Part shown: one piece after another, positions 1 to 64,000 of the stretch
Layout of the letters: each line of letters begins with the position of its first letter
How positions within the stretch are numbered: the stretch's first letter is position 1
Source of the DNA: Haloplanus vescus
GTDB taxonomy: Archaea; Halobacteriota; Halobacteria; Halobacteriales; Haloferacaceae
Direction of reading: 5' to 3'
DNA: 64,000 nt
Assembly: GCF_900107665.1 (NCBI RefSeq)
Contig: NZ_FNQT01000001.1
Location: forward strand, 722,398 to 786,397
Translations under genes and position numbers: made by a program
Notes under the pieces: model-generated
Databases searched by the model: none
Seen by the model: only the letters and a program-made list of their open reading frames with translations
What the model was told of the DNA's origin: nothing

Positions 1-999
1 GTGGACGACTTCGGGGTACTCCCAGTCGAAGTAGTCATAGACGAACTGCTGGCGCTTGGCGGAGTCCTGGAGGTCGATGCCGCGGATGATGTGGGTGACG
101 CCCGTGAGGTGGTCGTCGACGCCCGACTGGAAGTCGAGCATGGGCCAACAGCGGTAGTCGGCGGCCTCGGGTCGCGGGTGCGCGCGGTCGATCATCCGGA
201 AGGCGACCCAGTCACGGAGCGCGGGGTTCTTGTGCGTGATGTCGGTGCGAACGCGGAGGACCATCTCGCCCGCGGAGTAGTCGCCGTCGATCATCGCCTC
301 GAACTCCTCGCGTGTCGTCTCGGCGTCCTTCTCGCGGTGGGGACAGGCCTCGCCCGCGTTCTTCAGGTCGGAGAACTCGCCCTGCGGACAGGAGCAGGTG
401 TACGCGCCGCCGATGTCGATGAGTTCGCGCGCGTGGTCGTAGTAGGTTTCGAGGCGGTCGCTCGCGCGAATCACCTCGTCGGGTTCGAAGCCGAGATACT
501 CGATGGCGTCGAGGATGGCGTCGTAGGCGTCGAGGTCCGGCCGCTTCGTCTCGGGGTCGGTGTCGTCGAACCGGCAGATGAAGCGCCCGTCGTAGCGGTC
601 CTTGTACGTCCCGATGACTGCGGGCATCCGGGCGTGGCCGAGGTGCCACGGGCCGTTGGGGTTCGGCGCCGCCCGCATCACCACGCCGTCGTCGACGTTC
701 GACAGGTCGGGGAGGGTGTGTTCGTCTTCCTCGTCCTCGGCTTCGATTTCGGCCAGTTCCTCGGGCGCGAGTTCTTCGAGTTCTGCTCGGCGCTCGTCGG
801 CCGAGAGGCCGTTCACCTCGCTCACGACGCCCCCGACGATGCCGGGAATATCGTCGCTATGCTCTCGGAACTCGGGGTTGTCGCCCATCAGCGGTCCCAT
901 GACCGCACCGACCTCGGCGTCGCTGTCGTACTTCACCGCGTTGAGGAGCGCGTGCGTTCGCGCCGCACGCTCGACGCGCTCGCGCAGTTCGGAATCCAT
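1..999 (-). CDS. gltX: glutamyl-tRNA synthetase, N-terminal part (runs off window edge)
   Basis: This is a class I aminoacyl-tRNA synthetase that charges tRNA with glutamate in the cytoplasm. The 333 codons visible start at an ATG at 999 and stay open to the window edge. A family-specific acidic N-terminal extension of about 100 residues comes first. The Rossmann fold follows with the HIGH-type signature APNPNGPWHLGH near residues 110-121, then RFDDTDPETKRP, both typical of the archaeal/eukaryotic-type GluRS. The KMSKS-type loop and tRNA-binding barrel lie beyond base 1. A T-rich element (reverse strand TTTTTACC, about 1021-1028) sits about 26 bases upstream of the ATG, which fits a leaderless transcript. 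Archaeal GluRS is usually non-discriminating and also feeds the Glu-tRNA(Gln) amidotransferase route; that is family knowledge, not visible here. Confidence 0.95.
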   Translation of the reverse strand, partial: MDSELRERVERAARTHALLNAVKYDSDAEVGAVMGPLMGDNPEFREHSDDIPGIVGGVVSEVNGLSADERRAELEELAPEELAEIEAEDEEDEHTLPDLSNVDDGVVMRAAPNPNGPWHLGHARMPAVIGTYKDRYDGRFICRFDDTDPETKRPDLDAYDAILDAIEYLGFEPDEVIRASDRLETYYDHARELIDIGGAYTCSCPQGEFSDLKNAGEACPHREKDAETTREEFEAMIDGDYSAGEMVLRVRTDITHKNPALRDWVAFRMIDRAHPRPEAADYRCWPMLDFQSGVDDHLTGVTHIIRGIDLQDSAKRQQFVYDYFDWEYPEVVH

Positions 1000-1160
1000 T
1001 ACGCGTCCGTATCCGCCCGCGGGTAAAAACTGGCGTGGGTCGGGGTCAGGGGTAGGGGTACGGTTCGTGTTAGCATTCAACATACAAGAGCGTTTCGCGC
1101 CGGTCGATTCTGGCTTGGTCGGGGGCTTATGTGTGGCCGGGGAGACATACATGTCGGACT

Positions 1161-2600
1161 ATGGACACAGGATACGGTTCGGGCGGTGACGAGAACGCCA
1201 ATCGCACGGGCGAGGCGCCCGCGACGGTTATCGACCCGTCCGCAGAGGCGGACGAAGCGTCGGTGACGGAGTCGGGCACGGAACTGGAGCGGTCGATTGG
1301 CTTGGTCGGCGGCCTGTCGGTCGGCGTCGGGACGATGATTGGCGCTGGTATCTTCGTGTTCCCGGGGCTGGCCGCGGGTCAGGCGGGGCCGGCGGCCGCA
1401 GGGTCGTTCGCCATCGGGGCGGTCATCGCGCTCCTGGTCGCGCTGCCCGCCTCGGAACTCGCGACAGCGATGCCGCGGTCGGGCGGTGGCTACTACTTCA
1501 TCTCGCGGGCGCTCGGCGCGCTCCCCGGCGCGGTGGTGGGCATCAGCATCTGGCTGGGCCTCGTCTTCGCGACGGCGTTCTACCTCGTCGGCTTCGGCAA
1601 CTACGCCGCGGCCGTCCTCGCCGAGGCGGGCGTCTCCCTCGGGGGGAGCGGCGTCGTCGTCCCACTCGCGTTGGTGTTCGGCGTCCTCCTCACCGGACTC
1701 AACCTCTTCGGGACGGAGAACGCCGCGACGCTCCAGAACTACGTCGTCGGCCTCCTGCTGACGATTCTCGTCATCTTCCTCGGCTACGGCAGTCTCGACG
1801 CCCTCGGCGTGTTCGGGAGCGCCAGCACGCCCGAGCAGTTCATGCCCTTCGGTCCGGTTCCGATGTTCACCACCGCCGCGCTGGTGTTCACGTCGTATCT
1901 CGGCTTCGCGCAGGTGGCGACTATCGCCGGCGACATCAAGAACCCGGGCCGGAACCTGCCGGTAGCGATGGTCGGGTCGGTGCTCATCGTCGGCGTGCTC
2001 TACGTCACGACCATCTTCATCGCGACGAGCGCGTTCGGGAGCGCCGCGCTGTCGTCGTTCGGCGAGACGGCCATCGTCGAGGTGGCGCGGGCCTTCGCCG
2101 GTCGCTTCGGTGCTATCGCCATCCTGCTGGCCGGCCTGCTGGCGACAGTCTCCAGCGCGAACGCCTCGATTCTCTCCACGTCGCGGGCCGTCTTCGCGGT
2201 GAGCAAGGACGCCCTGTTGCCGACGGTGGCCAGCCGAATGAACCTGAAGTACGGCACGCCACACGTCGCGCTGGCGATGGGCGGCGGGCCGACGCTAGTC
2301 CTCGTCGCCCTCGGCGAGGTGGAGGTGCTCGCGGAAGTCGCCTCCTTCCTCCACCTCGTGATGTACGGCCTCATCTGTGTCGCGCTGGTGGTTATGCGAC
2401 GCGACGAACCCGAGTGGTACGACCCGGACTTCCGGGTGCCGGCCTACCCGCTGATCGCCATCCCCGGCGCGCTCGCCAGTTTCGGCCTCATCGCCTTCAT
2501 GCAGCGCGCCTCCCAGATAATCGGGGTCGCCATCATGCTCGCGGCCGCCGGATGGTACAAGTACTACGCGAGCGACGTGTCGCTCAAGGGGGTGCTGTAG
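1161..2600 (+). CDS. APC-family amino acid permease
   Basis: This is a membrane carrier of the amino acid-polyamine-organocation superfamily, likely a cation-coupled importer of amino acids. After an acidic N-terminal tail of about 45 residues, the first membrane helix carries the unwound TM1 motif [15 protein letters not shown]. About a dozen hydrophobic segments follow over 479 residues, the usual length. The ATG at 1161 was preferred to one at 1131 because the family alignment begins well inside either start and the upstream ten residues are basic and atypical. The next gene (universal stress protein) begins at the base after the stop, so the two are cotranscribed and very likely translationally coupled. 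In haloarchaea the same two modules are often fused, which suggests that the UspA partner regulates the permease. Substrate is not predictable from sequence. Confidence 0.9.
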
Positions 2601-3338
2601 ATGACTGACGACCTCACCATCCGAGAACCGCCGAAGCTCCTCGTGCCCGTCAGAGTGCTGGAGGGAGAGACGCTGCCGGAGACGCTGGTCGACTTCCTCG
2701 CGCCCGCGGAGATAGTGGTCCTCGGCTACCACGTCCTCCCGGAACAGACGCCGACCGAACAGGCCAGCATGCAGTTCGAGGAGCGCGCACAGGCCGCCGT
2801 CGACGACGTTGCCCACGCGTTCGAGACGGCGGGGCGAACGGTCGAGACCCGCGTCGCGTTCACGCACGACCGGGACCAGACCGTCGCTCGCGTCGCGGCC
2901 GAGGTAGACGCCACGGCGACGCTGCTGCCGAATCCCGCGGGCGAAATCGAGGACGTACTGGTGGCCATCCGCGGTGCCATCGACACGGACCGCCTCGCAG
3001 ACCTGGTCGCGACGCTCGTCGGCGGGAGCGACCGCCGCGTGACCGTGTGGGGCGTGGCGCCCGACGACGGCGACTTCGACATCGAGGCCGCCGTCGCCGA
3101 CGCCCGCGAGACGCTCCGAGAGCGAGGCGTCGAGGCCGACGTACTCACGACGGAGGTGTCCGCGTCGGACCGCCCCGTCGCCGACATCGTCGAGCGCTCG
3201 AACGAGTTCGACGTCATCGTCATGGGCGAGGGCGACGCCGGCCTCTCGTCGCTGCTCTTCGGCGACGAATCCGAGCGAGTCGCCGAGGGCGCCATCGCGC
3301 CGGTGCTCATCGTTCGGGAGCGACACGACGAAGCGTAG
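2601..3338 (+). CDS. UspA-type universal stress protein, permease partner
   Basis: A soluble 245-residue protein. The N-terminal half (about 10-110) looks like a degenerate alpha/beta Usp domain. The C-terminal half (about 140-240) ends with the Usp pattern around DVIVMGEGDAGLSSLLFG followed by APVLIVRE. The ATP-binding G-x2-G-x9-G-S/T loop is imperfect. Its ATG follows the permease stop codon with no spacer. Known haloarchaeal APC-Usp fusions suggest a cytoplasmic regulatory domain for the transporter. That role is an inference from position. Confidence 0.85.
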   Translation: MTDDLTIREPPKLLVPVRVLEGETLPETLVDFLAPAEIVVLGYHVLPEQTPTEQASMQFEERAQAAVDDVAHAFETAGRTVETRVAFTHDRDQTVARVAAEVDATATLLPNPAGEIEDVLVAIRGAIDTDRLADLVATLVGGSDRRVTVWGVAPDDGDFDIEAAVADARETLRERGVEADVLTTEVSASDRPVADIVERSNEFDVIVMGEGDAGLSSLLFGDESERVAEGAIAPVLIVRERHDEA

Positions 3339-3381
3339 CCGAATCCACAAGCGGTTTGTCGGTCGGGCGGGACGGGCGCGT

Positions 3382-4104
3382 ATGAAACGCGCACGCATCG
3401 AGGTCGATGGCGAGGTGTACGCCGGCGAGTACCGCGACGGCGTCGTCGAGACTGAGGCCGGCGACTTCGTCGTCGGCGAGGACGGGTCGCTCGCGCCGCC
3501 GTGTGAACCGTCGGCGCTCTACTGTGTCGGTCGGAACTTCGCGGAGACGCTCGACCAGATGGAGTACGACGTGCCGGACCAGCCGGCCTTCTTCATCAAG
3601 CCGCCCGCGTCCATCGTCCCCCACGAAGAACCGATTCCGTACCCGACGTTCTCCGACGAGGTGACCTACGCCGGCGAACTCTGTGCCGTCATCGACGAGC
3701 GGTGTCACGACATCGAGGCGTCCGAGGCGCCCGACGTGATTCGCGGGTACACCATCATGAACGACGTGGACGCGCTGGACCAACCGGGGCGCACGGCCCG
3801 CAAGGCCTTCGACGGGTCCGGCCCGCTTGGCCCGTGGATCGAGACTGACCTCGACCCCCACGGCATCGACATGCACACCGAGATTAGCGGCGAGCGTCGA
3901 CAGGAAGCCAACACGGAGCTCATGCTTTTCGATCCGTACGAAATCGTCTCGTTCCTCTCGGAGCGGTTCACCTTCCGCCCGGGCGACGTCATCGCCTTCG
4001 GGAGCCCGGCGAATCCGGGCGTCATCGAACCCGGCGACACCGTCGAAATCACCTACGAGGGCGTCGGCACGCTTCGAAACGAAGTCGCGCCACCGGAGCA
4101 GTAA
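3382..4104 (+). CDS. fumarylacetoacetate hydrolase (FAH) family protein
   Basis: A 240-residue soluble enzyme with an N-terminal lobe of about 50 residues and the FAH fold from about residue 50. Family landmarks are CVGRNFAETLD, FFIKPPASIVPHEEPI, the acidic metal-ligand segment in TYAGELCAVI, GYTIMNDVDALDQ and GPLGPWIETDLDP. Members cleave C-C bonds in beta-diketo acids or act as decarboxylases or isomerases in aromatic degradation, using a divalent metal. The usual NDVSARD signature reads NDVDALD here. A TATA-like GCGGTTTGTCGG lies about 27 bases before the ATG. Its stop is nine bases from the stop of the convergent dehydrogenase. Exact substrate unknown. Confidence 0.85.
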   Translation: MKRARIEVDGEVYAGEYRDGVVETEAGDFVVGEDGSLAPPCEPSALYCVGRNFAETLDQMEYDVPDQPAFFIKPPASIVPHEEPIPYPTFSDEVTYAGELCAVIDERCHDIEASEAPDVIRGYTIMNDVDALDQPGRTARKAFDGSGPLGPWIETDLDPHGIDMHTEISGERRQEANTELMLFDPYEIVSFLSERFTFRPGDVIAFGSPANPGVIEPGDTVEITYEGVGTLRNEVAPPEQ

Positions 4105-4113
4105 GGGCCCGGT

Positions 4114-5067
4114 TCAGACGACCTGATTTTCGAGTTCGTCCGCGTCGCCGGCCTCGATGCGACGGAGGTTCGCTGCGAGGATGTCGGCGAGGCGGGCGTA
4201 GTACTTCGGCGTCTTCCCCGAGTTGTGGGGCGTAATCTGGACGTTCTCGAACGCCCAGAGCGGATGGTCATCGGGGAGCGGTTCGGGGTCGGTCACGTCC
4301 AGCGTCGCCCCGCGGATGTCGTCGTCGCGAAGCGCCGTCACGAGTGCGTCGGTGTCGACGACGGGCCCGCGCGCGATGTTGACGAGGAGGGCGTTGGCCC
4401 GCATCGAGGCCAGCACGTCGGCGTCGATGAGGCCGCGGGTGGTGTCGGTGAGTGGGCAGGCCAGAATTACGTACTCCGAGCGCGCGACGGCCTCGTGAAT
4501 CGAGTCGAAGCCGACCACCTCGTCGGTCGGGCCGCCCTTCGAGGGCGTGTAGCGGACGCCGATGGTGTCGACGCCGAACGCGTCGAGTCGCTCGACCAGC
4601 GCCGACCCGATGGCACCGAGGCCGACGACGGCGGCGGTGCTGTCGTAGAGTTCGCCGGCGGAGTAGGACTGCCAGTGGGCGCGTTGCTGTTGCTCCCACG
4701 CCCGGCGGAAGCGTCGCTCGTGGGCGATGAGCGACCCGATGACGTATTCGGAGATGTTGGGGCCGTGGACGCCCGCGGCGTTCGTGACGGCGACGCCCGC
4801 GTCGGCGATGGCGTCCACGTCGAGGTGGCCCGTGCCGGCGTAGGCGCAGGCGAACATCTCGAGGTCCTCGGCCGCGGCGAGGAGTTCGCTGTCGAAGTGA
4901 ACGCCCGTGGCGACGCGGGCGTGTCGAATCAACTCTCGCTCTTGGCTCGGCGTCTTGGCGACGGCGATGTCGTGGTCGGGGAGGCGGTCACGGAGACAGT
5001 CGGCGTACTGCTCCGGCGAGACACCGTGGACTTTCTGTCGCAAAACGAGTACGTCGGGGTCGGACAT
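4114..5067 (-). CDS. D-2-hydroxyacid dehydrogenase, NAD(P)-dependent
   Basis: A 317-residue cytoplasmic oxidoreductase interconverting 2-oxoacids and D-2-hydroxyacids. The nucleotide-binding motif VVGLGAIGSALVERL sits mid-protein. The catalytic Arg is in NIARGPVVDTDAL, the Glu region in DVTDPEPLPDDHPLW and the His in ITPHNSGKTPKYY. This is the full set for the formate/glycerate dehydrogenase-like family. The ATG at 5067 fits the N-terminus MSDPDVLVLRQK better than an upstream in-frame ATG at 5091, and has a TATA-like CTTTAATGG about 27 bases upstream. The gene is convergent with the FAH gene. Substrate (glyoxylate, phosphoglycerate or other) cannot be read from sequence. Confidence 0.9.
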   Translation of the reverse strand: MSDPDVLVLRQKVHGVSPEQYADCLRDRLPDHDIAVAKTPSQERELIRHARVATGVHFDSELLAAAEDLEMFACAYAGTGHLDVDAIADAGVAVTNAAGVHGPNISEYVIGSLIAHERRFRRAWEQQQRAHWQSYSAGELYDSTAAVVGLGAIGSALVERLDAFGVDTIGVRYTPSKGGPTDEVVGFDSIHEAVARSEYVILACPLTDTTRGLIDADVLASMRANALLVNIARGPVVDTDALVTALRDDDIRGATLDVTDPEPLPDDHPLWAFENVQITPHNSGKTPKYYARLADILAANLRRIEAGDADELENQVV

Positions 5068-5159
5068 GCGTGTGGATGCAGCCGCCTCCATTAAAGAGGC
5101 AACGAGGTCGGCCGGTCCGTTCCGGGCGATTAATACCCCCGCCCGTTCGGACGTAGAGT

Positions 5160-6527
5160 ATGGAACACGTGGACGTAGCCGTGGTCGGTGGCGGCCCCGC
5201 CGGGTCGGCGGCGGCCCACGCGGCCGCCGAAGCGGGCGCGTCCGCCCTCGTCTTCGAGAAGGGCGTCCCCCGAGCGGACCGCGACGGCCTCGGCCCGGAC
5301 TCCACCGACGCCGCGGGCATCCTCGACTACTGGGTCGACATCATGGGCATCCACCCCGACGAGTTCCCCGACGGAATCCTGCTGTCGGAACTCGACCGAG
5401 CGACGTTCGTCGGCCCGACCGAATCCTGTGTCCTCCGGAGTACGGGCATCGACTCCTCCTACGACACGTTCGGCTACACCTTCGACCGCGCGGCGTTCGA
5501 CGATTGGCTCCGCGAACGCGCCGAAGGCGTCGGCGCCGACTACCACCTCGGCGTGACGGTGAAAGACGTCGAGACCGACCTCGGGAGCGACCCGCGTCAC
5601 ACCCTTCGCTTCGCGGACCGCGACCCCGTCGGCGCCGACTTCCTCGTCCTCGCCGACGGCCCGCAGCGAACTGTGACCAACCGCGTGCTGGACCGATATC
5701 TCGCTTCGCCCGTCACCGACCACCTCGGCACGACGACGGCGAACCACATCGCCTACCAAGAGCACCGCCGACTGCCCGCCGAACTCGCCGAGGAACTCCG
5801 CGGGTCGATTACCTTCTGGTGGGGACACATCCCCGGCCACACCGCCTACCCGTGGATTTTCCCGAACGACGACAACGTGGCCCGAATCGGGTTGACGATG
5901 CCCATCGGTCTCGACCTGTCGTCGGTCGACGACCGGGAGTCCTACGCGCTTCTCCGGCCCGACGACGACACCGTTCCGAGCGGTGGCGAGTATCTCCGCC
6001 GACTGCTCGAACACGAGTACGGCGACGAGTACGACGTGCCCGAGGACTTCCCCCTCGTCGAGGAGCGCGGGAAATCCAGCGGGACGGAGACGTACCCCAT
6101 CTCCTCGACGCGCCCGGTCGACTCCCCGGTCGACGCCGGCATCGCGGTCACCGGCGGCGCGATGGGCACCACGTCGGCGTTCCACGAGGGCGGCGACCAC
6201 GTCGCCGTCCGCACCGGTGCCATCGCTGGCGAACTCGCCGCGCGGGGCGACCTCTCGACGTACAACGACCGCTGGAAAGACGCCATCGGCGACGAAATCC
6301 TGCGCAACGTCACCATGGCCGACATGGTGCAGGACTACGGCCCGGACGACTGGGACGACATCTTCCGAACCGGGCGAAAGATGCTCGCCGACGAAGGCGG
6401 GTATCAGATGTTCGAACAGAAGTTCAGCGCCGGACTCGACGCCGCCAAACTCCTCCTCAGATATCGGTGGGGTAAGTACCGCAACCGCGAGTTCGTGAGC
6501 ATCCACGAGTCGGACTACGTCTACTGA
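5160..6527 (+). CDS. geranylgeranyl reductase family FAD-dependent oxidoreductase
   Basis: A flavoprotein of the digeranylgeranylglycerophospholipid reductase/FixC type. Such enzymes saturate the isoprenoid chains of archaeal membrane lipids or of quinone tails. The 455 residues begin with the FAD-binding beta-alpha-beta motif VAVVGGGPAGSAAAHAA. A second FAD contact follows around GIAVTGGAMGTTSAFHEGG, where the usual GD is replaced by GG. At 455 residues it is somewhat longer than the second homologue at 54420-55658. A TATA-like GATTAATACC lies about 27 bases upstream of the ATG, so the message is probably leaderless. It is divergent from the hydroxyacid dehydrogenase gene. The altered second motif may mean a different substrate. 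Confidence 0.85.
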   Translation: MEHVDVAVVGGGPAGSAAAHAAAEAGASALVFEKGVPRADRDGLGPDSTDAAGILDYWVDIMGIHPDEFPDGILLSELDRATFVGPTESCVLRSTGIDSSYDTFGYTFDRAAFDDWLRERAEGVGADYHLGVTVKDVETDLGSDPRHTLRFADRDPVGADFLVLADGPQRTVTNRVLDRYLASPVTDHLGTTTANHIAYQEHRRLPAELAEELRGSITFWWGHIPGHTAYPWIFPNDDNVARIGLTMPIGLDLSSVDDRESYALLRPDDDTVPSGGEYLRRLLEHEYGDEYDVPEDFPLVEERGKSSGTETYPISSTRPVDSPVDAGIAVTGGAMGTTSAFHEGGDHVAVRTGAIAGELAARGDLSTYNDRWKDAIGDEILRNVTMADMVQDYGPDDWDDIFRTGRKMLADEGGYQMFEQKFSAGLDAAKLLLRYRWGKYRNREFVSIHESDYVY

Positions 6528-6547
6528 CGCCGTCACGCAGGCGACCC

Positions 6548-6562
6548 GCAAGGCGTTAACCC
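6548..6562 (+). promoter_or_regulatory. TATA-like promoter element for the putative RNA
   Basis: AAGGCGTTAACCCC lies in the gap after the reductase gene. It resembles haloarchaeal TTAA-type TATA boxes. Its centre is about 22-26 bases upstream of the 5' strand of the predicted closing helix of the RNA at 6579. That spacing is what an archaeal promoter would give. Confidence 0.4.
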
Positions 6563-6578
6563 CTCCGTGTCGTAGCAC

Positions 6579-6790
6579 GGCTGCGTGCCTTTAGTCCCCG
6601 CCCGAGTACGCCCGTCAGGGCGCGATGACAGCGCGGAGAACCCGGGCACGCGACATGGGTGAATCCGGGACTCACTGACTCCGGAATAGCCAGCGGGGAG
6701 GTCTACCGACCTCCAGAACGTGACGCCGTCTCACGCATCCGACGGTCGCCCGGCACGAGGGTTAGCTAGCCGACCACGGCACGCCGCCAG
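6579..6790 (+). ncRNA. putative structured non-coding RNA, identity unknown
   Basis: About 210 bases without a credible reading frame but with nested complementarity. 6579-6589 can pair with 6778-6788 (10 of 11 positions), forming a closing helix. 6595-6601 (TCCCCGC) can pair with 6693-6699 (GCGGGGA). Internal hairpins are CGCCC-GTCA-GGGCG at 6609-6622 and GGAGGTC-TACC-GACCTCC at 6697-6714; the last competes for three bases with the second long helix. A box C-like GCGATGA (6622-6628) and a box D-like CTGA (6675-6678) occur between the helices. A TATA-like element lies at the right distance upstream and a TTTT tract follows at 6831. I do not recognise SRP RNA, RNase P RNA or tRNA in it on either strand. 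Strand is chosen from the promoter and could be wrong. Confidence 0.4.
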
Positions 6791-7059
6791 GGATGAGGCT
6801 AGACGTTAGTGTTCCGGGCGTACATCGACCTTTTACGCTGCGCGCTGGCGAAGCCAGCGCTCGGTAAACGCTCGACCAAAAGCACCCCTCGTTCCGGATG
6901 GTCACGCGTCGGCCTCGCGCTGACGTTCGTTCGCGCGAGTGAATCGACGGCGAGTCAGGAGTTTCGGACTACTCGGCGTCGACCGTTCGGCCCCGACGTG
7001 TCCACCGACCGTGAATCCTCCACCGTCCCGAGCGGACATTACGGCCAGTTTCGACGCTT
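6791..7059. other. non-coding gap with one strong hairpin
   Basis: No supported gene. 6842-6849 and 6853-6860 form a perfect 8-bp hairpin (GCGCTGGC, loop GAA). It is flanked by TTTAC and GTAAA that can extend the stem. Just outside lie ATCGACCTTTT and CTCGACCAAAA, near-repeats. The rest (6870-7059) holds only short frames rich in Arg and Ser that lack the acidic bias of real genes here. It may be the 3' region of both the putative RNA and the minus-strand gene ending at 7060. Confidence 0.5.
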
Positions 7060-7941
7060 CTACGCTCGCGTCGCGGCGTAGCGGACGGTGACGAGCGGAC
7101 AGCCACAGAGGCGAATACGCTGGTCCGCGAACACGGCGGCGTCCGCAATCCCATCGGCGTCGGGCGGGGCTGGTGCATCGGGGTCGCCCGCGGGTGCGAC
7201 GCCGAAGCGTTGGCTCGCCGGAAGCCGAACCGCGCCGGCGTCGGTGTGAAGATACAGCCCGCCGTCGGGACAGTCCGTCGTGAGCGCCACGCCAGTACCG
7301 TGGTTCTCCATCCGGAGGACGGTGGCGAGGCTGGCGCCGGGAAGTGGGACGGCGACGTTGACGACGCGTTCCCCGTCGGCGACGTGACTGGCGTAGACGG
7401 CGACGAAGACTCCCTCGCCGTCCTCGGTGGTGCGTATCCAGAGTCGCGGGTCGTCGCGCGGGTCGGCGGCCGCCCCCACCGGCGAGAGCGCGAACAGGTC
7501 GCTCGTGACGCGTTTCGGGTCGCCGCCCGGTTCCGGGAGATTCAGCTGTTCGACCCGACTGGTCCAGCAACTCGCGAGGCGCGCACCGAGACGGAAGGGT
7601 CGGTGCCACGCCGCAGTAAGGGTCATCTCGAAGTCACTCGTTCGCTCGTAGAGCGCCCGCACGTCGGGATGGACGGCCTCGGGGTCGAATCCGGGACGCT
7701 CGTAGGCGTCGAGTGACGCCATCTCGCCGGCGACGCGCTCGCCGCGGAGTCCGTGTCGGTCGGGCCAGTCCGGGCCGACGCGAGCGTTGCCGTGATGGGG
7801 CGAGAGGGGCACGTCGCGCGCCCCCGCGACGGCCCATCCGAGGGCGGCGGCGCAAGTGACGATACCGACGAGTCGAGCGTTCGAACCGCGGAGCACGGTC
7901 GGCGTAGGGCGCGCGTGACCGTAAGCGTCCGGCCGCGTCAC
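7060..7941 (-). CDS. conserved-looking protein of unknown function, one membrane anchor
   Basis: I do not recognise this 293-residue protein. One hydrophobic segment (LVGIVTCAAALGWAVAG, about residues 23-39) suggests a signal anchor. The rest is a soluble, probably extracellular domain of mixed strands with a conserved-looking core around RLWIRTTEDGEGVFVAVY and two nearby cysteines late in the chain (LCGC). It starts with GTG, and that codon overlaps the TGA of the upstream PQQ-propeller gene in a GTGA overlap (7938-7941). The pair must therefore be translationally coupled. A joint role at the cell surface is inferred from this coupling and from the Tat signal on the partner. Confidence 0.7.
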   Translation of the reverse strand: MTRPDAYGHARPTPTVLRGSNARLVGIVTCAAALGWAVAGARDVPLSPHHGNARVGPDWPDRHGLRGERVAGEMASLDAYERPGFDPEAVHPDVRALYERTSDFEMTLTAAWHRPFRLGARLASCWTSRVEQLNLPEPGGDPKRVTSDLFALSPVGAAADPRDDPRLWIRTTEDGEGVFVAVYASHVADGERVVNVAVPLPGASLATVLRMENHGTGVALTTDCPDGGLYLHTDAGAVRLPASQRFGVAPAGDPDAPAPPDADGIADAAVFADQRIRLCGCPLVTVRYAATRA

Positions 7942-9149
7942 CGGAGTTCGAGCAGGTCGGCGCCGCTCGTGACGAGGATCCGATCACCGACGAGTGCCAA
8001 CCCACCGGCTTCCGTCTCGAGTTCTCGCGTCCACAGTCGGTCGCCGGAGCCGGTGTCGTAGGCACGAACAACGCCGCCGACTGACTCGCCGTCGCGGCGT
8101 CGCTCGCCGGCGACGACGAGGGTATCGCCGCCGACGGCGGGTGCGTACGGGTACCAATCCGTCTCGTCGGACCACGCTGTCTCGCCCGTCGTCAGGTCGA
8201 GAGCGACGACACGCCCGCGAGTCCGGTCGCCGAGTCCGACAGCGGTGAATCCCCGGTCGCCGACGAGGGCGGGCGTCGCCACGTCGGCGCCAAGCGAGCG
8301 CGGCTCCCAGAGGAACGCCCCAGTCTCAGTGTCGACGGCGGTGACTGCACCGCCACGGACGGCGTAGGACCCGTGGATGAGGCGGCCGTCGGCGACCGCA
8401 GGCGGGTGATAGAAACCGGGGATTCCCTCGGTGCCGGTGTGCCAGCGACGCGCCGGGCCGGGGTGGAGGTAGCGGTCCATCCCCGTCCGCGGCGCGTAGG
8501 CGACTGTGCCGTCGAGGGGGGCGCTCGCACCGTACAGTCGGCCGTCGGTGAGCACGGGTTTCGCTCCCTCGGCGCGCCAGCGCAGTCCCGTTTCGACGTC
8601 GATGCCGACGAGGTCGCCGCTCTCGACGCCGACGTACACCTCACGCGTGCCGACGGTGAGACCGCTCGGGTCGTCGTCCGGCAACGAGTGCCGATAGATG
8701 CGGTTCCCGTCGGGCGCGTATCCGACGAGCGTCGCGGGCGAGTCCCGATTCAGTTGCGCGGCGTGGAGCGTGCCGTCAGGGCTGAGGCCCGCGAAGGGCG
8801 TGGTCGCGTCGTGGGCGTCTCGCAGTTCGCCGTCGAGGGCGTGCGTCTCCAGCCGGGAGCCGTGCAAAACGAGCGTGTCGTCGCCGACGAGTGGGTGAAA
8901 TCGCGGCTTCTTCGCCGTCGTCGACGCTGTAGTGAGGCGTCGGCTCGTCGGCGCGTCGTTCGGTGGCGTCGCCGACGGGTTGTGAGCGGTGTTCGCGGGG
9001 TCGAAGCGGCGAAGCGGCCACGTACCGTCGGCCGGCGTCCACGACGCAAACGTCGCGTTGGCTCTCCCGCGATAGAGGCGGTGACCACCGTAGGCGGCCG
9101 CGGCAGCGACGGCACCGCCGACGAGACGGCGGCGAGTGATGGAGGGCAT
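7938..9149 (-). CDS. Tat-exported PQQ-like beta-propeller repeat protein
   Basis: A 403-residue protein. The N-terminus SITRRRLVGGAVAAAAAYGG is a twin-arginine export signal. The rest is a chain of beta-propeller repeats of the PQQ/BamB type with recurrent patterns such as GDLVGIDVETGLRWRAEG, AVDTETGAFLWEP, ALDLTTGETAWSDETDW and AYDTGSGDRLWTREL. Such propellers often act as scaffolds or sensors outside the membrane; no quinoprotein dehydrogenase catalytic residues are evident. A TATA-like CCTTTTTGACGG sits about 30 bases upstream of the ATG. The gene for a membrane-anchored unknown overlaps its stop, so the two products probably act together. Confidence 0.85.
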   Translation of the reverse strand: MPSITRRRLVGGAVAAAAAYGGHRLYRGRANATFASWTPADGTWPLRRFDPANTAHNPSATPPNDAPTSRRLTTASTTAKKPRFHPLVGDDTLVLHGSRLETHALDGELRDAHDATTPFAGLSPDGTLHAAQLNRDSPATLVGYAPDGNRIYRHSLPDDDPSGLTVGTREVYVGVESGDLVGIDVETGLRWRAEGAKPVLTDGRLYGASAPLDGTVAYAPRTGMDRYLHPGPARRWHTGTEGIPGFYHPPAVADGRLIHGSYAVRGGAVTAVDTETGAFLWEPRSLGADVATPALVGDRGFTAVGLGDRTRGRVVALDLTTGETAWSDETDWYPYAPAVGGDTLVVAGERRRDGESVGGVVRAYDTGSGDRLWTRELETEAGGLALVGDRILVTSGADLLELR

Positions 9150-9245
9150 CGGGCAGGGATTGCTCCCGCTCCGTCAAAAAGGAACCCGGTTAGCCGAGAC
9201 GTGAGAGGGTGACGCCGAATCGCTCGCCCCTCTCGACTTCGTCCG

Positions 9246-10235
9246 TCAGTCGTCGGCTTCGGCGGTGTCGGCGCCCGGCACCGTCACGTCGGGCAGACCG
9301 GCCTCGATTTCCTCGCGGCGGTCCTCGAAGGAACCGGGGAGGACGAGGCGGCCGCCGAGGTCGTCGAGCGGTTCGTCGCTCGTGTAGCCGGGGTCTTTCG
9401 TCGCGAGCTCGAAGAGGACGCCCCCGTGTTCGCGGACGTAGACCGACCGGAACCAGTGGCGGTCTATCTGTTGGGTGGGGTTCAGGCCCTCGCCGCGGAT
9501 GGCCTCGCGCATCGCCTCTTGGTCCTCGTCGGTCGGCGTCTGGAAGGCGACGTGGTGGACCGTCCCGTGGCCCTGTCGGCCGCCCTCGATGGTCGGGAGG
9601 ATGTCGACGTACTGCCCGACTGTCCCGGTGGCGGCGAAGCGAGTTCGCTCGTCACCGGGCGTGTCGCCCTGTGCTTCTTCGGTACCGACTTCCTCGAAGC
9701 CCATCGTGCGGAGCAAGCCCATCGTCGGATGGGGGTCGGCGAGCCAAAGCGTGACCGAGTGGAAGCCACGGATGGCCACGTCTTCGGAGACGAACTCCGT
9801 CCACGGGACGGTCGGGTCATCCTCCGGAATCTCGACTTCGACGAGTTCGACGGGCAGTCCGTCCGGGTCGCGGAAGGGGAGGACCGTCTCGCCGAAGCGC
9901 TCGACTCGGTCGTCGTAGTCGACGCCGTGGTCGTCGAATCGTGCTTCCCAGAAGTCGAGGCTGCCCTCGGGGACGCGGAAGGCGGTTCGCGACACTTGGC
10001 CGCTCCCGACTTTCCCCTGCGGGAGGTCGCTCCACGGGAAGAACGTCATGCTCGTCCCGGGCGTCCCCTCCGCGTCGGCGAAGAAGAAGTGGTAGGTGCT
10101 CGGGTCGTCCTGATTTATCGACCGCTTCACGAGGCGAAGTCCCAGCGTCTCGACCCAGAAATCGAGGTTCTGCTGGGGGTCGCCGGCGATACACGTGACG
10201 TGGTGGATGCCCGGCGTCGGTGTCGGTTCTGTCAT
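9246..10235 (-). CDS. VOC-family ring-cleaving dioxygenase (MhqO-like)
   Basis: A 329-residue protein with two vicinal-oxygen-chelate domains. The first starts GIHHVTCIAGDPQQNLDFW; the second starts IRGFHSVTLWLADP. Metal-ligand His occur in HHVT and in GTVHHVAFQT, and an acidic ligand is near GGVLFELATKDPGY. This layout matches hydroquinone-type ring-cleaving dioxygenases of the MhqO/YkcA family. The expected role is opening of quinone or catechol-like compounds in the cytoplasm. The ATG at 10235 is preferred to one 21 bases upstream because the family begins with a short lead before GIHH. It lies 75 bases downstream of the P450 gene on the same strand. A TATA-like GATTCAAG about 27 bases upstream suggests it also has its own promoter. 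Confidence 0.88.
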   Translation of the reverse strand: MTEPTPTPGIHHVTCIAGDPQQNLDFWVETLGLRLVKRSINQDDPSTYHFFFADAEGTPGTSMTFFPWSDLPQGKVGSGQVSRTAFRVPEGSLDFWEARFDDHGVDYDDRVERFGETVLPFRDPDGLPVELVEVEIPEDDPTVPWTEFVSEDVAIRGFHSVTLWLADPHPTMGLLRTMGFEEVGTEEAQGDTPGDERTRFAATGTVGQYVDILPTIEGGRQGHGTVHHVAFQTPTDEDQEAMREAIRGEGLNPTQQIDRHWFRSVYVREHGGVLFELATKDPGYTSDEPLDDLGGRLVLPGSFEDRREEIEAGLPDVTVPGADTAEADD

Positions 10236-10310
10236 ACTCCGTTCTAGGTGTCGCACCGACTTGAATCCGCGCTGACACGCGTGTTACCTGGTCACATCAG
10301 CGTCAGGTGC

Positions 10311-11693
10311 TCACCGTGATTGGACGCGGAACTCGGTGCCGGGAGCCATCCGCGCCGTCATTCCCGCGAGGAGTGGCGGGTCGTCCGGCTCCGTGCCCGG
10401 CCACGCGAGGTGGTACTCGCGCCCGATGGTCGCGAGGGCGAGTTTCGCCTCCATCAGCGCGAACCGCCGCCCGATACAGCGGCGCGGCCCGCCGCCGAAG
10501 GGGACGTACGCGAAGTCGGGAATCCGCTCGCGGAGCGACCCGTCCCAGCGCGCGGGGCGGAAGGTTTCGGGGTCGTCGTAGAACCGGGAGTCGGTGTGGA
10601 CTTGGTCGACGGTGAGCCAGACGGGCTCTCCCGCCGGAATCCGGTAGCCGTCCATCGTCACGTCCGTCGTCGTCTCGCGCGGGATGGTGTACACCGGCGG
10701 GTAGCACCGAAGCGCCTCGGTGACGATTCGCTCCGTCACCGAGAGGTCGTCCAAGTCGTCAAGCGTCGGCGGGCCGTCGAGGGTGTCGACTTCGGCGTGG
10801 AATCGGTCGCGGACCTCGGGATGGTGGGCCAGCGCGTAGCAGGCGAAGGAGATGGCGGTGGCGGTGGTGTCGTGGCCGGCGAAGATCATCGTCACCACCT
10901 GGTCGCGGAGGCGGTCGTCGGACAGCGCCTCGCTCTCGACGCCCGACTCCCGGAGCGCGACGAGCAGAGAGAGGAGGTCGTCGGCCTCGGATGGGTCGGC
11001 GGGCGGGTCGTCGGCCTTCTCTTCGAGGAGGTCGGTCGCAACATCCTGGAGGCGGCGCTTCCCACGCTTGAACCGCAGTCGCGCGGGCGTCGGAATCCAC
11101 GTCGGCAGCGGGTAGGAGGTGGGTGCGAACCAGTGATGCAGGTGAGAGGCGGCGGTTCGAATCTCCTCGTCGCCGTCGACGGCGAGTTCGCGGCCGAACA
11201 GCGTCGCGAAGAGCACGTCGAGCGTCAGGTCGCTCGACTCCGCCGCGAGGTCGATTCGCTCGCCCGGCGTCCAGCGCCGACACCGACGCCGAATCTGCTC
11301 GACCATGCCGTCGGCGTAGTCGACGAGGCGGTCACGCGCGAACAGGGGTTGGAGCACGTCGCGCTGGCGCTGCCACGTCTCTCCCTCGACGGCGACGAGG
11401 CCGCCCTCGAACGCCAGCTGGAAGTCGTCGGATTTCCGGAACCTGTCGCGGTCGTTCAGGAGGACGCGCTCGAAGTGGTCGGGGTGGCCGAGGTGGTAGA
11501 CGTCGCCGGGGCCGAGGAGGTGGATGCGGACGAGGTCACGCTCCGCCATCGCCCGCGAGCGAAAGCCCAACACGTCCCGCATCGCACCGACGGTGTGGGT
11601 GAGGTGGTGGCCGACGGTCGATGGATACGGCGGGAGCGACTGCGTGACTGCTCGGTCCGCCTCGTCGCCGTCGTCGGCACGGTCCGCGCCCAT
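10311..11693 (-). CDS. cytochrome P450
   Basis: A 460-residue heme monooxygenase. The I-helix oxygen-activation motif AGHDTTA is near residue 272. The K-helix ExxR is in TEALRCYPP. The heme-binding loop is PFGGGPRRCIGRRFA with the axial Cys at about residue 406. There is no membrane anchor, so it is a soluble class needing a separate ferredoxin and reductase, neither of which is next to it. The following gene on the same strand is a ring-cleaving dioxygenase, which suggests oxidation of an aromatic or quinone-like compound; that link is an inference. It is divergent from the membrane protein at 11777. Confidence 0.95.
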   Translation of the reverse strand: MGADRADDGDEADRAVTQSLPPYPSTVGHHLTHTVGAMRDVLGFRSRAMAERDLVRIHLLGPGDVYHLGHPDHFERVLLNDRDRFRKSDDFQLAFEGGLVAVEGETWQRQRDVLQPLFARDRLVDYADGMVEQIRRRCRRWTPGERIDLAAESSDLTLDVLFATLFGRELAVDGDEEIRTAASHLHHWFAPTSYPLPTWIPTPARLRFKRGKRRLQDVATDLLEEKADDPPADPSEADDLLSLLVALRESGVESEALSDDRLRDQVVTMIFAGHDTTATAISFACYALAHHPEVRDRFHAEVDTLDGPPTLDDLDDLSVTERIVTEALRCYPPVYTIPRETTTDVTMDGYRIPAGEPVWLTVDQVHTDSRFYDDPETFRPARWDGSLRERIPDFAYVPFGGGPRRCIGRRFALMEAKLALATIGREYHLAWPGTEPDDPPLLAGMTARMAPGTEFRVQSR

Positions 11694-11776
11694 GGTCGGG
11701 CATACGGAGTCTGCGGTTTATCTCTTCGGGGGACCCAAAAACAAATGTCTTTGAATCGAGACGTGAGTGGCGAAGG

Positions 11777-12844
11777 ATGGAGTACAACGAGACGTCGCTC
11801 TGGGTGAGTCGAATCGTCGAGTGGGGGCGCGGCTACGTCGACCATCCCGCGGCCGCCGCGCTGTGTACGCTCGGCTGGATTCCGGTCGTGACGACGGCGA
11901 TTGCCCTCGACCCGTCCGAGGCGTCGAATGGGTTTCTCGTCGGGCAAATCCTCGCTTGCCTGATGGTGGTTTCGGCCCCCTACGACGTGTGGTATTACGA
12001 CGAACGGCTCCTCCCGAAGTTCTTCGACGACGTGGAGCTCATCACCGCCGAATCGGACCACGACACGCTGCAGGAACTGGCGACGCGGTACGACCGCCTC
12101 TACTCCTCGTACTGGTGGGCGAGCACGCTCGTGTGGGCCGGACTCGTGCTGACGGTGTTCGTCGTCGGGCAGAGTTACTTCCAGTCACAGGGCATCACCG
12201 GCCCCGTCGAGCAGGGGGCGTATCTCGGCTTCTTCTGTTACTGGCTGCTGTTCGCGGGGCTTCGCTCGCACGGCGCGGTGCTCACCGTCTTCGTCATCCG
12301 GTCGTTCGCGGAGCGAGTCCAACTCGACGTTGACCCCCTCCACCCCGACGGCCTCGGCGGCCTCAGTACCGTCGGGACGTTCGCCATCCGGATGACGGTC
12401 ATCACGTCGCTGGGGTCGTTCGCGCTCCCACTCGCCTTCCAAATCGCGTCCAACATCCAGTACGAATCCGTCGTCTACGTGGGCGTGGGGCTGTTCGTCC
12501 TGCTGGTCGGCCTCAACTTCCTCTATCCGACCTACAAGGTGAACCGGCGGGCTCAGGACCTGCGCGAGCGAATGCTCGACGCACACCGCGAGCGCATCCG
12601 CACGCTCGAAGACCGACTGGCGTTGCTGGCGGAGGGAGACGGCGACTTACCGGACGACCACCTCGCAGACACGGACGACGAACTGCTGGAGATGGAGATT
12701 CGCCGTGCCCGCCGGGAGTTCGAGGACTACCAGAGCGTCCAACTCTACCCACTCTCTATCGGCATCATCACCCGACTGGTCAGTTCGATACTGCTCCCGA
12801 TTTTCTTCATCGTGTTCGAGCTGTTCATCACCGGGTCGCTGTAA
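11777..12844 (+). CDS. multi-pass membrane protein of unknown function
   Basis: A 355-residue protein I cannot assign. Hydrophobic helices are seen near residues 25-45, 53-70, 115-135, 147-170, 205-228, 233-253 and at the C-terminus (about 328-352). Between the sixth and last helix lies a charged helical stretch (about 258-315, RRAQDLRERMLDAHRERIR and LLEMEIRRARREFEDYQ) with coiled-coil character, probably cytoplasmic. It ends five residues after the last helix. The gene is divergent from P450; the 83-base gap holds TATA-like elements for both directions. No catalytic motif is visible. Confidence 0.75.
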   Translation: MEYNETSLWVSRIVEWGRGYVDHPAAAALCTLGWIPVVTTAIALDPSEASNGFLVGQILACLMVVSAPYDVWYYDERLLPKFFDDVELITAESDHDTLQELATRYDRLYSSYWWASTLVWAGLVLTVFVVGQSYFQSQGITGPVEQGAYLGFFCYWLLFAGLRSHGAVLTVFVIRSFAERVQLDVDPLHPDGLGGLSTVGTFAIRMTVITSLGSFALPLAFQIASNIQYESVVYVGVGLFVLLVGLNFLYPTYKVNRRAQDLRERMLDAHRERIRTLEDRLALLAEGDGDLPDDHLADTDDELLEMEIRRARREFEDYQSVQLYPLSIGIITRLVSSILLPIFFIVFELFITGSL

Positions 12845-12943
12845 GCCACCCCCCGGTGAGTCTCGAAACGGGCGCGGCGTCGTCGGGGGGCACCGACGCA
12901 GTTACACGGACCATATAAGTTCGCGGGGCGTGAGCCGTCGACC

Positions 12944-14248
12944 GTGTCTGATCGGTGGCTGTACGGCTGGGGACTCGCGTCCATCGGCCTCGGTGGAGCG
13001 TCGCTCATCGTACCGCTGTACGTCGTTTCGCTGGGTGGCGGCCCGGCGGTGCTCGGCGTCCTCGCCGCCGTCGCCGCCGTCGCGGGCGCGCCGGGAGCGC
13101 TGGTCGTCGGCCGCCTCGCGGACCGGACCGGCCACCGGCGGGGGTACATCCTCGGCGCTATCGGCGTCGTCGCGGCGGGGTTGGCCGGCGTCGCCGCCGT
13201 CGAGTCGATACCGCTGGTCATCGTCGCCAACGCCGCCATCTGGTTCGCGTTCGCGGCGGCGACGCCCGTCCTCACGCTCCTCGTCGTCGTCGACGCGCCC
13301 GAATCCGAGTGGAGCGACCGCATCGCCCGCCTCAACGAGTGGCAGGGGGTCGGGTGGGCGCTCGGCCTGCTGGTCGGGTTCGTGGTCGTCCTCGTCGGGG
13401 AGCGAGTGGTGGGGCTGGCGCCGGTCACCGTCCAGCGACTCGTCTGTCTGGTCTGTGCGGTGAGTACGGGCGTTGGCGGCCTCGTCACCGCGAGCGCGCT
13501 CCCGAAAGAGAGAGAGTCGATGCCCGCCCCCCGGCGTCTTCAGCGGGCAATCACCGCCGCGACGCGCTTCGGCGTCCGCGGCGCCAGTTTCCCCTTCACG
13601 CCGGTCCGGATGGACGTGCGCGGCTTCCACCCGCGTCGCTTCGTCCGGCGGTTCACGCCGGGGCTCGCGCTCTACTTCGTCGCTGTCACGCTCGCGTTCG
13701 CGGGCTTCGGCGCCTTCTTCGCCCCCCTGCCGGCGTATCTGGGCGAGGCTGGCTTCGGCTCCGACGCCGTCTTCGGCCTCTACTTCGCGCTGAACGCCGG
13801 GGCCGCGGTCTTTTTCGGCGTCGCAGCGACGCTCGTGGCGCGCTACGAGGTGGCACTGGTCCACGTCGGGAGCCTCGCCGTCCGCGGCGTCGCCCTCCCA
13901 CTCGTCGTCGTCGCCGGCGGGTCGCTCGCGGCGGCCGTACCGATTTTCGTCGTCGTCGGGTTCACGTGGGCGGTCATCGCCGTCTCGGCGGCGACGCTCG
14001 TGACGCGACTCGCGCCGCCCATCGTCCGCGGCGAAGCGCTCGGCGTCTACAGCGCGCTCTCCGCCGTCGCCGGCGGGATTGGGAGCGTCCTCGGTGGCTG
14101 GGTCGCGGCGACCAGCTACGGCTACGCCTTCGGGCTCGCGGGGGCGCTGGTCTTTGCCGGCGTGGCTATCGTGTTGGTGCTCAGAACGCGTGTGGGTCCG
14201 GACGCCCGCCCGGAGCAGACGGTTTATTCCGCCGACGCCACAGAGTGA
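12944..14248 (+). CDS. major facilitator superfamily transporter
   Basis: A 434-residue carrier with about twelve hydrophobic helices in two halves, split by a charged loop around residues 185-230 (KERESMPAPRRLQRA and similar). The MFS signature between helices 2 and 3 is GRLADRTGHRRGYILGA. The GTG at 12944 is used as start because MSDRWLYGWGLASIGLGG leads directly into helix 1. A TATA-like CCATATAAGTT lies about 30 bases upstream. The potassium channel gene starts three bases after its stop, so the two are probably cotranscribed, though a TATA-like GGTTTATTCC near the 3' end could start the channel separately. Substrate unknown; the sequence resembles drug or metabolite efflux carriers. Confidence 0.85.
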   Translation: MSDRWLYGWGLASIGLGGASLIVPLYVVSLGGGPAVLGVLAAVAAVAGAPGALVVGRLADRTGHRRGYILGAIGVVAAGLAGVAAVESIPLVIVANAAIWFAFAAATPVLTLLVVVDAPESEWSDRIARLNEWQGVGWALGLLVGFVVVLVGERVVGLAPVTVQRLVCLVCAVSTGVGGLVTASALPKERESMPAPRRLQRAITAATRFGVRGASFPFTPVRMDVRGFHPRRFVRRFTPGLALYFVAVTLAFAGFGAFFAPLPAYLGEAGFGSDAVFGLYFALNAGAAVFFGVAATLVARYEVALVHVGSLAVRGVALPLVVVAGGSLAAAVPIFVVVGFTWAVIAVSAATLVTRLAPPIVRGEALGVYSALSAVAGGIGSVLGGWVAATSYGYAFGLAGALVFAGVAIVLVLRTRVGPDARPEQTVYSADATE

Positions 14249-14251
14249 GGT

Positions 14252-15892
14252 ATGGACACGTGGCAGCGCCGGACGCTCGTGTACGTCGTCGGGTTGGTAG
14301 CCGTGATGCTGGCGTACGCCACCGTGTACGATACGGGGATGAGCGTCTTCGAGGGGTCGCCGATAACCTTCCTCCACGCGCTCCAGGTGGTCGTCGAGAC
14401 GTTCACGACGACGGGCTTTGGCTCCGACGCCCCGTGGCAGAGTGCGGAGATGAACGTCCTCGTCATCGTGATGGACCTGACTGGCGTGGTGCTCATCTTC
14501 CTCGCGCTGCCGGTGCTGGTCTTCCCGCTGTTCGAGGAGGCCATCTCGACGACGGTGCCGACAGTGGCGCCGGAGGGCCTCGAAAACCACGTCGTCATCT
14601 GCACGCTGACCCCGCGCGGTGAGACGCTGGTCGACGAACTCGACTCGTGGGGCGTCGACCACCTCGTGCTCGAACCCGACCGCGACCGGGCGAAAGACCA
14701 CTACGAAGCGGGGTACGACGTGATTCACGCCGACCCGCAGTCCGTCGACGGCCTGGAGGCGGCCCGCCTCCCCGAGGCGCGGTGTCTCGTCGCCGACGAC
14801 TCCGACCCCGTCAACACGAGTATCGTCCTCACGGCGAAGGAAGTCGCCGACGACGTGCGAACGGTGAGCGTCGTCGACGACCCCGAACGCGAGCAGTACC
14901 ACCAACTCGCGGGCGCCGACGCCGTGCTCTCGCCGCGTGCGCTCCTCGGCGAAGGCCTCGCTTCGAAGGTGACGACAGGCATCTCGGCGGAGTTGGGCGA
15001 GGCAATCGAGGTCGGCGAGGACTTCGAGGTGGCCGAACTCCCGATTCAGCGGGGGAGCGACCTCGTCGGCCGGACCATCGCCGAGAGCGGCGTCCGCGAA
15101 CGCGCCGGCGTCAACATCATCGGCGCGTGGTTCCGGGGCGAGTTCGAGAGTCCGCCGTCGCCCGATGCGACCCTCGACGGCGGGACGGTCCTCCTCGTCA
15201 CGGGACACGAGGCCCAACTCGAACGACTGAAGCAGATGACCACGTCCGACATCCGTCGGTTCCGGCGGGGGCAGACGCTCGTCGTCGGCCACGGCGAGGT
15301 GGGGACGACGGTCACGAACGCGCTCTCGCGCGCGGACGTCTCACACGTCGCGATGGACCTGACGGACGGGCCGGGCGTCGACGTGGTCGGCGACGCGACC
15401 GACCCCGACGCCCTCTCGCAGGCGGGCGTCGAGGAGGCGCGCTCGGTCATCCTCGCGATTCCGGACGACACGCTCACCGAGTTCGCCATCCTCGTGCTTC
15501 GGGACCTGAACCCCTCCATCGAGATTATCGCTCGCGCCGAGGAGACGGAGAACGTCCAGAAGATGTACCGCGCGGGCGCAGACTACGTCCTCTCGCTCGC
15601 GACGGTCAGCGGTCGGATGCTCGCTTCGACGATTCTGGAAGACGAGGAGGTCATTTCGCTGGACAAGCAGGTGGAGGTGATTCGCACCTCTGCGCCGGGA
15701 CTGGTGGGGCGAACGCTCGGCGAGGCGGACGTCCGCGCCCGAACGGGATGTACCATCGTCGGCGTCGAACGCGACGGCGAGGTAGTCACGGACTTGGGGC
15801 CGGAATTCCGCGTCCGCGAGGGCGACGAACTCATCGTCGCCGGCACCGACGAGGGGACGAACCACTTCACCGAGACGATGGGGAAGAGCTAG
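14252..15892 (+). CDS. two-helix potassium channel with two RCK (TrkA-N/TrkA-C) modules
   Basis: A 546-residue ligand-gated ion channel subunit. Helix 1 (about 8-28), a pore helix (about 42-54), a filter-like FTTTGFGSDAP and helix 2 (about 70-93) form the pore. TTGFG fits the K+ signature T-x-G-Y/F-G, but the Asp that usually follows is Ser. Two Rossmann-type RCK units follow, starting near VVICTLTPRGETLVDEL (about 110) and LVVGHGEVGTTVTNAL (about 345). Each ends in a TrkA-C domain (GSDLVGRTIAESGVR and PGLVGRTLGEADVR). A TATA-like element inside the preceding MFS gene sits 27 bases before its ATG. Its stop overlaps that of the convergent alcohol dehydrogenase in CTAG. The RCK ligand may be nucleotide or cation. 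Confidence 0.88.
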   Translation: MDTWQRRTLVYVVGLVAVMLAYATVYDTGMSVFEGSPITFLHALQVVVETFTTTGFGSDAPWQSAEMNVLVIVMDLTGVVLIFLALPVLVFPLFEEAISTTVPTVAPEGLENHVVICTLTPRGETLVDELDSWGVDHLVLEPDRDRAKDHYEAGYDVIHADPQSVDGLEAARLPEARCLVADDSDPVNTSIVLTAKEVADDVRTVSVVDDPEREQYHQLAGADAVLSPRALLGEGLASKVTTGISAELGEAIEVGEDFEVAELPIQRGSDLVGRTIAESGVRERAGVNIIGAWFRGEFESPPSPDATLDGGTVLLVTGHEAQLERLKQMTTSDIRRFRRGQTLVVGHGEVGTTVTNALSRADVSHVAMDLTDGPGVDVVGDATDPDALSQAGVEEARSVILAIPDDTLTEFAILVLRDLNPSIEIIARAEETENVQKMYRAGADYVLSLATVSGRMLASTILEDEEVISLDKQVEVIRTSAPGLVGRTLGEADVRARTGCTIVGVERDGEVVTDLGPEFRVREGDELIVAGTDEGTNHFTETMGKS

Positions 15893-16905
15893 TCCATCGT
15901 CACGACGAGTTTGCCGAGCGACTCTCGGTCTTTCATCGTGGCGAAGGCCTCGTCCGTCGCCGCCAGCGGGAACGTCTGGTCGACGACGGGGTCGAGGTCG
16001 CCGGCGGCGACGAGGTCGACCAACCGCTCTAGGTCGGCCTGGGTTCCCATCGTGCTCCCGACGACGTGCTTGTGGCCGAGGAACAGGTCGGGGATGTCGA
16101 TTTCTGAGGTGCCGCCGGCAGTCCGCCCGCAGATGACCATCCGCCCGCCGCGGCGCATGAGGTTGAGTCCGAGGTCGGTGTAGGGGCCGCCGAGGTGGTT
16201 GACGACCGCGTCGGGGGTGCCGATGTCGGCGACGGCGGGCCGGAGAGCGTCGGGGTCGGTCCCGCGGACGGTGTGGTCGGCGCCGAGTTCGGCCAGTCGG
16301 TCGAGCTTCGACGCCGACGAGGAGGTGCCGACGGTTCGGACGCCGAGTACGTCCGCGAGTTGGACGGTGGCGACGCCGACGCCGCCGGTCGCGCCGGGGA
16401 CGAAGAGGAGGTCGCCGGCCTCGACATCGGCCCGGCGGAGCATGTGATACGCGGTCAGATAGGCGGTCGGCAGCGTCGCCGCCGTCGTCGCGTCCACGTC
16501 GTCGGGGAGCGGAATCAGGCGGTCGGCATCGACGCGGGCCGATTCCGCGAGGCCGCCGTGGTACAGCGAGAAGGACTCACAGAGGTTCTCGGGGCCCTCG
16601 CGACAGAACCGACAGGTGCCACACGTCTGGTTGGGACAGAGGAGGACACGGTCGCCGGGTTCGAGGTCGGTGACGCCGTCGCCGACGGCAGAGACGACGC
16701 CCGCGACGTCGAGACCGGTGACGAAGGGAAGGTCACTGGGGTCGACCATGGCGGAGTCGCCGTCGAGAATCCAGAGGTCGTGGCGGTTGATTGAGCACGC
16801 CTCAACGTCGACGACGGCCTCGCCCGGGTCGGGTTCAGGCGTCGGTCGTTCGACGATGTTCACGCCGTCCGGTCCGGTCAGTTCGGTGAAAGCTGCGGCA
16901 CGCAT
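15889..16905 (-). CDS. zinc-binding alcohol dehydrogenase-type oxidoreductase
   Basis: A 338-residue medium-chain dehydrogenase. The GroES-like domain carries the catalytic-zinc region GLDVAGVVSAVG and a structural-zinc pattern of cysteines (LCPNQTCGTCRFCREGPENLC). The cofactor domain has GATGGVGVATVQLADVLG. These match the quinone-oxidoreductase/alcohol dehydrogenase branch. The ATG at 16905 (MRAAAFTELTGPDG) is chosen over a start 96 bases upstream because the extra residues are unlike the family and would overlap the promoter region shared with aIF-1A. The stop codons of this gene and the channel gene overlap in CTAG (15889-15892). Confidence 0.9.
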   Translation of the reverse strand: MRAAAFTELTGPDGVNIVERPTPEPDPGEAVVDVEACSINRHDLWILDGDSAMVDPSDLPFVTGLDVAGVVSAVGDGVTDLEPGDRVLLCPNQTCGTCRFCREGPENLCESFSLYHGGLAESARVDADRLIPLPDDVDATTAATLPTAYLTAYHMLRRADVEAGDLLFVPGATGGVGVATVQLADVLGVRTVGTSSSASKLDRLAELGADHTVRGTDPDALRPAVADIGTPDAVVNHLGGPYTDLGLNLMRRGGRMVICGRTAGGTSEIDIPDLFLGHKHVVGSTMGTQADLERLVDLVAAGDLDPVVDQTFPLAATDEAFATMKDRESLGKLVVTMD

Positions 16906-17012
16906 CACCGGCCATTCGATCCGCGGCGGCAAAGGTTCGGGGGCGCTCGAGTCGTGTGAATCGCTAACGCTCGACTCCAACGACTTAACCGTGCGGGTCA
17001 CCTACTAGAGGT

Positions 17013-17303
17013 ATGAGCCAAAACGAAGACGGCGGGCGTCGGAATCTCCGAATGCCCGACGACGACGAGCTGTTCGCGGTCGTGACCGAACACAACGGTG
17101 GGAATCACGTCCGTGTACGCTGTGAAGACGGCGAGAACCGGATGGGCCGCATCCCCGGTCGGATGAAATACCGGACGTGGATCAGCGAGGGCGACGTGGT
17201 CCTCGTGGAACCGTGGGACTGGCAGGACGAGAAGGCGAACATCGAGTGGCGCTACGACGGGCAGGACGCGGACCAGCTCCGCCGCGAAGGCCACATCGAC
17301 TAG
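17013..17303 (+). CDS. eif1A: translation initiation factor aIF-1A
   Basis: A 96-residue S1-like OB-fold protein that binds the small ribosomal subunit A site during initiation. The sequence contains the family core [38 protein letters not shown] and VLVEPWDW. Length and end points match archaeal eIF-1A. A CGACTTAACC element about 28 bases upstream suggests a strong leaderless or very short-leader promoter, divergent from the alcohol dehydrogenase gene. It is a single-gene unit followed by a hairpin and an AT-rich tail. Confidence 0.97.
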
Positions 17304-17318
17304 TTCGTCCCGACCGAT

Positions 17319-17376
17319 GGGGGAGACGAACTTGCCGTCTCTCCCCGAATATCCATTATATATTCATTTATTCAGA
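17319..17376 (+). terminator. putative terminator of aIF-1A
   Basis: Sixteen bases after the aIF-1A stop codon, GGGGGAGACG (17319-17328) can pair with CGTCTCTCCCC (17336-17346) with one bulged base. An AT-rich tail with several T tracts (about 17348-17376) follows. Archaeal termination mainly uses T-rich tracts, so the tail is the more telling part. Confidence 0.45.
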
Positions 17377-17491
17377 TTTACTAGCTCCGGCTCCCCTATT
17401 CGGGCACAGATGCGCGGTGTTAGTGACCGTTTAGTCGGATAGATTGGCCCGATACCCAACGATTTTGTACCGGTGCGAGGTTGTGACTGGC

Positions 17492-19114
17492 ATGGACGGT
17501 AATCCGGACCTCGACCGGTTCGACTCGCGGCGGTCCACGGCCTACGCACAGAACGGCATGGTGGCGACGAGTCAGCCACTCGCCGCGCAGGCGGGTGTCG
17601 AAGCCCTCCGTGATGGCGGCAACGCCTTCGACGCCGCGGTGACGACGGCGGCCGCGTTGAACGTCGTCGAACCGATGAGCACCGGTATCGGCGGCGACGC
17701 GTTCGCCCTCTATCGCACCGCCGACGGCGACGTGGGGGCGTTTCGAAGCTGTGGCGGCGCGCCCGCCGACGCGACGCGCGACGCGGTCCGGCGGCGAGTC
17801 TCGGAGCAGTCGGGCGTCGACCCCGCGGATGCGACGATGCCCGGCGCCGGACCGCTCACGGTGACGGTGCCCGGGACGGTCCGTGGCTGGGACCGACTGC
17901 TCGACGACCACGGCGAGCGGTCGCTCGCCGCGGCGCTCGAACCCGCCATCGAGTACGCCACGGAGGGGTTCCCGGTGAGCGAAGTCATCGCCGACATGTG
18001 GACCGTCGCCGAGACGCTGTTCACCGAATCGCACGCCCGCGAGGAGTATCTGCTCGGTGGGCGAGCGCCCGACACCGGCGACGTGATGCGCCTCCCGGAT
18101 TTGGGCGGGACGCTCTCGACCATCGCCACGGAGGGTGCCGACGCCTTCTACGAGGGACCGCTGGCCGACCACATCGCCGAGGCGGTCCGGGAGCGCGGCG
18201 GTCTGCTCTCGGCCGACGACCTCGCGGACTTCGAACCGGAGTACGTCAACCCCGTCTCGACCACCTACCGTGGTGCCGAAATTTACGAACTCCCGCCGAA
18301 CAACCAGGGACTGGTGGCGCTGGAGGCACTCAACATCGCGGAAGAGCTCGACGCCGGAAGCTACGACTACGACTCGGCCAAGCGCGTCCACTACTTCGCC
18401 GAATCGCTGAAGCGTGCCTTCCACGACGGCCACCACTACATCACGGACCCCGAGTTCGAGGACGTGCCCGCACTCGGCTCGAAGGCCTACGCCGCGAAGC
18501 GCGCGACGACGGTCGGTGAGCGGGCGGGGAACGTCTCCATCGGCGGGCCGGGCGCACCGCCGGAGGACGGCGACACCGTCCTCCTGACCGTCGCCGACGA
18601 CGAGGGGAACGTCGTCTCCTTCATCAACTCCATCTTCGGTCACTTCGGAAGCGGCGTGGTGGTGCCCGAGACGGGCATCACGCTCCAGAACCGCGGGAGT
18701 TCGTTCACGCTGGACCCGGAGCATCCCAACCGCCTCGAACCGGGGAAGCGGCCCTTCCACACGCTCATCCCGGGACTGGCGCGGTTCGACGACAACGATT
18801 GGGCCGCCTTCGGCGTGATGGGCGGGTACATGCAACCGCAGGGGCACCTGCAGGTGCTCTCGAACCTCCTCGATTACGATATGCCGCTCCAAGCGGCGCT
18901 GGACGCGCCGCGGTGGCGCTACCTCGAAAACGGTTCGCTCGCCGTCGAGGACCGCTTCCCGGACGGCGTCGTCCCGAAGCTCGTGCGTCGCGGGCACGAC
19001 GTGGTCGTCAGGCCGCCCTCGGCGTTCGGCGGCGGCGAGATTACGCGACTCGCCGATAGCGTCATGTCGGGCGCGACGGAACCGCGAAAGGACGGGACGG
19101 CCGCGGGCTTCTAA
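17492..19114 (+). CDS. ggt: gamma-glutamyltransferase family protein
   Basis: A 540-residue N-terminal-nucleophile hydrolase that removes or transfers gamma-glutamyl groups. Family landmarks are STAYAQNGMVATSQPLAAQ, GGNAFDAAV, MSTGIGGDAF, the large/small subunit junction DGDTVLLTVADDEGNVVSF with the likely autoprocessing Thr at residue 362, then GSGVVVPETGITLQNRG and GGYMQPQGHLQVL. No export signal is seen, so it should act in the cytoplasm. The start at 17492 is supported by a TATA-like CGATTTTGTACC about 28 bases upstream. Haloarchaea use gamma-glutamylcysteine as their main small thiol, so thiol turnover is a plausible role (inference). Its stop overlaps that of the convergent transporter (CTAA, 19111-19114). 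Confidence 0.9.
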   Translation: MDGNPDLDRFDSRRSTAYAQNGMVATSQPLAAQAGVEALRDGGNAFDAAVTTAAALNVVEPMSTGIGGDAFALYRTADGDVGAFRSCGGAPADATRDAVRRRVSEQSGVDPADATMPGAGPLTVTVPGTVRGWDRLLDDHGERSLAAALEPAIEYATEGFPVSEVIADMWTVAETLFTESHAREEYLLGGRAPDTGDVMRLPDLGGTLSTIATEGADAFYEGPLADHIAEAVRERGGLLSADDLADFEPEYVNPVSTTYRGAEIYELPPNNQGLVALEALNIAEELDAGSYDYDSAKRVHYFAESLKRAFHDGHHYITDPEFEDVPALGSKAYAAKRATTVGERAGNVSIGGPGAPPEDGDTVLLTVADDEGNVVSFINSIFGHFGSGVVVPETGITLQNRGSSFTLDPEHPNRLEPGKRPFHTLIPGLARFDDNDWAAFGVMGGYMQPQGHLQVLSNLLDYDMPLQAALDAPRWRYLENGSLAVEDRFPDGVVPKLVRRGHDVVVRPPSAFGGGEITRLADSVMSGATEPRKDGTAAGF

Positions 19115-20217
19115 GCCGGGTCGCCGTCGCCATCGCGTACTCGGGCGAGGAGATACGACCCGAGGAGGCCGACGCCGAAGGCGACGCCGACGTTGACGAG
19201 GAGGGCGACGACGCCGACGACACCGGTCAGTAGGGGGTCGTTCGTGTCCACGCCCGAGCGTCCAAGTTCGATGGCGACGAGGACGAGGACGACGCCGAGG
19301 ACGGCCATCGGGAACGCGGCGACGACATCGACGGCGACGACAGCCAGGAGGAGGTAGAGGCCCCCGAGAATCAGGTTCGAAGTGGCGGTCCGGGCACCGA
19401 AAGCGTACTTGCCGGCGACGCCGCCGCTCCCGTGGCACATGGGCATCGCGCCGAGTGGGACAGCAAGCAGGTTCATGACGCCCATGCTGGTCGAGAGGTC
19501 GTCGGGCGACGCCTCGGCGTCGAAGTACTCGTCGACGAGCAGCGAGGTTGCGACGGCGGCGTTGCCGACGGTCATGGCCAGTTGTCCGGCCGTCGCGCCG
19601 ATGGCGTTTCGCGTGAGCGAGAGAGCACCGGGGTCGAGAAGCGCCAGTTGCGGGAGGCGTGGCGTGAGCGTCCCCACGTCGGCGAAGGCCAGCACCGACC
19701 CGAGGCCGAGGACGGCGAGAGCCGCCACCTCGCGGTGTCCGGTCACGACGGCGCCGAGGGCGACGAGGACGGCGAGGCCGGCGAGCGCCGGGGCGTCGAG
19801 ACTGGTCGTCAACCCGGTGCGGAGGAGGATGAGCGCGACGCCGATCTGGATGCCGCGCACGACGGGTTCGCCGACGTAGGGTGCGAGGCGCGCGAGCGCC
19901 CCCGTCTTGCCGATGACCAGCAACGCGACGCCGGCGACGAGGCCGGCAGCGACGTACTCGCCCGTGGAGAGACCGCCGGCGATGACCAGCGCGGCGAGCG
20001 CCTTCATCGGTTCGACGGACATGGGATGGCCGTACCAGAGCCCCCAGACGACCTGAAAGGCGGCGAAGCCGAGGAGAATGTGGCCGAGCGACAGGTCGGT
20101 GAGTGCGGCGACGGCGACGACGATGGGTAAGACCGTCACGGTGTCGCCAACCGCACCCGTGACTTCGCCCCACGCCACGCCGAACCGCGACGCCGTCCCA
20201 CCGTCCAACGTTCGCAT
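19111..20217 (-). CDS. MOT1-type molybdate/sulfate transporter
   Basis: A 368-residue polytopic protein with about ten hydrophobic helices. Two signatures of the MOT1 group are present: GLWYGHPMSVEPMKALAALV in the first half and MPMCHGSGGVAGKYAFGART in the second. Known relatives in plants and archaea carry molybdate or sulfate with high affinity. The ATG at 20217 directly precedes MRTLDGGTASRFGV. No molybdenum cofactor genes are adjacent. The stop overlaps that of the gamma-glutamyltransferase gene. Confidence 0.8.
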   Translation of the reverse strand: MRTLDGGTASRFGVAWGEVTGAVGDTVTVLPIVVAVAALTDLSLGHILLGFAAFQVVWGLWYGHPMSVEPMKALAALVIAGGLSTGEYVAAGLVAGVALLVIGKTGALARLAPYVGEPVVRGIQIGVALILLRTGLTTSLDAPALAGLAVLVALGAVVTGHREVAALAVLGLGSVLAFADVGTLTPRLPQLALLDPGALSLTRNAIGATAGQLAMTVGNAAVATSLLVDEYFDAEASPDDLSTSMGVMNLLAVPLGAMPMCHGSGGVAGKYAFGARTATSNLILGGLYLLLAVVAVDVVAAFPMAVLGVVLVLVAIELGRSGVDTNDPLLTGVVGVVALLVNVGVAFGVGLLGSYLLARVRDGDGDPA

Positions 20218-20515
20218 CGATGCCGACTATCCGCTCACCCCGTATACAATTATCGAGAAACTGATATATGTATCGCTGGGGACGAGATGTAACCTGTTAC
20301 GATTACGGGACGGGACAGACGGCCGTGAACCCCTGATATCGGTGTTTGTCGGTTCTAAAGCCTGTATAAAATCTCTAAGAGAATTTGAAACGGTCGTAAA
20401 ACGACACAAATACTGGATTACTCGGACTCACGGAGTCAAATTGGCCTGAATCCAGTGCAACGATTTGCCCCCTATATGATGGTGTGGCTACATGGTACAG
20501 GTGGAGCCAGTCACC
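20218..20515. other. AT-rich intergenic region
   Basis: About 300 bases, clearly richer in A and T than the neighbouring genes between about 20240 and 20480 (for example GTATACAATTATCGAG and GTATAAAATCTCTAAG). Small frames on both strands lack the acidic bias expected here. It contains a GACTC-ACG-GAGTC mini-hairpin (near 20426-20438) and a promoter-like CTATATGATGG (20472-20482) that fits the small gene at 20516. On the other strand it must also hold the promoter of the transporter gene. I see no transposase remnant. Confidence 0.5.
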
Positions 20516-20764
20516 ATGTCCGTTCGCTCATCGTCCCTCGCACGCACCGCGTCGCAATCGCTTCCGGCCCTCCAAGCCCTCGCCGAACTCGCAGCACGGC
20601 CCGTCCGCTTCGTCGCCTTCTGGGTGGCGACGCTCCTCCCGCTGACGTACCTCCCGATGCTCGCGACGGGGATGGTGATGTCCCACAGTACGGCCTTTGC
20701 GGGACTCGTCTGTCTGAACGCCGTGGCGTTCGTCGCCGGACACGGGCACAACCGCCCCGAATAG
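20516..20764 (+). CDS. small two-helix membrane protein, unknown
   Basis: An 82-residue protein with an N-terminal amphipathic part (MSVRSSSLARTASQS) and two hydrophobic segments (VRFVAFWVATLLPLTYLPML and VMSHSTAFAGLVCLNAVAFV), ending GHGHNRPE. The ATG at 20516 follows a Shine-Dalgarno-like GGTGGAG, and a TATA-like CTATATG lies about 40 bases upstream. An in-frame ATG at 20492 is the alternative start. I cannot give a function. It lies upstream of hisD in the same direction, with a separate promoter for hisD in the gap. Confidence 0.65.
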   Translation: MSVRSSSLARTASQSLPALQALAELAARPVRFVAFWVATLLPLTYLPMLATGMVMSHSTAFAGLVCLNAVAFVAGHGHNRPE

Positions 20765-20832
20765 CCCGGCGGCGACTGGCCCCACGACGGTCGGACCGGA
20801 ATCCCTTTTCGCCCGCCCATGCAAACGCGGGT

Positions 20833-22101
20833 ATGGACGTACGTGACATCGACGCGCTCGGGCCGGGCGACCGGCAGTCGCTGTTCGAGCGCGACGCCGG
20901 CGTCGAGGCCGTCCGCGAGGACGTGCGCGACATCGTCGGCCGGGTTCGCGACGAGGGGGACGTAGCGATTCGAGAGTTCTGCCGCGAGTTCGACGGCGTC
21001 GAAGTCGGCAACTTGGACGTGACCGACGCCGCCGAACGCGCCCACGAGGAGGTAGACGACGACCTGCTCGATGCAATTCGGACCGCCGCGGACAACGTCC
21101 GCGAGTTCCACGAGCGACAGCTGCCCGAGGACTGGCGCGACGACTTCGGCGACCGGGAACTCGGTCGGCGCTTCCGCCCGCTCTCCAGCGTCGGCGTCTA
21201 CGTGCCCGGCGGCGCCGCGGCCTACCCCTCCAGCGCGCTGATGGGAATCATCCCGGCGAAGGTTGCGGGCGTCGACCACGTCGTGGTGACGACGCCGCCC
21301 GCGGAGGAGCTGAACCCCGCGACGCTGGCGGCGATTCACGAGGCGGGCGCGGACGCCGTCTACAGCATCGGCGGCGCGCAGGCGGTCGGCGCCATGGCCT
21401 ACGGTACGGAGACGGTCACGCCGGTCGAGAAGATAGTCGGCCCGGGCAACCGCTGGGTCACGGCGGCGAAAGCCGAAGTGCGCGGCGACGTGGAAATCGA
21501 CTTCCTCGCCGGCCCGAGCGAGGTGCTCGTTCTCGCCGACGAGACGGCCGACCCCGCCTTCGTCGCGGCGGACCTCCTCGCACAGGCCGAACACGACGAC
21601 CACGCGTCAGTGGTCGCGGTGACCGCCGACGCCGACCTGGCCGACGCTATCGTCGACGAAGTCGACGCGCAACTCGTCGAGCGTGAGCGACAGGAGACCA
21701 TCGCGGCCGCCCTCGCCAACGACGCGAGCGGCGTCTTCCTCGCGCGCTCGATGTCCGAAGCGGTGCTCTTCGCGGAGGAGTACGCTGCCGAACACCTCTC
21801 GATTCAGGCCGAGGACGACGAGGCGCTCCTCGACCGCATCGACAGCGCCGGGAGCGTCTTCCTCGGCCCGTACACGCCCGTCGCAGCGGGCGATTACGCC
21901 TCGGGGACGAACCACGTCCTGCCGACGGGCGGCGGCGCCAAGCGCTTCGGCGGCCTGTCCGTCGAGACGTTCCTCCGGTCGACGACCGTCCAGCGACTCG
22001 ACCGCGATGCGCTCGACGGCCTCGCCGACACGATTACGACGCTCGCGGACGCCGAGGGACTCACCGGCCACGCCGAGAGCGTGCGACGCCGCTTCGACTG
22101 A
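20833..22101 (+). CDS. hisD: histidinol dehydrogenase
   Basis: Catalyses the last two steps of histidine synthesis, L-histidinol to L-histidine, with NAD and zinc in the cytoplasm. The 422-residue length is normal. Family motifs are [18 protein letters not shown], the [19 protein letters not shown] region, [15 protein letters not shown], the catalytic histidine region [15 protein letters not shown] and the zinc-binding [20 protein letters not shown]. It is not in a his operon here. A CCCTTTTCGCC element 26 bases before the ATG suggests a leaderless single-gene transcript. Confidence 0.97.
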
Positions 22102-22142
22102 GCCCCGTCAGGGTTAACAGGCTTCGCGGAGTAACTGCGACC

Positions 22143-22508
22143 ATGAGTACCGAAAGCGCGGAGCGGGCGAGCGACCGAGTGGTGGAGGTCACGCCCGAGG
22201 CCGCGGAGGAAGCCCGCTCGCTGATGGACCGCGAGGGGATGGACGCGGACATGGGTGGCTTGCGACTGTTCGTCCAGCAGGGCGGCTGTGCCGGACTCTC
22301 CTACGGGATGCGCTTCGACGACGAACCCGAACCGGACGACACCATCGTGGAGCGCCACGGCCTGCGCGTGTTCGTCGACCCCGCGAGCGTCGACTACATC
22401 GGCGGGTCGGTGCTCGATTACGAATCGGGCCTCCAAGCCGAGGGCTTCCACGTCGAGAACCCGAACGTCGTCTCCGAATGTGGCTGCGGCGAGTCGTTCC
22501 GAACCTAA
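22143..22508 (+). CDS. HesB/IscA-type iron-sulfur cluster assembly protein
   Basis: A 121-residue A-type carrier that holds or hands over Fe-S clusters. The three conserved cysteines are present: GGCAGLSYGM near residue 49 and ECGCGESF near the end. The N-terminal 15 residues are an acidic extension. Spacing, length and the YESGLQAEGFHVENPN segment fit the family. A GGGTTAACAGG element about 33 bases upstream may be its promoter. Confidence 0.93.
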   Translation: MSTESAERASDRVVEVTPEAAEEARSLMDREGMDADMGGLRLFVQQGGCAGLSYGMRFDDEPEPDDTIVERHGLRVFVDPASVDYIGGSVLDYESGLQAEGFHVENPNVVSECGCGESFRT

Positions 22509-22582
22509 TCCCCGCGCACGGGGTATCAGCCGTGATATTTGGTGGGATGCGGTTTTAACGGCCCACTGAGTATCAGCGGAGG

Positions 22583-24541
22583 ATGGCGGATATTACAGCT
22601 GATTCCGGGTCTGCACTCTTCCAGCCGGGCCGCTGGGGAGCCGTGCTTCGAGAGTTCGTCCGGTACATTCCGGACGGACACTCGATTCCGGAGTCGACGT
22701 GGCGGAGTCGACACCGAAACGTTACCATCCTCGTGCTGGCGCAGCTGCCCTTCCTCTTCGCACTGGGACTGTACGACGGAACCGAATCGCTCGTGACGGG
22801 CGCAACGATTCCGGAAATCCCGCTGACGACCGTGCTGGTCGAAATCGGCATCGTCGCCGCCCTCCTCGCCGCAGCGCATGTTCCGGGCCTCCCCCGGCGC
22901 GTCCGGACGGGACTCGGGACGCTCGGCGTGCTTTCGGTGTCCGTCCTGCTCGTTCACTTCTCGGGCGGATTCATCGAGGCACACTTCTACTTCTTCGTCG
23001 GGATGGCCGTCGTCGCGGTGTACGAGGACTGGGCGCCGTTCGCACTCGGCATCGGCTACGTCGTGCTCACCCACGGCGTCTTCGGGATGATAAATCCGAG
23101 TCGCGTCTACAACCACACGGCGGCCATCAACAACCCGTGGGTCTGGGGGCTGATTCACGGCGTGTTCGTCCTGATGCTCGCGGCGGCGCTGATGGCACAC
23201 TGGTACTCCACGGAGCGCTCCCGAGAGGAGGCACAGATCCAACTCGAAGAGGCACGCGCCAAAAGCGAGGAAGTCGAGAATCTGGAGGCCAAGCAGGCCG
23301 AAATCGAACGCGCGAAAGCCGAAGCCGAGGAGGCGAAAGCCGAGGCAGAGGCCCGACAGCAGGCGGTCGAAGAGATGAACGACCACCTCGAAGCGCGGGC
23401 GGACGCGTACAGCGACGCGATGGCGCGAGCGGCGAGCGGCGACCTCACCGTCCGGGTCGACACCGAGAGCGAGAGCGAGGCGATGGCACAGATCGGCGAG
23501 GCGTTCAACGAGATGATGGTCGAGACGGAGACGGCGATGCGAGAGATTCAGGCATTCGCCGACGAAGTCGCCGCCGCGAGCGAGGAAGCGAGCGACGGCA
23601 CCGAGGAGACGAAAGCCGCCAGCGAAGACGTGAGCGAGTCGATTCGCGAGATTTCGGAGGGGGCAAACGAGCAACGAGAGATGCTCGAAACCGTCTCGGG
23701 CGAGATGACGAACCTCTCGGCGACGGTCGAGGAGGTGGCGGCCTCCGCGAACACGGTCGCGGAACGCTCCCGCGAGACGGCCGACATCGCCGAGTCGGGC
23801 GAAGCGACGGCCAAGCAGGCCATCGGCGACGCCCGCGACGTGCAGGACGCCATCGACACGACGGTGTCGAACGTCGAGACGCTGGACGAGCGGATGGCGG
23901 AAATCGAGGAGATAATCGGCCTCATCAGCGACATCGCCGAGCAGACGAACCTCCTCGCGTTGAACGCGAACATCGAGGCCGCCCGCGCCAGTAGCGGGGA
24001 CGGCACGGGTGACGGCTTCGCCGTCGTCGCGGACGAAGTCAAGCAGTTGGCCGAGGAGACGCAGGAATCGGCGACGGAAATCGAGCAGTTGATCGAGCAG
24101 ACGCAGGCACAGACGGAGACAACGGTCGAGGAGGCGCGGGTGGCAGAGCGTGACATGCAAGCCGGCGTCGAAGCGTTCCAAGAAGTCGTCGACGCGTTCA
24201 CGCAGGTGGCCGAGAACGCCGACGAGACCGACAGCGGCATCCAAGAGATTAGCAACACGACCGACGACCAAGCCGCGAGCACCGAGGAGGCGGTGGCGAT
24301 GGTCGAGGAAGTGGCCGACATCAGCGCCGCGACGGCCGAGGAGACGGACGCCGCGTCCACCGCCGCGTCCGCGCAGGCGACGGCCACGTCGCAGGTGAAC
24401 GCCAGCGTCACGACGCTCACGGAGCGAGCCGAACGCCTCCAGTCGCTCCTGTCGTCGTTCGCAGTCCAATCGACCGACGACCACCCGACGGGGACGCCGA
24501 ATCGCTCCGTCGCGATGGAAGACGGCGGGCGACCCGAGTAG
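22583..24541 (+). CDS. methyl-accepting chemotaxis transducer with multi-helix N-terminal sensor
   Basis: A 652-residue Htr-type transducer. Residues about 45-215 form five or six membrane helices and carry [17 protein letters not shown], a conserved patch seen in other membrane sensor domains. Residues about 215-265 are a charged coiled coil. A HAMP-like segment (about 270-325, [19 protein letters not shown]) follows. The signalling hairpin tip is [21 protein letters not shown] (about 450-470), with [14 protein letters not shown] just after. Glu/Gln-rich heptads flanking the tip are candidate methylation sites. It would relay a membrane or intracellular cue to CheA/CheW. No che gene is nearby. 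A GGTTTTAACGG element 27 bases upstream suggests a leaderless message. Confidence 0.93.
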
Positions 24542-24604
24542 CCCGCTCGGGCCACAGGTTATCGTGGTAACACTTATCACCCGTTCTACCGTATAGAGAG
24601 TCAC

Positions 24605-24940
24605 ATGGCCCCTGTTACCATGCCACCTGTCGAGGCGGCCCAAGACGTCTTTCGCCGCCTCGGATACTCCGTCGAGCGCGACGGGGTCGACCTCAGGGCC
24701 GAACGGAAGTGGCGGACCGTCCACGTGACCGCACTCGACGCCGACGAGGCATCGTCGCCCGACAAACTCCGGGCAGACGGCGGAACGACGGAGTATCGTC
24801 TCCGCTGTTTCGTCACGTGGATGGAGGCGGCAGGGGACCTCCGTGACCGACTCGCGCGCACCAATCCCGACTACGAGTGGGCGGTCATCGGCGTCGAGGA
24901 CGACGACTACGAAGTCGTCGACCACGCCGTCGGCGCGTAG
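24605..24940 (+). CDS. small conserved haloarchaeal-type protein, unknown
   Basis: A 111-residue soluble protein with mixed alpha/beta character. An N-terminal segment VEAAQDVFRRLGYSV leads into strands (KWRTVHVTAL, EYRLRCFVTW) and a C-terminal EWAVIGVEDDDYEVVDHA. I do not recognise a family with a known role. A TATA-like ACACTTATCACC lies about 29 bases upstream of the ATG at 24605; ATG at 24620 is an alternative. The MscS-type gene begins 30 bases after its stop, so the two might be linked. Confidence 0.7.
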   Translation: MAPVTMPPVEAAQDVFRRLGYSVERDGVDLRAERKWRTVHVTALDADEASSPDKLRADGGTTEYRLRCFVTWMEAAGDLRDRLARTNPDYEWAVIGVEDDDYEVVDHAVGA

Positions 24941-24951
24941 GTTTTAGTGTC

Positions 24952-24970
24952 GGGCGGTCCCAGACCGCCC
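24952..24970 (+). promoter_or_regulatory. perfect hairpin abutting the start codon of the MscS gene
   Basis: GGGCGGTC (24952-24959), loop CCA and GACCGCCC (24963-24970) form a perfect 8-bp stem whose last base touches the ATG at 24971. A TATA-like GGTTTTAGTG at about 24940-24950 would start transcription at or inside the stem. It could control initiation, protect the RNA 5' end or end the upstream transcript. Confidence 0.5.
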
Positions 24971-25516
24971 ATGACCGTCGCGTTGCAGTCGACGCTCGTC
25001 GAGCGTGCATTCCTCGACTTCTTCCAACGACTCGTCGACGCTATCCCGACGATTCTGACCGGCCTCGTCTTCATCGTCCTCGCGGCGATTCTCGTCAAGG
25101 GCGTCCTCACCGTGCTAAAGGCCGTCCTCAAGCGGACGATGCCCGGCGAGTCGCCCGTCTATCGGCAGTTCCTCACGACCATCGTCGCCGTCTTCCTCTG
25201 GTTCGGCGTCGGCCTGTCGGCGCTCTCCGTGGTGGGACTGGAGGGCATCGCGGCGTCGCTGGGCACCGCCGCTGGCTTCGTCGCCCTCGGCGTCTCCTAC
25301 GCGACTGGCGACATGATAGCCGACGCCGTCGCCGGCGTGTATCTCCTCCGCGACCCAGACTTCGAGGCGGGCGACACCGTCCGCGTCGGCGATATGGAGG
25401 GCGTCGTCCAGACCATCGAACTCCGCAAGACGCGCTTTGCCGTCGGCGCCGACACCGTCGTGCGCGGCAACTCGGACATCGAATCCCGGTGGACGAAGGT
25501 CAACGACGGCGATTGA
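24971..25516 (+). CDS. small mechanosensitive channel (MscS family)
   Basis: A 181-residue membrane protein with two or three helices (about 23-45, 63-85, 90-112) and a short soluble beta domain. The pore-lining helix and start of the beta domain carry the MscS pattern GTAAGFVALGVSYATGDMIADAVAGVYLLRD, shown here in part, then FEAGDTVRVGDMEGVV. It is shorter than typical MscS (about 280) and lacks the large C-terminal vestibule. It should open under membrane tension to release solutes on hypo-osmotic shock. The ATG at 24971 is directly preceded by a hairpin. Confidence 0.85.
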   Translation: MTVALQSTLVERAFLDFFQRLVDAIPTILTGLVFIVLAAILVKGVLTVLKAVLKRTMPGESPVYRQFLTTIVAVFLWFGVGLSALSVVGLEGIAASLGTAAGFVALGVSYATGDMIADAVAGVYLLRDPDFEAGDTVRVGDMEGVVQTIELRKTRFAVGADTVVRGNSDIESRWTKVNDGD

Positions 25517-25571
25517 GAACTGTTCGCACGCGCCCCGCGCGGTTTATGCCTCCGGGCCGAGAATAGAGGGC

Positions 25572-26513
25572 ATGTTCGTCGGCCACGCCGCACTCGCGTT
25601 CGCCATCGTGGGGAGCGTCGCGGTCGCTCGCGGGTGGTCGACACGGACCGCGCTCAGCGCCGCCCTCCTCGCGGGCGCCTTCGCCACCGTCCCCGACGTG
25701 GACATGGTGTACGCGCTCGTCGGCATCGCGGGCGCCGCCGGCGGCGACGCCCTCGCCATCGCGGGCGCGTTCTGGTCGACCGGGAACGTCGTCCACCGCG
25801 CCGTCACGCACTCGCTCGTCATCGCGCCGCCAGTCGCGCTGCTCGCGGCGTTACAGGTGTCGCCCACGCGTCGCCGGCAGCTGCTGTCGCTCGGCCTCGG
25901 CGCCGCGCTCGTGACGGTCATCACCGTCGACGGGGGCGCGCTCGCGACGTTGGTCACCGGCCTGTTTCTCGTCGCCGCCGTCGCCGTCGCGACGGTGGCC
26001 GACCGCTACACCGACCTCACCGCGCCGCAGGTGTTCGGCGCCGCCCTCCTCGGCCTCGTCAGTCACCCCTTCGGCGACCTGTTCACCGGCGAACCGCCGG
26101 CGATGCTCTACCCCCTCGATTCGGCGCTGGTGACCGAACGGGTCGCCCTCGCTACCGACCCCACACTCCACCTGCTCGGCGCGTTCGGCATCGAACTCGC
26201 GACGGTGTGGGCCGCCGTCTGCGTGGCCTGTCTCGCGACGGGTCTGCGCCCCACGACGGCCGTCAGCCCGCGCGCGACCCTCGGCGCCGGCTACGCCGCG
26301 AGCATCCTCCTCATCCCGGCGCCGACGCTCGAACTCTCCTATCCGTTCGTGTTCTCGGTGCTCGGCGTCGGCCTCGTCGGCGCACTCCCGCGCGTTCGAC
26401 TCGTCGCCAGGACCATCGAGTCACCCGACTGGCTGGGCGCGGGGCTAACGGGATTGAGTACGATAACGGTAGCGTGGGCGGCGTACGCCGTCGCGTACGT
26501 CGTTATCAGCTAG
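25572..26513 (+). CDS. membrane-bound metal-dependent hydrolase, YdjM/DUF457-like
   Basis: A 313-residue membrane protein. The N-terminus MFVGHAALAFAIVGS and the motifs VPDVDMVYALVG, HRAVTHSLVIAPP and VSHPFGDLFTGEPP match the YdjM group, in which scattered His and Asp are thought to bind metal at the membrane face. About eight hydrophobic segments follow. The upstream frame reading into it is basic and not coding; the ATG at 25572 has a CGGTTTATGCC element 29 bases before it. Biochemical role of the family is not established. Its stop overlaps that of GGPP synthase in CTAG. Confidence 0.8.
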   Translation: MFVGHAALAFAIVGSVAVARGWSTRTALSAALLAGAFATVPDVDMVYALVGIAGAAGGDALAIAGAFWSTGNVVHRAVTHSLVIAPPVALLAALQVSPTRRRQLLSLGLGAALVTVITVDGGALATLVTGLFLVAAVAVATVADRYTDLTAPQVFGAALLGLVSHPFGDLFTGEPPAMLYPLDSALVTERVALATDPTLHLLGAFGIELATVWAAVCVACLATGLRPTTAVSPRATLGAGYAASILLIPAPTLELSYPFVFSVLGVGLVGALPRVRLVARTIESPDWLGAGLTGLSTITVAWAAYAVAYVVIS

Positions 26514-27556
26514 TAGCCGCGAGAGATAAGGTATTCGGCGATGTCTTCGAGCAGGTTACGCGCCTCGTTGTCCGGGAGGACTTCGAGGTCGGCCTTGCTC
26601 TGTTCGACGAGCGACCGCGCTTTCTCGCGGGCGTACTCGATACTCCCCGCCTCGTTCAGCGTCTCGACGGCCGCCTCAACGGCGTCGTCGGTGAGGGTCT
26701 CGGCCGTCTCGGCGTCGACCAGATTGTCGACATCGACGCCCTGCTGGCGGGCGTGGAGCGTTATCAGCGTCTCCTTGTTCTCGACGAGGTCGGACCCGCG
26801 CTGCTTGCCGAGTTGCTCCGAGGGCACCGTCAGGTCGAGCACGTCGTCCTGAATCTGGAACGCCGACCCGGCGGCGATGCCGTAGTTGTAGAGGGCGTCG
26901 ACCGCCTCGTCGTCGGCGCCGAGTAACACGGCGGGCGTCGCCGCCGCGTCGCCATACAGCACGGCCGTCTTCGATTCGACCATCTCGAGGTACTCCTCGG
27001 GGAGGACTTCGGTCCGGTGTTCGAACTCGACGTCCATCGCCTGCCCCTCGCAGATGCGGGTGCAGGTATCCGCGAGCATCCGCATCGCTTCGAGACCGTT
27101 CGCGGGCGCGGCGCCCGTCTCGGCCATGATTTCGAACGCCGTCGAGTAGAGCGTGTCGCCGGCGAGGATGGCGGTATCCACGTCGTAGGCCTTGTGGACG
27201 GCGGGCACGCCGCGACGGAGGGCGTCGTCGTCCATGATGTCGTCGTGGATGAGGGTAAACGACTGGATGACTTCGAGGCTCACGGCCCCGGCCATCACGT
27301 CCACGGTTTCGCCGTCGAGTGCGGGGAACTGGCGGTAGTCGACGGAGAGCGGCGGCACGTCCGCGAGGGCTTCGGCGGCGAGCAGGGAGACGGTGGGGCG
27401 AAGTCGCTTGCCCCCCGCCTTCAGCAGGTAGCGCGAGGCCTCCCAGAGCCGCTCTGGCTCCGTCAGCGGGAGGTCCTCGTCGATGGCTGCGTTGACCTGT
27501 TCGCGACGCTCGCGGACCGCCGCGAGCACCCGCTCTTCCGTCGATTCGGTCGTCAT
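26510..27556 (-). CDS. idsA: geranylgeranyl diphosphate synthase (polyprenyl synthetase)
   Basis: A 348-residue trans-isoprenyl diphosphate synthase that builds C15/C20 chains from isopentenyl diphosphate for archaeal ether lipids. The first aspartate-rich motif [15 protein letters not shown] is at about residues 103-117; the second is [10 protein letters not shown] at about 235. The GGKRLRP substrate-binding segment is at 48-54. Its ATG overlaps the TGA of RNase J by four bases (27553-27556), so the two genes form a coupled operon. Its stop codon overlaps that of the convergent YdjM-type gene. Whether it makes C15 or C20 products cannot be read with certainty. Confidence 0.95.
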
Positions 27557-28905
27557 TCCACCAGCTGGATCATGTTGCCGTTGCGCGTGATATGCAGGTC
27601 CCGACCCACCGCGTACCCCTCGCTCTCGGCCAGGTCGACGTAGGGGGAGAACCCTTCGAGACTCTGGTGAGCGGGGATGACGTGCTGGGGCTGGAGCGCC
27701 TGCAGCATCTCATAGTGGCCCTCCTGACGGAGGTGACCGGAGACGTGGATATCGTCGTAGATGCGGGCGCCCTGCATGCGGAGGAGGCGCTCGGACTGGT
27801 AGCGCTGTCCCTCGTTGGTCGGCTCGGGGATGACGCGTGCCGAGAAGATGACCTTGTCGCCGTCCTCCAGTTCGTACGGCGTCTCGCCGCGGCCCATTCG
27901 GGTGAGCATCGCTCGCGGCTCGCCCTGGTGGCCTGTGACGATGGGCAGGTAGTTCTCCTTGCCCTCCTTCATGATTCGCTTGAAGGTGCGGTCGACGGAC
28001 TTGCGGTGGCCGTACATCCCCAGGTCGTCGGGGAAGTCGACGAAGTCGAGTCGCTCTGCGGTGCCGGAGTACTTCTCCATCGAGCGCCCGAGGAGGACTG
28101 GCTGGCGCCCGATGTCCTTCGCGAACTCGACGAGACTGGTCACGCGAGCGATGTGCGAACTGAACGTGGTAGCGACGATGCCGCCGTCGTAGTCCTCGAT
28201 GGAGTACATCACGTCGCGGAGGTGCTTGCGCGCGACGGACTCGCTGGGGGTGCGGCCCTTCCGGCCCGCGTTGGTACAGTCCTCGATGTACGCGAGGACG
28301 CCCTCGCCTTCACGACCGATTTCGCGGAAGCGCTCCATGTCGATGGGGTCGCCGACGACCGGCGTGTGGTCCATCCGCTTGTCGAGGCCGTAGACGACGG
28401 CCCCTTCCGGCGTGTGGAGGACGGGGTTGATGGCGTCGATAATCGAGTGCGTCACGTTGACGAACTCGAGGTCGACTTTCCCGGAGTCGCCGATGGACAT
28501 CGTCTCGCCCGCGTCCATCTTGACCAGGTCGTTGTTCACGTTGAACTTGTTCTCGCCTTCCACCTGCTGTTTGACCAGTTCGATGGTGAACGGCGTCGCG
28601 ACGATGGGTGCGTCGTAGCGGTGGGCCAGTTTCGAGATGGCGCCGATGTGGTCGAGGTGGCCGTGCGTGGGGACGATGGCCTTCACGTCGCCCTCGAGGT
28701 CACTCATCACCCGGTCGTCGGGGATGGCGCCCATGTCTATCAGGTCGAGACTGTGCATCTGTTCGGTTTCGACGTTGTCGTGGATCAGCACCTGCGACAG
28801 GTTCAGACCCATGTCGAAGACGACGACGTCGTCACCGGCGCGGACAGCAGTCATCTGCCGTCCAACTTCTTCGTAGCCGCCGATTGTTGCGATTTCTACT
28901 TCCAT
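27553..28905 (-). CDS. rnj: archaeal ribonuclease J (beta-CASP exonuclease)
   Basis: A 450-residue metallo-beta-lactamase/beta-CASP RNase that degrades RNA 5' to 3'. The zinc-binding motif is THGHLDH (residues 80-86). Later metal and CASP ligands appear in [30 protein letters not shown] and [16 protein letters not shown]. The length fits archaeal RNase J. The ATG at 28905 has GGTGA at a proper Shine-Dalgarno distance; an in-frame upstream start at 28956 would add residues unlike the family. The leader of about 145 bases contains two palindromes. A TTTTTATTACC element near 29074-29084 (reverse strand) is the likely promoter. The downstream gene is GGPP synthase, a pairing seen in many archaea. 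Confidence 0.95.
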
Positions 28906-28925
28906 GATTTCACCGAGCATTGAAA

Positions 28926-28941
28926 TGCCACAACTGTGGCA
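28926..28941 (-). promoter_or_regulatory. palindrome TGCCACA-N2-TGTGGCA in the RNase J leader
   Basis: A perfect 7-bp inverted repeat with a 2-base centre, 21 bases upstream of the RNase J start and just upstream of its GGTGA ribosome-binding site. A second inverted repeat with the same half-site lies at 29018-29035. It may be a protein operator or an RNA element. Confidence 0.5.
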
Positions 28942-29017
28942 GGGGTGCTCACGCAAATCCCGCTAAGGGGGCCACCGGCCCCGGCGTCTTGCAGCACGTC
29001 GGTCGCTGGTCCCCGCC

Positions 29018-29035
29018 ATGTGGCCGCTGCCACAT
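29018..29035 (-). promoter_or_regulatory. second palindrome ATGTGGC-N4-GCCACAT in the RNase J leader
   Basis: A perfect 7-bp inverted repeat with a 4-base loop, lying about 40-55 bases downstream of the likely TATA element, so probably inside the 5' leader. Its arms are complementary to those of the repeat at 28926-28941, so the two could also pair with each other in alternative folds. Confidence 0.5.
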
Positions 29036-29103
29036 TTGCCCGCGGGTCTCTGGTATGCGGGACTACACGCCGGGGTAATAAAAAGCACGTGGGTCGGCGT
29101 CGG

Positions 29104-29646
29104 CTACGGCGCCGGCGCCTCGTCGACCCACTCGAAGGCGACGCCCGCCCGCGCCGCCGTGCGTTCGTCGCGCTCCGTGTCGCCGACGAACAGCGCCGTA
29201 GACGGGTCGGCACCGAGGCGGTCGATGGCCGTCAGCAGGGGTTCGGGGTCGGGTTTGTGCGTCGCGACCGAATCGCGGCCCACTACGGTGTCGACGTGGT
29301 CCAGCAGGTCGTGGCGGTCGAGTGCCACCCGACAGGCCGAGGACGCGTTGAGCGAGCAGACGCCGACCGGAACCTCCCAGTCGGCGACGCGGTCGGCGTG
29401 TGAGAGCCGGATGGACCGCTCGGCACCCCGACGCTCGTGGTCGGCGAGAATCCCCTCCAGGTCGTCGGCCAACCCGTGTTCGGGGGCGCGCTCGAACAGC
29501 GACCAGAGGTCCGCGCCCGCGACGTCGACGCCCGCCGCGTCGAAGGCGTCGACGGCGTCGGCCGCGGCGGCGTTCCAGTTGACCGCGAGGCGGACGAGCG
29601 TCCCGTCGAGGTCGTAGACGACGGCGCCGTAGTCGCTGGTGTTCAC
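29104..29646 (-). CDS. HAD-superfamily phosphatase (phosphoglycolate phosphatase-like)
   Basis: A 180-residue soluble HAD hydrolase. Motif I is VVYDLDGTLVRL at the N-terminus with the nucleophile Asp. Motif III is the HKPDPEPL region. Motif IV is ALFVGDTERDERTA. A small helical cap lies between I and II, and motif II is the VGVCSLN region. The GTG at 29646 begins MNTSDYGAVVYDLDG; the long upstream extension of the frame is an artefact of reading antisense to cysE. Likely acts on a small phosphorylated metabolite. It is separated from RNase J by about 200 bases holding the RNase J promoter, and is divergent from cysE. Confidence 0.88.
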   Translation of the reverse strand: MNTSDYGAVVYDLDGTLVRLAVNWNAAAADAVDAFDAAGVDVAGADLWSLFERAPEHGLADDLEGILADHERRGAERSIRLSHADRVADWEVPVGVCSLNASSACRVALDRHDLLDHVDTVVGRDSVATHKPDPEPLLTAIDRLGADPSTALFVGDTERDERTAARAGVAFEWVDEAPAP

Positions 29647-29744
29647 ACGTATCGTGTAGCGACGCCGAGCAATGAGCCTTCGGACAATCGGCCGTCTCGA
29701 CCGCCGACAGAACGCTTTTGTTTCCGTGTAAGGTACGTTTGAAT

Positions 29745-29942
29745 ATGCTGACGACCGTCGGCACTTCAGGCGACCGGATAGCACTCGAGCGCCCGCCGTC
29801 GCGCACGAGGTGCTGTCGTCCGTGTCTCGGCACGCCGACGGCGTCGTCCGCGCACTTCTCGGCCCACGTGGCAACGCGTCCGTCGGTCGCCCCCGTATCG
29901 GGCGACCGTGGGCGGTCCCTGGCTCATGTTCGAGCGCAGTAG
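29745..29942 (+). other. putative Cys-containing upstream ORF of cysE (leader peptide candidate)
   Basis: A 65-codon frame whose ATG lies about 26 bases after a T-rich element (CTTTTGTTT, 29715-29723), the spacing of a leaderless start. It has three cysteine codons within five (TGC TGT CGT CCG TGT, 29811-29825). It reads through the hairpin at 29884-29908 and stops at 29942, overlapping the cysE start. The peptide is Arg-rich and not acidic, so it is unlikely to be a stable haloarchaeal protein; a regulatory reading frame is more plausible. Weakly supported. Confidence 0.3.
29884..29908 (+). promoter_or_regulatory. hairpin upstream of cysE
   Basis: CGGTCGCCC (29884-29892) and GGGCGACCG (29900-29908) form a perfect 9-bp stem with a 7-base loop, ending 17 bases before the cysE ATG. 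No good Shine-Dalgarno lies between, which makes a role in translational control possible. Confidence 0.5.
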
Positions 29943-30573
29943 ACGCCTGCTCGGGGCGGCCCGCGAACGCGTCCGCGAGGACCTCGACGCCATCCGCGAA
30001 CGCGACCCCGCCGCCGGGAGCCTCCTCGTCCTCCTCACCTGTTACCCCGGCCTGCACGCGCTCTGGGCCTACCGGGTCGCACACCTCCTTTGGGAGCGCG
30101 ACAATCACACGACTGCGCGCCTCCTCTCGCAGTTCGCGCGCTTCGTGACTGGCGTCGAAATCCACCCCGCGGCCGATATCGGACGACGCTGCGTCATCGA
30201 CCACGGCACCGGCGTCGTCGTCGGCTCGACCGCCGAAATCGGCGACGACGTGCTCCTCTACCACGGCGTCACGCTCGGCAACCGCCGCCCGGTCGAAGGC
30301 AAGCGACACCCGACCGTCGGCGACGACGTCTTGCTCGGCGCCAACGCCACCGTCCTCGGACCCATCGAAATCGGCGACGGCGCGACCGTCGGCGGTGCCG
30401 CCGTCGTCGTCCAACCCGTCGAGGCGGGCACGACTGTCGTCGGCAACCCCGCCAAGCCGGTCGACCGAGTGCCGGAACTGAACGACACCCAAGAGGCGGC
30501 CGAGGGCGCGCAACTCGACCGCATCGTCTGCGACGGTGGAGACCACCCCGACGACACGCCGACCGACGACTGA
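29926..30573 (+). CDS. cysE: serine O-acetyltransferase
   Basis: Makes O-acetylserine from serine and acetyl-CoA, the committed step to cysteine. The 215 residues have the SAT N-terminal helical part ([37 protein letters not shown]) and a left-handed beta helix of hexapeptide repeats ([39 protein letters not shown] in parts, [14 protein letters not shown]). The catalytic His/Asp pair lies in VIDHGTG and the conserved [18 protein letters not shown] segment is present. The acidic tail ([10 protein letters not shown]) is haloarchaeal. GTG at 29908 is an alternative start. The leader is about 180 bases, carries a hairpin and overlaps a Cys-containing ORF. Confidence 0.93.
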
Positions 30574-30621
30574 GCCACACCCGCCACGAGCATTTTACCA
30601 TCCGCTGACATACACCAGTCC

Positions 30622-31833
30622 ATGAGACTGGTCCCCGAAGTGATGTGTATCGCCCTCGTCCTGTCGCTCGTCGTCGCGACCGGCGGCGTCGGCGCACAGT
30701 CGGCCGACCGCGTCACCGTCACGGTCACGGTTCACGACCAAGCGGGCAACCCCGTCTCCGACGCGCGCCTCGACGTGACGTGGGACGGCGGGTCGACGAC
30801 GGCCACGACGGCGGCGAACGGCAAGGCGTTCGTCGACGTGCCCGAGGGCGCTCGCGCGACGGTCCAAGTGACCCACTCGCGGTACGTCCGCGACGGCGGC
30901 TACGTCATCACCGACGCGTCGGAACGCGACGTCGAGGTCCGCGTGTATCGGAAGAGTTCGGTCCAGCTCGAAGTCAGAGACGACGACGGCCCGGTCGCCG
31001 ACGCGTCGGTACTCGTCGAGCGCGGTGGGCTCGACGTGGCGACGGGAACGACCGATTCGGACGGCGTGTTCGAGTCGGGCACGCTCCAAGCGGGCAACTA
31101 CCAGATAACCGTCAGCAAGCCCGGCTACTACACGCGCCAGAAGCCCCTCGAAATCGACGGCGACATCACGAACCGAGTGGCGCTCACCCGCGGGTCGACG
31201 AGCGTGAATGTGACCGTCACCGACCCGTACTTCGATTCGCCACGTCCCGTCAACAGGGCGACGGTCGAACTCGGCGACGCGACCGGACAGACCAACCGGA
31301 GCGGCGCGGTCAGTCTCGACCAGCCAGTCAACACGCAACCGACGCTTCGCGTGACGAAATCCGGCTACAGGACCGTCACGCGGGAGGCGTCCGTCGGGGC
31401 GGAGAGGAGTAACGTGTCTGTCGGCCTCTCGCGCAACCGGACGATAACGCTCGAATCGGCCAACGAGCGCATCGTCGCGGGCGAGCGAGTCGTCCTCACG
31501 GCGACGAACGCGTACGGCGACCCGGTTCCCGCCGCCACCGTCACGCTCGACGGCGAACGCGTCGGCACCACCGACGGCGAGGGCGAGGTGGCCGTCCGCG
31601 TCGCGGACCCCGGCACGCACACCCTCTCCGTGGCCGACGACGGCGTCCAGTCCAACGAGGTGACGGTCGAGGCTATCAGCGCCGACACCGACACGCCGGA
31701 CGCGACGCCCACCGCGACGACGACGGCACCCGGTGAAACGACCACGACGGAGTCCGGGCCGGGCTTCTCGGCGCTCGTCGCTCTCGTCTCCACTCTCGCC
31801 GGCGTCGCCGCGGTCCGAGTCGTGCGCCGCTAG
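30622..31833 (+). CDS. secreted surface protein with Ig-like/CarbopepD-type repeats and PGF-CTERM anchor
   Basis: A 403-residue exported protein. A signal peptide (ALVLSLVVATGGVGAQS) precedes three or four beta-sandwich repeats of the carboxypeptidase-regulatory type, each opening with a pattern such as VTVHDQAGNPVSDARLDV, VRDDDGPVADASVLVE, VTDPYFDSPRPVNRATVEL and TNAYGDPVPAATVTLDGE. A Thr/Pro-rich stalk (about 355-380) leads to the sorting signal ESGPGFSALVALVSTLAG and RVVRR. That is a PGF-CTERM tail, processed by archaeosortase A and linked to lipid. Function is probably structural or adhesive. A GCATTTTACC element lies about 27 bases upstream. Its stop overlaps that of the convergent AlaX gene in CTAG. 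Confidence 0.88.
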   Translation: MRLVPEVMCIALVLSLVVATGGVGAQSADRVTVTVTVHDQAGNPVSDARLDVTWDGGSTTATTAANGKAFVDVPEGARATVQVTHSRYVRDGGYVITDASERDVEVRVYRKSSVQLEVRDDDGPVADASVLVERGGLDVATGTTDSDGVFESGTLQAGNYQITVSKPGYYTRQKPLEIDGDITNRVALTRGSTSVNVTVTDPYFDSPRPVNRATVELGDATGQTNRSGAVSLDQPVNTQPTLRVTKSGYRTVTREASVGAERSNVSVGLSRNRTITLESANERIVAGERVVLTATNAYGDPVPAATVTLDGERVGTTDGEGEVAVRVADPGTHTLSVADDGVQSNEVTVEAISADTDTPDATPTATTTAPGETTTTESGPGFSALVALVSTLAGVAAVRVVRR

Positions 31834-33014
31834 CGGAGCTCCTCGACGACTGCTTCGGGGTCGGCGTCCAGACCGCCGCCCTGCGCGAACGTCGGCCCGC
31901 CGCCCCCGCCGCCGCCGAAGGCGTCGGTCAAGTCGTCGACCACGTCGCCGGCGTCCACCTCGCCAGTCGTCGCAACCACCACGTACGGAGACGGCCCCTC
32001 GCCGACGGCAGCGATGACGTCGGCGTCGTCGCCGACGCGGTCCTGTGCGGCCTCGCCGACTTCGTTCGGGCCGAACTCCGCGACGGTTCCCACGCGCCAG
32101 CGCCGCCCGTCTCGCTCCGTCGCGGGGAGGGCGTCGAGTCGAGCGGCGAGCACCTCGGACTTGTACGCACGGGCCTCGGCCTCCGCGTCCTCGCGCGCCG
32201 CTTGGAGGTCGGCGACGGCGTCGTCGAGCGCGTCGGGGCTCGCGTCCAGCGCCCGTGCCGCCTCGCGGGTTGCTCGGTTGACGGACGCGCGGTGGTCGAT
32301 GGCCGGCGGTCCGACGGCGAACTCGACGCGCGTCAGTCCCTCGCCGGGGTTCGAGCGCTCCAGCACCTCGACCGGCCCGATTTCCGCGGTGTTCGTGACG
32401 TGCGTGCCACCGCAGGCGGCCACGTCCCAGTCCTCGATGTCGACGAGGCGGACCGTGTCGGCGTCGGCCATCACGCCGTCCTCGGTCTTGGTGTTGAAGG
32501 CCACGTCATCGCGGGCGCGTGCGTCCTCGACGGGCACCCGATCCCACGAGACGGAGCGGGCGTCCCAGACGGCGCGGTTCGTCAGGCGTTCGAGTTCGAC
32601 CAGCGCCTCGTCGTCGATGGGCGTCGAGGTGGCGAAGTCGACGCGGACCTTCTCGGCGTCGATGCCGAAGCCACCGTAACCCAACTCGTCGAACAGGCGT
32701 CGCCCGGCGCCGTAGAGGAGGTGGCTCGCGGTGTGGGCGCGGGTGCAGTACGTTCGGAAGTCGTCGTCGACGACGCCGACGACCGTCTCGCCGGGTTCGA
32801 CCCCGGCGTCCTCGTCGAGATAGTGGACGACGGCGCCGTCTTCGGCCTGCACGTCAGTCACGGGGACGCCGGCGAGCGTTCCGCGGTCGGCGGGTTGGCC
32901 GCCGCTCTCGGCGTAGAAGTACGTCTCGTCGAGGACGAGCGCATCGGTATCGACGCGTTCGACAGTCGCCTCGAACTCCCGGACCTCGGGATTGTCGGGG
33001 GCGAGCGTCTGCAT
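31830..33014 (-). CDS. alanyl-tRNA editing protein AlaX, long form with DHHA1 domain
   Basis: A 394-residue trans-editing hydrolase that removes mis-charged amino acids (usually Ser or Gly) from tRNA-Ala. The AlaRS-like beta domain starts ETYFYAESGGQPADRGTL. The zinc site is HTASH (HxxxH, about 107) with CGGTHV (CxxxH, about 205). A coiled stretch follows and the C-terminus is a DHHA1/C-Ala domain with the glycine run GGGGGGGPTFAQGGG. No catalytic aminoacylation domain is present. The ATG at 33014 (MQTLAPDNPEV) is preferred. The stop shares CTAG with the surface protein gene. aMBF1 is just upstream on the same strand. Confidence 0.92.
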   Translation of the reverse strand: MQTLAPDNPEVREFEATVERVDTDALVLDETYFYAESGGQPADRGTLAGVPVTDVQAEDGAVVHYLDEDAGVEPGETVVGVVDDDFRTYCTRAHTASHLLYGAGRRLFDELGYGGFGIDAEKVRVDFATSTPIDDEALVELERLTNRAVWDARSVSWDRVPVEDARARDDVAFNTKTEDGVMADADTVRLVDIEDWDVAACGGTHVTNTAEIGPVEVLERSNPGEGLTRVEFAVGPPAIDHRASVNRATREAARALDASPDALDDAVADLQAAREDAEAEARAYKSEVLAARLDALPATERDGRRWRVGTVAEFGPNEVGEAAQDRVGDDADVIAAVGEGPSPYVVVATTGEVDAGDVVDDLTDAFGGGGGGGPTFAQGGGLDADPEAVVEELR

Positions 33015-33049
33015 GCCCGCCACTCACGCACCGGTCAGTAAAAGCATCC

Positions 33050-33574
33050 CTACTCGTCGACGAGGTCGATGCCCAATCGCTCCGCGGCGGCGCGCACGAG
33101 CGACCCACCCACGCCCGCGCGGGTGGCTCGGCCCTGTTCGAGGGCGAGGACGTCGTCCTCGTCGGCGTCGAGTTCCGCGGCGAGTTCCTCGACGGTTAGA
33201 CCGGCGTCCTGTCGCGCGGCCTCGACGCGGTCACCGTAGTCCGAGACGAGGTATGGGAGGCGGTCCTCCTCGTAGTCGGTCCCCTCCTCTTCCCAGTGTT
33301 TCGTGTTCGCGCTGGCGGCGTCCATGACGCGGGCCGTGTTCTGGGCGGCGCGCTTCTTGCGATTCGGTTCGTCCGCGTCGGTCCGCGAGGTGTCGTCGTC
33401 GCTGCCGCCTCGGTCCCGGCCGCTGGAGTCGCCGTGGGGCGCACACTCCGAGCAGACGAGGAGGTCCGCGCCCGCGACGTTGGCCTCTTGAAGATTCGAG
33501 GTTTCGCGCCCGCAGAGTTCGCAGGCGTCGCCGTCGCCGCCGCCACCACCCGACCCCGTCGAGTATTTGGTCAT
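33050..33574 (-). CDS. mbf1: archaeal multiprotein bridging factor aMBF1
   Basis: A 174-residue protein with an N-terminal zinc ribbon (CELCGRETSN near residue 18 and VCSECAPH near 40), a charged disordered linker (about 50-95) and a C-terminal Cro-type helix-turn-helix (DYGDRVEAARQDAGLTVEE, ELDADEDDVLALEQG). This order is diagnostic of archaeal MBF1, a factor tied to TBP/ribosome function. A TTAAAATAGC element 26 bases upstream suggests a leaderless transcript. The same bases can serve as TATA for the divergent gene at 33664. AlaX follows downstream after 35 bases. Confidence 0.93.
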   Translation of the reverse strand: MTKYSTGSGGGGGDGDACELCGRETSNLQEANVAGADLLVCSECAPHGDSSGRDRGGSDDDTSRTDADEPNRKKRAAQNTARVMDAASANTKHWEEEGTDYEEDRLPYLVSDYGDRVEAARQDAGLTVEELAAELDADEDDVLALEQGRATRAGVGGSLVRAAAERLGIDLVDE

Positions 33575-33594
33575 ACCTTCGTGTATCCGGTCGT

Positions 33595-33605
33595 GCTATT
33601 TTAAC
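33595..33605. promoter_or_regulatory. shared bidirectional TATA-like element
   Basis: TATTTTAAC read on the plus strand and GTTAAAATA on the minus strand. Read leftwards it is at the right distance for a leaderless aMBF1 message starting near 33574. Read rightwards it would start the oxidoreductase transcript near 33627, leaving a leader with AAGGAG before the ATG at 33664. Confidence 0.5.
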
Positions 33606-33663
33606 TCCCGGTACGGGCCGCCGCGAGCGGAAGGCATCTCCGTCGCGACGCCGAAGGAGACGC

Positions 33664-34674
33664 ATGCGCGATTCGAACCGAACGTGGCACTTCGCGGCGC
33701 GTCCCGACGGCGAACCGACGATGGACACCTTCGACCTCCGGGAGGGCGACGTGCCCGACCCGCAGTTCGGCCAACTGCTCGTGCGCGTCCGCTATCTCTC
33801 CGTCGACCCCTACATGCGGGGCCGGATGCGAGACAGCGAGTCCTACGCCGAACCGTGGGCCGTCGGCGACCCGTTGCAGGGCGGCGTCGTCGGCGAAGTC
33901 GTCGCCAGCGAGAGCGACGAGTACGAGGCGGGTGACCTCGTCACCGGTCGCGGGACGTGGAGCGACTACACCGTCCTCGACGCCGACGACGCGGCGCCCG
34001 TTGACCCCGACGTGGCCGACCTCCCGGCGTATCTCGGCATCCTCGGCATGCCGGGGCGGACGGCCTACTTCGGCTTGCTCAACGTGGGCGACCCCCGACC
34101 GGGCGACACCGTTGTCGTCTCGGGCGCGGCGGGTGCGGTCGGCTCGACAGTCGGGCAGATAGCCGGACTGAACGGCTGTCGCGTCGTCGGCTTCGCCGGC
34201 AGCGACGAGAAGACCGCGTGGCTCACCGACGACCTGGGCTTCGACGCGGCAATCAACTACAAGACGACCGACGACTACGGGGCCGCCCTCGACGACGCCG
34301 CGCCCGAGGGCATCGACGTCTACTTCGACAACGTCGGCGGCCCGATTACGGACGCGGTGTTCCCGAAGCTGAACGTCGACGCGCGGGTCGCGGTCTGCGG
34401 ACAGATTGCCCACTACAACGACGAGTCGGTGCCGACGGGGCCACGGAAGCTCCCGCAACTCATCGCGCCGCGAGCGAAGGTACAGGGCCTCCTCGTCAGC
34501 GACTACGCGACGCGCTTCGGCGCCGCGAAGGCGCAGCTCGAATCGTGGGTGGCGTCGGGAGACCTACAGCACCGAGAGACGGTGGTCGAGGGACTGGAAC
34601 ACGCCCCCGACGCGTTCCTCGGTCTCTTCTCCGGGGAGAACATCGGCAAGCAGGTCGTTCGCGTCTCCGAGTAA
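33664..34674 (+). CDS. NADP-dependent MDR oxidoreductase (prostaglandin/alkenal reductase-like)
   Basis: A 336-residue zinc-free medium-chain dehydrogenase. The start MRDSNRTWHFAARPDGEPT and the motifs VDPYMRGRM, LGMPGRTAYFGLLNVG, VVSGAAGAVGSTVGQIA and YFDNVGGPITDAV are typical of the leukotriene B4 12-hydroxydehydrogenase/2-alkenal reductase group. It should reduce activated C=C bonds in reactive enals, enones or quinones using NADPH. An AAGGAG ribosome-binding site precedes the ATG. The TAA directly abuts the stop of the convergent double-VOC gene, so both ends lie in one palindrome. Confidence 0.92.
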   Translation: MRDSNRTWHFAARPDGEPTMDTFDLREGDVPDPQFGQLLVRVRYLSVDPYMRGRMRDSESYAEPWAVGDPLQGGVVGEVVASESDEYEAGDLVTGRGTWSDYTVLDADDAAPVDPDVADLPAYLGILGMPGRTAYFGLLNVGDPRPGDTVVVSGAAGAVGSTVGQIAGLNGCRVVGFAGSDEKTAWLTDDLGFDAAINYKTTDDYGAALDDAAPEGIDVYFDNVGGPITDAVFPKLNVDARVAVCGQIAHYNDESVPTGPRKLPQLIAPRAKVQGLLVSDYATRFGAAKAQLESWVASGDLQHRETVVEGLEHAPDAFLGLFSGENIGKQVVRVSE

Positions 34675-34682
34675 TTACTCGG
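34667..34682. repeat. 16-bp perfect palindrome across two abutting stop codons
   Basis: CCGAGTAATTACTCGG is its own reverse complement. Its left half ends the oxidoreductase gene (GAG TAA) and its right half ends the double-VOC gene (GAG TAA on the other strand). Both proteins therefore end in Glu and there is no intergenic base. Confidence 0.9.
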
Positions 34683-35460
34683 GGAACAGCGGCGGTTCGG
34701 GACTGTCGCGTTCGAGGAGTTCGATTTCGTGGCCGTCCTGGTCCTTGGTGAACGCGTACATGTCGTCACAGGAGGCGGGGTCGCGGTAGTCGGGCGCCTC
34801 CCGAGTCAGGAGCTGGTCCCAATCGTCGTGTAGGTCGTCGACTCGGACACAGAGGTGGCCCCACGCGTCGCCCATGTCGTAGGTCCGGCCGTCGTAGTTG
34901 TAGGTGAGTTCGACCGCCATCGCCTCGGGGGCGGCGTCGCGGGGTTTCGTGAAGTAGTTCGCGAAGGTGTCCGACTCCCAGCGGCCGGTGGGGACGTGTT
35001 CGAACTTCCGAACCCAGTAGCCGAGGGCGGCGTCGGCGTCCTCGACGCGAATCATCGTGTGGTCGAGACTCCAGCGGGCGCCATGGTCGCGTTCGACGAG
35101 TTCGACTTCGTGCCCGTCGGGGTCTTTCACGAAGGCGTAGCTGCCGCCACAGGAGTCGGGGTCGCGGTAGTCGTCGACGCCGGCGTCCATCAGTTCCTCG
35201 TAGGCCTCGTAGACGTCCTCCACGCGGACGGCGATGTGGCCCCACGCGTCGCCGGTCTCGTAGTCGGACTCTCCGTGGTTGTACGTGAGTTCGAGCATCG
35301 CGCCCTCCTCGTGCATGTCCTCGGGGCCGAGGTAGACGATGGTGAAGTCCTCGGCCGCCCAGCGGTCTTTCTCCTCGTAGTCGAGATGCGACCGATACCA
35401 GTCGAGCGAGTCGTCGAGGTCGGCGACTCGCATCATGACGTGATCGAGCGTCCCGGACAT
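34675..35460 (-). CDS. tandem VOC-domain protein (glyoxalase I-like)
   Basis: A 261-residue protein of two homologous VOC domains in tandem, about 1-127 and 130-250. Each repeats the same landmarks: LDHVMMRVADLDDSLDWY / LDHTMIRVEDADAALGYW, ELTYNHGESDYETGDAWGH / ELTYNYDGRTYDMGDAWGH and DPDGHEVELVERD / DQDGHEIELLERD. These match lactoylglutathione lyase halves, with His and Glu ligands in both. Bacterial glyoxalase I is a homodimer of single domains, so this fusion could form the active sites within one chain. The co-substrate would be gamma-glutamylcysteine rather than glutathione in haloarchaea (inference). An ACGCTTTTCGG element lies about 28 bases upstream. Confidence 0.88.
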   Translation of the reverse strand: MSGTLDHVMMRVADLDDSLDWYRSHLDYEEKDRWAAEDFTIVYLGPEDMHEEGAMLELTYNHGESDYETGDAWGHIAVRVEDVYEAYEELMDAGVDDYRDPDSCGGSYAFVKDPDGHEVELVERDHGARWSLDHTMIRVEDADAALGYWVRKFEHVPTGRWESDTFANYFTKPRDAAPEAMAVELTYNYDGRTYDMGDAWGHLCVRVDDLHDDWDQLLTREAPDYRDPASCDDMYAFTKDQDGHEIELLERDSPEPPLFPE

Positions 35461-35518
35461 GGGAAAATCGTGGGGTGGCGCGCCGAAAAGCGTACCGCTC
35501 GGCGAAGGTTGCGGGGCG

Positions 35519-36631
35519 TTATCGGCGGGCGACGACGCGCATCACGTCCTCGTCTTGGAGTTCGTGGTCACGGCCAACCTGCTGTTCGTCGTGTTGGGCG
35601 CTCGGACCGGTGACGCGCGCGAAGCGGAAGCGCTCGTCGAGGGTGCCGCCGAGCTTGTTGAGGGCGTCGTCGACGGTGTGTTCGCCCTCGCGCAACACCA
35701 GCGGTTCGTCGTAGTCGACGCCGCGACTCGGTTTGTCCATATAGACGCGGATGAGACCGAGCGCGTTCCAGATTTCCTCTTTGAGCGCGTCAAGGCCCTT
35801 CTCCTCCTCGGCGCTGATGAAGATTACCTCGTCGGGGTCGAGGCCGTATTCGCGGAGCTCCGACTCGACCGTGGGGAGGTAGTCTTGGTCTATCAGGTCG
35901 GCCTTGTTGACGGCGACGATGGAAGGAAGGTACTCCCGATTGTCCTGGATGCCGTCGATGAGTTCGTCGATACTGCAGTCACCGCGAATCGTCACGTCGG
36001 CGTTGGCGTAGCCGTGTTCGCGCAGGACGCTCTTGATCGTCTCCTCGTCGAGGCTGACGCCGTCGCCGGTCGTCACACGGAGTCCGCCCTTCCCCGTTTT
36101 GGAGATGGAGAGGTTCGGCGGCGACGTGTCGAGACGGACCTTGTTGTGGTAGAGTTCCTCGCTGAGGCGGGCGTAATGTTGAATCTCGAAGACCGAGAGG
36201 ACGAACACCACGAGGTCGGTGGTGCGGACGACCGACAGCACCTCTTGTCCGCCGCCGCGCCCCCCGGCAGCGCCCTCGATCAGGCCGGGCACGTCGAGTA
36301 TCTGGATGTTCGCACCGTTGTATTTGAGCATCCCCGGATTGACGTCGAGGGTGGTGAATTCGTACTCACCGACTTCGCTCTCGGCGTTGGTGAAGGCGTT
36401 GAGCAGCGTCGACTTACCGACGCTAGGGAAGCCGACGAGACCGACGGTAGCATCACCCGTCTTCTCGACGGCGTACCCCTGCCCGCCGCCCGAGGAGGCT
36501 TGCCGCTCGAGTTTCTCCTTTTTCTCCGCGAGTTTCGCCTTCAGCCGGCCGATGTGCTGTTCGGTCGACTTGTTGTACGGCGTGTTGGAAATCTCCTCGC
36601 GGAGGTCCTCTATCTCCTCCTCCAAACCCAT
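35519..36631 (-). CDS. DRG/OBG-family GTP-binding protein with TGS domain
   Basis: A 370-residue GTPase of the DRG group. An N-terminal helical coiled region (1-48) leads to the G domain: Walker A GFPSVGKST (67-75), switch region FTTLDVNPG, DVPGLIEGAAGGRGGG, NKAD in VAVNKADLID and SAEEEKGLDAL. An S5D2-like insert lies inside the G domain and a TGS domain closes the protein (VYMDKPSRGVDYDEPLVL, GEHTVDDALNKLGG). DRGs bind ribosomes or RNA and are linked to translation and growth. An AGATTTTTCG element 28 bases upstream of the ATG suggests a leaderless transcript. Confidence 0.95.
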   Translation of the reverse strand: MGLEEEIEDLREEISNTPYNKSTEQHIGRLKAKLAEKKEKLERQASSGGGQGYAVEKTGDATVGLVGFPSVGKSTLLNAFTNAESEVGEYEFTTLDVNPGMLKYNGANIQILDVPGLIEGAAGGRGGGQEVLSVVRTTDLVVFVLSVFEIQHYARLSEELYHNKVRLDTSPPNLSISKTGKGGLRVTTGDGVSLDEETIKSVLREHGYANADVTIRGDCSIDELIDGIQDNREYLPSIVAVNKADLIDQDYLPTVESELREYGLDPDEVIFISAEEEKGLDALKEEIWNALGLIRVYMDKPSRGVDYDEPLVLREGEHTVDDALNKLGGTLDERFRFARVTGPSAQHDEQQVGRDHELQDEDVMRVVARR

Positions 36632-36744
36632 TACCCGACTCTCCGCCGTCGGCGTCGAAAAATCTGTTCCTTCCGACCGACGGCGACCAAGTGATAGACT
36701 TTCGACACGGTTATATCGCGGTGCGAAGACAGTTGGGGCAACCG

Positions 36745-36948
36745 ATGCCCGCTCCCGAGCGGTTGCGAGACAGCACCCAGATCGTCGTCCCGTGTGAGTC
36801 GCTGACAGGGCTCCGGGACGACCTCGAATCCGACTACGCCGTGAGCGTGTTCGCCGACGGTGACTCGACCTGTCGAATCATCGGGAGCCCGGTCGAAATC
36901 AAGGCTGTCGGCCAGTTTCTGGCCCGCCACGGTGTCAACGTGGCCTGA
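36745..36948 (+). CDS. small conserved haloarchaeal protein (VNG_1110C-like)
   Basis: A 67-residue protein, MPAPERLRDSTQIVVPCES through IIGSPVEIKAVGQFLARHGVNVA. From memory it resembles a small family named after a Halobacterium gene, VNG_1110C, with no known role. The compact alpha/beta pattern and the conserved CRIIGSPVEIK segment suggest a folded domain. The ATG at 36745 is supported by a GGTTATATCG element about 30 bases upstream; a longer in-frame start at 36691 would precede that element. Confidence 0.75.
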   Translation: MPAPERLRDSTQIVVPCESLTGLRDDLESDYAVSVFADGDSTCRIIGSPVEIKAVGQFLARHGVNVA

Positions 36949-37060
36949 GACGGTACTGTGAGTCAGTACCGACCCGTCTCGGCGAACCACCGGAAAACAG
37001 TTACAGTAATCCGTACCCGGCGGTCGAAGCGTTTTCTACGGTCCGGTAACTACGGCAGGT

Positions 37061-37423
37061 ATGAGCGACCAAGCCGGACTGAGCGACCAGTATCGGATGG
37101 CGAGTCCCTGGCCCCTGTTCGTGGCACTCGGAATTCCCATCGCAGAACTCGGCATCCTGTTCGGCGTGTTCGTCGTCGCCGTCGGCGGCCTGCTACTCTT
37201 CTGTGGGAGCGTGACCGGGATGCTCCGCGAAGCCGACTACGTCGAGACGGTGTGGCGGCCGCTCCTCGTCTTCGCCGTCTTCCTCTTCGCCATCGGTAGC
37301 GTCCTCGCGTTCACTGAGGTGAGTCTGGTGGCGCGTGGCTACGCCATCATCACCACGGGCGCGGTGCTCGCCGCCGCGGGCATCGGCGGCGAACTGTTCG
37401 TCCCGAAACGCGAGCCAGTCTGA
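37061..37423 (+). CDS. cox-cluster membrane protein, three to four helices
   Basis: A 120-residue haloarchaeal membrane protein with helices near residues 20-33, 35-50, 68-88 and 92-108 and short polar ends (MSDQAGLSDQYRMASPWP, PKREPV). Proteins like it are found beside terminal-oxidase genes in haloarchaea and are called cox cluster proteins; their role is unknown. A GCGTTTTCTACGG element lies 27 bases upstream. It leads a series of three same-strand genes ending in coxA, each with its own promoter-like element. Confidence 0.75.
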   Translation: MSDQAGLSDQYRMASPWPLFVALGIPIAELGILFGVFVVAVGGLLLFCGSVTGMLREADYVETVWRPLLVFAVFLFAIGSVLAFTEVSLVARGYAIITTGAVLAAAGIGGELFVPKREPV

Positions 37424-37507
37424 GACTGTCGACTGTAGTCCTCGAATCAGTTACAACGACCCGGGACGATAGAAACCTATTTGTCTGGGGTGTGTTATGG
37501 CTTGGAC

Positions 37508-37801
37508 ATGGCGACGAAAGTGTTCGATCGGGACACCCTCCTCGATCTGACGGTGAACTTCGTTCCGCTGTTCATCCTCCTCTTTTTCATCGTCGGATAC
37601 GCGGTGTACGACCCGTTCGGGATCGACTCGATGGCGCGCAACCTCCAGTACGTGCTGCTGACCGCGCCGTTCGTGCTACTGTCCATCCTGACGTATCTGT
37701 CGGGGAAGGCCATCTCGACGGCAGAGAAGTCTGACCCGGTGTACATGCCTGGTGGGGCGACCGTCGACGACGCGGAACCGATCGAAGAACACGAAGAGTA
37801 A
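37508..37801 (+). CDS. small two-helix cox-cluster membrane protein (DUF6684-like)
   Basis: A 97-residue protein, MATKVFDRDTLLDLTVNF, with helices at about 16-37 and 53-72 and an acidic tail (DDAEPIEEHEE). Its position 110 bases before coxA and two-helix layout match a small haloarchaeal family (DUF6684 as I recall) often next to cytochrome oxidase subunit I. It may be an assembly factor or small subunit (inference). The ATG at 37508 follows an AAACCTATTTG element by about 30 bases. Confidence 0.75.
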   Translation: MATKVFDRDTLLDLTVNFVPLFILLFFIVGYAVYDPFGIDSMARNLQYVLLTAPFVLLSILTYLSGKAISTAEKSDPVYMPGGATVDDAEPIEEHEE

Positions 37802-37821
37802 GTCCCGTCAGAGCACGGGAC
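37802..37821 (+). terminator. hairpin directly after the small cox-cluster gene
   Basis: GTCCCGT (37802-37808), loop CAGAGC and ACGGGAC (37815-37821) form a perfect 7-bp stem starting at the base after the TAA. There is no T run right after it. It separates this gene from the coxA promoter. Confidence 0.4.
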
Positions 37822-37874
37822 AGTCCGACCCCGAGAGCGTCGCGTATCGTCTTCAAACGGAGCGAATCATACCC

Positions 37875-37890
37875 GAATATTTCTTAACCC
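37875..37890 (+). promoter_or_regulatory. coxA promoter
   Basis: CCCGAATATTTCTTAACCC holds a BRE-like purine/CGAA stretch and TTTCTTAACC, centred about 27 bases before the coxA ATG. It fits a leaderless transcript with high expression. Confidence 0.55.
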
Positions 37891-37910
37891 TGGGTTCCTG
37901 AGCAACGTCC

Positions 37911-39653
37911 ATGCAGATCACCGGACAGCTAGCATTGACGGTGGTCATGGGGCTCTTCCTCGTGATCATCGCCGCGTGGCTCGCGCGGATCGAAGACTGG
38001 CGGTCGTACACACCCTTGGGAAGCGGTGGCGCGGCCGGCGAGTCAGGGTACGTTTCCAAAGAGAAGCCGGCCGGACTCAGTCGGTGGCTGACGACGGTCG
38101 ACCACAAAGACATCGGGATGCTGTACGGCGCCTATGGCGTCCTCGCCTTCGTCGTCGGCGGCCTGATGGTCATGGTAATGCGCATCGAACTGATCGACCC
38201 GGGCATGACGCTGCTCTCGAACTCGTTTTACAACTCCCTGTTAACGAGTCACGGGATCACCATGCTCTTCCTGTTCGGGACGCCCATCATCGCGGCGTTC
38301 TCGAACTACCTCATCCCCCTGCTCATCGGGGCCGACGACATGGCCTTCCCCCGGATCAACGCTATCGCGTTCTGGCTGCTGCCGCCGGGCGCACTGCTGA
38401 TCTGGGCGGGCTTCTTCCCGCTCGGTGACATCGTGCCCGCGCAGACGGCCTGGACGCTCTACACCCCGCTTTCGGCGGGTGTCGGCGGTGGCAGTCAGGG
38501 CAACGCAGGCGTCGACCTCATGATCCTCGGCCTCCACCTCACCGGCGTTTCGGCGACGATGGGGTCGATCAACTTCATCGCGACCATCCTCACCGAGCGC
38601 GCGGAGGAGGTTACGTGGGCCAACCTCGACATCTTCTCGTGGACCATCCTGACCCAGTCGGGGCTGATCCTCTTTGCGTTCCCGCTGCTGGGGAGCGCGC
38701 TGATCATGCTCCTGCTCGACCGTAACCTCGGAACGACGTTCTTCGCCATCGAAGCGGGCGGCACGATGCTCTGGCAACACCTGTTCTGGTTCTTCGGCCA
38801 TCCCGAAGTGTACATCCTCGTGTTGCCGCCGATGGGCATCGTCAGCTACGTCCTCCCGCGGTTCTCTGGACGGCAGTTGTTCGGCTTCAAATTCGTCGTG
38901 TACTCCACACTCGCCATCGGCGTGCTCTCGTACGGCGTCTGGGCACACCACATGTTCGCGACGGGCATGGACCCGCGCCTACGCGCGTCGTTCATGGCGG
39001 TGTCGCTCGCAATCGCCATCCCCTCGGCGGTGAAGACGTTCAACTGGATCACGACGATGTGGAACGGAAAACTCACGCTGACGACGCCGATGCTCTTCTG
39101 TATCGGCTTCGTCTCGAACTTCATCCTCGGCGGTGTGACGGGCGTCTTCCTCGCGTCCATCCCCGTCGACCTGGTGCTTCACGACACCTACTACGTCGTC
39201 GGTCACTTCCACTACGTCGTCATGGGCGCCATCGCCTTCGCTGGCTTCGCCGGCCTCTACTACTGGTTCCCCCTGTACACCGGCCGAATGTACCAGCGTA
39301 GCCTGGGCAAGGCCCACTTCTGGCTCTGGATGATCGGCACCAACATCACGTTCATCGCCATGATCGTCCTCGGCTACGGCGGGATGCCGCGCCGGTACGC
39401 GACGTACCTGCCCAAGTTCGCCACCTTCCATCAGGTGGCGACACTCGGCGCCGTCCTGATGTTCATCGGCGGCCTCATCTGGACGTACAACTTCGTCGTC
39501 TCGTGGCTCGAAGGCCCGAAGGTTCAGGGTGGCGACCCGTGGAACCTCCGCGAGACCGGCATGTACACCAACGAGTGGCAGTGGTTCGAACACCAGCAGG
39601 AACAGGCGCTCGCCGACGGCGGCGACGAGACTGCCGAGCCGTCTGACGACTAA
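37911..39653 (+). CDS. coxA: cytochrome c oxidase-type terminal oxidase subunit I
   Basis: A 580-residue heme-copper oxidase catalytic subunit in the cytoplasmic membrane that reduces O2 to water and pumps protons. One extra N-terminal helix precedes the canonical twelve. Key sites: low-spin heme His in SHGITMLFLFGTP; D-channel region GADDMAFPRINA; CuB His and the His-Tyr crosslink region in FWFFGHPEVYILVLPP (about 291-306), with the Glu of type A1 oxidases; CuB His pair in WAHHMFATGMD; heme a and a3 His in DTYYVVGHFHYVVMG. No subunit II or III gene is in the window. Small membrane genes flank it on both sides. Confidence 0.97.
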   Translation: MQITGQLALTVVMGLFLVIIAAWLARIEDWRSYTPLGSGGAAGESGYVSKEKPAGLSRWLTTVDHKDIGMLYGAYGVLAFVVGGLMVMVMRIELIDPGMTLLSNSFYNSLLTSHGITMLFLFGTPIIAAFSNYLIPLLIGADDMAFPRINAIAFWLLPPGALLIWAGFFPLGDIVPAQTAWTLYTPLSAGVGGGSQGNAGVDLMILGLHLTGVSATMGSINFIATILTERAEEVTWANLDIFSWTILTQSGLILFAFPLLGSALIMLLLDRNLGTTFFAIEAGGTMLWQHLFWFFGHPEVYILVLPPMGIVSYVLPRFSGRQLFGFKFVVYSTLAIGVLSYGVWAHHMFATGMDPRLRASFMAVSLAIAIPSAVKTFNWITTMWNGKLTLTTPMLFCIGFVSNFILGGVTGVFLASIPVDLVLHDTYYVVGHFHYVVMGAIAFAGFAGLYYWFPLYTGRMYQRSLGKAHFWLWMIGTNITFIAMIVLGYGGMPRRYATYLPKFATFHQVATLGAVLMFIGGLIWTYNFVVSWLEGPKVQGGDPWNLRETGMYTNEWQWFEHQQEQALADGGDETAEPSDD

Positions 39654-39692
39654 CTCCCGTCGCGTCTCTTTTCCGCGTTCGCCGTTCGACCG

Positions 39693-39776
39693 CTACGTCG
39701 CGAGCAAGATGCCGGTGACGAACATCAACAGCGCGACGCTCCCCAGGATGATTCCGAGGATGTCCTTGTTGCTCAT
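39693..39776 (-). CDS. 27-residue single-helix membrane microprotein
   Basis: Reading the minus strand from the ATG at 39776 gives MSNKDILGIILGSVALLMF plus VTGILLAT, then TAG at 39693. It is a clean membrane helix with a polar N-terminus and nothing else. It lies 39 bases past the coxA stop on the opposite strand and is divergent from another cox-cluster membrane protein. Such microproteins are common in respiratory complexes. The helix-only composition and unbroken frame argue that it is real, but its length makes chance possible. Confidence 0.55.
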   Translation of the reverse strand: MSNKDILGIILGSVALLMFVTGILLAT

Positions 39777-39857
39777 ACTGGAACGACGGCTGGCGTGGGC
39801 AAAGGCCCATCGGTCCGAAGGGAAAGCGCTAATCCGAGCGCCCCCTAACGCCGCGAC

Positions 39858-40118
39858 GTGAGCACCACGCGTCGCAACGGTCGGCGGTTCGTCCTCGCAC
39901 TCTACACGGTCATCGTCGGCATCGCGGGCGTCCTCGGCCTCATCCTCGGGGAGTACGTCTTCGCCGGCAGCAGCCCGGAGCTGTTCTTCGTAATCGACCT
40001 CCCGGCCACGGCAGTGGGGTTCGCGACGTTCGGCATCGTGACCGTCGGCGTGGGTCTCGGGCTACCGCTCGTGCTCGTCGGCTTCGTCTCCCGCCGCGTG
40101 GACGATAAAGACACTTAG
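39858..40118 (+). CDS. small two-helix cox-cluster membrane protein (DUF7520-like)
   Basis: An 86-residue protein starting at GTG 39858 (MSTTRRNGRRFVLALYTV) with helices at about 12-33 and 48-72 and a charged end (RRVDDKDT). The place next to coxA and the two-helix layout match a haloarchaeal cox-cluster family (DUF7520 as I recall) without known role. A GCGCTAATCCG element 27 bases upstream suggests a leaderless message. Confidence 0.7.
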   Translation: MSTTRRNGRRFVLALYTVIVGIAGVLGLILGEYVFAGSSPELFFVIDLPATAVGFATFGIVTVGVGLGLPLVLVGFVSRRVDDKDT

Positions 40119-40141
40119 CCCTGGCTGGTTGACAGGGTAGT

Positions 40142-40537
40142 ATGTACCACGTCGTGATCGGTGTCGACGACAACGAGGAACGAGCGATGACGTGTGCGCG
40201 TGCCGTCGCGGACCTGCCCGGCGACGCCGCCGAGAAACGCGTGACGGTCATTCACAGCTTCACCGACAACCCGAGCGGTGCCTCGGCGTCCCAACTCGCC
40301 TCCGTGCGCGACGCGACGGAGTATCTCGAAGAACAGGGCCTCGAAGTCGAGGTGAACGAATCGAGTGGCGACCCCGCCGAACAGTTGCTCGACGCCGCCC
40401 GCGACGCGGACGCAGACCTTATCGTCGTCGGCGGACGGAAGCGCTCACCGACGGGGAAGGCGCTGTTCGGTAGCGTCACGCAGACGGTGATTCTGAACGC
40501 GGATCGCCCGGTGATGGTCGCGGGCGAACTGGACTAG
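40142..40537 (+). CDS. universal stress protein UspA
   Basis: A 131-residue single-domain Usp. It starts MYHVVIGVDDNEERAMTCARA and ends with the ATP-binding loop VVGGRKRSPTGKALFGSVTQ (G-x2-G-x9-G-S type) followed by DRPVMVAGE. It should bind ATP and act in stress survival. It lies 24 bases after the cox-cluster gene on the same strand and may share its transcript. Its stop overlaps that of the convergent thioredoxin-like gene in CTAG (40534-40537). Confidence 0.92.
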   Translation: MYHVVIGVDDNEERAMTCARAVADLPGDAAEKRVTVIHSFTDNPSGASASQLASVRDATEYLEEQGLEVEVNESSGDPAEQLLDAARDADADLIVVGGRKRSPTGKALFGSVTQTVILNADRPVMVAGELD

Positions 40538-41208
40538 TACAGCGCGTCGAACTCCTCGCGGTAAGTGGCGGGCGAACGCCGCCCCGTCACCACCGTTTCG
40601 AGGTTGCCGTCACGGAAACAGCAGACGGCCGGCGCGCTGTCGACGTCGGTCGCCCGTCGGAAGGTGGGCGCCGACTCGCCGTCGATGCCCGCGACGGCCA
40701 CGCCGTCCGGGAGCGTCGACAGTATGTCGTCGAGGTCTTCTTTCAACCCCGCACAGGGCGCACAGTCGTGGCGCCACACCGTCACGACGGCGTCCGGATG
40801 CTCGTCGAGGAAGTTACGCCACGAGTCGTCGTCGACCTCCGTGAGCGACTGCGGGACGGGCGACCCCGGCGAGAGTTCGGCGACGAGCGTCGCCATCGTC
40901 GCCAGTCGCTCGTCGTCGACGCCGTCCAGCGTCGAATCGAGCGAGAGATACGCAATGAGGTCCGCGCGCGTGACCGAACCGGCGTCGATGCGCTCGGCCG
41001 CCGTCGACTCGTCGACGCCGAACGCTTCGGCCACCGTCGTCCGGAAGGTGGCATCGTCGATATCGGCGTAGGAGTCGCGATACACCCGCCGAGCGGATTC
41101 GAAGGTGTCGGTCGTCACGAGCGACCCGTCGTCGCGTTCGGCGACGAGACCGGCGTCGATGAGGTCGTCGAGGGCGTCCTCCAGCGCCGCGGTAGATGGG
41201 CCTGCCAT
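40534..41208 (-). CDS. thioredoxin-like protein with extra N-terminal domain, tail gene of liv operon
   Basis: A 224-residue protein. Residues 1-115 are helical, acidic and begin with a winged-helix-like pattern (LEDALDDLIDAGLVAERDD). Residues about 120-220 form a thioredoxin fold with a CxxC in VWRHDCAPCAGLKEDL near residue 150 and PAVCCFRDGNLETVV later, where a second Cys pair sits. The active-site CAPC differs from the CGPC of thioredoxins. The ATG at 41208 is one base after the livF stop (TGA-G-ATG), so the gene is coupled to the amino acid importer operon. A link between thiol redox state and the importer is an inference. A GTG at 41217 is a possible alternative start. Confidence 0.75.
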   Translation of the reverse strand: MAGPSTAALEDALDDLIDAGLVAERDDGSLVTTDTFESARRVYRDSYADIDDATFRTTVAEAFGVDESTAAERIDAGSVTRADLIAYLSLDSTLDGVDDERLATMATLVAELSPGSPVPQSLTEVDDDSWRNFLDEHPDAVVTVWRHDCAPCAGLKEDLDDILSTLPDGVAVAGIDGESAPTFRRATDVDSAPAVCCFRDGNLETVVTGRRSPATYREEFDALY

Positions 41209-41209
41209 C

Positions 41210-41953
41210 TCAGACACCCAAGTACCGCTCGCGGGTCTCCTCGTCGTCGCGGAGCTCGTCGGCGGAGCCGTCGAAGACGATTTGGCCCTGGTCGACGACG
41301 TACGCCCGGTCGGCGATTTTGATCGCCGCCGCGGCGTTCTGTTCGACGAGCAGGATGGTGACGCCCTGTTCGCTGATGCGCTCGATGGCCGCCTCCACGT
41401 CCTCGACGATTTTCGGGGCGAGGCCCTCGTAGGGTTCGTCGAGCAAGAGGAGGTCGGTGCTCTGTTTGAGCGCGCGGGCGATGGCGAGCATCTGCTGTTC
41501 GCCGCCCGAGAGCGTGCCGGCGTGCTGTGACTTGCGCTCGCGGAGGCGTGGGAAGTCCTCGTACACCTCTTCGGTGGTCATGGACTGCCCCGTCCCGGTG
41601 CGTGACCGGCGCCACGTGTTCGAGGCGTTGCGCGACACTTCCGCGATGCGGAGGTTCTCGGCGACGGTGAGGTTGGGGAAGACCCGTCGCTCCTCGGGAA
41701 CGAGCGAGATGCCCTGCATGGCCACGTCGTCTGCGGGCATCCCGGTGATATCGCTTCCCATGAACGTGACAGAGCCGGACCGAACCTCGGGCGGTTTCGC
41801 GCCGGCAATCGAGCGAAGCGTCGTCGTCTTGCCCGCACCGTTGCGGCCGAGGAGCGCGCAGATTTCGCCCTCCTCGACGGTCAGGGAGAGGTCACGCAGG
41901 ATGTGGCTCTCGCCGTAGTAGGCGTCGACGGAGTCGACATCAAGCAGGCTCAC
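41210..41953 (-). CDS. livF: branched-chain amino acid ABC transporter ATP-binding protein LivF
   Basis: One of two cytoplasmic ATPases driving the importer. Walker A is LLGRNGAGKTT near residue 35, the signature is LSGGEQQMLAIARAL and Walker B is DLLLLDEPYEGLAP. LivF-specific features are the short length (247) and GISLVPEERRVFPNLTVAENL. It starts with GTG overlapping the livG TGA by four bases. A short insertion (NASNTWRRSRTGTGQS, about residues 110-125) is longer than in typical LivF. Confidence 0.94.
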   Translation of the reverse strand: MSLLDVDSVDAYYGESHILRDLSLTVEEGEICALLGRNGAGKTTTLRSIAGAKPPEVRSGSVTFMGSDITGMPADDVAMQGISLVPEERRVFPNLTVAENLRIAEVSRNASNTWRRSRTGTGQSMTTEEVYEDFPRLRERKSQHAGTLSGGEQQMLAIARALKQSTDLLLLDEPYEGLAPKIVEDVEAAIERISEQGVTILLVEQNAAAAIKIADRAYVVDQGQIVFDGSADELRDDEETRERYLGV

Positions 41954-42708
41954 AGCTCGACACCTCCGAGATACGCCTCCTGAACGGCAGGATTGCCCCT
42001 GATTTCGTCGGGCGTCCCCTCGGCGATGATCTGCCCGCGGTTGAGGACGACGATGCGGTCGGAGATGCTGAAGACGATTTCCATGTCGTGTTCGATGAGG
42101 ACGAAGGTCAAGCCGAGTTCGCGTTTGACCTCTTCGACGAGGTCGACGGTCGCCTCCGTCTCCTCCGGCGACATCCCCGCCGTCGGTTCGTCCATCAGGA
42201 GGAGGTCGGGTTCGGCGGCGAGCGCGATACCGATTTCCAGGCGTCGCTTGTCGCCGTAGGGGAGCTCGGAGGCCGTGCGGTCCGCTTGGCCCAGTAGGCC
42301 GACGGCGTCGAGCGTGTCGGCCGCCACCTCGTGGACCTCGTCGAGGCTGTCCCGATGCTGGAGGAATTTGAAGCCGAACGACCCGTGTTCGGATGCCAGC
42401 GCCGCGATTTCGGCGTTCTCGCGGACGGTGAGGTCCGAGAAGATGGAGGCCGTCTGGAAGGACTTGCTGACCCCCATCTGGACGACTTCGTGTGGGTCGC
42501 GGTTGACGATGGACTCACCCTTGAATCGGATGTCGCCCGACGTGGGGTCGAGGCGACGGGTGATGAGGTTGATGAGCGTCGACTTCCCGGCGCCGTTCGG
42601 GCCGATAATCGAGACGCGTTCACCCTCTTCGATGGAGAGATTCACGTCGTCGGTGGCGACGAGGCCACCGAACTCCTTGACGAGGTTCTCGGTTTCGAGC
42701 AGCGCCAT
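41950..42708 (-). CDS. livG: branched-chain amino acid ABC transporter ATP-binding protein LivG
   Basis: The second ATPase of the importer, 252 residues. Walker A is IIGPNGAGKSTL (about 34-45). The LivG hallmark VVQMGVSKSFQTASIFSDLTV follows. The signature is degenerate (ELPYGDKRRLEIGIALA), as usual for LivG, and Walker B is PDLLLMDEPTAGMSPEE. Its ATG overlaps the livM stop by one base and its stop overlaps the livF start, showing tight translational coupling. Confidence 0.94.
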   Translation of the reverse strand: MALLETENLVKEFGGLVATDDVNLSIEEGERVSIIGPNGAGKSTLINLITRRLDPTSGDIRFKGESIVNRDPHEVVQMGVSKSFQTASIFSDLTVRENAEIAALASEHGSFGFKFLQHRDSLDEVHEVAADTLDAVGLLGQADRTASELPYGDKRRLEIGIALAAEPDLLLMDEPTAGMSPEETEATVDLVEEVKRELGLTFVLIEHDMEIVFSISDRIVVLNRGQIIAEGTPDEIRGNPAVQEAYLGGVEL

Positions 42709-43787
42709 CAGTCATCACCTCCCGTGACTCGGTCACGAACGTCGCGGACGAAGCCCCAGATACCACGGGGGAAGACCCAGATGGTGACGACGAAGACGAC
42801 ACCGAGGATGAGATGCCAGAACGGCCCGATAGTGTCGAAGCCACTGACGATGTTCTCGACGTAGAGGTAGATGCCGGCACCGATGAGGGGGCCGAACAGC
42901 GACCCCGTGCCGCCGAGGACGGTCATGATGACGACTTCACCGCTGGCGGTCCAGTACAGCGACGAGAGCGGGACGTAGGTGCCGTGGATGACGAAGAGGC
43001 TCCCCGCGACACCCGCGAAAAAGCCCGAGATGATGAACGACATCAGACGGTAGCGCCAGACGTTCAGGCCGACGAACTCCGCGCGCTGTTCGTTCTCGCG
43101 GATGGCGCGGAAGACCATGCCGTACGGCGAGTTGAGGATGCGGTAACCCAGCGCGATACAGAGGAGTGCGATGGCAGCGACGAACACGTAGAGCCACGTC
43201 CCCAGCAGCATCTCCAGTGGGAACAGCGGCAGTTCGCTTTCGAGCGCGAAGATGCCGAACAGTTCGGCGGTTTCGACGCCCGTAAAGCCGTTCTCACCGC
43301 CGGTGATGAACGCCAGTGGCGACGACGACATGTAGAACAGCATCTGTGCGAACGCGAGCGTAAGGATGGCGAAGTAGATGCCGCCGCGTCGAAGCGACAG
43401 GAAGCCGAGGAACCACGCCAGCAAGACGGCAAAGGTCGTGCCGGCGAGCACCATCAGAATCGGCGAGCCAGAGACGTACTGGCTGAACACGCCCGCCGCG
43501 TAGGCGGCCCCGCCCCAGAAGGCGGCGTGACCGAACGACAGCAGGCCGGTATAGCCGAGCAAGAGGTCGAAGCCGAGCGCGAAGATACCCCAGACGAGGA
43601 TGAGTGTCGCGAGGCTCTGATACCCCTGCAGGAAGCCGCTCACGACGGGCATCCGGGAGAACACGAACGGGAAGAGAGCGAGGAGGATGGCCGTCCCGGC
43701 CATCACGCGCGCCTCGTTCCCACGGGGTTTCCAGATACCGGCGAGCCGAGCGAGCGCCCCGTCCGACGTGGCTGCCTCGTCGCTCAT
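42708..43787 (-). CDS. livM: branched-chain amino acid ABC transporter permease LivM
   Basis: A 359-residue permease subunit with about ten helices. The conserved LivM segments are FDLLLGYTGLLSFGHAAFWG, GGENGFTGVE, FRAIRENEQRAEFVGLNV (the ATPase-coupling EAA-like loop) and VVIMTVLGGTGSLFGPLIG. The ATG at 43787 overlaps the livH TGA (ATGA). Confidence 0.94.
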   Translation of the reverse strand: MSDEAATSDGALARLAGIWKPRGNEARVMAGTAILLALFPFVFSRMPVVSGFLQGYQSLATLILVWGIFALGFDLLLGYTGLLSFGHAAFWGGAAYAAGVFSQYVSGSPILMVLAGTTFAVLLAWFLGFLSLRRGGIYFAILTLAFAQMLFYMSSSPLAFITGGENGFTGVETAELFGIFALESELPLFPLEMLLGTWLYVFVAAIALLCIALGYRILNSPYGMVFRAIRENEQRAEFVGLNVWRYRLMSFIISGFFAGVAGSLFVIHGTYVPLSSLYWTASGEVVIMTVLGGTGSLFGPLIGAGIYLYVENIVSGFDTIGPFWHLILGVVFVVTIWVFPRGIWGFVRDVRDRVTGGDD

Positions 43788-44725
43788 GGGGCCACCCCCT
43801 CTTCACCGAGCAGGCCCTGTGGCCGCACCAGCAAGACGACGGCCGCGATGGCGTAGAGGCCGACCTGTGCCCACGACGAGAACGTCGCCACGAGGATAGC
43901 GTACGTGAGTCCGAAGAGTACGCCGCCGAGCGTCGCGCCCGCGATTGACCCGACGCCGCCGATGACGACGGTCAGGAACGCGGGCACGAGGATGTCGTTC
44001 CCGATGGTCGGATTGACGGGATTGAGCGGGCCGCCGACGACGCCGGCGACGCCCGCGAGCGCCGCGCCGATACCGAAGACGATGATGTAGGGCCGGCTCA
44101 GCCGGATACCGAGCAGTTCGACCATCTCGGGGTCTCGCGTCCCGGCCCGGACGATGAGGCCGAAGTCCGTGTACTCAACGAGGAGATAGACGATGGCGAC
44201 CAGCACCGCCGTGATGACGATGACGTAGTACCGCCACGACGAGATGGGAATCTGTGCGAGGAAGGGAACCTGCGGCGCACCTTCCGCCCACGAGGGCTGG
44301 GAGAAGGGCAGGCTACTCGACCCGAAGAAGGTTCGGAACACCTCTTGGACGACGATAGCCAGCCCGAAGGTGACCAGAATCTGGTCGGTGTCGGGGCGGT
44401 CCTTGAACGGTTCGACGACCCAGCGCTCCATCGCGAGGCCGACGACGAACACGACGAACGGGACGATTATCAGCGCCGGGATGTAGCCCAACCCGAGGCC
44501 GAGCTGTCCGTAGCCCCACTCTTGGAGGAGGCCGCTGGTCAGGTTGACTTCGAGCGCGATTAACAGACCGGCGTAGGTGCCGATCAGATACAGCGCGCCG
44601 TGTGCGAAGTTGACGAATTTTAGGGTGCCGAGGATAATCGACAGCCCCACCGCGAGCAGGATGTAGATAGCGCCCTGCTGAAGTCCGTTGAGAAGAACGG
44701 TAATCGCCTCGATGTGGAAACTCAT
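43784..44725 (-). CDS. livH: branched-chain amino acid ABC transporter permease LivH
   Basis: A 313-residue permease with about eight helices. It begins FHIEAITVLLNGLQQGAIYI and has the LivH patterns GTLKFVNFAHGALYLIGTY, DPEMVELLGIRLSRPYI (coupling loop) and GGPLNPVNPTIGNDILVPA in part. The ATG at 44725 has a GGGGTGAG ribosome-binding site. The 134-base gap to livK holds a TATA-like AACTATAGTC on this strand, so livH may also be transcribed separately from the more abundant livK. Confidence 0.93.
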   Translation of the reverse strand: MSFHIEAITVLLNGLQQGAIYILLAVGLSIILGTLKFVNFAHGALYLIGTYAGLLIALEVNLTSGLLQEWGYGQLGLGLGYIPALIIVPFVVFVVGLAMERWVVEPFKDRPDTDQILVTFGLAIVVQEVFRTFFGSSSLPFSQPSWAEGAPQVPFLAQIPISSWRYYVIVITAVLVAIVYLLVEYTDFGLIVRAGTRDPEMVELLGIRLSRPYIIVFGIGAALAGVAGVVGGPLNPVNPTIGNDILVPAFLTVVIGGVGSIAGATLGGVLFGLTYAILVATFSSWAQVGLYAIAAVVLLVRPQGLLGEEGVAP

Positions 44726-44859
44726 CGTCTCACCCCACCGTGGCAATCCCGATACCCTGGGGGGCGTTGCCGAATAACAGTTGGTGTCATGTCTACGTGT
44801 AGGTTGCTCATAATTGACTATAGTTTTGCGCTATACGACGGCCCGGAGAGGAGGGTGTG

Positions 44860-46218
44860 TTACTCGTCCCCGTACTCGCCGAGTTCGCACTCCGCGGCCG
44901 GTCCTTCGTCACAGGCGTAGCCGAGATTGTCGCGGCTCGTGATGTTGACGATTTCGTAGAACTGGCCCTCGGACCGCTCGGATTCGGGGAGCCCGCGGAC
45001 GACCGGAACGTCGCGCTGTGCCTGGTGGTCACACCCGCGCATCATCTCTTCACCCATGCCGATGTTGTTGTACTCGTAGTCCTCGAGTTGCCGGATAACC
45101 TCGGGCGGGTAGAACGTCCCCGCACGCTCGACGGCGGCCGCGTACTGGAGCGTCTGGGCGTAGGCGAGTTGGGCCACGCCCGAGGGGATGCGGTCGTACT
45201 CGTCCTGGAACGCCTGCGTGAACTCGTTGGACGGCGTGTTGTCGATTTGCGAGTCCCACGCGACGGTGCCGAAGATGCCCTCGATGGCGGAGCCGGCGGC
45301 CTGTGCCATCGGCCGGTTGTACAGCGGCACGATGATCTCCATGTCCTCGTCGAGACCGGCGTCGACAGCCTGCTGAACGGACGTCGCGCCGTCCAGACCG
45401 TAGTGGTTGAGGACGAGCACGTCCGCGCCGGAGTTGGACGCCTGCGAGAGGTACGAGGAGTAGTCGCTGGTGCCGAGTGGTGTGGCGACAGAGTCGACCT
45501 GCTCCCAGCCGGCCGTCTCGGTCAGGAACTTGTTCATCGATGCCTGCTGGGTCTGCCCCCAGCTGTAGTCGGCGTAGAGCTGGTAGAACTCCAGGTCCTC
45601 GCCGTACTCGTCGCGGACGACGGGCGCGAGTGCCTGCCCCGTCATGTACGCGTTGAACACTTCGCGGAAGCCGTAGCGCACGCAGTTCTTCCCTGTGGTG
45701 TCGTTGGAGTGGGTCAGACAGGCCATGAACATGACCTTCTCGCGCTGACACAGCTCCTGCACCGAGATGGCGACGGCGGAGGAGGACCCGCCGGTCACCA
45801 TAATCACGTCGTCGCGCTGAATCATCCGGGAGGCGGACTGGCGCGCGGTGTCGGCGTCGGTCGCCGTGTCGCCGTTCACGGAGTCGATTTCGTAGTCGAG
45901 CACGCCGTCACCGGAAAGGTCGTCGAACTGCGAGTCGACCCACCCGCCACCGTTGTTGAGGTGCTGAACGGCGAGTTCGTAGGCTCGAAGCTCGTCTTCA
46001 CCTTCCGAGGCGTACGGCCCGGACTGCGGGACGTTGAACCCGAGCGTCGCCGTGTCACCCTCGATGGGATAGTTACCGAGTTCGGGGTACTCCGAATCGC
46101 CACCCCCACCGCCGCCACCGCCAGAACAACCGGCGAGCCCTACGAGGCCGGCAGTCCCCGCGGCACCGGCGGCTTTGATAACGTCACGTCGGTCCAAACG
46201 ACCATCATTGCTACCCAT
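44860..46218 (-). CDS. livK: branched-chain amino acid ABC transporter substrate-binding lipoprotein
   Basis: A 452-residue extracellular receptor. The N-terminus has a twin-arginine motif (LDRRDVIKAAG) and a lipobox (LVGLAGC at about residue 31), then a glycine linker. It should therefore be exported folded by Tat and tethered by lipid outside the cell. The Periplasmic-binding type I fold follows (TATLGFNVPQSGPYASEGED, GGSSSAVAISVQELCQREKV in parts). The ATG at 46218 gives the signal; the longer upstream frame is spurious. The promoter is the AT-rich stretch at about 46238-46275. Haloarchaeal homologues may carry amino acids or amides; the ligand is not deducible. Confidence 0.93.
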   Translation of the reverse strand: MGSNDGRLDRRDVIKAAGAAGTAGLVGLAGCSGGGGGGGGDSEYPELGNYPIEGDTATLGFNVPQSGPYASEGEDELRAYELAVQHLNNGGGWVDSQFDDLSGDGVLDYEIDSVNGDTATDADTARQSASRMIQRDDVIMVTGGSSSAVAISVQELCQREKVMFMACLTHSNDTTGKNCVRYGFREVFNAYMTGQALAPVVRDEYGEDLEFYQLYADYSWGQTQQASMNKFLTETAGWEQVDSVATPLGTSDYSSYLSQASNSGADVLVLNHYGLDGATSVQQAVDAGLDEDMEIIVPLYNRPMAQAAGSAIEGIFGTVAWDSQIDNTPSNEFTQAFQDEYDRIPSGVAQLAYAQTLQYAAAVERAGTFYPPEVIRQLEDYEYNNIGMGEEMMRGCDHQAQRDVPVVRGLPESERSEGQFYEIVNITSRDNLGYACDEGPAAECELGEYGDE

Positions 46219-46235
46219 GCACAATGGGGGAGAGA

Positions 46236-46276
46236 GAAAGGTAATAATAGTTTCTGTTCTTGCAATAATTTTCGTC
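46236..46276 (-). promoter_or_regulatory. livK promoter region
   Basis: On the minus strand GACGAAAATTATTGC and then AACTATTATTACC precede livK. Two TATA-like choices give either a short leader or a leaderless start at 46218. It is the only AT-rich stretch between livK and the haloacid dehalogenase gene upstream. Confidence 0.45.
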
Positions 46277-46298
46277 AGGAATTGGAGTGGAAAAACGG

Positions 46299-46970
46299 TC
46301 AGGCGAGGTCGTCGGCGACCTCGGGGAGCGTCCGAACCTCTCGGTCTGGACGTGCGCCGATGTGTTCGGGCGGGTCGCGGGTCCGGTTCACCCACGTCGT
46401 CGCCATTCCGGCGTTGCCCGCGCCGGCGATATCCCACGCGTTCGAGGAGATGAGTCGACAGTCGCCGATAGGGAGGCCGAGCGAGTCGGCGGCGTGTTCG
46501 TACACCGCGGGGTCGGGCTTGAACGTCCGCACGGCGTGGGCGCTCAGGATGCCGTCGAGATGCGGCGAGAGACCGGCGTCATCCGCGAGTCGCTTCAGCA
46601 TCGCGGGATTGCCGTTCGAGAGCACGACCACCTCGTGGCCCGCGGCGGACAGTCGGTCCAGTGCCTCGGCGGCGCCGGGGAACGGGTCGAGGTTGTCGTA
46701 CCCCGTCAGAATCCGCTCTCGGTCGTCCGCGCTGGGGTCGACATCGTACGCCGCGAGCGCGTAATCGAGGGCGTGAGCCGTGATGTCCCAGAACGGCTCG
46801 TAATCGTCCATCTGGGCGCTCTGATACGAGTACTGGAGCTGCTTTCGTCGCCACGTCTCGTCGATGGCGGCGACCAGTCGGTCGGGGACAGCGAGCGTCT
46901 CGCCGAGGCGCGTCCGCACGCTACTCGTGTCACACAGCGTTCCGTACATGTCGAAACAGAGGCCGGCCAT
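46299..46970 (-). CDS. haloacid dehalogenase type II
   Basis: A 223-residue HAD enzyme of the (S)-2-haloacid dehalogenase subgroup. Motif I is CFDMYGTLCDTSSVR, motif II VVVLSNGNPAMLKRL, motif III VRTFKPDPAVYEHA and motif IV RLISSNAWDIAGAGNAGM, where SSNAWD is typical of type II dehalogenases. The usual substrates are 2-haloalkanoates, but many members act on unknown compounds. The ATG at 46970 starts MAGLCFDMYGT; the frame upstream of that is noise. It is divergent from the GNAT gene. Confidence 0.9.
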   Translation of the reverse strand: MAGLCFDMYGTLCDTSSVRTRLGETLAVPDRLVAAIDETWRRKQLQYSYQSAQMDDYEPFWDITAHALDYALAAYDVDPSADDRERILTGYDNLDPFPGAAEALDRLSAAGHEVVVLSNGNPAMLKRLADDAGLSPHLDGILSAHAVRTFKPDPAVYEHAADSLGLPIGDCRLISSNAWDIAGAGNAGMATTWVNRTRDPPEHIGARPDREVRTLPEVADDLA

Positions 46971-47060
46971 GGTCTGGGCGACGAGTGGGAGGCCCTTGAT
47001 TCGTTCCCTCGACGCACGCCCATCGCGACAATTTAAGGCTCGTCCTGTGCACACAGTACC

Positions 47061-47816
47061 ATGGACATCCGCGAGGCCACGGCGGCGGACATCGACGGGA
47101 TTCGGGCAGTCGCGCACGACTCCCTCGCCGCGTCGTACGGACACGCGCTGAAAGATGATATCATCGCACAGGCGGTCGAGCGCTGGTACGACGAGGCGAC
47201 ACTCACCGACGACCTCGACGACCCCAATACGGAGTTCCTCGTCGCCGACGACGAGGGGGCAATTGTCGGCTTCGCTCAGAGCTACGTTGTCGACCGTCGC
47301 GAGACGGTGGGTGAAATCGACTGGCTCCACGTCCAACCCGACAGCCGGGGAAGTGGCATCGGCGACGAACTGCTGGCGGCGCTCGAACGCCGCTTGCTCG
47401 ACCACGGCGTCTCCCGCATCGAGGGGCGCGTCCTCGCCGCCAACGAGGCCGGAACGGGCTTTTTCGAACGCGAACAGTTCGAGGGCATCGGCGAGCGAAC
47501 CGTCGAAATCGGCGGCGAACCCTTCGTCGAGAAACTCTACTCGAAGTTCCCGGAGACGGGCGGCCGGCAGGTCCTGACCGAAGCCGCGACACTCCCCGAC
47601 GGCCGGCAGGTGTACGTCGCCCTCGACGAGAGCGTCCGTGGCTCCGACGGCCCGTTCTACTCCGTCTATCTCGACCGCGACCGCTCCGAACGCTACGGCT
47701 ACTTCTGTGCCAACTGCGATAGCTTCGGCATCTCGATGGACACCATGGGTCGTGTCGTCTGCAACGACTGCGAGAACCGCCGGAAACCGACGCGGTGGGA
47801 CGCCAGTTACCTCTGA
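47061..47816 (+). CDS. GNAT N-acetyltransferase with C-terminal zinc domain (DUF5816-like)
   Basis: A 251-residue two-domain protein. Residues 1-155 are a GNAT fold: MDIREATAADIDGIRAVAH, acetyl-CoA loop QPDSRGSGIGDELLAALE (R-x2-G-x-G/A type) and NEAGTGFFEREQFE. Residues about 165-250 form a second domain with two CxxC pairs (YFCANCDSF and VVCNDCENRR), probably binding zinc; it resembles the haloarchaeal DUF5816. The C-terminal half may recognise the acceptor. A CAATTTAAGGC promoter lies 27 bases upstream, so the message is leaderless. Confidence 0.88.
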   Translation: MDIREATAADIDGIRAVAHDSLAASYGHALKDDIIAQAVERWYDEATLTDDLDDPNTEFLVADDEGAIVGFAQSYVVDRRETVGEIDWLHVQPDSRGSGIGDELLAALERRLLDHGVSRIEGRVLAANEAGTGFFEREQFEGIGERTVEIGGEPFVEKLYSKFPETGGRQVLTEAATLPDGRQVYVALDESVRGSDGPFYSVYLDRDRSERYGYFCANCDSFGISMDTMGRVVCNDCENRRKPTRWDASYL

Positions 47817-47834
47817 TTACCCAGTTATAACACA

Positions 47835-47847
47835 AACTATTACTCCG
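47835..47847 (+). promoter_or_regulatory. promoter of the sodium/solute symporter
   Basis: AAACTATTACTCC lies in the gap after the GNAT gene. A start about 25 bases downstream would fall near 47862-47866, giving a leader of about 35 bases. That leader contains GGAGGG (47883-47888) as ribosome-binding site for the ATG at 47897. Confidence 0.45.
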
Positions 47848-47896
47848 TCGACCGTCGACCGATGAGCATGCATCACCCAATCGGAGGGACGACGCC

Positions 47897-49378
47897 ATGG
47901 TGACGGCGACGACGCTCGTCGCCGTCTCGGCCGTCGTCTTGCTCGCGTTCGCGGCGCTGGGCGCGTGGTACGCCCGGGGACGCATCGAGACGGTCGAAGA
48001 CTACATCACCGCCCGCGATTCGACGGGCGGCGGCGCGTTGACGGCGACGCTCGTCGCCTCCAGCATGGGGGCGTGGATTCTGTTCAGCCCTGCGGAGGCG
48101 GGCGCGGCCTTCGGCGGCATCACCGCCGTCGCCGGCTACGCTGCGGGGTCGGCGCTCGCACTCGCCGGCTTCGCCGTCATCGGGCCGCGAATCCGTGACC
48201 GACTGCCCGAGGGACACAGCCTCACCGAGTACGCCCACGCCCGCTACGGGACAGCGATGTACACGTACGTCCTCGTCGTGAGCGTCGCGTACATGTTCGT
48301 CTTCCTCGCCGCGGAGTTCACGGGCATCGCGAGCGCGCTCTCGCTCATCGCGGGCGTGCCCGGGTGGCAGACGGCGGCGGCCGTCGGCGTGACCGTCCTC
48401 GCATACACCGGCTACGGCGGCCTTCGAGCGAGCATGGTCACCGACACCGTCCAGACGGTGCTCATCCTCCCCCTGCTCATCGTGAGCGTCGTCGTGACGC
48501 TCGTTGCACTCGGCGGCACCGACGCCGCCCACGCCACCGTCGTCGAGGCGTCGCCCGAACTCCTCGACCTCGGCTCCGCGACGGGGCTGGAGTTCGGCGC
48601 GTACGTCGTCGTCGCCGTCGTCGGCGCCGAGATGCTGAATCAGGCGTGGTGGCAGCGCGTGTACGCCGCCCGCGACGCCGCGACGCTCCGGCGCTCCTTC
48701 CTCGTCGCCGCCGTCGCCGTCGTGCCCATGGTCTTTCTCGCCGGTATCTTCGGCCCCATCGCCGTGGGCCTCGGCCTCGTCGAGGCGCCCGCCGACGCCA
48801 GCGTCTCCTTCTTCCTCGTCGTGAACGAGGTGCTGCCGGACCCGGCGGTCATCGCCGTCGCCGTCCTCGCCGTCCTCCTCGTCGTGTCGAGCGCCGACAC
48901 GCTCTTCAACGCCATCGCGAGCATCGTCACCGTCGACCTGCCGCGACTGACCGGCCTCGCCGGTGACGACCTGACGACGGCCGCGCGGGCCGTGACCGTC
49001 GTCGTCGCCGCCGCCGCCACCGTCGTCGGCGCGCAGGGCTACTCCGTCCTCACCCTCTTTCTCCTCGCTGACCTCCTCGCCGCGGCCACGTTCATCCCCC
49101 TCCTCCACGGTCTCTACTCGACGCGGGCGTGGTCCGGCGGCGCCCTCTTCGCGAGCGCCGTCGCCCTCGCCGTCGGCCTCGCCTTCTTCCCGCCGGCCCG
49201 AGGCGTCCTCCCCCTCGGCGGACTGCCCACCGCTTCGTACTTCGTCTCCTTCCTCGGCGCGGCGGGCGTCTCGACCATCTTGGCGCTGCTGACCGCGCGG
49301 CTCGGCGGTCGGGAGTACGACCTCGACCGACTGGGAGACGGGGTTCGCCACCTCGACGACGGAGGTGAGCGGCGATGA
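47897..49378 (+). CDS. sodium:solute symporter (SSS family), possible acetate carrier
   Basis: A 493-residue carrier with about thirteen helices. SSS hallmarks are the domain start VEDYITARDSTGGGALTAT, ASSMGAWILFSPAEAGAAFG, AEMLNQAWWQRVYAARDAATLRRSF in parts and VVSSADTLFNAIASIVTVDL, where SADT/SS matches the Na2 site. The stop overlaps the start of a 39-residue membrane gene (ATGA) and acetyl-CoA synthetase lies just beyond on the other strand. In Escherichia coli the acetate permease ActP of this family sits with Acs and a small membrane protein, so acetate or a similar organic acid is the best guess. Confidence 0.88.
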   Translation: MVTATTLVAVSAVVLLAFAALGAWYARGRIETVEDYITARDSTGGGALTATLVASSMGAWILFSPAEAGAAFGGITAVAGYAAGSALALAGFAVIGPRIRDRLPEGHSLTEYAHARYGTAMYTYVLVVSVAYMFVFLAAEFTGIASALSLIAGVPGWQTAAAVGVTVLAYTGYGGLRASMVTDTVQTVLILPLLIVSVVVTLVALGGTDAAHATVVEASPELLDLGSATGLEFGAYVVVAVVGAEMLNQAWWQRVYAARDAATLRRSFLVAAVAVVPMVFLAGIFGPIAVGLGLVEAPADASVSFFLVVNEVLPDPAVIAVAVLAVLLVVSSADTLFNAIASIVTVDLPRLTGLAGDDLTTAARAVTVVVAAAATVVGAQGYSVLTLFLLADLLAAATFIPLLHGLYSTRAWSGGALFASAVALAVGLAFFPPARGVLPLGGLPTASYFVSFLGAAGVSTILALLTARLGGREYDLDRLGDGVRHLDDGGERR

Positions 49379-49494
49379 CGCTCTCGGCGCTCGGCTTCGC
49401 CGTCCTGATTTGGGGGGCGGTGGCGCTCGTTGCGCTGGTGTTCGTCTACGAACTGCTGGCGGTGTGGCGCGACCGAAAAGAAGCGGACCGCTGA
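49375..49494 (+). CDS. 39-residue single-helix partner of the symporter
   Basis: The ATG overlaps the symporter stop (ATGA). The product MTLSALGFAVLIWGAVALV then continues ALVFVYELLAVW and ends RDRKEADR. It is one long membrane helix with a charged cytoplasmic tail. Small accessory proteins of this size accompany several bacterial SSS and NSS carriers. The exact four-base overlap and helix-tail pattern make it convincing. It probably stabilises or gates the symporter. Confidence 0.75.
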   Translation: MTLSALGFAVLIWGAVALVALVFVYELLAVWRDRKEADR

Positions 49495-49501
49495 ACCGCG
49501 G

Positions 49502-51499
<1,998 letters not shown>

Positions 51500-51699
51500 A
51501 ACTCACGGTAGAGTTTCCAATCATTCGTGATAAACCTACGCCATCCGTTCTCGACGGCGTGTCAGCCGTCCTGTCTGTCGATTTGCCGAGGCCAAATCAG
51601 GCCGAATCGGCGAGCACAGCGGGCGGAGACCGTCGGTATTTGCGGGAACCCGAACCATACAGAAGGCTTTTGATTGGTCCGGCGATACTTCAACCCAGC
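51500..51699. promoter_or_regulatory. divergent promoter region between acs and korA
   Basis: About 200 bases without a gene. The acs-proximal part has AGGTTTATCACG on the minus strand (about 51530-51537). The korA-proximal part has AAGGCTTTTGATTGG on the plus strand (51663-51677), about 31 bases before the korA ATG. No clear operator palindrome was seen between them. Confidence 0.5.
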
Positions 51700-53463
51700 A
51701 TGCCTGCGGACTTCAACTGGGCAATCGGTGGTGAAGCCGGCGACGGCATCGATTCCACCGGGAAAATCTTCGCCCAGGCGTTATCGAGGGCCGGTCGGCA
51801 CGTGTTCACGTCGAAGGACTTCGCGTCGCGTATCCGCGGTGGGTACACGGCGTACAAAGTCCGCACGTCAGTATCGCAGGTACAGAGTGTCGTCGACCGG
51901 TTGGACGTGCTCATCGCACTCACCCAACGGACCATCGACGAGAACCTCGACGAACTCCACGAGGGGAGCGTCATCATCTACGACGGGGACCGCACCACGA
52001 TGGCGGACGTCGAAATTCCGGACGAGGTCATCGGCCTCGACGTCCCCCTCAAGGGCCTCGCGGAGGAGGCCGGTGGGGCCATCATGCGCAACGTCGTCGC
52101 CCTCGGCGCGGCGTGTGCGGTGAGCGACTTCCCCCTCGAGAACTTAGACAGCGCACTCGAGAAGCGCTTCGGCGACAAGGGGTCGGCCATCGTCGAGAAC
52201 AACATGACGGCGGCTCAGAAGGGCCGTGACTACGTCCGGGAGAACTACGACCACGAGTACGGCTACGACCTGGAGTGTACCGACGAGAACTACGTCCTCC
52301 TGAACGGCGACGAGGCCATCGGCATGGGCGCCATCGCCGGTGGGTGTCGGTTCTACGCCGGCTACCCAATCACGCCCGCGACGAACGTGATGGAGTACCT
52401 CACCGGGCGAATCGAGCGCTACGGCGGCCACGTCGTGCAGGCCGAGGACGAACTGTCGGCCATCAACATGGCCCTCGGCGCGGCCCGCGCCGGCGCGCGG
52501 TCGATGACCGCCACTTCCGGCCCCGGCATCGACCTCATGACCGAGACGTTCGGCCTCGTCGCCACCAGCGAGACGCCGCTGGTCATCTGTAACGTGATGC
52601 GCTCGGGACCGTCGACGGGGATGCCGACCAAACAGGAGCAGGGCGACCTGAACGCCATGCTTTACGGCGGCCACGGCGAGGTGCCGCGGTTCGTCCTCGC
52701 GCCGACGACCATCGCCGAGTGTTTCCACAAGACCGTCGAGGCGTTCAACCTCGCGGAGAAATACCAGATTCCGGTGTATCTCACCGCCGACCTCTCGCTT
52801 GCGGTCACGGAACAGACCTATCCGCCCGAGGAGTTCGACATGGACGCCGTCGAAATCGAACGCGGGAAGGTCGTCGACGAGGAGACGGTCGGCGAGTGGC
52901 AGGACGAGGAGGGGCGGTTCAAACCCCACGCCATCACCGAGGACGGCATCAGTCCGCGGGCCTTCCCCGGCACCGAAGGCGGGGTTCACATGTCGACCGG
53001 CCTCGAACACGACGAACTCGGGCGCCGGACCGAGGAGACGGGGATGCGCGTCGACCAGGTCGACAAGCGCACCCGCAAGGTCGAGACGGCGAAAGAACGC
53101 GAACCCTTCGAGGCCCGCGAATTCGGCGACCCCGACGCGGAGACACTCGTCGTCTCGTGGGGGTCGAACGAGGGTGCGATGACCGAGGCGATAGAGTACC
53201 TCGACGAGGAAGGCATCGACGTTCGATTCCTCTCGGTGCCCTACATCTTCCCGCGGCCCGACCTGACCGAGGCCATCGAGGACGCTGAGACGGTCATCGT
53301 CGTGGAGTGTAACGCGACGGGGCAGTTCGCGGACCTGATCGAACACGACGCGCTGACGCGGGTGACGCGTGTCAACAAGTACGACGGCGTCCGCTTCAAC
53401 GCGGACGAACTCGCGGAGCGAATCGGTGCGATTCTGGCCGACGACACGGAGGTGGCTGCATGA
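51700..53463 (+). CDS. korA: 2-oxoacid:ferredoxin oxidoreductase subunit alpha (gamma-alpha fusion)
   Basis: A 587-residue subunit of the CoA-dependent 2-oxoacid dehydrogenase that passes electrons to ferredoxin. The N-terminal third is the gamma domain (ADFNWAIGGEAGDGIDSTGK, SKDFASRIRGGYTAYKVR). The alpha domain starts near LLNGDEAIGMGAIAGGCRFY and YPITPATNVMEYL, with GARSMTATSGPGIDLMTE and RSGPSTGMPTKQEQGDL. The C-terminal part has LVVSWGSNEGAMTEAIEYL. In haloarchaea this enzyme replaces the 2-oxoglutarate dehydrogenase complex in the citrate cycle. The size and the 287-residue partner favour Kor over pyruvate-specific Por. Confidence 0.9.
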   Translation: MPADFNWAIGGEAGDGIDSTGKIFAQALSRAGRHVFTSKDFASRIRGGYTAYKVRTSVSQVQSVVDRLDVLIALTQRTIDENLDELHEGSVIIYDGDRTTMADVEIPDEVIGLDVPLKGLAEEAGGAIMRNVVALGAACAVSDFPLENLDSALEKRFGDKGSAIVENNMTAAQKGRDYVRENYDHEYGYDLECTDENYVLLNGDEAIGMGAIAGGCRFYAGYPITPATNVMEYLTGRIERYGGHVVQAEDELSAINMALGAARAGARSMTATSGPGIDLMTETFGLVATSETPLVICNVMRSGPSTGMPTKQEQGDLNAMLYGGHGEVPRFVLAPTTIAECFHKTVEAFNLAEKYQIPVYLTADLSLAVTEQTYPPEEFDMDAVEIERGKVVDEETVGEWQDEEGRFKPHAITEDGISPRAFPGTEGGVHMSTGLEHDELGRRTEETGMRVDQVDKRTRKVETAKEREPFEAREFGDPDAETLVVSWGSNEGAMTEAIEYLDEEGIDVRFLSVPYIFPRPDLTEAIEDAETVIVVECNATGQFADLIEHDALTRVTRVNKYDGVRFNADELAERIGAILADDTEVAA

Positions 53464-54323
53464 GTTCCAACGTTCGATTCACTGACTTCAAGTCCGACGC
53501 ACAGCCGACGTGGTGTCCGGGATGCGGCGACTTCGGCACCATGAACGGGATGATGAAAGCCCTCGCCGAAACCGGCAACAGCCCCGACGAAACGTTCGTC
53601 GTCGCGGGCATCGGCTGTTCCGGGAAAATCGGGACCTACATGCGCTCCTACGCCCTCCACGGCGTCCACGGCCGCGCGCTCCCCGTCGGCGCGGGCGTCA
53701 AACTCGCCAACCCCGACATCGAGGTGATGGTCGCGGGCGGCGACGGCGACGGCTACTCCATCGGCGCCGGACACTTCGTCCACGCCGTCCGCCGCAACAT
53801 CGACATGACCTACGTCGTCATGGACAACCGCATCTACGGCTTGACGAAGGGGCAGGCCTCGCCGACCAGTCGCGAGGACTTCGAGACGTCGACGACGCCG
53901 GAGGGGCCACAGCAGCCGCCGGTCAACCCCCTCGCCCTTGCGTTCGCCGCGAGCGGAACCTTCATCGCGCAGTCGTTCTCGACGGACGCCCAGCGCCACG
54001 CCGAAATCGTCAAGGAAGCGGTCGAACACGACGGCTTCGGCTTCGTCAACGTGTTCTCGCCCTGCGTGACGTTCAACGATGTGGACACGTACGACTACTT
54101 CCGTGACTCCATCGTCGACCTGGCGGAGACGGACCACGACCCGACCGACTATGAGGACGCCCGCTCGCGCATCCTCGACCCAGGCACGGAGTATCAGGGG
54201 ATCCTCTACCGTGAGGAGGACTCGGTCCCCTACGAGGAGAGCCACGGCGTCGACGCCGATATGACCGACATCCCCGACGGTGCTCCCGAGGACGCGACCG
54301 ACCTCGTCCGCGAGTTCTACTGA
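53460..54323 (+). CDS. korB: 2-oxoacid:ferredoxin oxidoreductase subunit beta
   Basis: A 287-residue thiamine-diphosphate subunit. WCPGCGDFGTMNGMMKAL at the N-terminus holds Cys ligands of the [4Fe-4S] cluster, with further Cys in AGIGCSGKIG and in VFSPCVTFND. The ThDP/Mg motif is VAGGDGDGYSIGAGHFVHA, with NRIYGLTKGQASPTS next. Its ATG overlaps the korA TGA by four bases, giving 1:1 synthesis. A geranylgeranyl reductase gene follows 96 bases later on the same strand. Confidence 0.93.
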   Translation: MSSNVRFTDFKSDAQPTWCPGCGDFGTMNGMMKALAETGNSPDETFVVAGIGCSGKIGTYMRSYALHGVHGRALPVGAGVKLANPDIEVMVAGGDGDGYSIGAGHFVHAVRRNIDMTYVVMDNRIYGLTKGQASPTSREDFETSTTPEGPQQPPVNPLALAFAASGTFIAQSFSTDAQRHAEIVKEAVEHDGFGFVNVFSPCVTFNDVDTYDYFRDSIVDLAETDHDPTDYEDARSRILDPGTEYQGILYREEDSVPYEESHGVDADMTDIPDGAPEDATDLVREFY

Positions 54324-54419
54324 TACTGTCGGCTGGACGTCGACAGGACGAGCGCTCGCACACCACCCTCTTCCTCCGCGGTTAGCAAGACTGATTACGC
54401 TCTCGGGGTATCGAGAGAT

Positions 54420-55658
54420 ATGTCCGACCGTTTCGACGTGATCGTCGCTGGCGCGGGGCCTGCCGGGGCCCAATGCGCCCGCGACATCGCGCAGCGGGGG
54501 TACGACGTCCTCGTTCTCGAAGCCGAGCCCGAAGACGACTTCCCGCGTCAGAGCAACAAGTCGACCGCCGGTACGTTCCCCTCCATGATGGCCTCGTTCG
54601 GCGTGCCGGACGAGGTGGTGATGAACTACACCGACGACGTGGTGCTGGAGTCGCCGAACCACCATTACGTCCAGCACCAACCGGGCGCTGTCCTCGAGTT
54701 CGCTGAGTTCAAACAGTGGCTCGTCGCGGAGGGGCGCGAGGAGGGCGCGACTTACCACTTCGACTCGCGCGTCAATGGCCCGATTATGGACGACGGAACG
54801 ATTGCCGGCGTCCGCTACGCGGGTGGCGAGGAGGCCTACGCCGACATCGTCGTGGACGCGACGGGCCCGGCGGCACCGCTGGCGAAGGAACTCGGCGTCA
54901 GCGATTTGGACCGCAAGCATCAGGCCATCGGCATCGAGTGGGAGATGGACGGCGTCGAGGTCAACCACCCCGACTACGCCGACCTGACCGACACGATGAT
55001 GCTCCGACTGGACCACAACTACGCCCCCGGTGGCTACGCGTGGATATTCCACACCGGCGGCGACACCGCGAAGGTCGGACTCTGTTACATTCAGAACGAG
55101 AGCCACGAGCAGTACGGCAAAGATGGCGCGGCCATCGACGACTACCTCCATAGCTGGCTCGACACCGACCCGCGCTTTGCAGACGCCGAGCGCATTTCAG
55201 GCAAGCAGCAACACCGCGGCTCGGCACACATTCAGATGCCCGGCAGTCTGTGTACGGATAGTTTCATGGCCATCGGCGACACCGTCCCGACCATCGACCC
55301 CCTGTGGGGCGAGGGAATCCACAAGGGGATGAAGTCGGGGCGGATGGCCGCCATCACCGCCGACCGCTGTTTCACGGAGGCAGACCCCGACACCTCCGCG
55401 GAGGCGATGTCGGTCTACAGCAAACTCTGGCACAGCGAGGTTGCACCCCGGATGCGCGAGCGCCTCCTGATGACAGAGTTGCTCTATCTCGCGCCCAACG
55501 AGCGCTACGACACGCTGCTGTCCGACCTCCGGGACGCCGACAGCGACATGCTGGCGAAGGCCAACGCCGGCAACGTCGGTGCAATGTTGCGCCTTCTCCA
55601 CCTGCGCGACGTGCCCCTGCTCGGGAAGTTCGCGAAGGAGCGACTGACCGGCGGGTAG
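54420..55658 (+). CDS. digeranylgeranylglycerophospholipid reductase-type flavoprotein
   Basis: A 412-residue GGR-family enzyme that saturates geranylgeranyl chains of archaeal lipids. The FAD motif DVIVAGAGPAGAQCARDIA opens the protein and FMAIGDTVPTIDPLWGEGIHKGMKSG, cited here in part, is the second FAD contact. A YxWxFP-type substrate motif is replaced by GGYAWIFHTGG. Known GGRs take electrons from reduced ferredoxin. This gene directly follows korAB, which reduces ferredoxin, on the same strand. Compared with the homologue at 5160 it is shorter and has the standard GD motif. Confidence 0.9.
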   Translation: MSDRFDVIVAGAGPAGAQCARDIAQRGYDVLVLEAEPEDDFPRQSNKSTAGTFPSMMASFGVPDEVVMNYTDDVVLESPNHHYVQHQPGAVLEFAEFKQWLVAEGREEGATYHFDSRVNGPIMDDGTIAGVRYAGGEEAYADIVVDATGPAAPLAKELGVSDLDRKHQAIGIEWEMDGVEVNHPDYADLTDTMMLRLDHNYAPGGYAWIFHTGGDTAKVGLCYIQNESHEQYGKDGAAIDDYLHSWLDTDPRFADAERISGKQQHRGSAHIQMPGSLCTDSFMAIGDTVPTIDPLWGEGIHKGMKSGRMAAITADRCFTEADPDTSAEAMSVYSKLWHSEVAPRMRERLLMTELLYLAPNERYDTLLSDLRDADSDMLAKANAGNVGAMLRLLHLRDVPLLGKFAKERLTGG

Positions 55659-55721
55659 CACGTAGCGGCACGAACCTGCGGTTCCGCAACTCCTTTTGGC
55701 GCCTCGGCCTTCATTTTGGCT

Positions 55722-56528
55722 ATGTCTCAGTCCCCGATAGACGAGATGCCGAGCCTCGGCCTCGGAACGTGGCAGAACACCGACCCGGCGGCGTGTGCAG
55801 ACAGCGTCGCGACGGCGCTCGAGATGGGCTATCGCCACATCGACACCGCACAGGCGTACGACAACGAGGAGTCCGTCGGCGACGGCCTCGAACAGGCCGA
55901 CGTGCCTCGCGAGGACATCTTCCTCGCGACGAAGGTGTGGATAGACAACCTCGCGGCCGACGACGTGGTCTCGTCGACCGAGGAGAGCCTCGACAAGCTC
56001 GGCGTCGACTACGCGGACCTGCTGTACGTCCACTGGCCGGCGGGCGAGTACGACGCCGAGGAGACGCTGGCGGCGTTCGACCAGCTCTACGACGACGGCC
56101 TCATCGAGCGAATCGGCATCAGTAACTTCCAGCCGGAGCAGGTGGCGACGGCCATCGACACGGCCGACGCGCCCATCTTCGCCAACCAAATCGAGTGTCA
56201 CCCACTCCTGCCCCAGGAGGACCTTCGCGAAGCCTGTGCCGACCACGGTGTCGACGTGGTGGCGTATTCGCCGCTCGCCCGCGGCGAGGTGTTCGACGTG
56301 CCCGAGATTCAGGAGGTCGCCGAGAAACACGACGCCAGCGAGGCGCAGGTGTCGCTCGCGTGGCTCCACGAGAAGGACGTCACCCCGATTCCGAAGGCGA
56401 CCGGCGAGGAACACATCCGCGACAACTGGGCGTCGCGGACGCTCGACCTCGACGCCGAGGACGTGGCGACCATCGACAACATCGACCAGCGCGACCGGAA
56501 GGTCGACCCCGACTTCTCGCCCTGGTAA
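55722..56528 (+). CDS. aldo/keto reductase
   Basis: A 268-residue NADPH-dependent (alpha/beta)8-barrel reductase. Catalytic tetrad residues are in MGYRHIDTAQAYDNEESVG (Asp, Tyr), FLATKVWIDN (Lys) and DLLYVHWPAGEY (His). The NADP-binding IPKATGEEHIRDNW is near the end. It should reduce aldehydes or ketones. The ATG at 55722 has a CTCCTTTTGGC element about 30 bases upstream. The stop TAA directly abuts the stop of the convergent DUF373 gene, with no spacer. Confidence 0.95.
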   Translation: MSQSPIDEMPSLGLGTWQNTDPAACADSVATALEMGYRHIDTAQAYDNEESVGDGLEQADVPREDIFLATKVWIDNLAADDVVSSTEESLDKLGVDYADLLYVHWPAGEYDAEETLAAFDQLYDDGLIERIGISNFQPEQVATAIDTADAPIFANQIECHPLLPQEDLREACADHGVDVVAYSPLARGEVFDVPEIQEVAEKHDASEAQVSLAWLHEKDVTPIPKATGEEHIRDNWASRTLDLDAEDVATIDNIDQRDRKVDPDFSPW

Positions 56529-57656
56529 TCAGGAGCGGTCCGCCGGTTCGGTGTCGCTCTCGACCGCCTCGGGATGGTCCGACGCGACTTTTGCGGCCAC
56601 GCGAACGCCGACCAGCGAGACGACGATGGCCGACACCACGAACACCGCGAGTCGCTGTGTCGGGTGAACGGTGAGTCCCGCCACCTGCAGATGCGAGAGA
56701 GCGTTCTCGCGTTCGAGGAAGTAGCCCGCGAAGCCGCGGACGACGAGACCGAGTGCGATGACGCCGAAGGGCACGTTGAGATATGGGCGGGGGATGTGGC
56801 CCGCCTCGATGAGTTCATCAAGGAGGCGCCCGGCGCTCGCGGTGAGTGCCGCCAGGGCCAGCCACGGGATACTGCTGTAGAAAAACTGCATGGCCGGAAC
56901 GAGGACGACGCCGTCGCTGATTGGCGAGACGGCGAGGCCGCCGAGAAAGATGCCGACAAGGGCGAGACCGGCGGCGACGGCGTAGGTGACGACCGACACC
57001 TGTCCCGAGTAGAGGGCGTCCTGTATCTGGTCGGGGAGGCGAGCGAGATAGACGTCGATAGCGAGACCCTTGTAGAGCACCGCCGCGCCGAGTAGCGAGG
57101 CGAGACCGGCGAGGGCGACGCCGACGGAGAACCGCACGAGCAACGCTGGCAGGAGGAGGAGGCCCACGCCCAGGGGGACGAGCACCGTCGAGCGGAGTTG
57201 CTCGTCGGCGAGGAACTGCTTGAGGAGGTAGTACGTGGACTCGATGTCGCGGGCCTGCCGGACGACGACGCGGTCGACGGAGTCGACGGGGAGACGACTC
57301 TCCACGATGGGGACCAGTCGTTCGTCCTCGGCGCTGTCGGTGACGATGATGGCTGATTCGGGGTCGTGGCGGTCGATGAGCGTGTCTAACTGGGCGGCGA
57401 CCGACCGGTCGGCACCGACGGCGGAGTCGCCGGACCCAGAGACCACGGCGATGACTGCCGACTCGCCGTCTGCGCGGAGGTCACGCGTGATTCGCAGGCC
57501 TTCGAGGAGGCAGTTGACCGTCGAATCCTCGGGGTCGGCGAGGCCGACTTCTGTCACCAACGAGCGTACCGCGTCCCACCCATCGACTGGCATCGACACG
57601 CCGACGGTCCGGCCGATATCGTCGGCGCGGTCGACACACAGCACCAGCGTGGTCAC
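56529..57656 (-). CDS. DUF373 membrane protein
   Basis: A 375-residue archaeal protein. Residues 1-150 form a soluble alpha/beta domain starting TLVLCVDRADDIGRTVGV, with VIAVVSGSGDSAVGADRSVA and VDSVDRVVVRQARDIESTYY. Residues about 155-355 hold six or seven helices. The pattern defines DUF373, widespread in archaea and of unknown role; the DRADD and GSGDSAVGADR motifs look like a ligand site. It starts with GTG at 57656. It is followed upstream on the same strand by sppA after 45 bases, so the two may be cotranscribed. Confidence 0.88.
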   Translation of the reverse strand: MTTLVLCVDRADDIGRTVGVSMPVDGWDAVRSLVTEVGLADPEDSTVNCLLEGLRITRDLRADGESAVIAVVSGSGDSAVGADRSVAAQLDTLIDRHDPESAIIVTDSAEDERLVPIVESRLPVDSVDRVVVRQARDIESTYYLLKQFLADEQLRSTVLVPLGVGLLLLPALLVRFSVGVALAGLASLLGAAVLYKGLAIDVYLARLPDQIQDALYSGQVSVVTYAVAAGLALVGIFLGGLAVSPISDGVVLVPAMQFFYSSIPWLALAALTASAGRLLDELIEAGHIPRPYLNVPFGVIALGLVVRGFAGYFLERENALSHLQVAGLTVHPTQRLAVFVVSAIVVSLVGVRVAAKVASDHPEAVESDTEPADRS

Positions 57657-57701
57657 AGGTTCGAGAACTATCTACTGGAATAAATATTACTCGGCGAGCG
57701 G

Positions 57702-58697
57702 TCAGAATCGGAGGTCGAACTCGTCGTCGGTGAGGACGCTCGCCGCGCCGGCGCCCGCGGCGTACGCGACGGCCGTCGCCCCGCCGCGGAGTCGGGCGGC
57801 CAACCCCTGTTCCGGGGCGAACTCGCGGACCGACACCGACTCGTCGAGCAAGTCCTCGACGTGGTCTGTCACGTCGTCCCGGTCGCCGAGGGCGTCGACG
57901 AGGCCGTTGTCGCGGGCATCCTCGCCGAGGAACACGCGGGCCTCCGTCTCGCGCACCGTCTCGGGGTCCATGTCGCGCCCCTCGGCAACGCGTTCGACGA
58001 AGTCGTCGTAGAACCCATCGATGAGTCCCTGGAGGTACTCACGGTCGTCGTCGGAGAGCTCTTTCAGGGGCATCCCGGCGTCCTTGTACTTGCCCGCGGC
58101 GAAACGCTCGTAGGAGACGCCGAGGTCCTCGGCGAGTTCGGAGACGTTGACCCGAGAGCCGATGACGCCGATACTGCCGACGATGCTCGCGCGCCGCGCC
58201 CAGAGCTCGTCACACCCGCTGGCGATCCAGTACCCACCGCTCGCACAGGTGTCGGTCGCGAAGGCGACTGTCGGCCCATCGAACGCCATCGCGGCGTTTC
58301 GAATGTCGTCGCTCGGGACGACCTCTCCGCCAGGCGTGTTGAGTTTCACCAAGAGGGCGTCGACGGCGTCGTCCTCGTCGGCGCGTTCGATCTGTTCGAC
58401 GATGTCGTCGGCGGGGGTGCCGATGGCGCCGCCCGGGAGGGGGCCGGGAGCGCCCCCGTCGCGAGTGATAGGGCCCTCGACAGGGACTTCGGCGACGTTG
58501 TACGTCGGGAACACCGAGTCGGCGAGGGTCGTCGCGATGCGGCCCGCGAGGACGACGAGGCCGAGGACGACGAGGACGCCGAGGAAGTCGGCGAGCGATT
58601 CCGGAACGGCGACGAAGAGCACGAAGCCGAGGACGGCGGCGAGGAGGGCCCCGCCGGCGACGACCACGAGGCGGCCGAGTTCGTCGACATCACTCAC
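57702..58697 (-). CDS. sppA: signal peptide peptidase SppA-type serine protease
   Basis: A 331-residue membrane-anchored protease. Two N-terminal hydrophobic segments (about 8-30 and 35-55) precede a ClpP-like domain. The Ser nucleophile is S153 in TCASGGYWIAS and the general-base Lys is K205 in AGKYKDAG, the Ser-Lys dyad of archaeal SppA. The domain begins VAEVPVEGPITRDG and includes GSIGVIGSRVNVSELAEDLG. It clears signal peptides and possibly misfolded membrane fragments. It starts with GTG. Length is that of short, single-domain SppA. Confidence 0.93.
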   Translation of the reverse strand: MSDVDELGRLVVVAGGALLAAVLGFVLFVAVPESLADFLGVLVVLGLVVLAGRIATTLADSVFPTYNVAEVPVEGPITRDGGAPGPLPGGAIGTPADDIVEQIERADEDDAVDALLVKLNTPGGEVVPSDDIRNAAMAFDGPTVAFATDTCASGGYWIASGCDELWARRASIVGSIGVIGSRVNVSELAEDLGVSYERFAAGKYKDAGMPLKELSDDDREYLQGLIDGFYDDFVERVAEGRDMDPETVRETEARVFLGEDARDNGLVDALGDRDDVTDHVEDLLDESVSVREFAPEQGLAARLRGGATAVAYAAGAGAASVLTDDEFDLRF

Positions 58698-58795
58698 GCT
58701 GTCTCACCATAGGCACCGCTGGGGAGCGGATGCGTATAAAAACACGCACGTCGAGTGCGACGCGCGTCGTCGGTAAAGAGAGAGTTAGTCGGCGA

Positions 58796-59719
58796 TTACA
58801 GCAGCCCCGTCTTCTGGAGCTTCATCAGGTCCTCGGTGTCGAGGGTTTCGCCTTCCTTGAACTTCTGGTAGATTTCTTCGGCCTCTTCCTTGGCGGCCTC
58901 GCGTTCGGCCTCGCGCTCGTCTTCCTGCTCTTCTTCCTCTTCCTTGTCGAGTTCGCGCAGGCGCTTCTGGACGCGGACGAAGTCCTCGTGGTGGCGGTCA
59001 GCCGCTTCCTGGGCCTCGACGAAGAGTTCGTGCATCTCGTCGGCCTTGTCACGAATCTCGTCGGCCTCGCGGTAGGCCTCGATCATCTGGTTGTGATGTT
59101 CCTGGGCCTTGTCCGCGAGCTCCGTCACTTCCTGGTGGTGCTGGGACGCTTCGGAGCGGACCTCCTCGGCCTCCTCAACGAGCTCTTCGAGCTCGCTCGC
59201 GTCGTCGAGTTTTTCCTTTCGCTGCTGATACTCTTCGCGCTTGTCCTCGATTTTCTCGATGAGTTCGCGCTCGTCCTCGGCGCTCAGCACTTCCGTCTGC
59301 TGTCGGAATTCGAGCTGTTCGATCTCCTCTTCGAGCTCTTCGAGGTCCTTGCCGTCGCCGAGCTCGAGGTCCTGTTTCAGCTCCTCGACCTCGTCGAAGA
59401 GTTCGTTGGCCTTCGCGTTCAGCTCGTTCCGGCTCTCCTTGTGCTCTTGAACCTGCTCGTTGAGGTCGTCGCGCTGTTCGCGGTGCTCCTGTGCTTCGTC
59501 GACCTTCTCTCGGGTCTCGGCGTTGAGGTCGTCGCGCTTGGACGCGCGCTCCGACGCCATCTGGTTGAGCTCGTTCCGTCGGTCACGGAGCTGGCCCGCG
59601 AGCTTGATGAGCTGGCCCTTGGAGTCGTTTTCGAGCTGGTCGTCGGTGAGGTTGACGTTGTTCTCCTCTTTGAGGGGGTCGATGTCGAATTCGTCGAGTA
59701 CTTCTTCTGTTGTTACCAT
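58796..59719 (-). CDS. long acidic coiled-coil protein
   Basis: A 307-residue, almost wholly helical protein of charged heptads from about residue 28 to 290 (for example QLRDRRNELNQMASERAS, EEEIEQLEFRQQTEVL and EEVRSEASQHHQEVTELA). There are a few His-rich spots (SQHHQEV, QEHHNQM, DRHHEDF) but no catalytic motif and no membrane segment. Proteins of this type are conserved in haloarchaea; one can imagine a role in chromosome or cell structure, but nothing shows it. A TATA-like TTCTTATACACGG lies about 65 bases upstream, leaving a leader of about 40 bases. Confidence 0.8.
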   Translation of the reverse strand: MVTTEEVLDEFDIDPLKEENNVNLTDDQLENDSKGQLIKLAGQLRDRRNELNQMASERASKRDDLNAETREKVDEAQEHREQRDDLNEQVQEHKESRNELNAKANELFDEVEELKQDLELGDGKDLEELEEEIEQLEFRQQTEVLSAEDERELIEKIEDKREEYQQRKEKLDDASELEELVEEAEEVRSEASQHHQEVTELADKAQEHHNQMIEAYREADEIRDKADEMHELFVEAQEAADRHHEDFVRVQKRLRELDKEEEEEQEDEREAEREAAKEEAEEIYQKFKEGETLDTEDLMKLQKTGLL

Positions 59720-59909
59720 TGTTGAAACCTCGATACCATCGCTCCGGCGATACTGGCGGCTCTGCGTGCTTCGACCGGCCGTGTATAAGAATTTCCGATC
59801 ATTCTGCGTGCGATGCCGCCAAGACGCCGAAGGCGCGTTGGTACTAACAGATACACGGGACATATGTATAAGTGCTTCGGTGGTCCGACCGCTGTGAAAC
59901 GGTACCAAG

Positions 59910-59927
59910 ACGCCCGAAAACGGGCGT
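59910..59927 (+). repeat. hairpin ACGCCCG-AAAA-CGGGCGT
   Basis: Perfect 7-bp arms around AAAA, about 40 bases after the first plus-strand TATA-like element and overlapping the next palindrome by two bases. It may fold in RNA or act as a terminator. Confidence 0.6.
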
Positions 59928-59942
59928 GTGAATGATTCACAC
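59926..59942. promoter_or_regulatory. 17-bp palindrome, candidate operator
   Basis: GTGTGAAT-G-ATTCACAC is a perfect inverted repeat with one central base. With so small a centre it is better read as a protein-binding DNA site than as an RNA hairpin. It ends 11 bases upstream of the TATA-like AGTATATAAATG (59953-59964). A protein bound there would contact the TFB/BRE side of the promoter, so either activation or repression is possible. Confidence 0.55.
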
Positions 59943-60018
59943 TAACTACCAATAGTATATAAATGAACGACGGCCGGTCAGACCACTTTCACTTTCACTC
60001 CGGGGTTGGCTCGGCTTC

Positions 60019-60201
60019 ATGTCGGTGGGACAACTATCCCGAAGTATGCTCGAGAACCTCACCAGCACGTGCGAGGCGGCCGGCTGTGACCGGTCCCTGG
60101 ACGACGACGCGCTCATCCTCCGGATGCAGACGGAGTCAGGAGAGCGCCGGGCTTACGAGTGTGCCTGCGGTGCGGTGACGGTGACGGTCGTTCGCGGGTG
60201 A
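60019..60201 (+). CDS. small zinc-finger-like protein
   Basis: A 60-residue protein (or 51 if the ATG at 60046 is used). Cysteines fall in TCEAAGCDRS and YECACGAVTV, giving C-x4-C and C-x-C pairs, a plausible zinc site. Such small zinc-binding proteins are abundant in haloarchaea and often regulatory. It has its own promoter (AGTATATAAATG) with a palindrome next to it. DUF371 follows after 51 bases on the same strand. Function unknown. Confidence 0.65.
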   Translation: MSVGQLSRSMLENLTSTCEAAGCDRSLDDDALILRMQTESGERRAYECACGAVTVTVVRG

Positions 60202-60252
60202 GCGGCGGGACGAATCGGCACCGCTATCGGTAGGCGACGCCGTGAGTCGACC

Positions 60253-60663
60253 ATGCGCGAAGTCATTCGAGCGCACGGCCACGAACACGTCGCCGCGACC
60301 CACGAAACCACGTTCGAACTGACGACCGACGACTGGTTGACGCCCGCGGGCGACTGCATCGTCGGCATCGAGGCCGACCGCGCGCCGTCGGACTTCGACG
60401 ACGACTTCGTCGCCGCCTGTCGCGACCCCGACGCGACGATTACCCTCACGCTCGAGACGGAGACGGCGAGCCAGACGGTGCAGGCCCGCGGCCATCCCGA
60501 CCTCACCTTCGAGAGCGACCGGAGCGCAGTCGTTCGCACCAGCACGTACGTCGACGACCGGACCATCGCCGTCGGCGCCGACGCCGCGGCGACGGACCTC
60601 GACCGTGACCTCATCGCCGACCTCGACGCCGACGGCACGCTCACCTGCACGCTGTCCGTGTGA
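60253..60663 (+). CDS. DUF371 family protein
   Basis: A 136-residue archaeal protein with the family start VIRAHGHEHVAATHETTFELT, then CIVGIEADRAPSDF and SDRSAVVRTSTYVDDRTIAVGADAAA in parts, ending in a beta-rich DGTLTCTLSV. It is compact, soluble and beta-rich. DUF371 has no proven role; the conserved GHEHVxATHxTT and CIVGIxAD motifs could form a binding site. It sits between the small zinc-protein gene and nth, with 36 bases to nth. Confidence 0.85.
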   Translation: MREVIRAHGHEHVAATHETTFELTTDDWLTPAGDCIVGIEADRAPSDFDDDFVAACRDPDATITLTLETETASQTVQARGHPDLTFESDRSAVVRTSTYVDDRTIAVGADAAATDLDRDLIADLDADGTLTCTLSV

Positions 60664-60699
60664 CGCCGCGTTTTTGACGCCGCCATCCCTACGCCCGCC

Positions 60700-61494
60700 A
60701 TGGCTGACGAACCCGCAGCGAACGTCAGCGGCGGTTCGGACGGCGGCGGCATCGACACGCGCTTCGCGTCGGGCGACCCCGACACCCGGGCCGAAGCCGT
60801 CGTCGATGCCCTCGGCGACCGCTACTGGCAGAAGACCTACGGCGGCCGCGACGCCCTCCCCTGTCTCGTGCGGACGATTCTGAGTCAGAACACGACCGAT
60901 ACCGCCAGCCAACCGGCCTTCGACGCCCTCGTGGAGCGCTACGACGGCGACTTGGCGGCGACACTCGCGACGGCCGACCACGACGAACTCGCGGACACCA
61001 TCGCCAGCGCCGGCCTCTACAACCAGAAGGCGCGAGCCATTATCGAGGCCGCCGAGGAAATCATCGCCGAGTTCGGCGACGCCGACGCGTTCGACGCGTT
61101 CGTCCGCGAAGGCGACCCGGCGACGGTCCGTGACCGCCTCCTCGACATGCGTGGCGTCGGCCCGAAGACCGCCGACTGCGTCCTGCTGTTCGCCGGCGGC
61201 CAGAACGGCGTCTTCCCCGTCGATACGCACGTCCACCGCATCGCCCGCCGGATGGGACTGGCGCCCCCCGACGCCGACCACGAGGGCGTTCGGGCGGCGC
61301 TGGAAGCGGCCGTTCCCGAAGCGAAGTGTGGCTTCGGGCACACGGCGATGATTCAGTTCGGTCGGGAGTTCTGCGCGGCCAGAAAACCGGCCTGTCTCGA
61401 CGGCCTCGACGCCTGTCCGCTCGCCGACCAGTGTGACCGCGTCGGCGTCGACCCAGACGCGGGGACCAGCGTCGACCCCACGGAGACGACCTGA
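60700..61494 (+). CDS. nth: endonuclease III (DNA glycosylase/AP lyase)
   Basis: A 264-residue base-excision repair enzyme. The helix-hairpin-helix is MRGVGPKTADCVL with the catalytic Lys at about 156, and the catalytic Asp is in VFPVDTHVHR (about 175). The [4Fe-4S] cysteines are C225, C232, C239 and C245, spaced C-x6-C-x6-C-x5-C, where the classical form is C-x6-C-x2-C-x5-C. The N-terminal 25 residues are a Gly/Asp-rich extension. It removes oxidised pyrimidines. The TGA is two bases from the stop of the convergent membrane protein gene. Confidence 0.95.
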   Translation: MADEPAANVSGGSDGGGIDTRFASGDPDTRAEAVVDALGDRYWQKTYGGRDALPCLVRTILSQNTTDTASQPAFDALVERYDGDLAATLATADHDELADTIASAGLYNQKARAIIEAAEEIIAEFGDADAFDAFVREGDPATVRDRLLDMRGVGPKTADCVLLFAGGQNGVFPVDTHVHRIARRMGLAPPDADHEGVRAALEAAVPEAKCGFGHTAMIQFGREFCAARKPACLDGLDACPLADQCDRVGVDPDAGTSVDPTETT

Positions 61495-61496
61495 CG

Positions 61497-61886
61497 CTAC
61501 GCGGACGGACCCTGGTAGGAGTAGTCGCCGAACCCGAGGAGCGGCCAGAAGACAAACCCGAGGAACCAGAGCCCGAGTGCGAATCCGAGTCCCTGTCCGA
61601 AGGCCCGCGAGACGCCGGCAAACATCCGGTACAGGGCGTACAGGTTTACGATGGGGACGAAGAAGACGAGCAGCCACCACCAAGCGTTGTCGCCGATTTT
61701 GAGCATGATGTACGTGTTGTAGATGGGGATAATCGCCGCCCATCCAGGCTGGTCTGCCTTCACGAAGGCCTTCCACGTTCCGGCGATGTAGGCCACGACC
61801 AGTGCGAGATACACTATCGAGAGCAGGATTCCACCTGCACCACCGCCCCCCTGTTGGAGGGCAACTGCCATATCAGTAAGTGGCAT
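61497..61886 (-). CDS. small four-helix membrane protein (DUF5684-like)
   Basis: A 129-residue membrane protein with a Gly-rich N-terminus and helices at about 19-38, 48-60, 70-90 and 95-118. WKAFVKADQPGWAAIIPIYN is the hallmark of a family annotated DUF5684, also seen in signal-peptidase-I-linked proteins. A TTTTATATGATTGG element 26 bases before the ATG at 61886 supports that start and a leaderless message. Function unknown. Confidence 0.85.
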   Translation of the reverse strand: MPLTDMAVALQQGGGGAGGILLSIVYLALVVAYIAGTWKAFVKADQPGWAAIIPIYNTYIMLKIGDNAWWWLLVFFVPIVNLYALYRMFAGVSRAFGQGLGFALGLWFLGFVFWPLLGFGDYSYQGPSA

Positions 61887-61971
61887 ACACGCGCGTTTCT
61901 ACGCCAATCATATAAAATCAGACGTGTAACGTCGCGTACCAGAACGCATCCGAACCGTCGGACGGCGGCGG

Positions 61972-63894
61972 CTACTTGAACCGGAAGGTCTCGAGGTTCT
62001 TCGGCGCGAACGTCCGCATGTTGTAGTCGTGATAGAGCGCCGAGGAGAGGTCCTGCACGGAGCGTTCGTCGCCGTGGACACAGAGCACCTTCTCCGGGCG
62101 TGGGTTCATCGTCTTGACGAAGTTTTCGAGGCCCTGTCGGTCGGCGTGGCCGGAGAAGCCGTCGACCGTTTCGACGCCCATGTTGAGCGAGAGGGTGTTG
62201 CCGCGGCCGCCACGGCCGCCGCGCTCGTTCATCGGAATCTCGTCCCAGCCGTTCTGAATCCGGCGGCCGAGCGTCCCCTGTGCCTGATAGCCGACGAAGA
62301 CGAGGTTCGAGTCCGGGTCGGGACCGATGTGGCGAAGCCAGGACATGATGGGCCCGCCGGTGACCATCCCCGACGTAGAGAGGATGATCGCCTGATCGCC
62401 GTCGGCGACTTCTTGCCGTTCGTCCTCGCCCGCGTCGATGTGGTTGAACTCCTCGGCGAGGAAGGGGTTCTCGTCCTCGTGGAAGATGCGGTCCCGAAGG
62501 TCGTCACGCAGGTACTCGGGGTAGGTGGAGTGGATGGCCGTCGCCTCCCAAATCATCCCGTCGAGGTGGACGGGCATCTTCGGAATCTTCCCGCTCCGCA
62601 TCGCCTCCTCGAGGACGAGCATAATCTCCTGTGACCGCCCGACTGCGAACGCGGGAATAACGACTTTCCCCCCCTGCTCGTACGTCTCGTTGATGATTTC
62701 GAGCAGGTTACGTTCGGAGTCCGCTTGGTCGGTCTGGTAGTCGTTGCGCCCGCCGTAGGTGGATTCGAGGACGAGTGTCTCGACGCGAGGGAAGTCGTTG
62801 ACGGCGCCGTTGAACAGACGCGTGTCCTCGTAGTGGATGTCGCCCGAAAACGCGACGTTGTAGAGGCCGTCGCCGATGTGGAAGTGAGAGACGGCAGAAC
62901 CGAGGATGTGACCCGCGTTGTGGAACGTGAGTTTCACGTCGGGCGCGATGTCGGTCACGTCGCCGTACTCCAGCGGGATACAGTGTTTGATCGCCTCGCG
63001 GACCATCTCGCTGTCGTAGGGCGGGGTACGACCCTCCTTCGCGGCCACGTCGAGGTAGTCCAGCGTGAGCAGACCCATCAGGTCGCGCGTCGGTTCGGTA
63101 CAGTAGATGGGGCCGTCGTAGCCGTACTTGAACAGGAGCGGAATGAGCGCGGAGTGGTCGAGGTGGGCGTGGGTCAGGACGACGGCGTCGATGGAGTTGA
63201 GCGGTGCCGCTTCGGGCACTTGGAGGTAGGGCACCTCGCCCTCGGCGCCGGGCTTGTCGCCGCAGTCGACGAGAACGCGCGTCTCCGCCGTCGAGATGAT
63301 GAAGCTCGCGCGCCCGACTTCGCGACAGCAACCGAGCGTGGTGATGCGAACCCACTGGTCGTCGGACATCTCCTCGCGGTGAATCTGGCGCCCCACGCGT
63401 TCGAGGATGTCGCGTCGCTCCTCGCGTTCCTGCTTGAGGAAGTTGCGGACGTTCGAGACGGTGGAGGATTCGATGGGCGGCGTGCGGACGACTTCGGGCG
63501 TCCAGCCGATGGCCTGCGTAATCTCGCGGAGGGTCGACCCGTGCCGGCCGATGACCATCCCCGGCTTTTCGGCTTCGATGACGACTTCGCCGGTGTCGGC
63601 GTGGAAGTCGAGGTCGGTGACCCCGGCGTCGTCGGGGATGACGTCTCGGAGTTGCTCGCGGGCCGCGTCCACGTCCATCAACACGTCGGGGTCGGGACGG
63701 ACCGTGATGCGCTTGCGGAGTTTGCTCGCGAGTTTCCGAATCAGGTCGCCGTCGCTGGCGAAGTCCTTCGGGTCGCGCGTGTACACGACCAGTTCCGGGC
63801 CCTCGTATTTGACATCAGAGACGGAGATGCCCGGCGGTAGTTCGTCCTCAATCGTTGCTTTCAGGTCCTCGAGTTGCTTGTCTACGGAGCTCAT
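61972..63894 (-). CDS. fttA: aCPSF1 (FttA), KH-domain beta-CASP ribonuclease and termination factor
   Basis: A 640-residue archaeal homologue of CPSF73 that cleaves nascent RNA at U-rich sites and ends transcription. Two KH domains fill about 1-145, the second with the GxxG loop GMVIGRHGSTL. The metallo-beta-lactamase domain starts RITTLGCCREVGRASFI. The zinc motif is THAHLDHSALIPL (HAHLDH at 242-247). Further ligands are in NAGHILGSAVSHFH, FSGDIHYE, GFSGHADRQG and LCVHGDERS, and the beta-CASP cap lies in between. An Arg/Gly-rich loop (NERGGRGGRGN) within the catalytic half is unusual. The protein should dimerise through its C-terminus and contact RNA polymerase through the KH part. Confidence 0.95.
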   Translation of the reverse strand: MSSVDKQLEDLKATIEDELPPGISVSDVKYEGPELVVYTRDPKDFASDGDLIRKLASKLRKRITVRPDPDVLMDVDAAREQLRDVIPDDAGVTDLDFHADTGEVVIEAEKPGMVIGRHGSTLREITQAIGWTPEVVRTPPIESSTVSNVRNFLKQEREERRDILERVGRQIHREEMSDDQWVRITTLGCCREVGRASFIISTAETRVLVDCGDKPGAEGEVPYLQVPEAAPLNSIDAVVLTHAHLDHSALIPLLFKYGYDGPIYCTEPTRDLMGLLTLDYLDVAAKEGRTPPYDSEMVREAIKHCIPLEYGDVTDIAPDVKLTFHNAGHILGSAVSHFHIGDGLYNVAFSGDIHYEDTRLFNGAVNDFPRVETLVLESTYGGRNDYQTDQADSERNLLEIINETYEQGGKVVIPAFAVGRSQEIMLVLEEAMRSGKIPKMPVHLDGMIWEATAIHSTYPEYLRDDLRDRIFHEDENPFLAEEFNHIDAGEDERQEVADGDQAIILSTSGMVTGGPIMSWLRHIGPDPDSNLVFVGYQAQGTLGRRIQNGWDEIPMNERGGRGGRGNTLSLNMGVETVDGFSGHADRQGLENFVKTMNPRPEKVLCVHGDERSVQDLSSALYHDYNMRTFAPKNLETFRFK

Positions 63895-64000
63895 GGGTGC
63901 CGGTGGTAAGCCCTCCCGAGGGTCGTTCGTGGCCGATGGTCAGTCGTGACCGGCGACGAGTGTCGACGGTCGTTCGTCACTGTCGTACCGTGTGTAGGCA
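63895..64000 (-). promoter_or_regulatory. upstream region of aCPSF1
   Basis: The last 106 bases hold no gene I can support. On the minus strand GAGGGCTTACC lies only about 18 bases before the ATG, a little close for a TATA box. GGTCGTTCGT and CGTCGACACTCG-type short repeats occur, but no clear palindrome. The real promoter may lie beyond the window. Confidence 0.35.

Follow-up and report, generated by a model that had tools for sequence, protein, structure and literature searches.

A two-hairpin box H/ACA guide RNA gene in Haloplanus vescus, very probably orthologous to the HP1/HP2 RNA of Haloferax volcanii

The window analysed is a 64,000-nt stretch of the Haloplanus vescus genome (contig NZ_FNQT01000001.1). 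Within it, a gene for an FAD-dependent oxidoreductase (5160–6527) and a convergent gene without a Pfam match (7060–7941) flank, on the 5′ and 3′ sides respectively, an intergenic stretch that a preliminary description had marked as a structured non-coding RNA lying after a reductase gene. This part of the description stands: a conserved RNA does lie downstream of the oxidoreductase gene. When the DNA from 6530 to 6830 was searched against 60 relatives, matches were found in 50 genomes and concentrated in two blocks (query positions 53–126 and 218–296, about 6582–6655 and 6747–6825), with a poorly conserved middle part between them. An alignment of 30 loci likewise contains two strongly conserved blocks, separated by a linker of 23–135 nt. 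The features of the locus are as follows.

6550–6559, plus strand: promoter, with BRE-like AA (6550–6551) and TATA-like TTAA (6556–6559), about 27 nt upstream of HP1
6583–6826, plus strand: H/ACA guide RNA gene (HP1, linker, HP2), its ends placed by means of the promoter and the two hairpins with their ACA boxes
6582–6655, plus strand: H/ACA hairpin HP1 with its ACA box (6653–6655); covariance model R1, 101.5 bits
6583–6589, plus strand: 5′ strand of the HP1 lower stem, GCGTGCC, pairing with GGCACGC at 6645–6651; two-sided changes at 4 of 7 pairs
6594–6596, plus strand: HP1 5′ guide GUC, pairing with 23S GAC on the 3′ side of the target uridine
6598–6601, plus strand: HP1 upper stem CCGC, pairing with GCGG at 6633–6636; two-sided changes at 3 of 4 pairs, 100% of cells paired
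6624–6629, plus strand: HP1 kink-turn-like element GATGAC, opposite CCGAG at 6602–6606; near-invariant alignment columns
6639–6643, plus strand: HP1 3′ guide AACCC, pairing with GGGUU on the 5′ side of U2621 (E. coli 2586)
6656–6745, plus strand: variable linker, 90 nt here and 6–173 nt in other genera
6726–6745, plus strand: linker hairpin CCGTC/GACGG, directly abutting HP2
6746–6825, plus strand: H/ACA hairpin HP2 with its ACA box (6822–6824); covariance model R2, 102.6 bits
6747–6753, plus strand: HP2 lower stem CGCCCGG, pairing with CCGGGCG at 6814–6820; 100% of cells paired, two-sided changes at 2 pairs
6757–6764, plus strand: HP2 5′ guide GAGGGUUA, complementary to 23S helix 69 UGACCCUC
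6766–6771, plus strand: HP2 upper stem, pairing with 6797–6802; two-sided changes at 5 of 6 pairs
6792–6797, plus strand: HP2 kink-turn-like element GATGAG, opposite CCGA at 6770–6773; near-invariant alignment columns
6805–6810, plus strand: HP2 3′ guide GUUAGU; GUUA pairs with UAAC in the Psi1915 register and UAGU with ACUA in the Psi1917 register

The TATA-like element noted upstream of the RNA is confirmed as TTAA at 6556–6559 and is conserved in relatives. Across 30 relatives, T/T/A/A is enriched at positions −28 to −25 relative to HP1 and A at −34/−33; a TA at −11/−10, here 6573–6574, also recurs among them. Since these promoter elements recur in the relatives, the 5′ end of the RNA probably lies close to the first base of HP1. 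The minus strand of the region folds better (z −2.50), and an RNA on that strand was considered and rejected, because the gene is assigned to the plus strand by its promoter, by its ACA boxes and by the complementarity of its guides.

Both hairpins share one layout. Above the lower stem comes an asymmetric internal pocket, then the upper stem, a kink-turn-like CCGA/GATGA motif pair and an apical stem; ACA follows directly on the 3′ side. Compensatory changes, proposed at the outset as a check, bear this layout out, with two-sided changes in both stems, lower and upper, of each hairpin. Among 30 species, HP1 shows them at 9 of 15 pairs with 97.8% of cells paired, values reached by none of 500 shuffles (0/500), and HP2 at 8 of 16 pairs with 98.2% of cells paired; sliding the HP1 pairing scheme out of register lowers the paired cells to 18–55%. 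Folded alone, each hairpin is more stable than shuffled sequence (z −2.81 for HP1, −2.14 for HP2). An ACA box directly follows both lower stems, with both A columns invariant and C predominant. The conserved CCGA/GATGA pair in HP1 and HP2 would provide the site for L7Ae, its kink-turn character being judged by sequence.

The targets of the two pockets were scored over all uridines of the 23S rRNA of a congener, with at least 3 pairs required on each side of the U-N; the congener was used because the 23S gene of H. vescus itself is missing from the assembly. No 16S or 23S rRNA gene was detected in this assembly, though it is 99.8% complete by markers; the genes were presumably lost when the repeated operon was assembled. 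For HP1, the best site among all 23S uridines is U2613 of the congener gene (GGGUU-[U]A-GAC, 5+3 pairs). The HP2 pocket scores best at U1948 (UAAC-[U]A-UGACCCUC, 4+8 pairs), and inspection of the pocket shifted by two bases shows that U1950 also fits (ACUA-[U]G-ACCCUC, 4+6 pairs); the HP2 5′ guide thus offers 8 pairs for Psi1915 and, through GAGGGU, 6 for Psi1917. These three congener positions equal Haloarcula 2621, 1956 and 1958 minus a constant 8, and the Haloarcula residues are pseudouridines corresponding to E. coli 2586, 1915 and 1917 (PMC2584109). The guide stretches are well conserved, none being retained in fewer than 104 of 108 sequences.

The bipartite complementarity surrounds an unpaired U-N, as in the H/ACA class, where about 14–16 nt to ACA are expected, and one register stands out. 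The distance from the start of the 3′ guide to ACA is 14 nt in HP1 and 15 nt for U1958 (Psi1917), and the 17 nt for U1956 (Psi1915) exceed the usual 14–15 and count against this register, unless the alternative fold that has been described as accounting for the long distance is adopted (PMC4652768).

An RNA with these properties has been described before. For H. volcanii, HP1 was predicted to guide Psi2621 and HP2 to guide Psi1956 and Psi1958 (Grosjean et al. 2008, PMC2584109). The same work describes a long spacer between the two hairpins, their conservation in other halobacteria, and their homology to stems II and III of Pf7/Pab40 (PMC2584109). The H. volcanii guide is counted among those fully validated by experiment, with Blaby et al. 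2011 cited in support (PMC4652768), and two H/ACA RNAs on one H. volcanii transcript were detected by RNA-Seq (PMC6490895). The locus in H. vescus resembles H. volcanii HP1/HP2 (Hvo1/Hvo2) in several ways: a single transcript would carry both hairpins, their order is the same, a long spacer separates them, the RNA is conserved in haloarchaea, and the predicted targets are 23S 2621 for HP1 and 1956 plus 1958 for HP2. The box H/ACA sRNA of H. volcanii that carries HP1 and HP2 is named sR-h45 in later literature. Close homologues of the locus occur in three Haloferax species.

Because structure, order and targets are those of the published H. volcanii RNA, the locus is read as its orthologue: a haloarchaeal two-hairpin box H/ACA guide RNA for U2621, U1956 and U1958, with a probability of about 96%. 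Identity with the H. volcanii RNA is suggested by the architecture, the targets and the closely related Haloferax sequences. The suggestion that the stretch could be a new haloarchaeal RNA is thereby overtaken, as HP1/HP2 with a long spacer had already been reported from H. volcanii and other halobacteria (PMC2584109). The RNA is known and essentially ordinary, the haloarchaeal version of a Cbf5-directing H/ACA guide for three 23S uridines.

Besides the structure, conservation and complementarity seen here, the genome encodes the protein partners: Cbf5, L7Ae, Nop10 and Gar1 are all found above curated cut-offs. By homology with H. volcanii, the gene should be transcribed in this species, the RNP should assemble and the reaction should proceed. 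HP1 and HP2 would each assemble with Cbf5, Nop10, Gar1 and L7Ae; the two strands of the guide pocket would hold the 23S rRNA by base pairing and present one uridine to Cbf5 for isomerisation to pseudouridine. HP1 is expected to guide U2621 (E. coli 2586) in the peptidyl-transferase centre, and the single pocket of HP2 would guide both U1956 and U1958 (E. coli 1915 and 1917) in helix 69, the target being shifted by two bases.

The linker is the part of the gene in which something further might be sought. It measures 90 nt and carries additional hairpins here, compared with 55 nt in the Haloferax species, and no functional difference was seen; besides the hairpin at 6726–6745, two more are present. 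In 26 of 30 relatives the linker closes with a stem of 5 or more base pairs right next to HP2, where dinucleotide shuffles predict 8.5; among 54 distinct linkers taken from named genomes, 39 have one, against 12.7 expected. These counts are not independent, as the sequences are related and some of the 30 and of the 54 come from the same or sister species. The sequences of these linker hairpins are completely different between genera. Selection may have kept the hairpin through this turnover as a functional part, so far undescribed, of the haloarchaeal H/ACA RNPs, a tentative idea that is rather unlikely to hold; if it were true, the hairpin might, for example, stack on HP2 and aid the switch of the single pocket between Psi1915 and Psi1917. 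The published descriptions consulted treat the linker just as a long spacer, and its hairpin is a modest extra lead. The linker is 6 nt long in Natrialba sp. SSL1 and 8 nt in a Natrialbaceae MAG, both without a linker hairpin, so the hairpin is not essential everywhere. HP1 and HP2 are nearly adjacent in these two genomes, as reported for Thermococcales.

The same hairpin, conserved and not itself a guide pocket, could also hint that this H/ACA-derived RNA has a further role beyond the three sites, for instance guiding other RNAs or helping rRNA to fold, as could the 8-nt match of the HP2 5′ guide to helix 69, which is longer than needed. Such a role is improbable: nothing here requires a second one, and the linker shrinks to 6–8 nt in two genomes.

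The preliminary description had drawn a single RNA of about 210 bases, ending at 6790 and closed by a long-range helix (6579–6589 with 6778–6788). That this is an RNA of a new class has next to no chance of being right. The helix can be drawn, and truncating the RNA at 6790 gives it as the minimum free energy fold; across the 30 species, however, 190 of its 207 cells are paired and none of the changes is two-sided, against 205 of 207 paired cells and 10 two-sided changes for the local HP1 stem that uses the same 5′ strand. There are two copies of GGCACGC, one at 6778–6784 in the HP2 apex, used by the long-range helix, and one at 6645–6651, used by the HP1 stem. The proposed inner helix (6595–6601 with 6693–6699) uses bases in the variable linker, a segment that most relatives either lack or replace by unrelated sequence. 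The RNA ends near 6825, about 36 bases further on, and with the ends set at 6583 and 6826 the minimum free energy fold contains both H/ACA hairpins in place of a long-range closed RNA. Whole-region minimum free energy folding gives a stability no greater than that of shuffled sequence (z 0.05, or −0.54 with the original boundaries), a lack of signal attributed to the cut-off 3′ end.

A box C/D guide RNA of unusual size, directing 2′-O-methylation, is scarcely credible either: GATGA and CCGA/CTGA-like motifs are present, GATGA and CCGA in both hairpins, but they lie between covarying stems as H/ACA kink-turn elements and not as C and D boxes, an ACA box follows each hairpin, the pocket complementarity on both sides of an unpaired U-N has H/ACA geometry and falls on known pseudouridine sites, and the ends consist of lower stems and ACA instead of the boxes C, D′, C′ and D, antisense 5′ of D/D′, and terminal C/D pairing of that class. 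The earlier guess of a guide RNA was right in kind, with pseudouridylation in place of methylation as the predicted function.

The two-hairpin H/ACA guide RNA is widespread in its class. Of 391 genomes sampled from the class, 384 contain a hit to the HP2 covariance model, and HP1 lies ahead of HP2 in every one of the 53 sources considered (relatives plus the window), as well as at named loci including those of Haloferax prahovense, massiliensis and sulfurifontis. Elsewhere in the phylum, a minority of genomes give weak HP2 matches (E 1e-7 to 5e-4), which is compatible with homology to Afu4, the H/ACA RNA of Archaeoglobus fulgidus that guides the Psi1956 equivalent (PMC2584109, PMC4652768) and is likened to HP2 by target, not by sequence. 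Another known system is Pyrococcus Pab40/Pf7, the Rfam family HgcG (RF00064). HP2 aligns weakly to its third and last hairpin, as the published homology predicts, and the alignment keeps the GGUUAG and GUUA guide stretches and the CCGA/GAUGAGG kink-turn; HP1, according to the same account, is the homologue of stem II (PMC2584109). HgcG has three hairpins, with II and III adjacent, whereas the haloarchaeal RNA lacks stem I and has a linker.

The Rfam search suggested at the outset was run: no Rfam 15 model reports the RNA at its gathering threshold. HgcG scores 10.3 and 6.3 bits, on HP2 only, against a threshold of 77 bits, which does not make the RNA a member of that family. Low-scoring matches to sul1, SOX2OT and AaHKsRNA22 were taken as chance. 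A candidate new RNA thus resolves into a known ribosome-modification guide, whose predicted modifications sit in helix 69 and the peptidyl-transferase centre, and a near-universal haloarchaeal RNA is one that Rfam 15 misses at its thresholds. The alignments form the basis of two covariance models, with which annotation pipelines could label the gene.

In a Natrinema plasmid record, a blastn match falls where no feature is annotated. One relative carries two copies of the whole gene, in an inverted repeat of more than 2 kb at 99.6% identity with one copy near a contig end, reflecting either a duplication or an assembly artefact.

Follow-up and report, generated by a model that had tools for sequence, protein, structure and literature searches.

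We found that the rnj–prenyl synthase operon in our window (the whole stretch of 64,000 nucleotides that was analysed) is preceded by a structured 5' leader RNA whose conservation is shown by comparison with its relatives, and whose predicted arrangement places a hairpin P1 near the predicted 5' end, a hairpin P2 with a nearly invariant tip in the middle, and a two-part stem P3 beside the start codon. This RNA probably lets the cell adjust its amount of RNase J and, by analogy with RNase E, we assign a probability of about 0.5 to the reading that it is the target of feedback control by RNase J. Judged by sequence comparison, the two palindromes picked out by an initial annotation of this DNA are the outer part of P1 (P1b) and the inner part of P3 (P3a), not matching operators. 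The leader is 153 nt long and ends at the rnj start codon (28905, minus strand), and rnj overlaps the following prenyl synthase gene by 4 nt. The features, in window positions, are as follows.

29076..29084, minus strand: TATA-like box TTTTTATTA; TTT(T)A lies 35-40 nt before P1 in 66/71 loci.
28906..29058, minus strand: the conserved element as a whole, class I rnj leader RNA; R2 match of 152.6 bits, E 1.2e-31 in the window.
29012..29046, minus strand: hairpin P1, with a base of CCCGC (29042-29046) pairing with GCGGG (29012-29016; 100% of cells paired and both-side change in 2/5 pairs in A4), an internal loop GGGCAA and the distal stem P1b.
29018..29035, minus strand: P1b, the AUGUGGC/GCCACAU palindrome; 7/7 pairs changed on both sides, 97.8% paired (A4).
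28972..29009, minus strand: hairpin P2, four helices in the A4 pairing test.
28979-29002, minus strand: P2 tip CCGACGUGCUGCAAGACGCCGGGG, the most conserved stretch.
28915..28950, minus strand: stem P3, GAGCA (28946-28950) with UGCUC (28915-28919), enclosing P3a; both-side change in 4/5 pairs, 96.4% of cells paired (A4).
28926..28941, minus strand: P3a, the palindrome UGCCACAGUUGUGGCA; 4/6 pairs changed on both sides, 96.8% paired (A4).
27553..28905, minus strand: rnj, RNase J (450 aa); TIGR00649 at 421.2 bits (cut-off 400), and PF22505.
26510..27556, minus strand: polyprenyl (geranylfarnesyl) diphosphate synthase, second gene of the operon; NF040789 at 577.9 bits (cut-off 560).

The palindromes themselves, TGCCACA-AC-TGTGGCA at 28926-28941 and ATGTGGC-CGCT-GCCACAT at 29018-29035, lie where they had been reported, flanked on the minus strand by the TATA-like box (29076-29084) on one side and the start codon of rnj (28905) on the other. 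The window holds a single copy of each pattern (gap 0-12), far above the means of 0.00 and 0.01 in dinucleotide shuffles, and the whole genome holds GCCACA-N0-12-TGTGGC at 1 place and TGTGGC-N0-12-GCCACA at 3 places. Ordinary folding energy would suit palindromes that arose by chance, but this near-zero expectation, together with the conservation and covariation seen in alignments A3 and A4, makes chance hardly credible, and conservation refutes it. Archaeal TATA boxes usually stand about 25 nt ahead of the transcription start. With the box 35-40 nt before P1, transcription is thus predicted to begin near 29053-29058, about ten bases ahead of that hairpin, and given the same placement before the first helix in 66 of the 71 loci, both palindromes should be transcribed; a start downstream of both sites, an outcome that would have spoken against a role in the leader, is unlikely from the position of the box. 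Just ahead of the box, sequence at 29085-29095 and at the corresponding place in relatives (ACCCACGTAG or AACCCACTGCG) is conserved across genera, possibly as a BRE or as the site of a regulator.

To evaluate the structure we used two covariance models, R1 from 12 leaders (alignment A1) and R2 from 42 chosen loci (alignment A4). Across the 42 relatives of A4, which was fitted to the structure, 95.6% of cells were paired and 23/34 pairs showed both-side (compensatory) change, a level reached by 0/500 shuffles, and partners slid by 1-3 columns paired in 30-45% of cells. Alignment A3, comprising 25 Natrialba-type leaders and built without the model, gave 98.3% of cells paired, both-side change in 5/28 pairs and slid controls of 33-49%; in this clade the stem proximal to the start codon is drawn otherwise (GAGAGUC with GGCUUUC), and the R1 alignment places it poorly there. 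Covariation of the kind expected of a structured cis-regulatory leader was therefore found in both A3 and A4. Support from the 12 close relatives alone was modest (3 pairs changed on both sides, reached by 93/500 shuffles), in part owing to three rows in which MAFFT had put P1b in the wrong place, and their main rnj leaders share a mean pairwise identity of 80% versus 44% for the 138 nt upstream of the TATA box. Folding energy of the leader was not unusual (z -1.1 and -1.0) and the single-sequence fold is ordinary; the evidence for leader structure comes from relatives, where its elements can also be recognised by eye in Haloferax, Halogeometricum, Natrialba, Natrinema, Halobaculum and others. 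The initial annotation had identified the rnj leader and noted that the arms can pair within each repeat, both of which were borne out, and the absence of conservation that would have counted against it is excluded by a structure kept before rnj across relatives.

The P2 tip, which was not in that annotation, has the consensus CCGACGYGCUGYAAGACGCCGGGG, and its 18-mer core was found with at most one mismatch in 14/20 relatives, with a second one-mismatch site in two of the genomes (G009, G017). Its innermost pair, U-A in the window, is lost in most relatives (23/41 cells unpaired in A4). RNAalifold drew a further CCCG/CGGG pairing between P2 and P3, each pair of which is broken in 0-2 of 12 relatives, and energy folding of the window favours a related pairing; the CCCG/CGGG pairing could be an alternative state, and no conservation of it was seen in other genera. 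One congeneric leader (L087:2851-3043) carries a duplicated P2 segment with two GACGUGCCGUGAG stretches. Five Halorussus loci (L023, L028, L033, L048 and L054, around 2700-3000) have CGUGGC-type hairpins repeated in varying number near the leader 3' end, which look as if a stem had multiplied.

Seeing that both window palindromes use the half-site TGTGGC, the initial annotation had raised pairing within or between the repeats, and a switch for RNase J autoregulation or a double DNA operator. Among 16 aligned leaders with both hairpins, 11 were fully paired within both and 0 fully across, and mean pairing out of 6 came to 5.81 inside each hairpin, against 3.94 and 4.69 between the two (one-base shift allowed; the window itself reaches 5 across). 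Arms of the TGTGGC type occur in P1b of only 3/16 leaders (L081, L082, L084), so the half-site is not conserved in both sites, and the arm letters vary as compensated pairs that keep the RNA pairing. Because the arms of each hairpin change separately while each keeps its own pairing, neither pairing between repeats nor a double operator is supported, and the operator, whose sites would moreover lie downstream of the predicted start, is very improbable. The half-site common to the two palindromes of the window is thus a coincidence or a recent convergence rather than a conserved feature. Two further candidates were set aside: the AUG in UUUCAAUGCUC shares the rnj frame in the window, yet in relatives, read by eye, it lies out of that frame or runs into a stop, and hence no upstream ORF is conserved; and no tRNA or Rfam origin of the leader was found.

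To assess distribution, we collected 80 named haloarchaeal rnj loci and scanned 74 with R1 or R2 (E <= 0.05); the gene is present in 12/12 genomes of the genus, and the closest named loci are those of Haloplanus. The class I leader lies directly upstream of rnj in 57/74 named loci and in 12/12 congeneric main genes, that is, in 69/91 rnj loci scanned (69/86 main rnj loci, 0/5 paralogs), and at the same threshold it was not found in 17 named main loci, 5/5 genus paralog loci or 9/9 further paralog leaders. At E <= 0.01, R2 matched at least 177/293 genomes of the order and 58/87 genera, and in a phylum sample of 148 genomes at least 14 had a match, all inside the order; these genome counts are lower bounds because strict filters lose weak matches. 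Three genomes (G027, G077, G297) show two matches each. In all 56 genomes picked from those with a match, the match adjoins rnj on the same strand at -8 to 291 nt from its start, a constant position in the 5' UTR of a single kind of gene (with the transcript start inferred from TATA spacing), and 9 of these genomes carry another rnj besides the one matched. The best 30 loci, a set that overlaps the 56 genomes, also had the match beside rnj in every case (30/30). The gene upstream of the leader varies among loci, according to calls from a crude composition score that gave no answer for some loci and are indicative only, and downstream of rnj a prenyl synthase gene was found in 80/80 named loci.

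This last arrangement makes rnj and its neighbour inseparable as targets, and adjacency to one operon only also fits any factor that controls that operon. The main rival to feedback is a riboswitch or protein-bound leader that senses another signal (isoprenoid supply, stress) and controls the whole rnj–prenyl synthase operon, and an RNA of this length, with several helices and a loop that hardly varies, does resemble an aptamer. Riboswitches usually, although not obligatorily, stand before several genes of a pathway, whereas this RNA was found only before rnj in 56/56 genomes checked, and the rnj paralog, with no synthase beside it, has a conserved leader too. The prenyl synthase as second gene nonetheless keeps a riboswitch in play, and we regard such a sensor as possible but rather unlikely.

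Of the 17 named main loci without the class I RNA, 15 share another conserved leader, class II (alignment A5), found about 150-260 nt upstream of rnj in Haloarcula, Halosimplex, Halorientalis, Halovenus, Salinibaculum and others (L040, L041, L043, L044, L052, L060, L063, L070-L073, L076-L078 and L080; the remaining two are L045 and L069). Like class I, it precedes rnj, follows a TATA-like box and contains a conserved hairpin, but its sequence and pairing differ and R2 has no match there. The hairpin shows compensation in 2/7 pairs and is joined by a CCGAG/CUCGG pairing of the ends, which is invariant and so proves nothing by itself. The rnj paralogs (L093-L097, L131-L139), with proteins 77-88% identical, have a conserved third leader type of their own, with AACCGAAA near its beginning; most of these leaders also have UGAUCGG close to the start codon. 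No prenyl synthase stands beside the paralogs in 5/5 examined, and their conserved leader thus ties long leaders to rnj.

Given the known bacterial RNase leaders, feedback by RNase J is the most economical reading, and autoregulation, already suggested by the initial annotation, is still the best guess. Precedents are E. coli and cyanobacterial rne (PMC10989929) and B. subtilis RNase Y (PMC10303841). Acting by itself or together with a partner, RNase J would recognise its own leader, probably at the P2 tip, and would then cleave it, trim it from the 5' end or block initiation near P3, such that rnj expression would fall when there is RNase J to spare; lying near the 5' end, P1 would restrict ordinary attack in the 5'-3' direction. 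Counting against feedback are the 17/86 main rnj loci without class I RNA, the second match in three genomes and the ordinary single-sequence fold. P1 lies some ten bases from the predicted 5' end and P3 ends close to the start codon, positions that would also suit an unchanging 5' structure whose only roles are to protect the mRNA against 5'-3' decay and to set translation, with no feedback. Shielding alone needs no nearly invariant P2 tip, and we consider this reading unlikely. A stable noncoding RNA, processed from the rnj message or ending before it and acting in trans, would accord with an own promoter, a compact fold and the leader-derived RNAs reported in Pyrococcus abyssi (PMC3124441); it is improbable in that the element mostly runs, among the 56 genomes, to only a few bases from the rnj start, which is what a leader would do.

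If feedback by RNase J operates, it would represent RNase homeostasis via a leader RNA in archaea, and it would be testable in a genetically tractable host, as Haloferax species carry the class I RNA (L002, L003, L005, L007, L008, L009, L011). Haloferax volcanii is described in an mBio abstract (PMC10470531) as lacking an RNA exosome, so RNase J dosage would be important there. More broadly, we tentatively propose, at somewhat less than even odds, that haloarchaea monitor RNA decay capacity through dedicated rnj leaders, of which at least three unlike types (class I, class II, paralog) arose or diverged for the same task, as an archaeal counterpart of RNase E homeostasis. A start-site study of H. 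volcanii judged structured-leader control not typical of haloarchaea (PMC4983044); here a structured leader precedes a central RNase gene in 177/293 sampled genomes of the order.

As a cis-acting mRNA leader the element is of a known kind, while this RNA on rnj in archaea appears to be new. Our literature search, with mainly open-access coverage, found no rnj leader RNA in haloarchaea, and haloarchaea and RNase J are absent from the main text of a 2010 survey of 104 candidates. Rfam 15, in which rne5 is included as a family, gave no leader match at E <= 5 across window positions 28000-30000, and none at E <= 1 for the leaders from 7 loci. Ribosomal protein leaders offer one parallel, with one RNA, one operon and control by the product, whereas the product here is an RNase, for which binding is proposed. 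The E. coli rne 5' UTR (rne5) and the rnj leader are both long, structured and conserved, and both precede the coding sequence of a major RNase, with feedback here proposed; yet the enzyme and the RNA are unrelated, and the rne leader is 361 nt long (PMC10989929) versus about 150 here. B. subtilis RNase Y likewise controls its own mRNA but, according to the abstract of PMC10303841, by cuts in the early part of the reading frame and at other sites.
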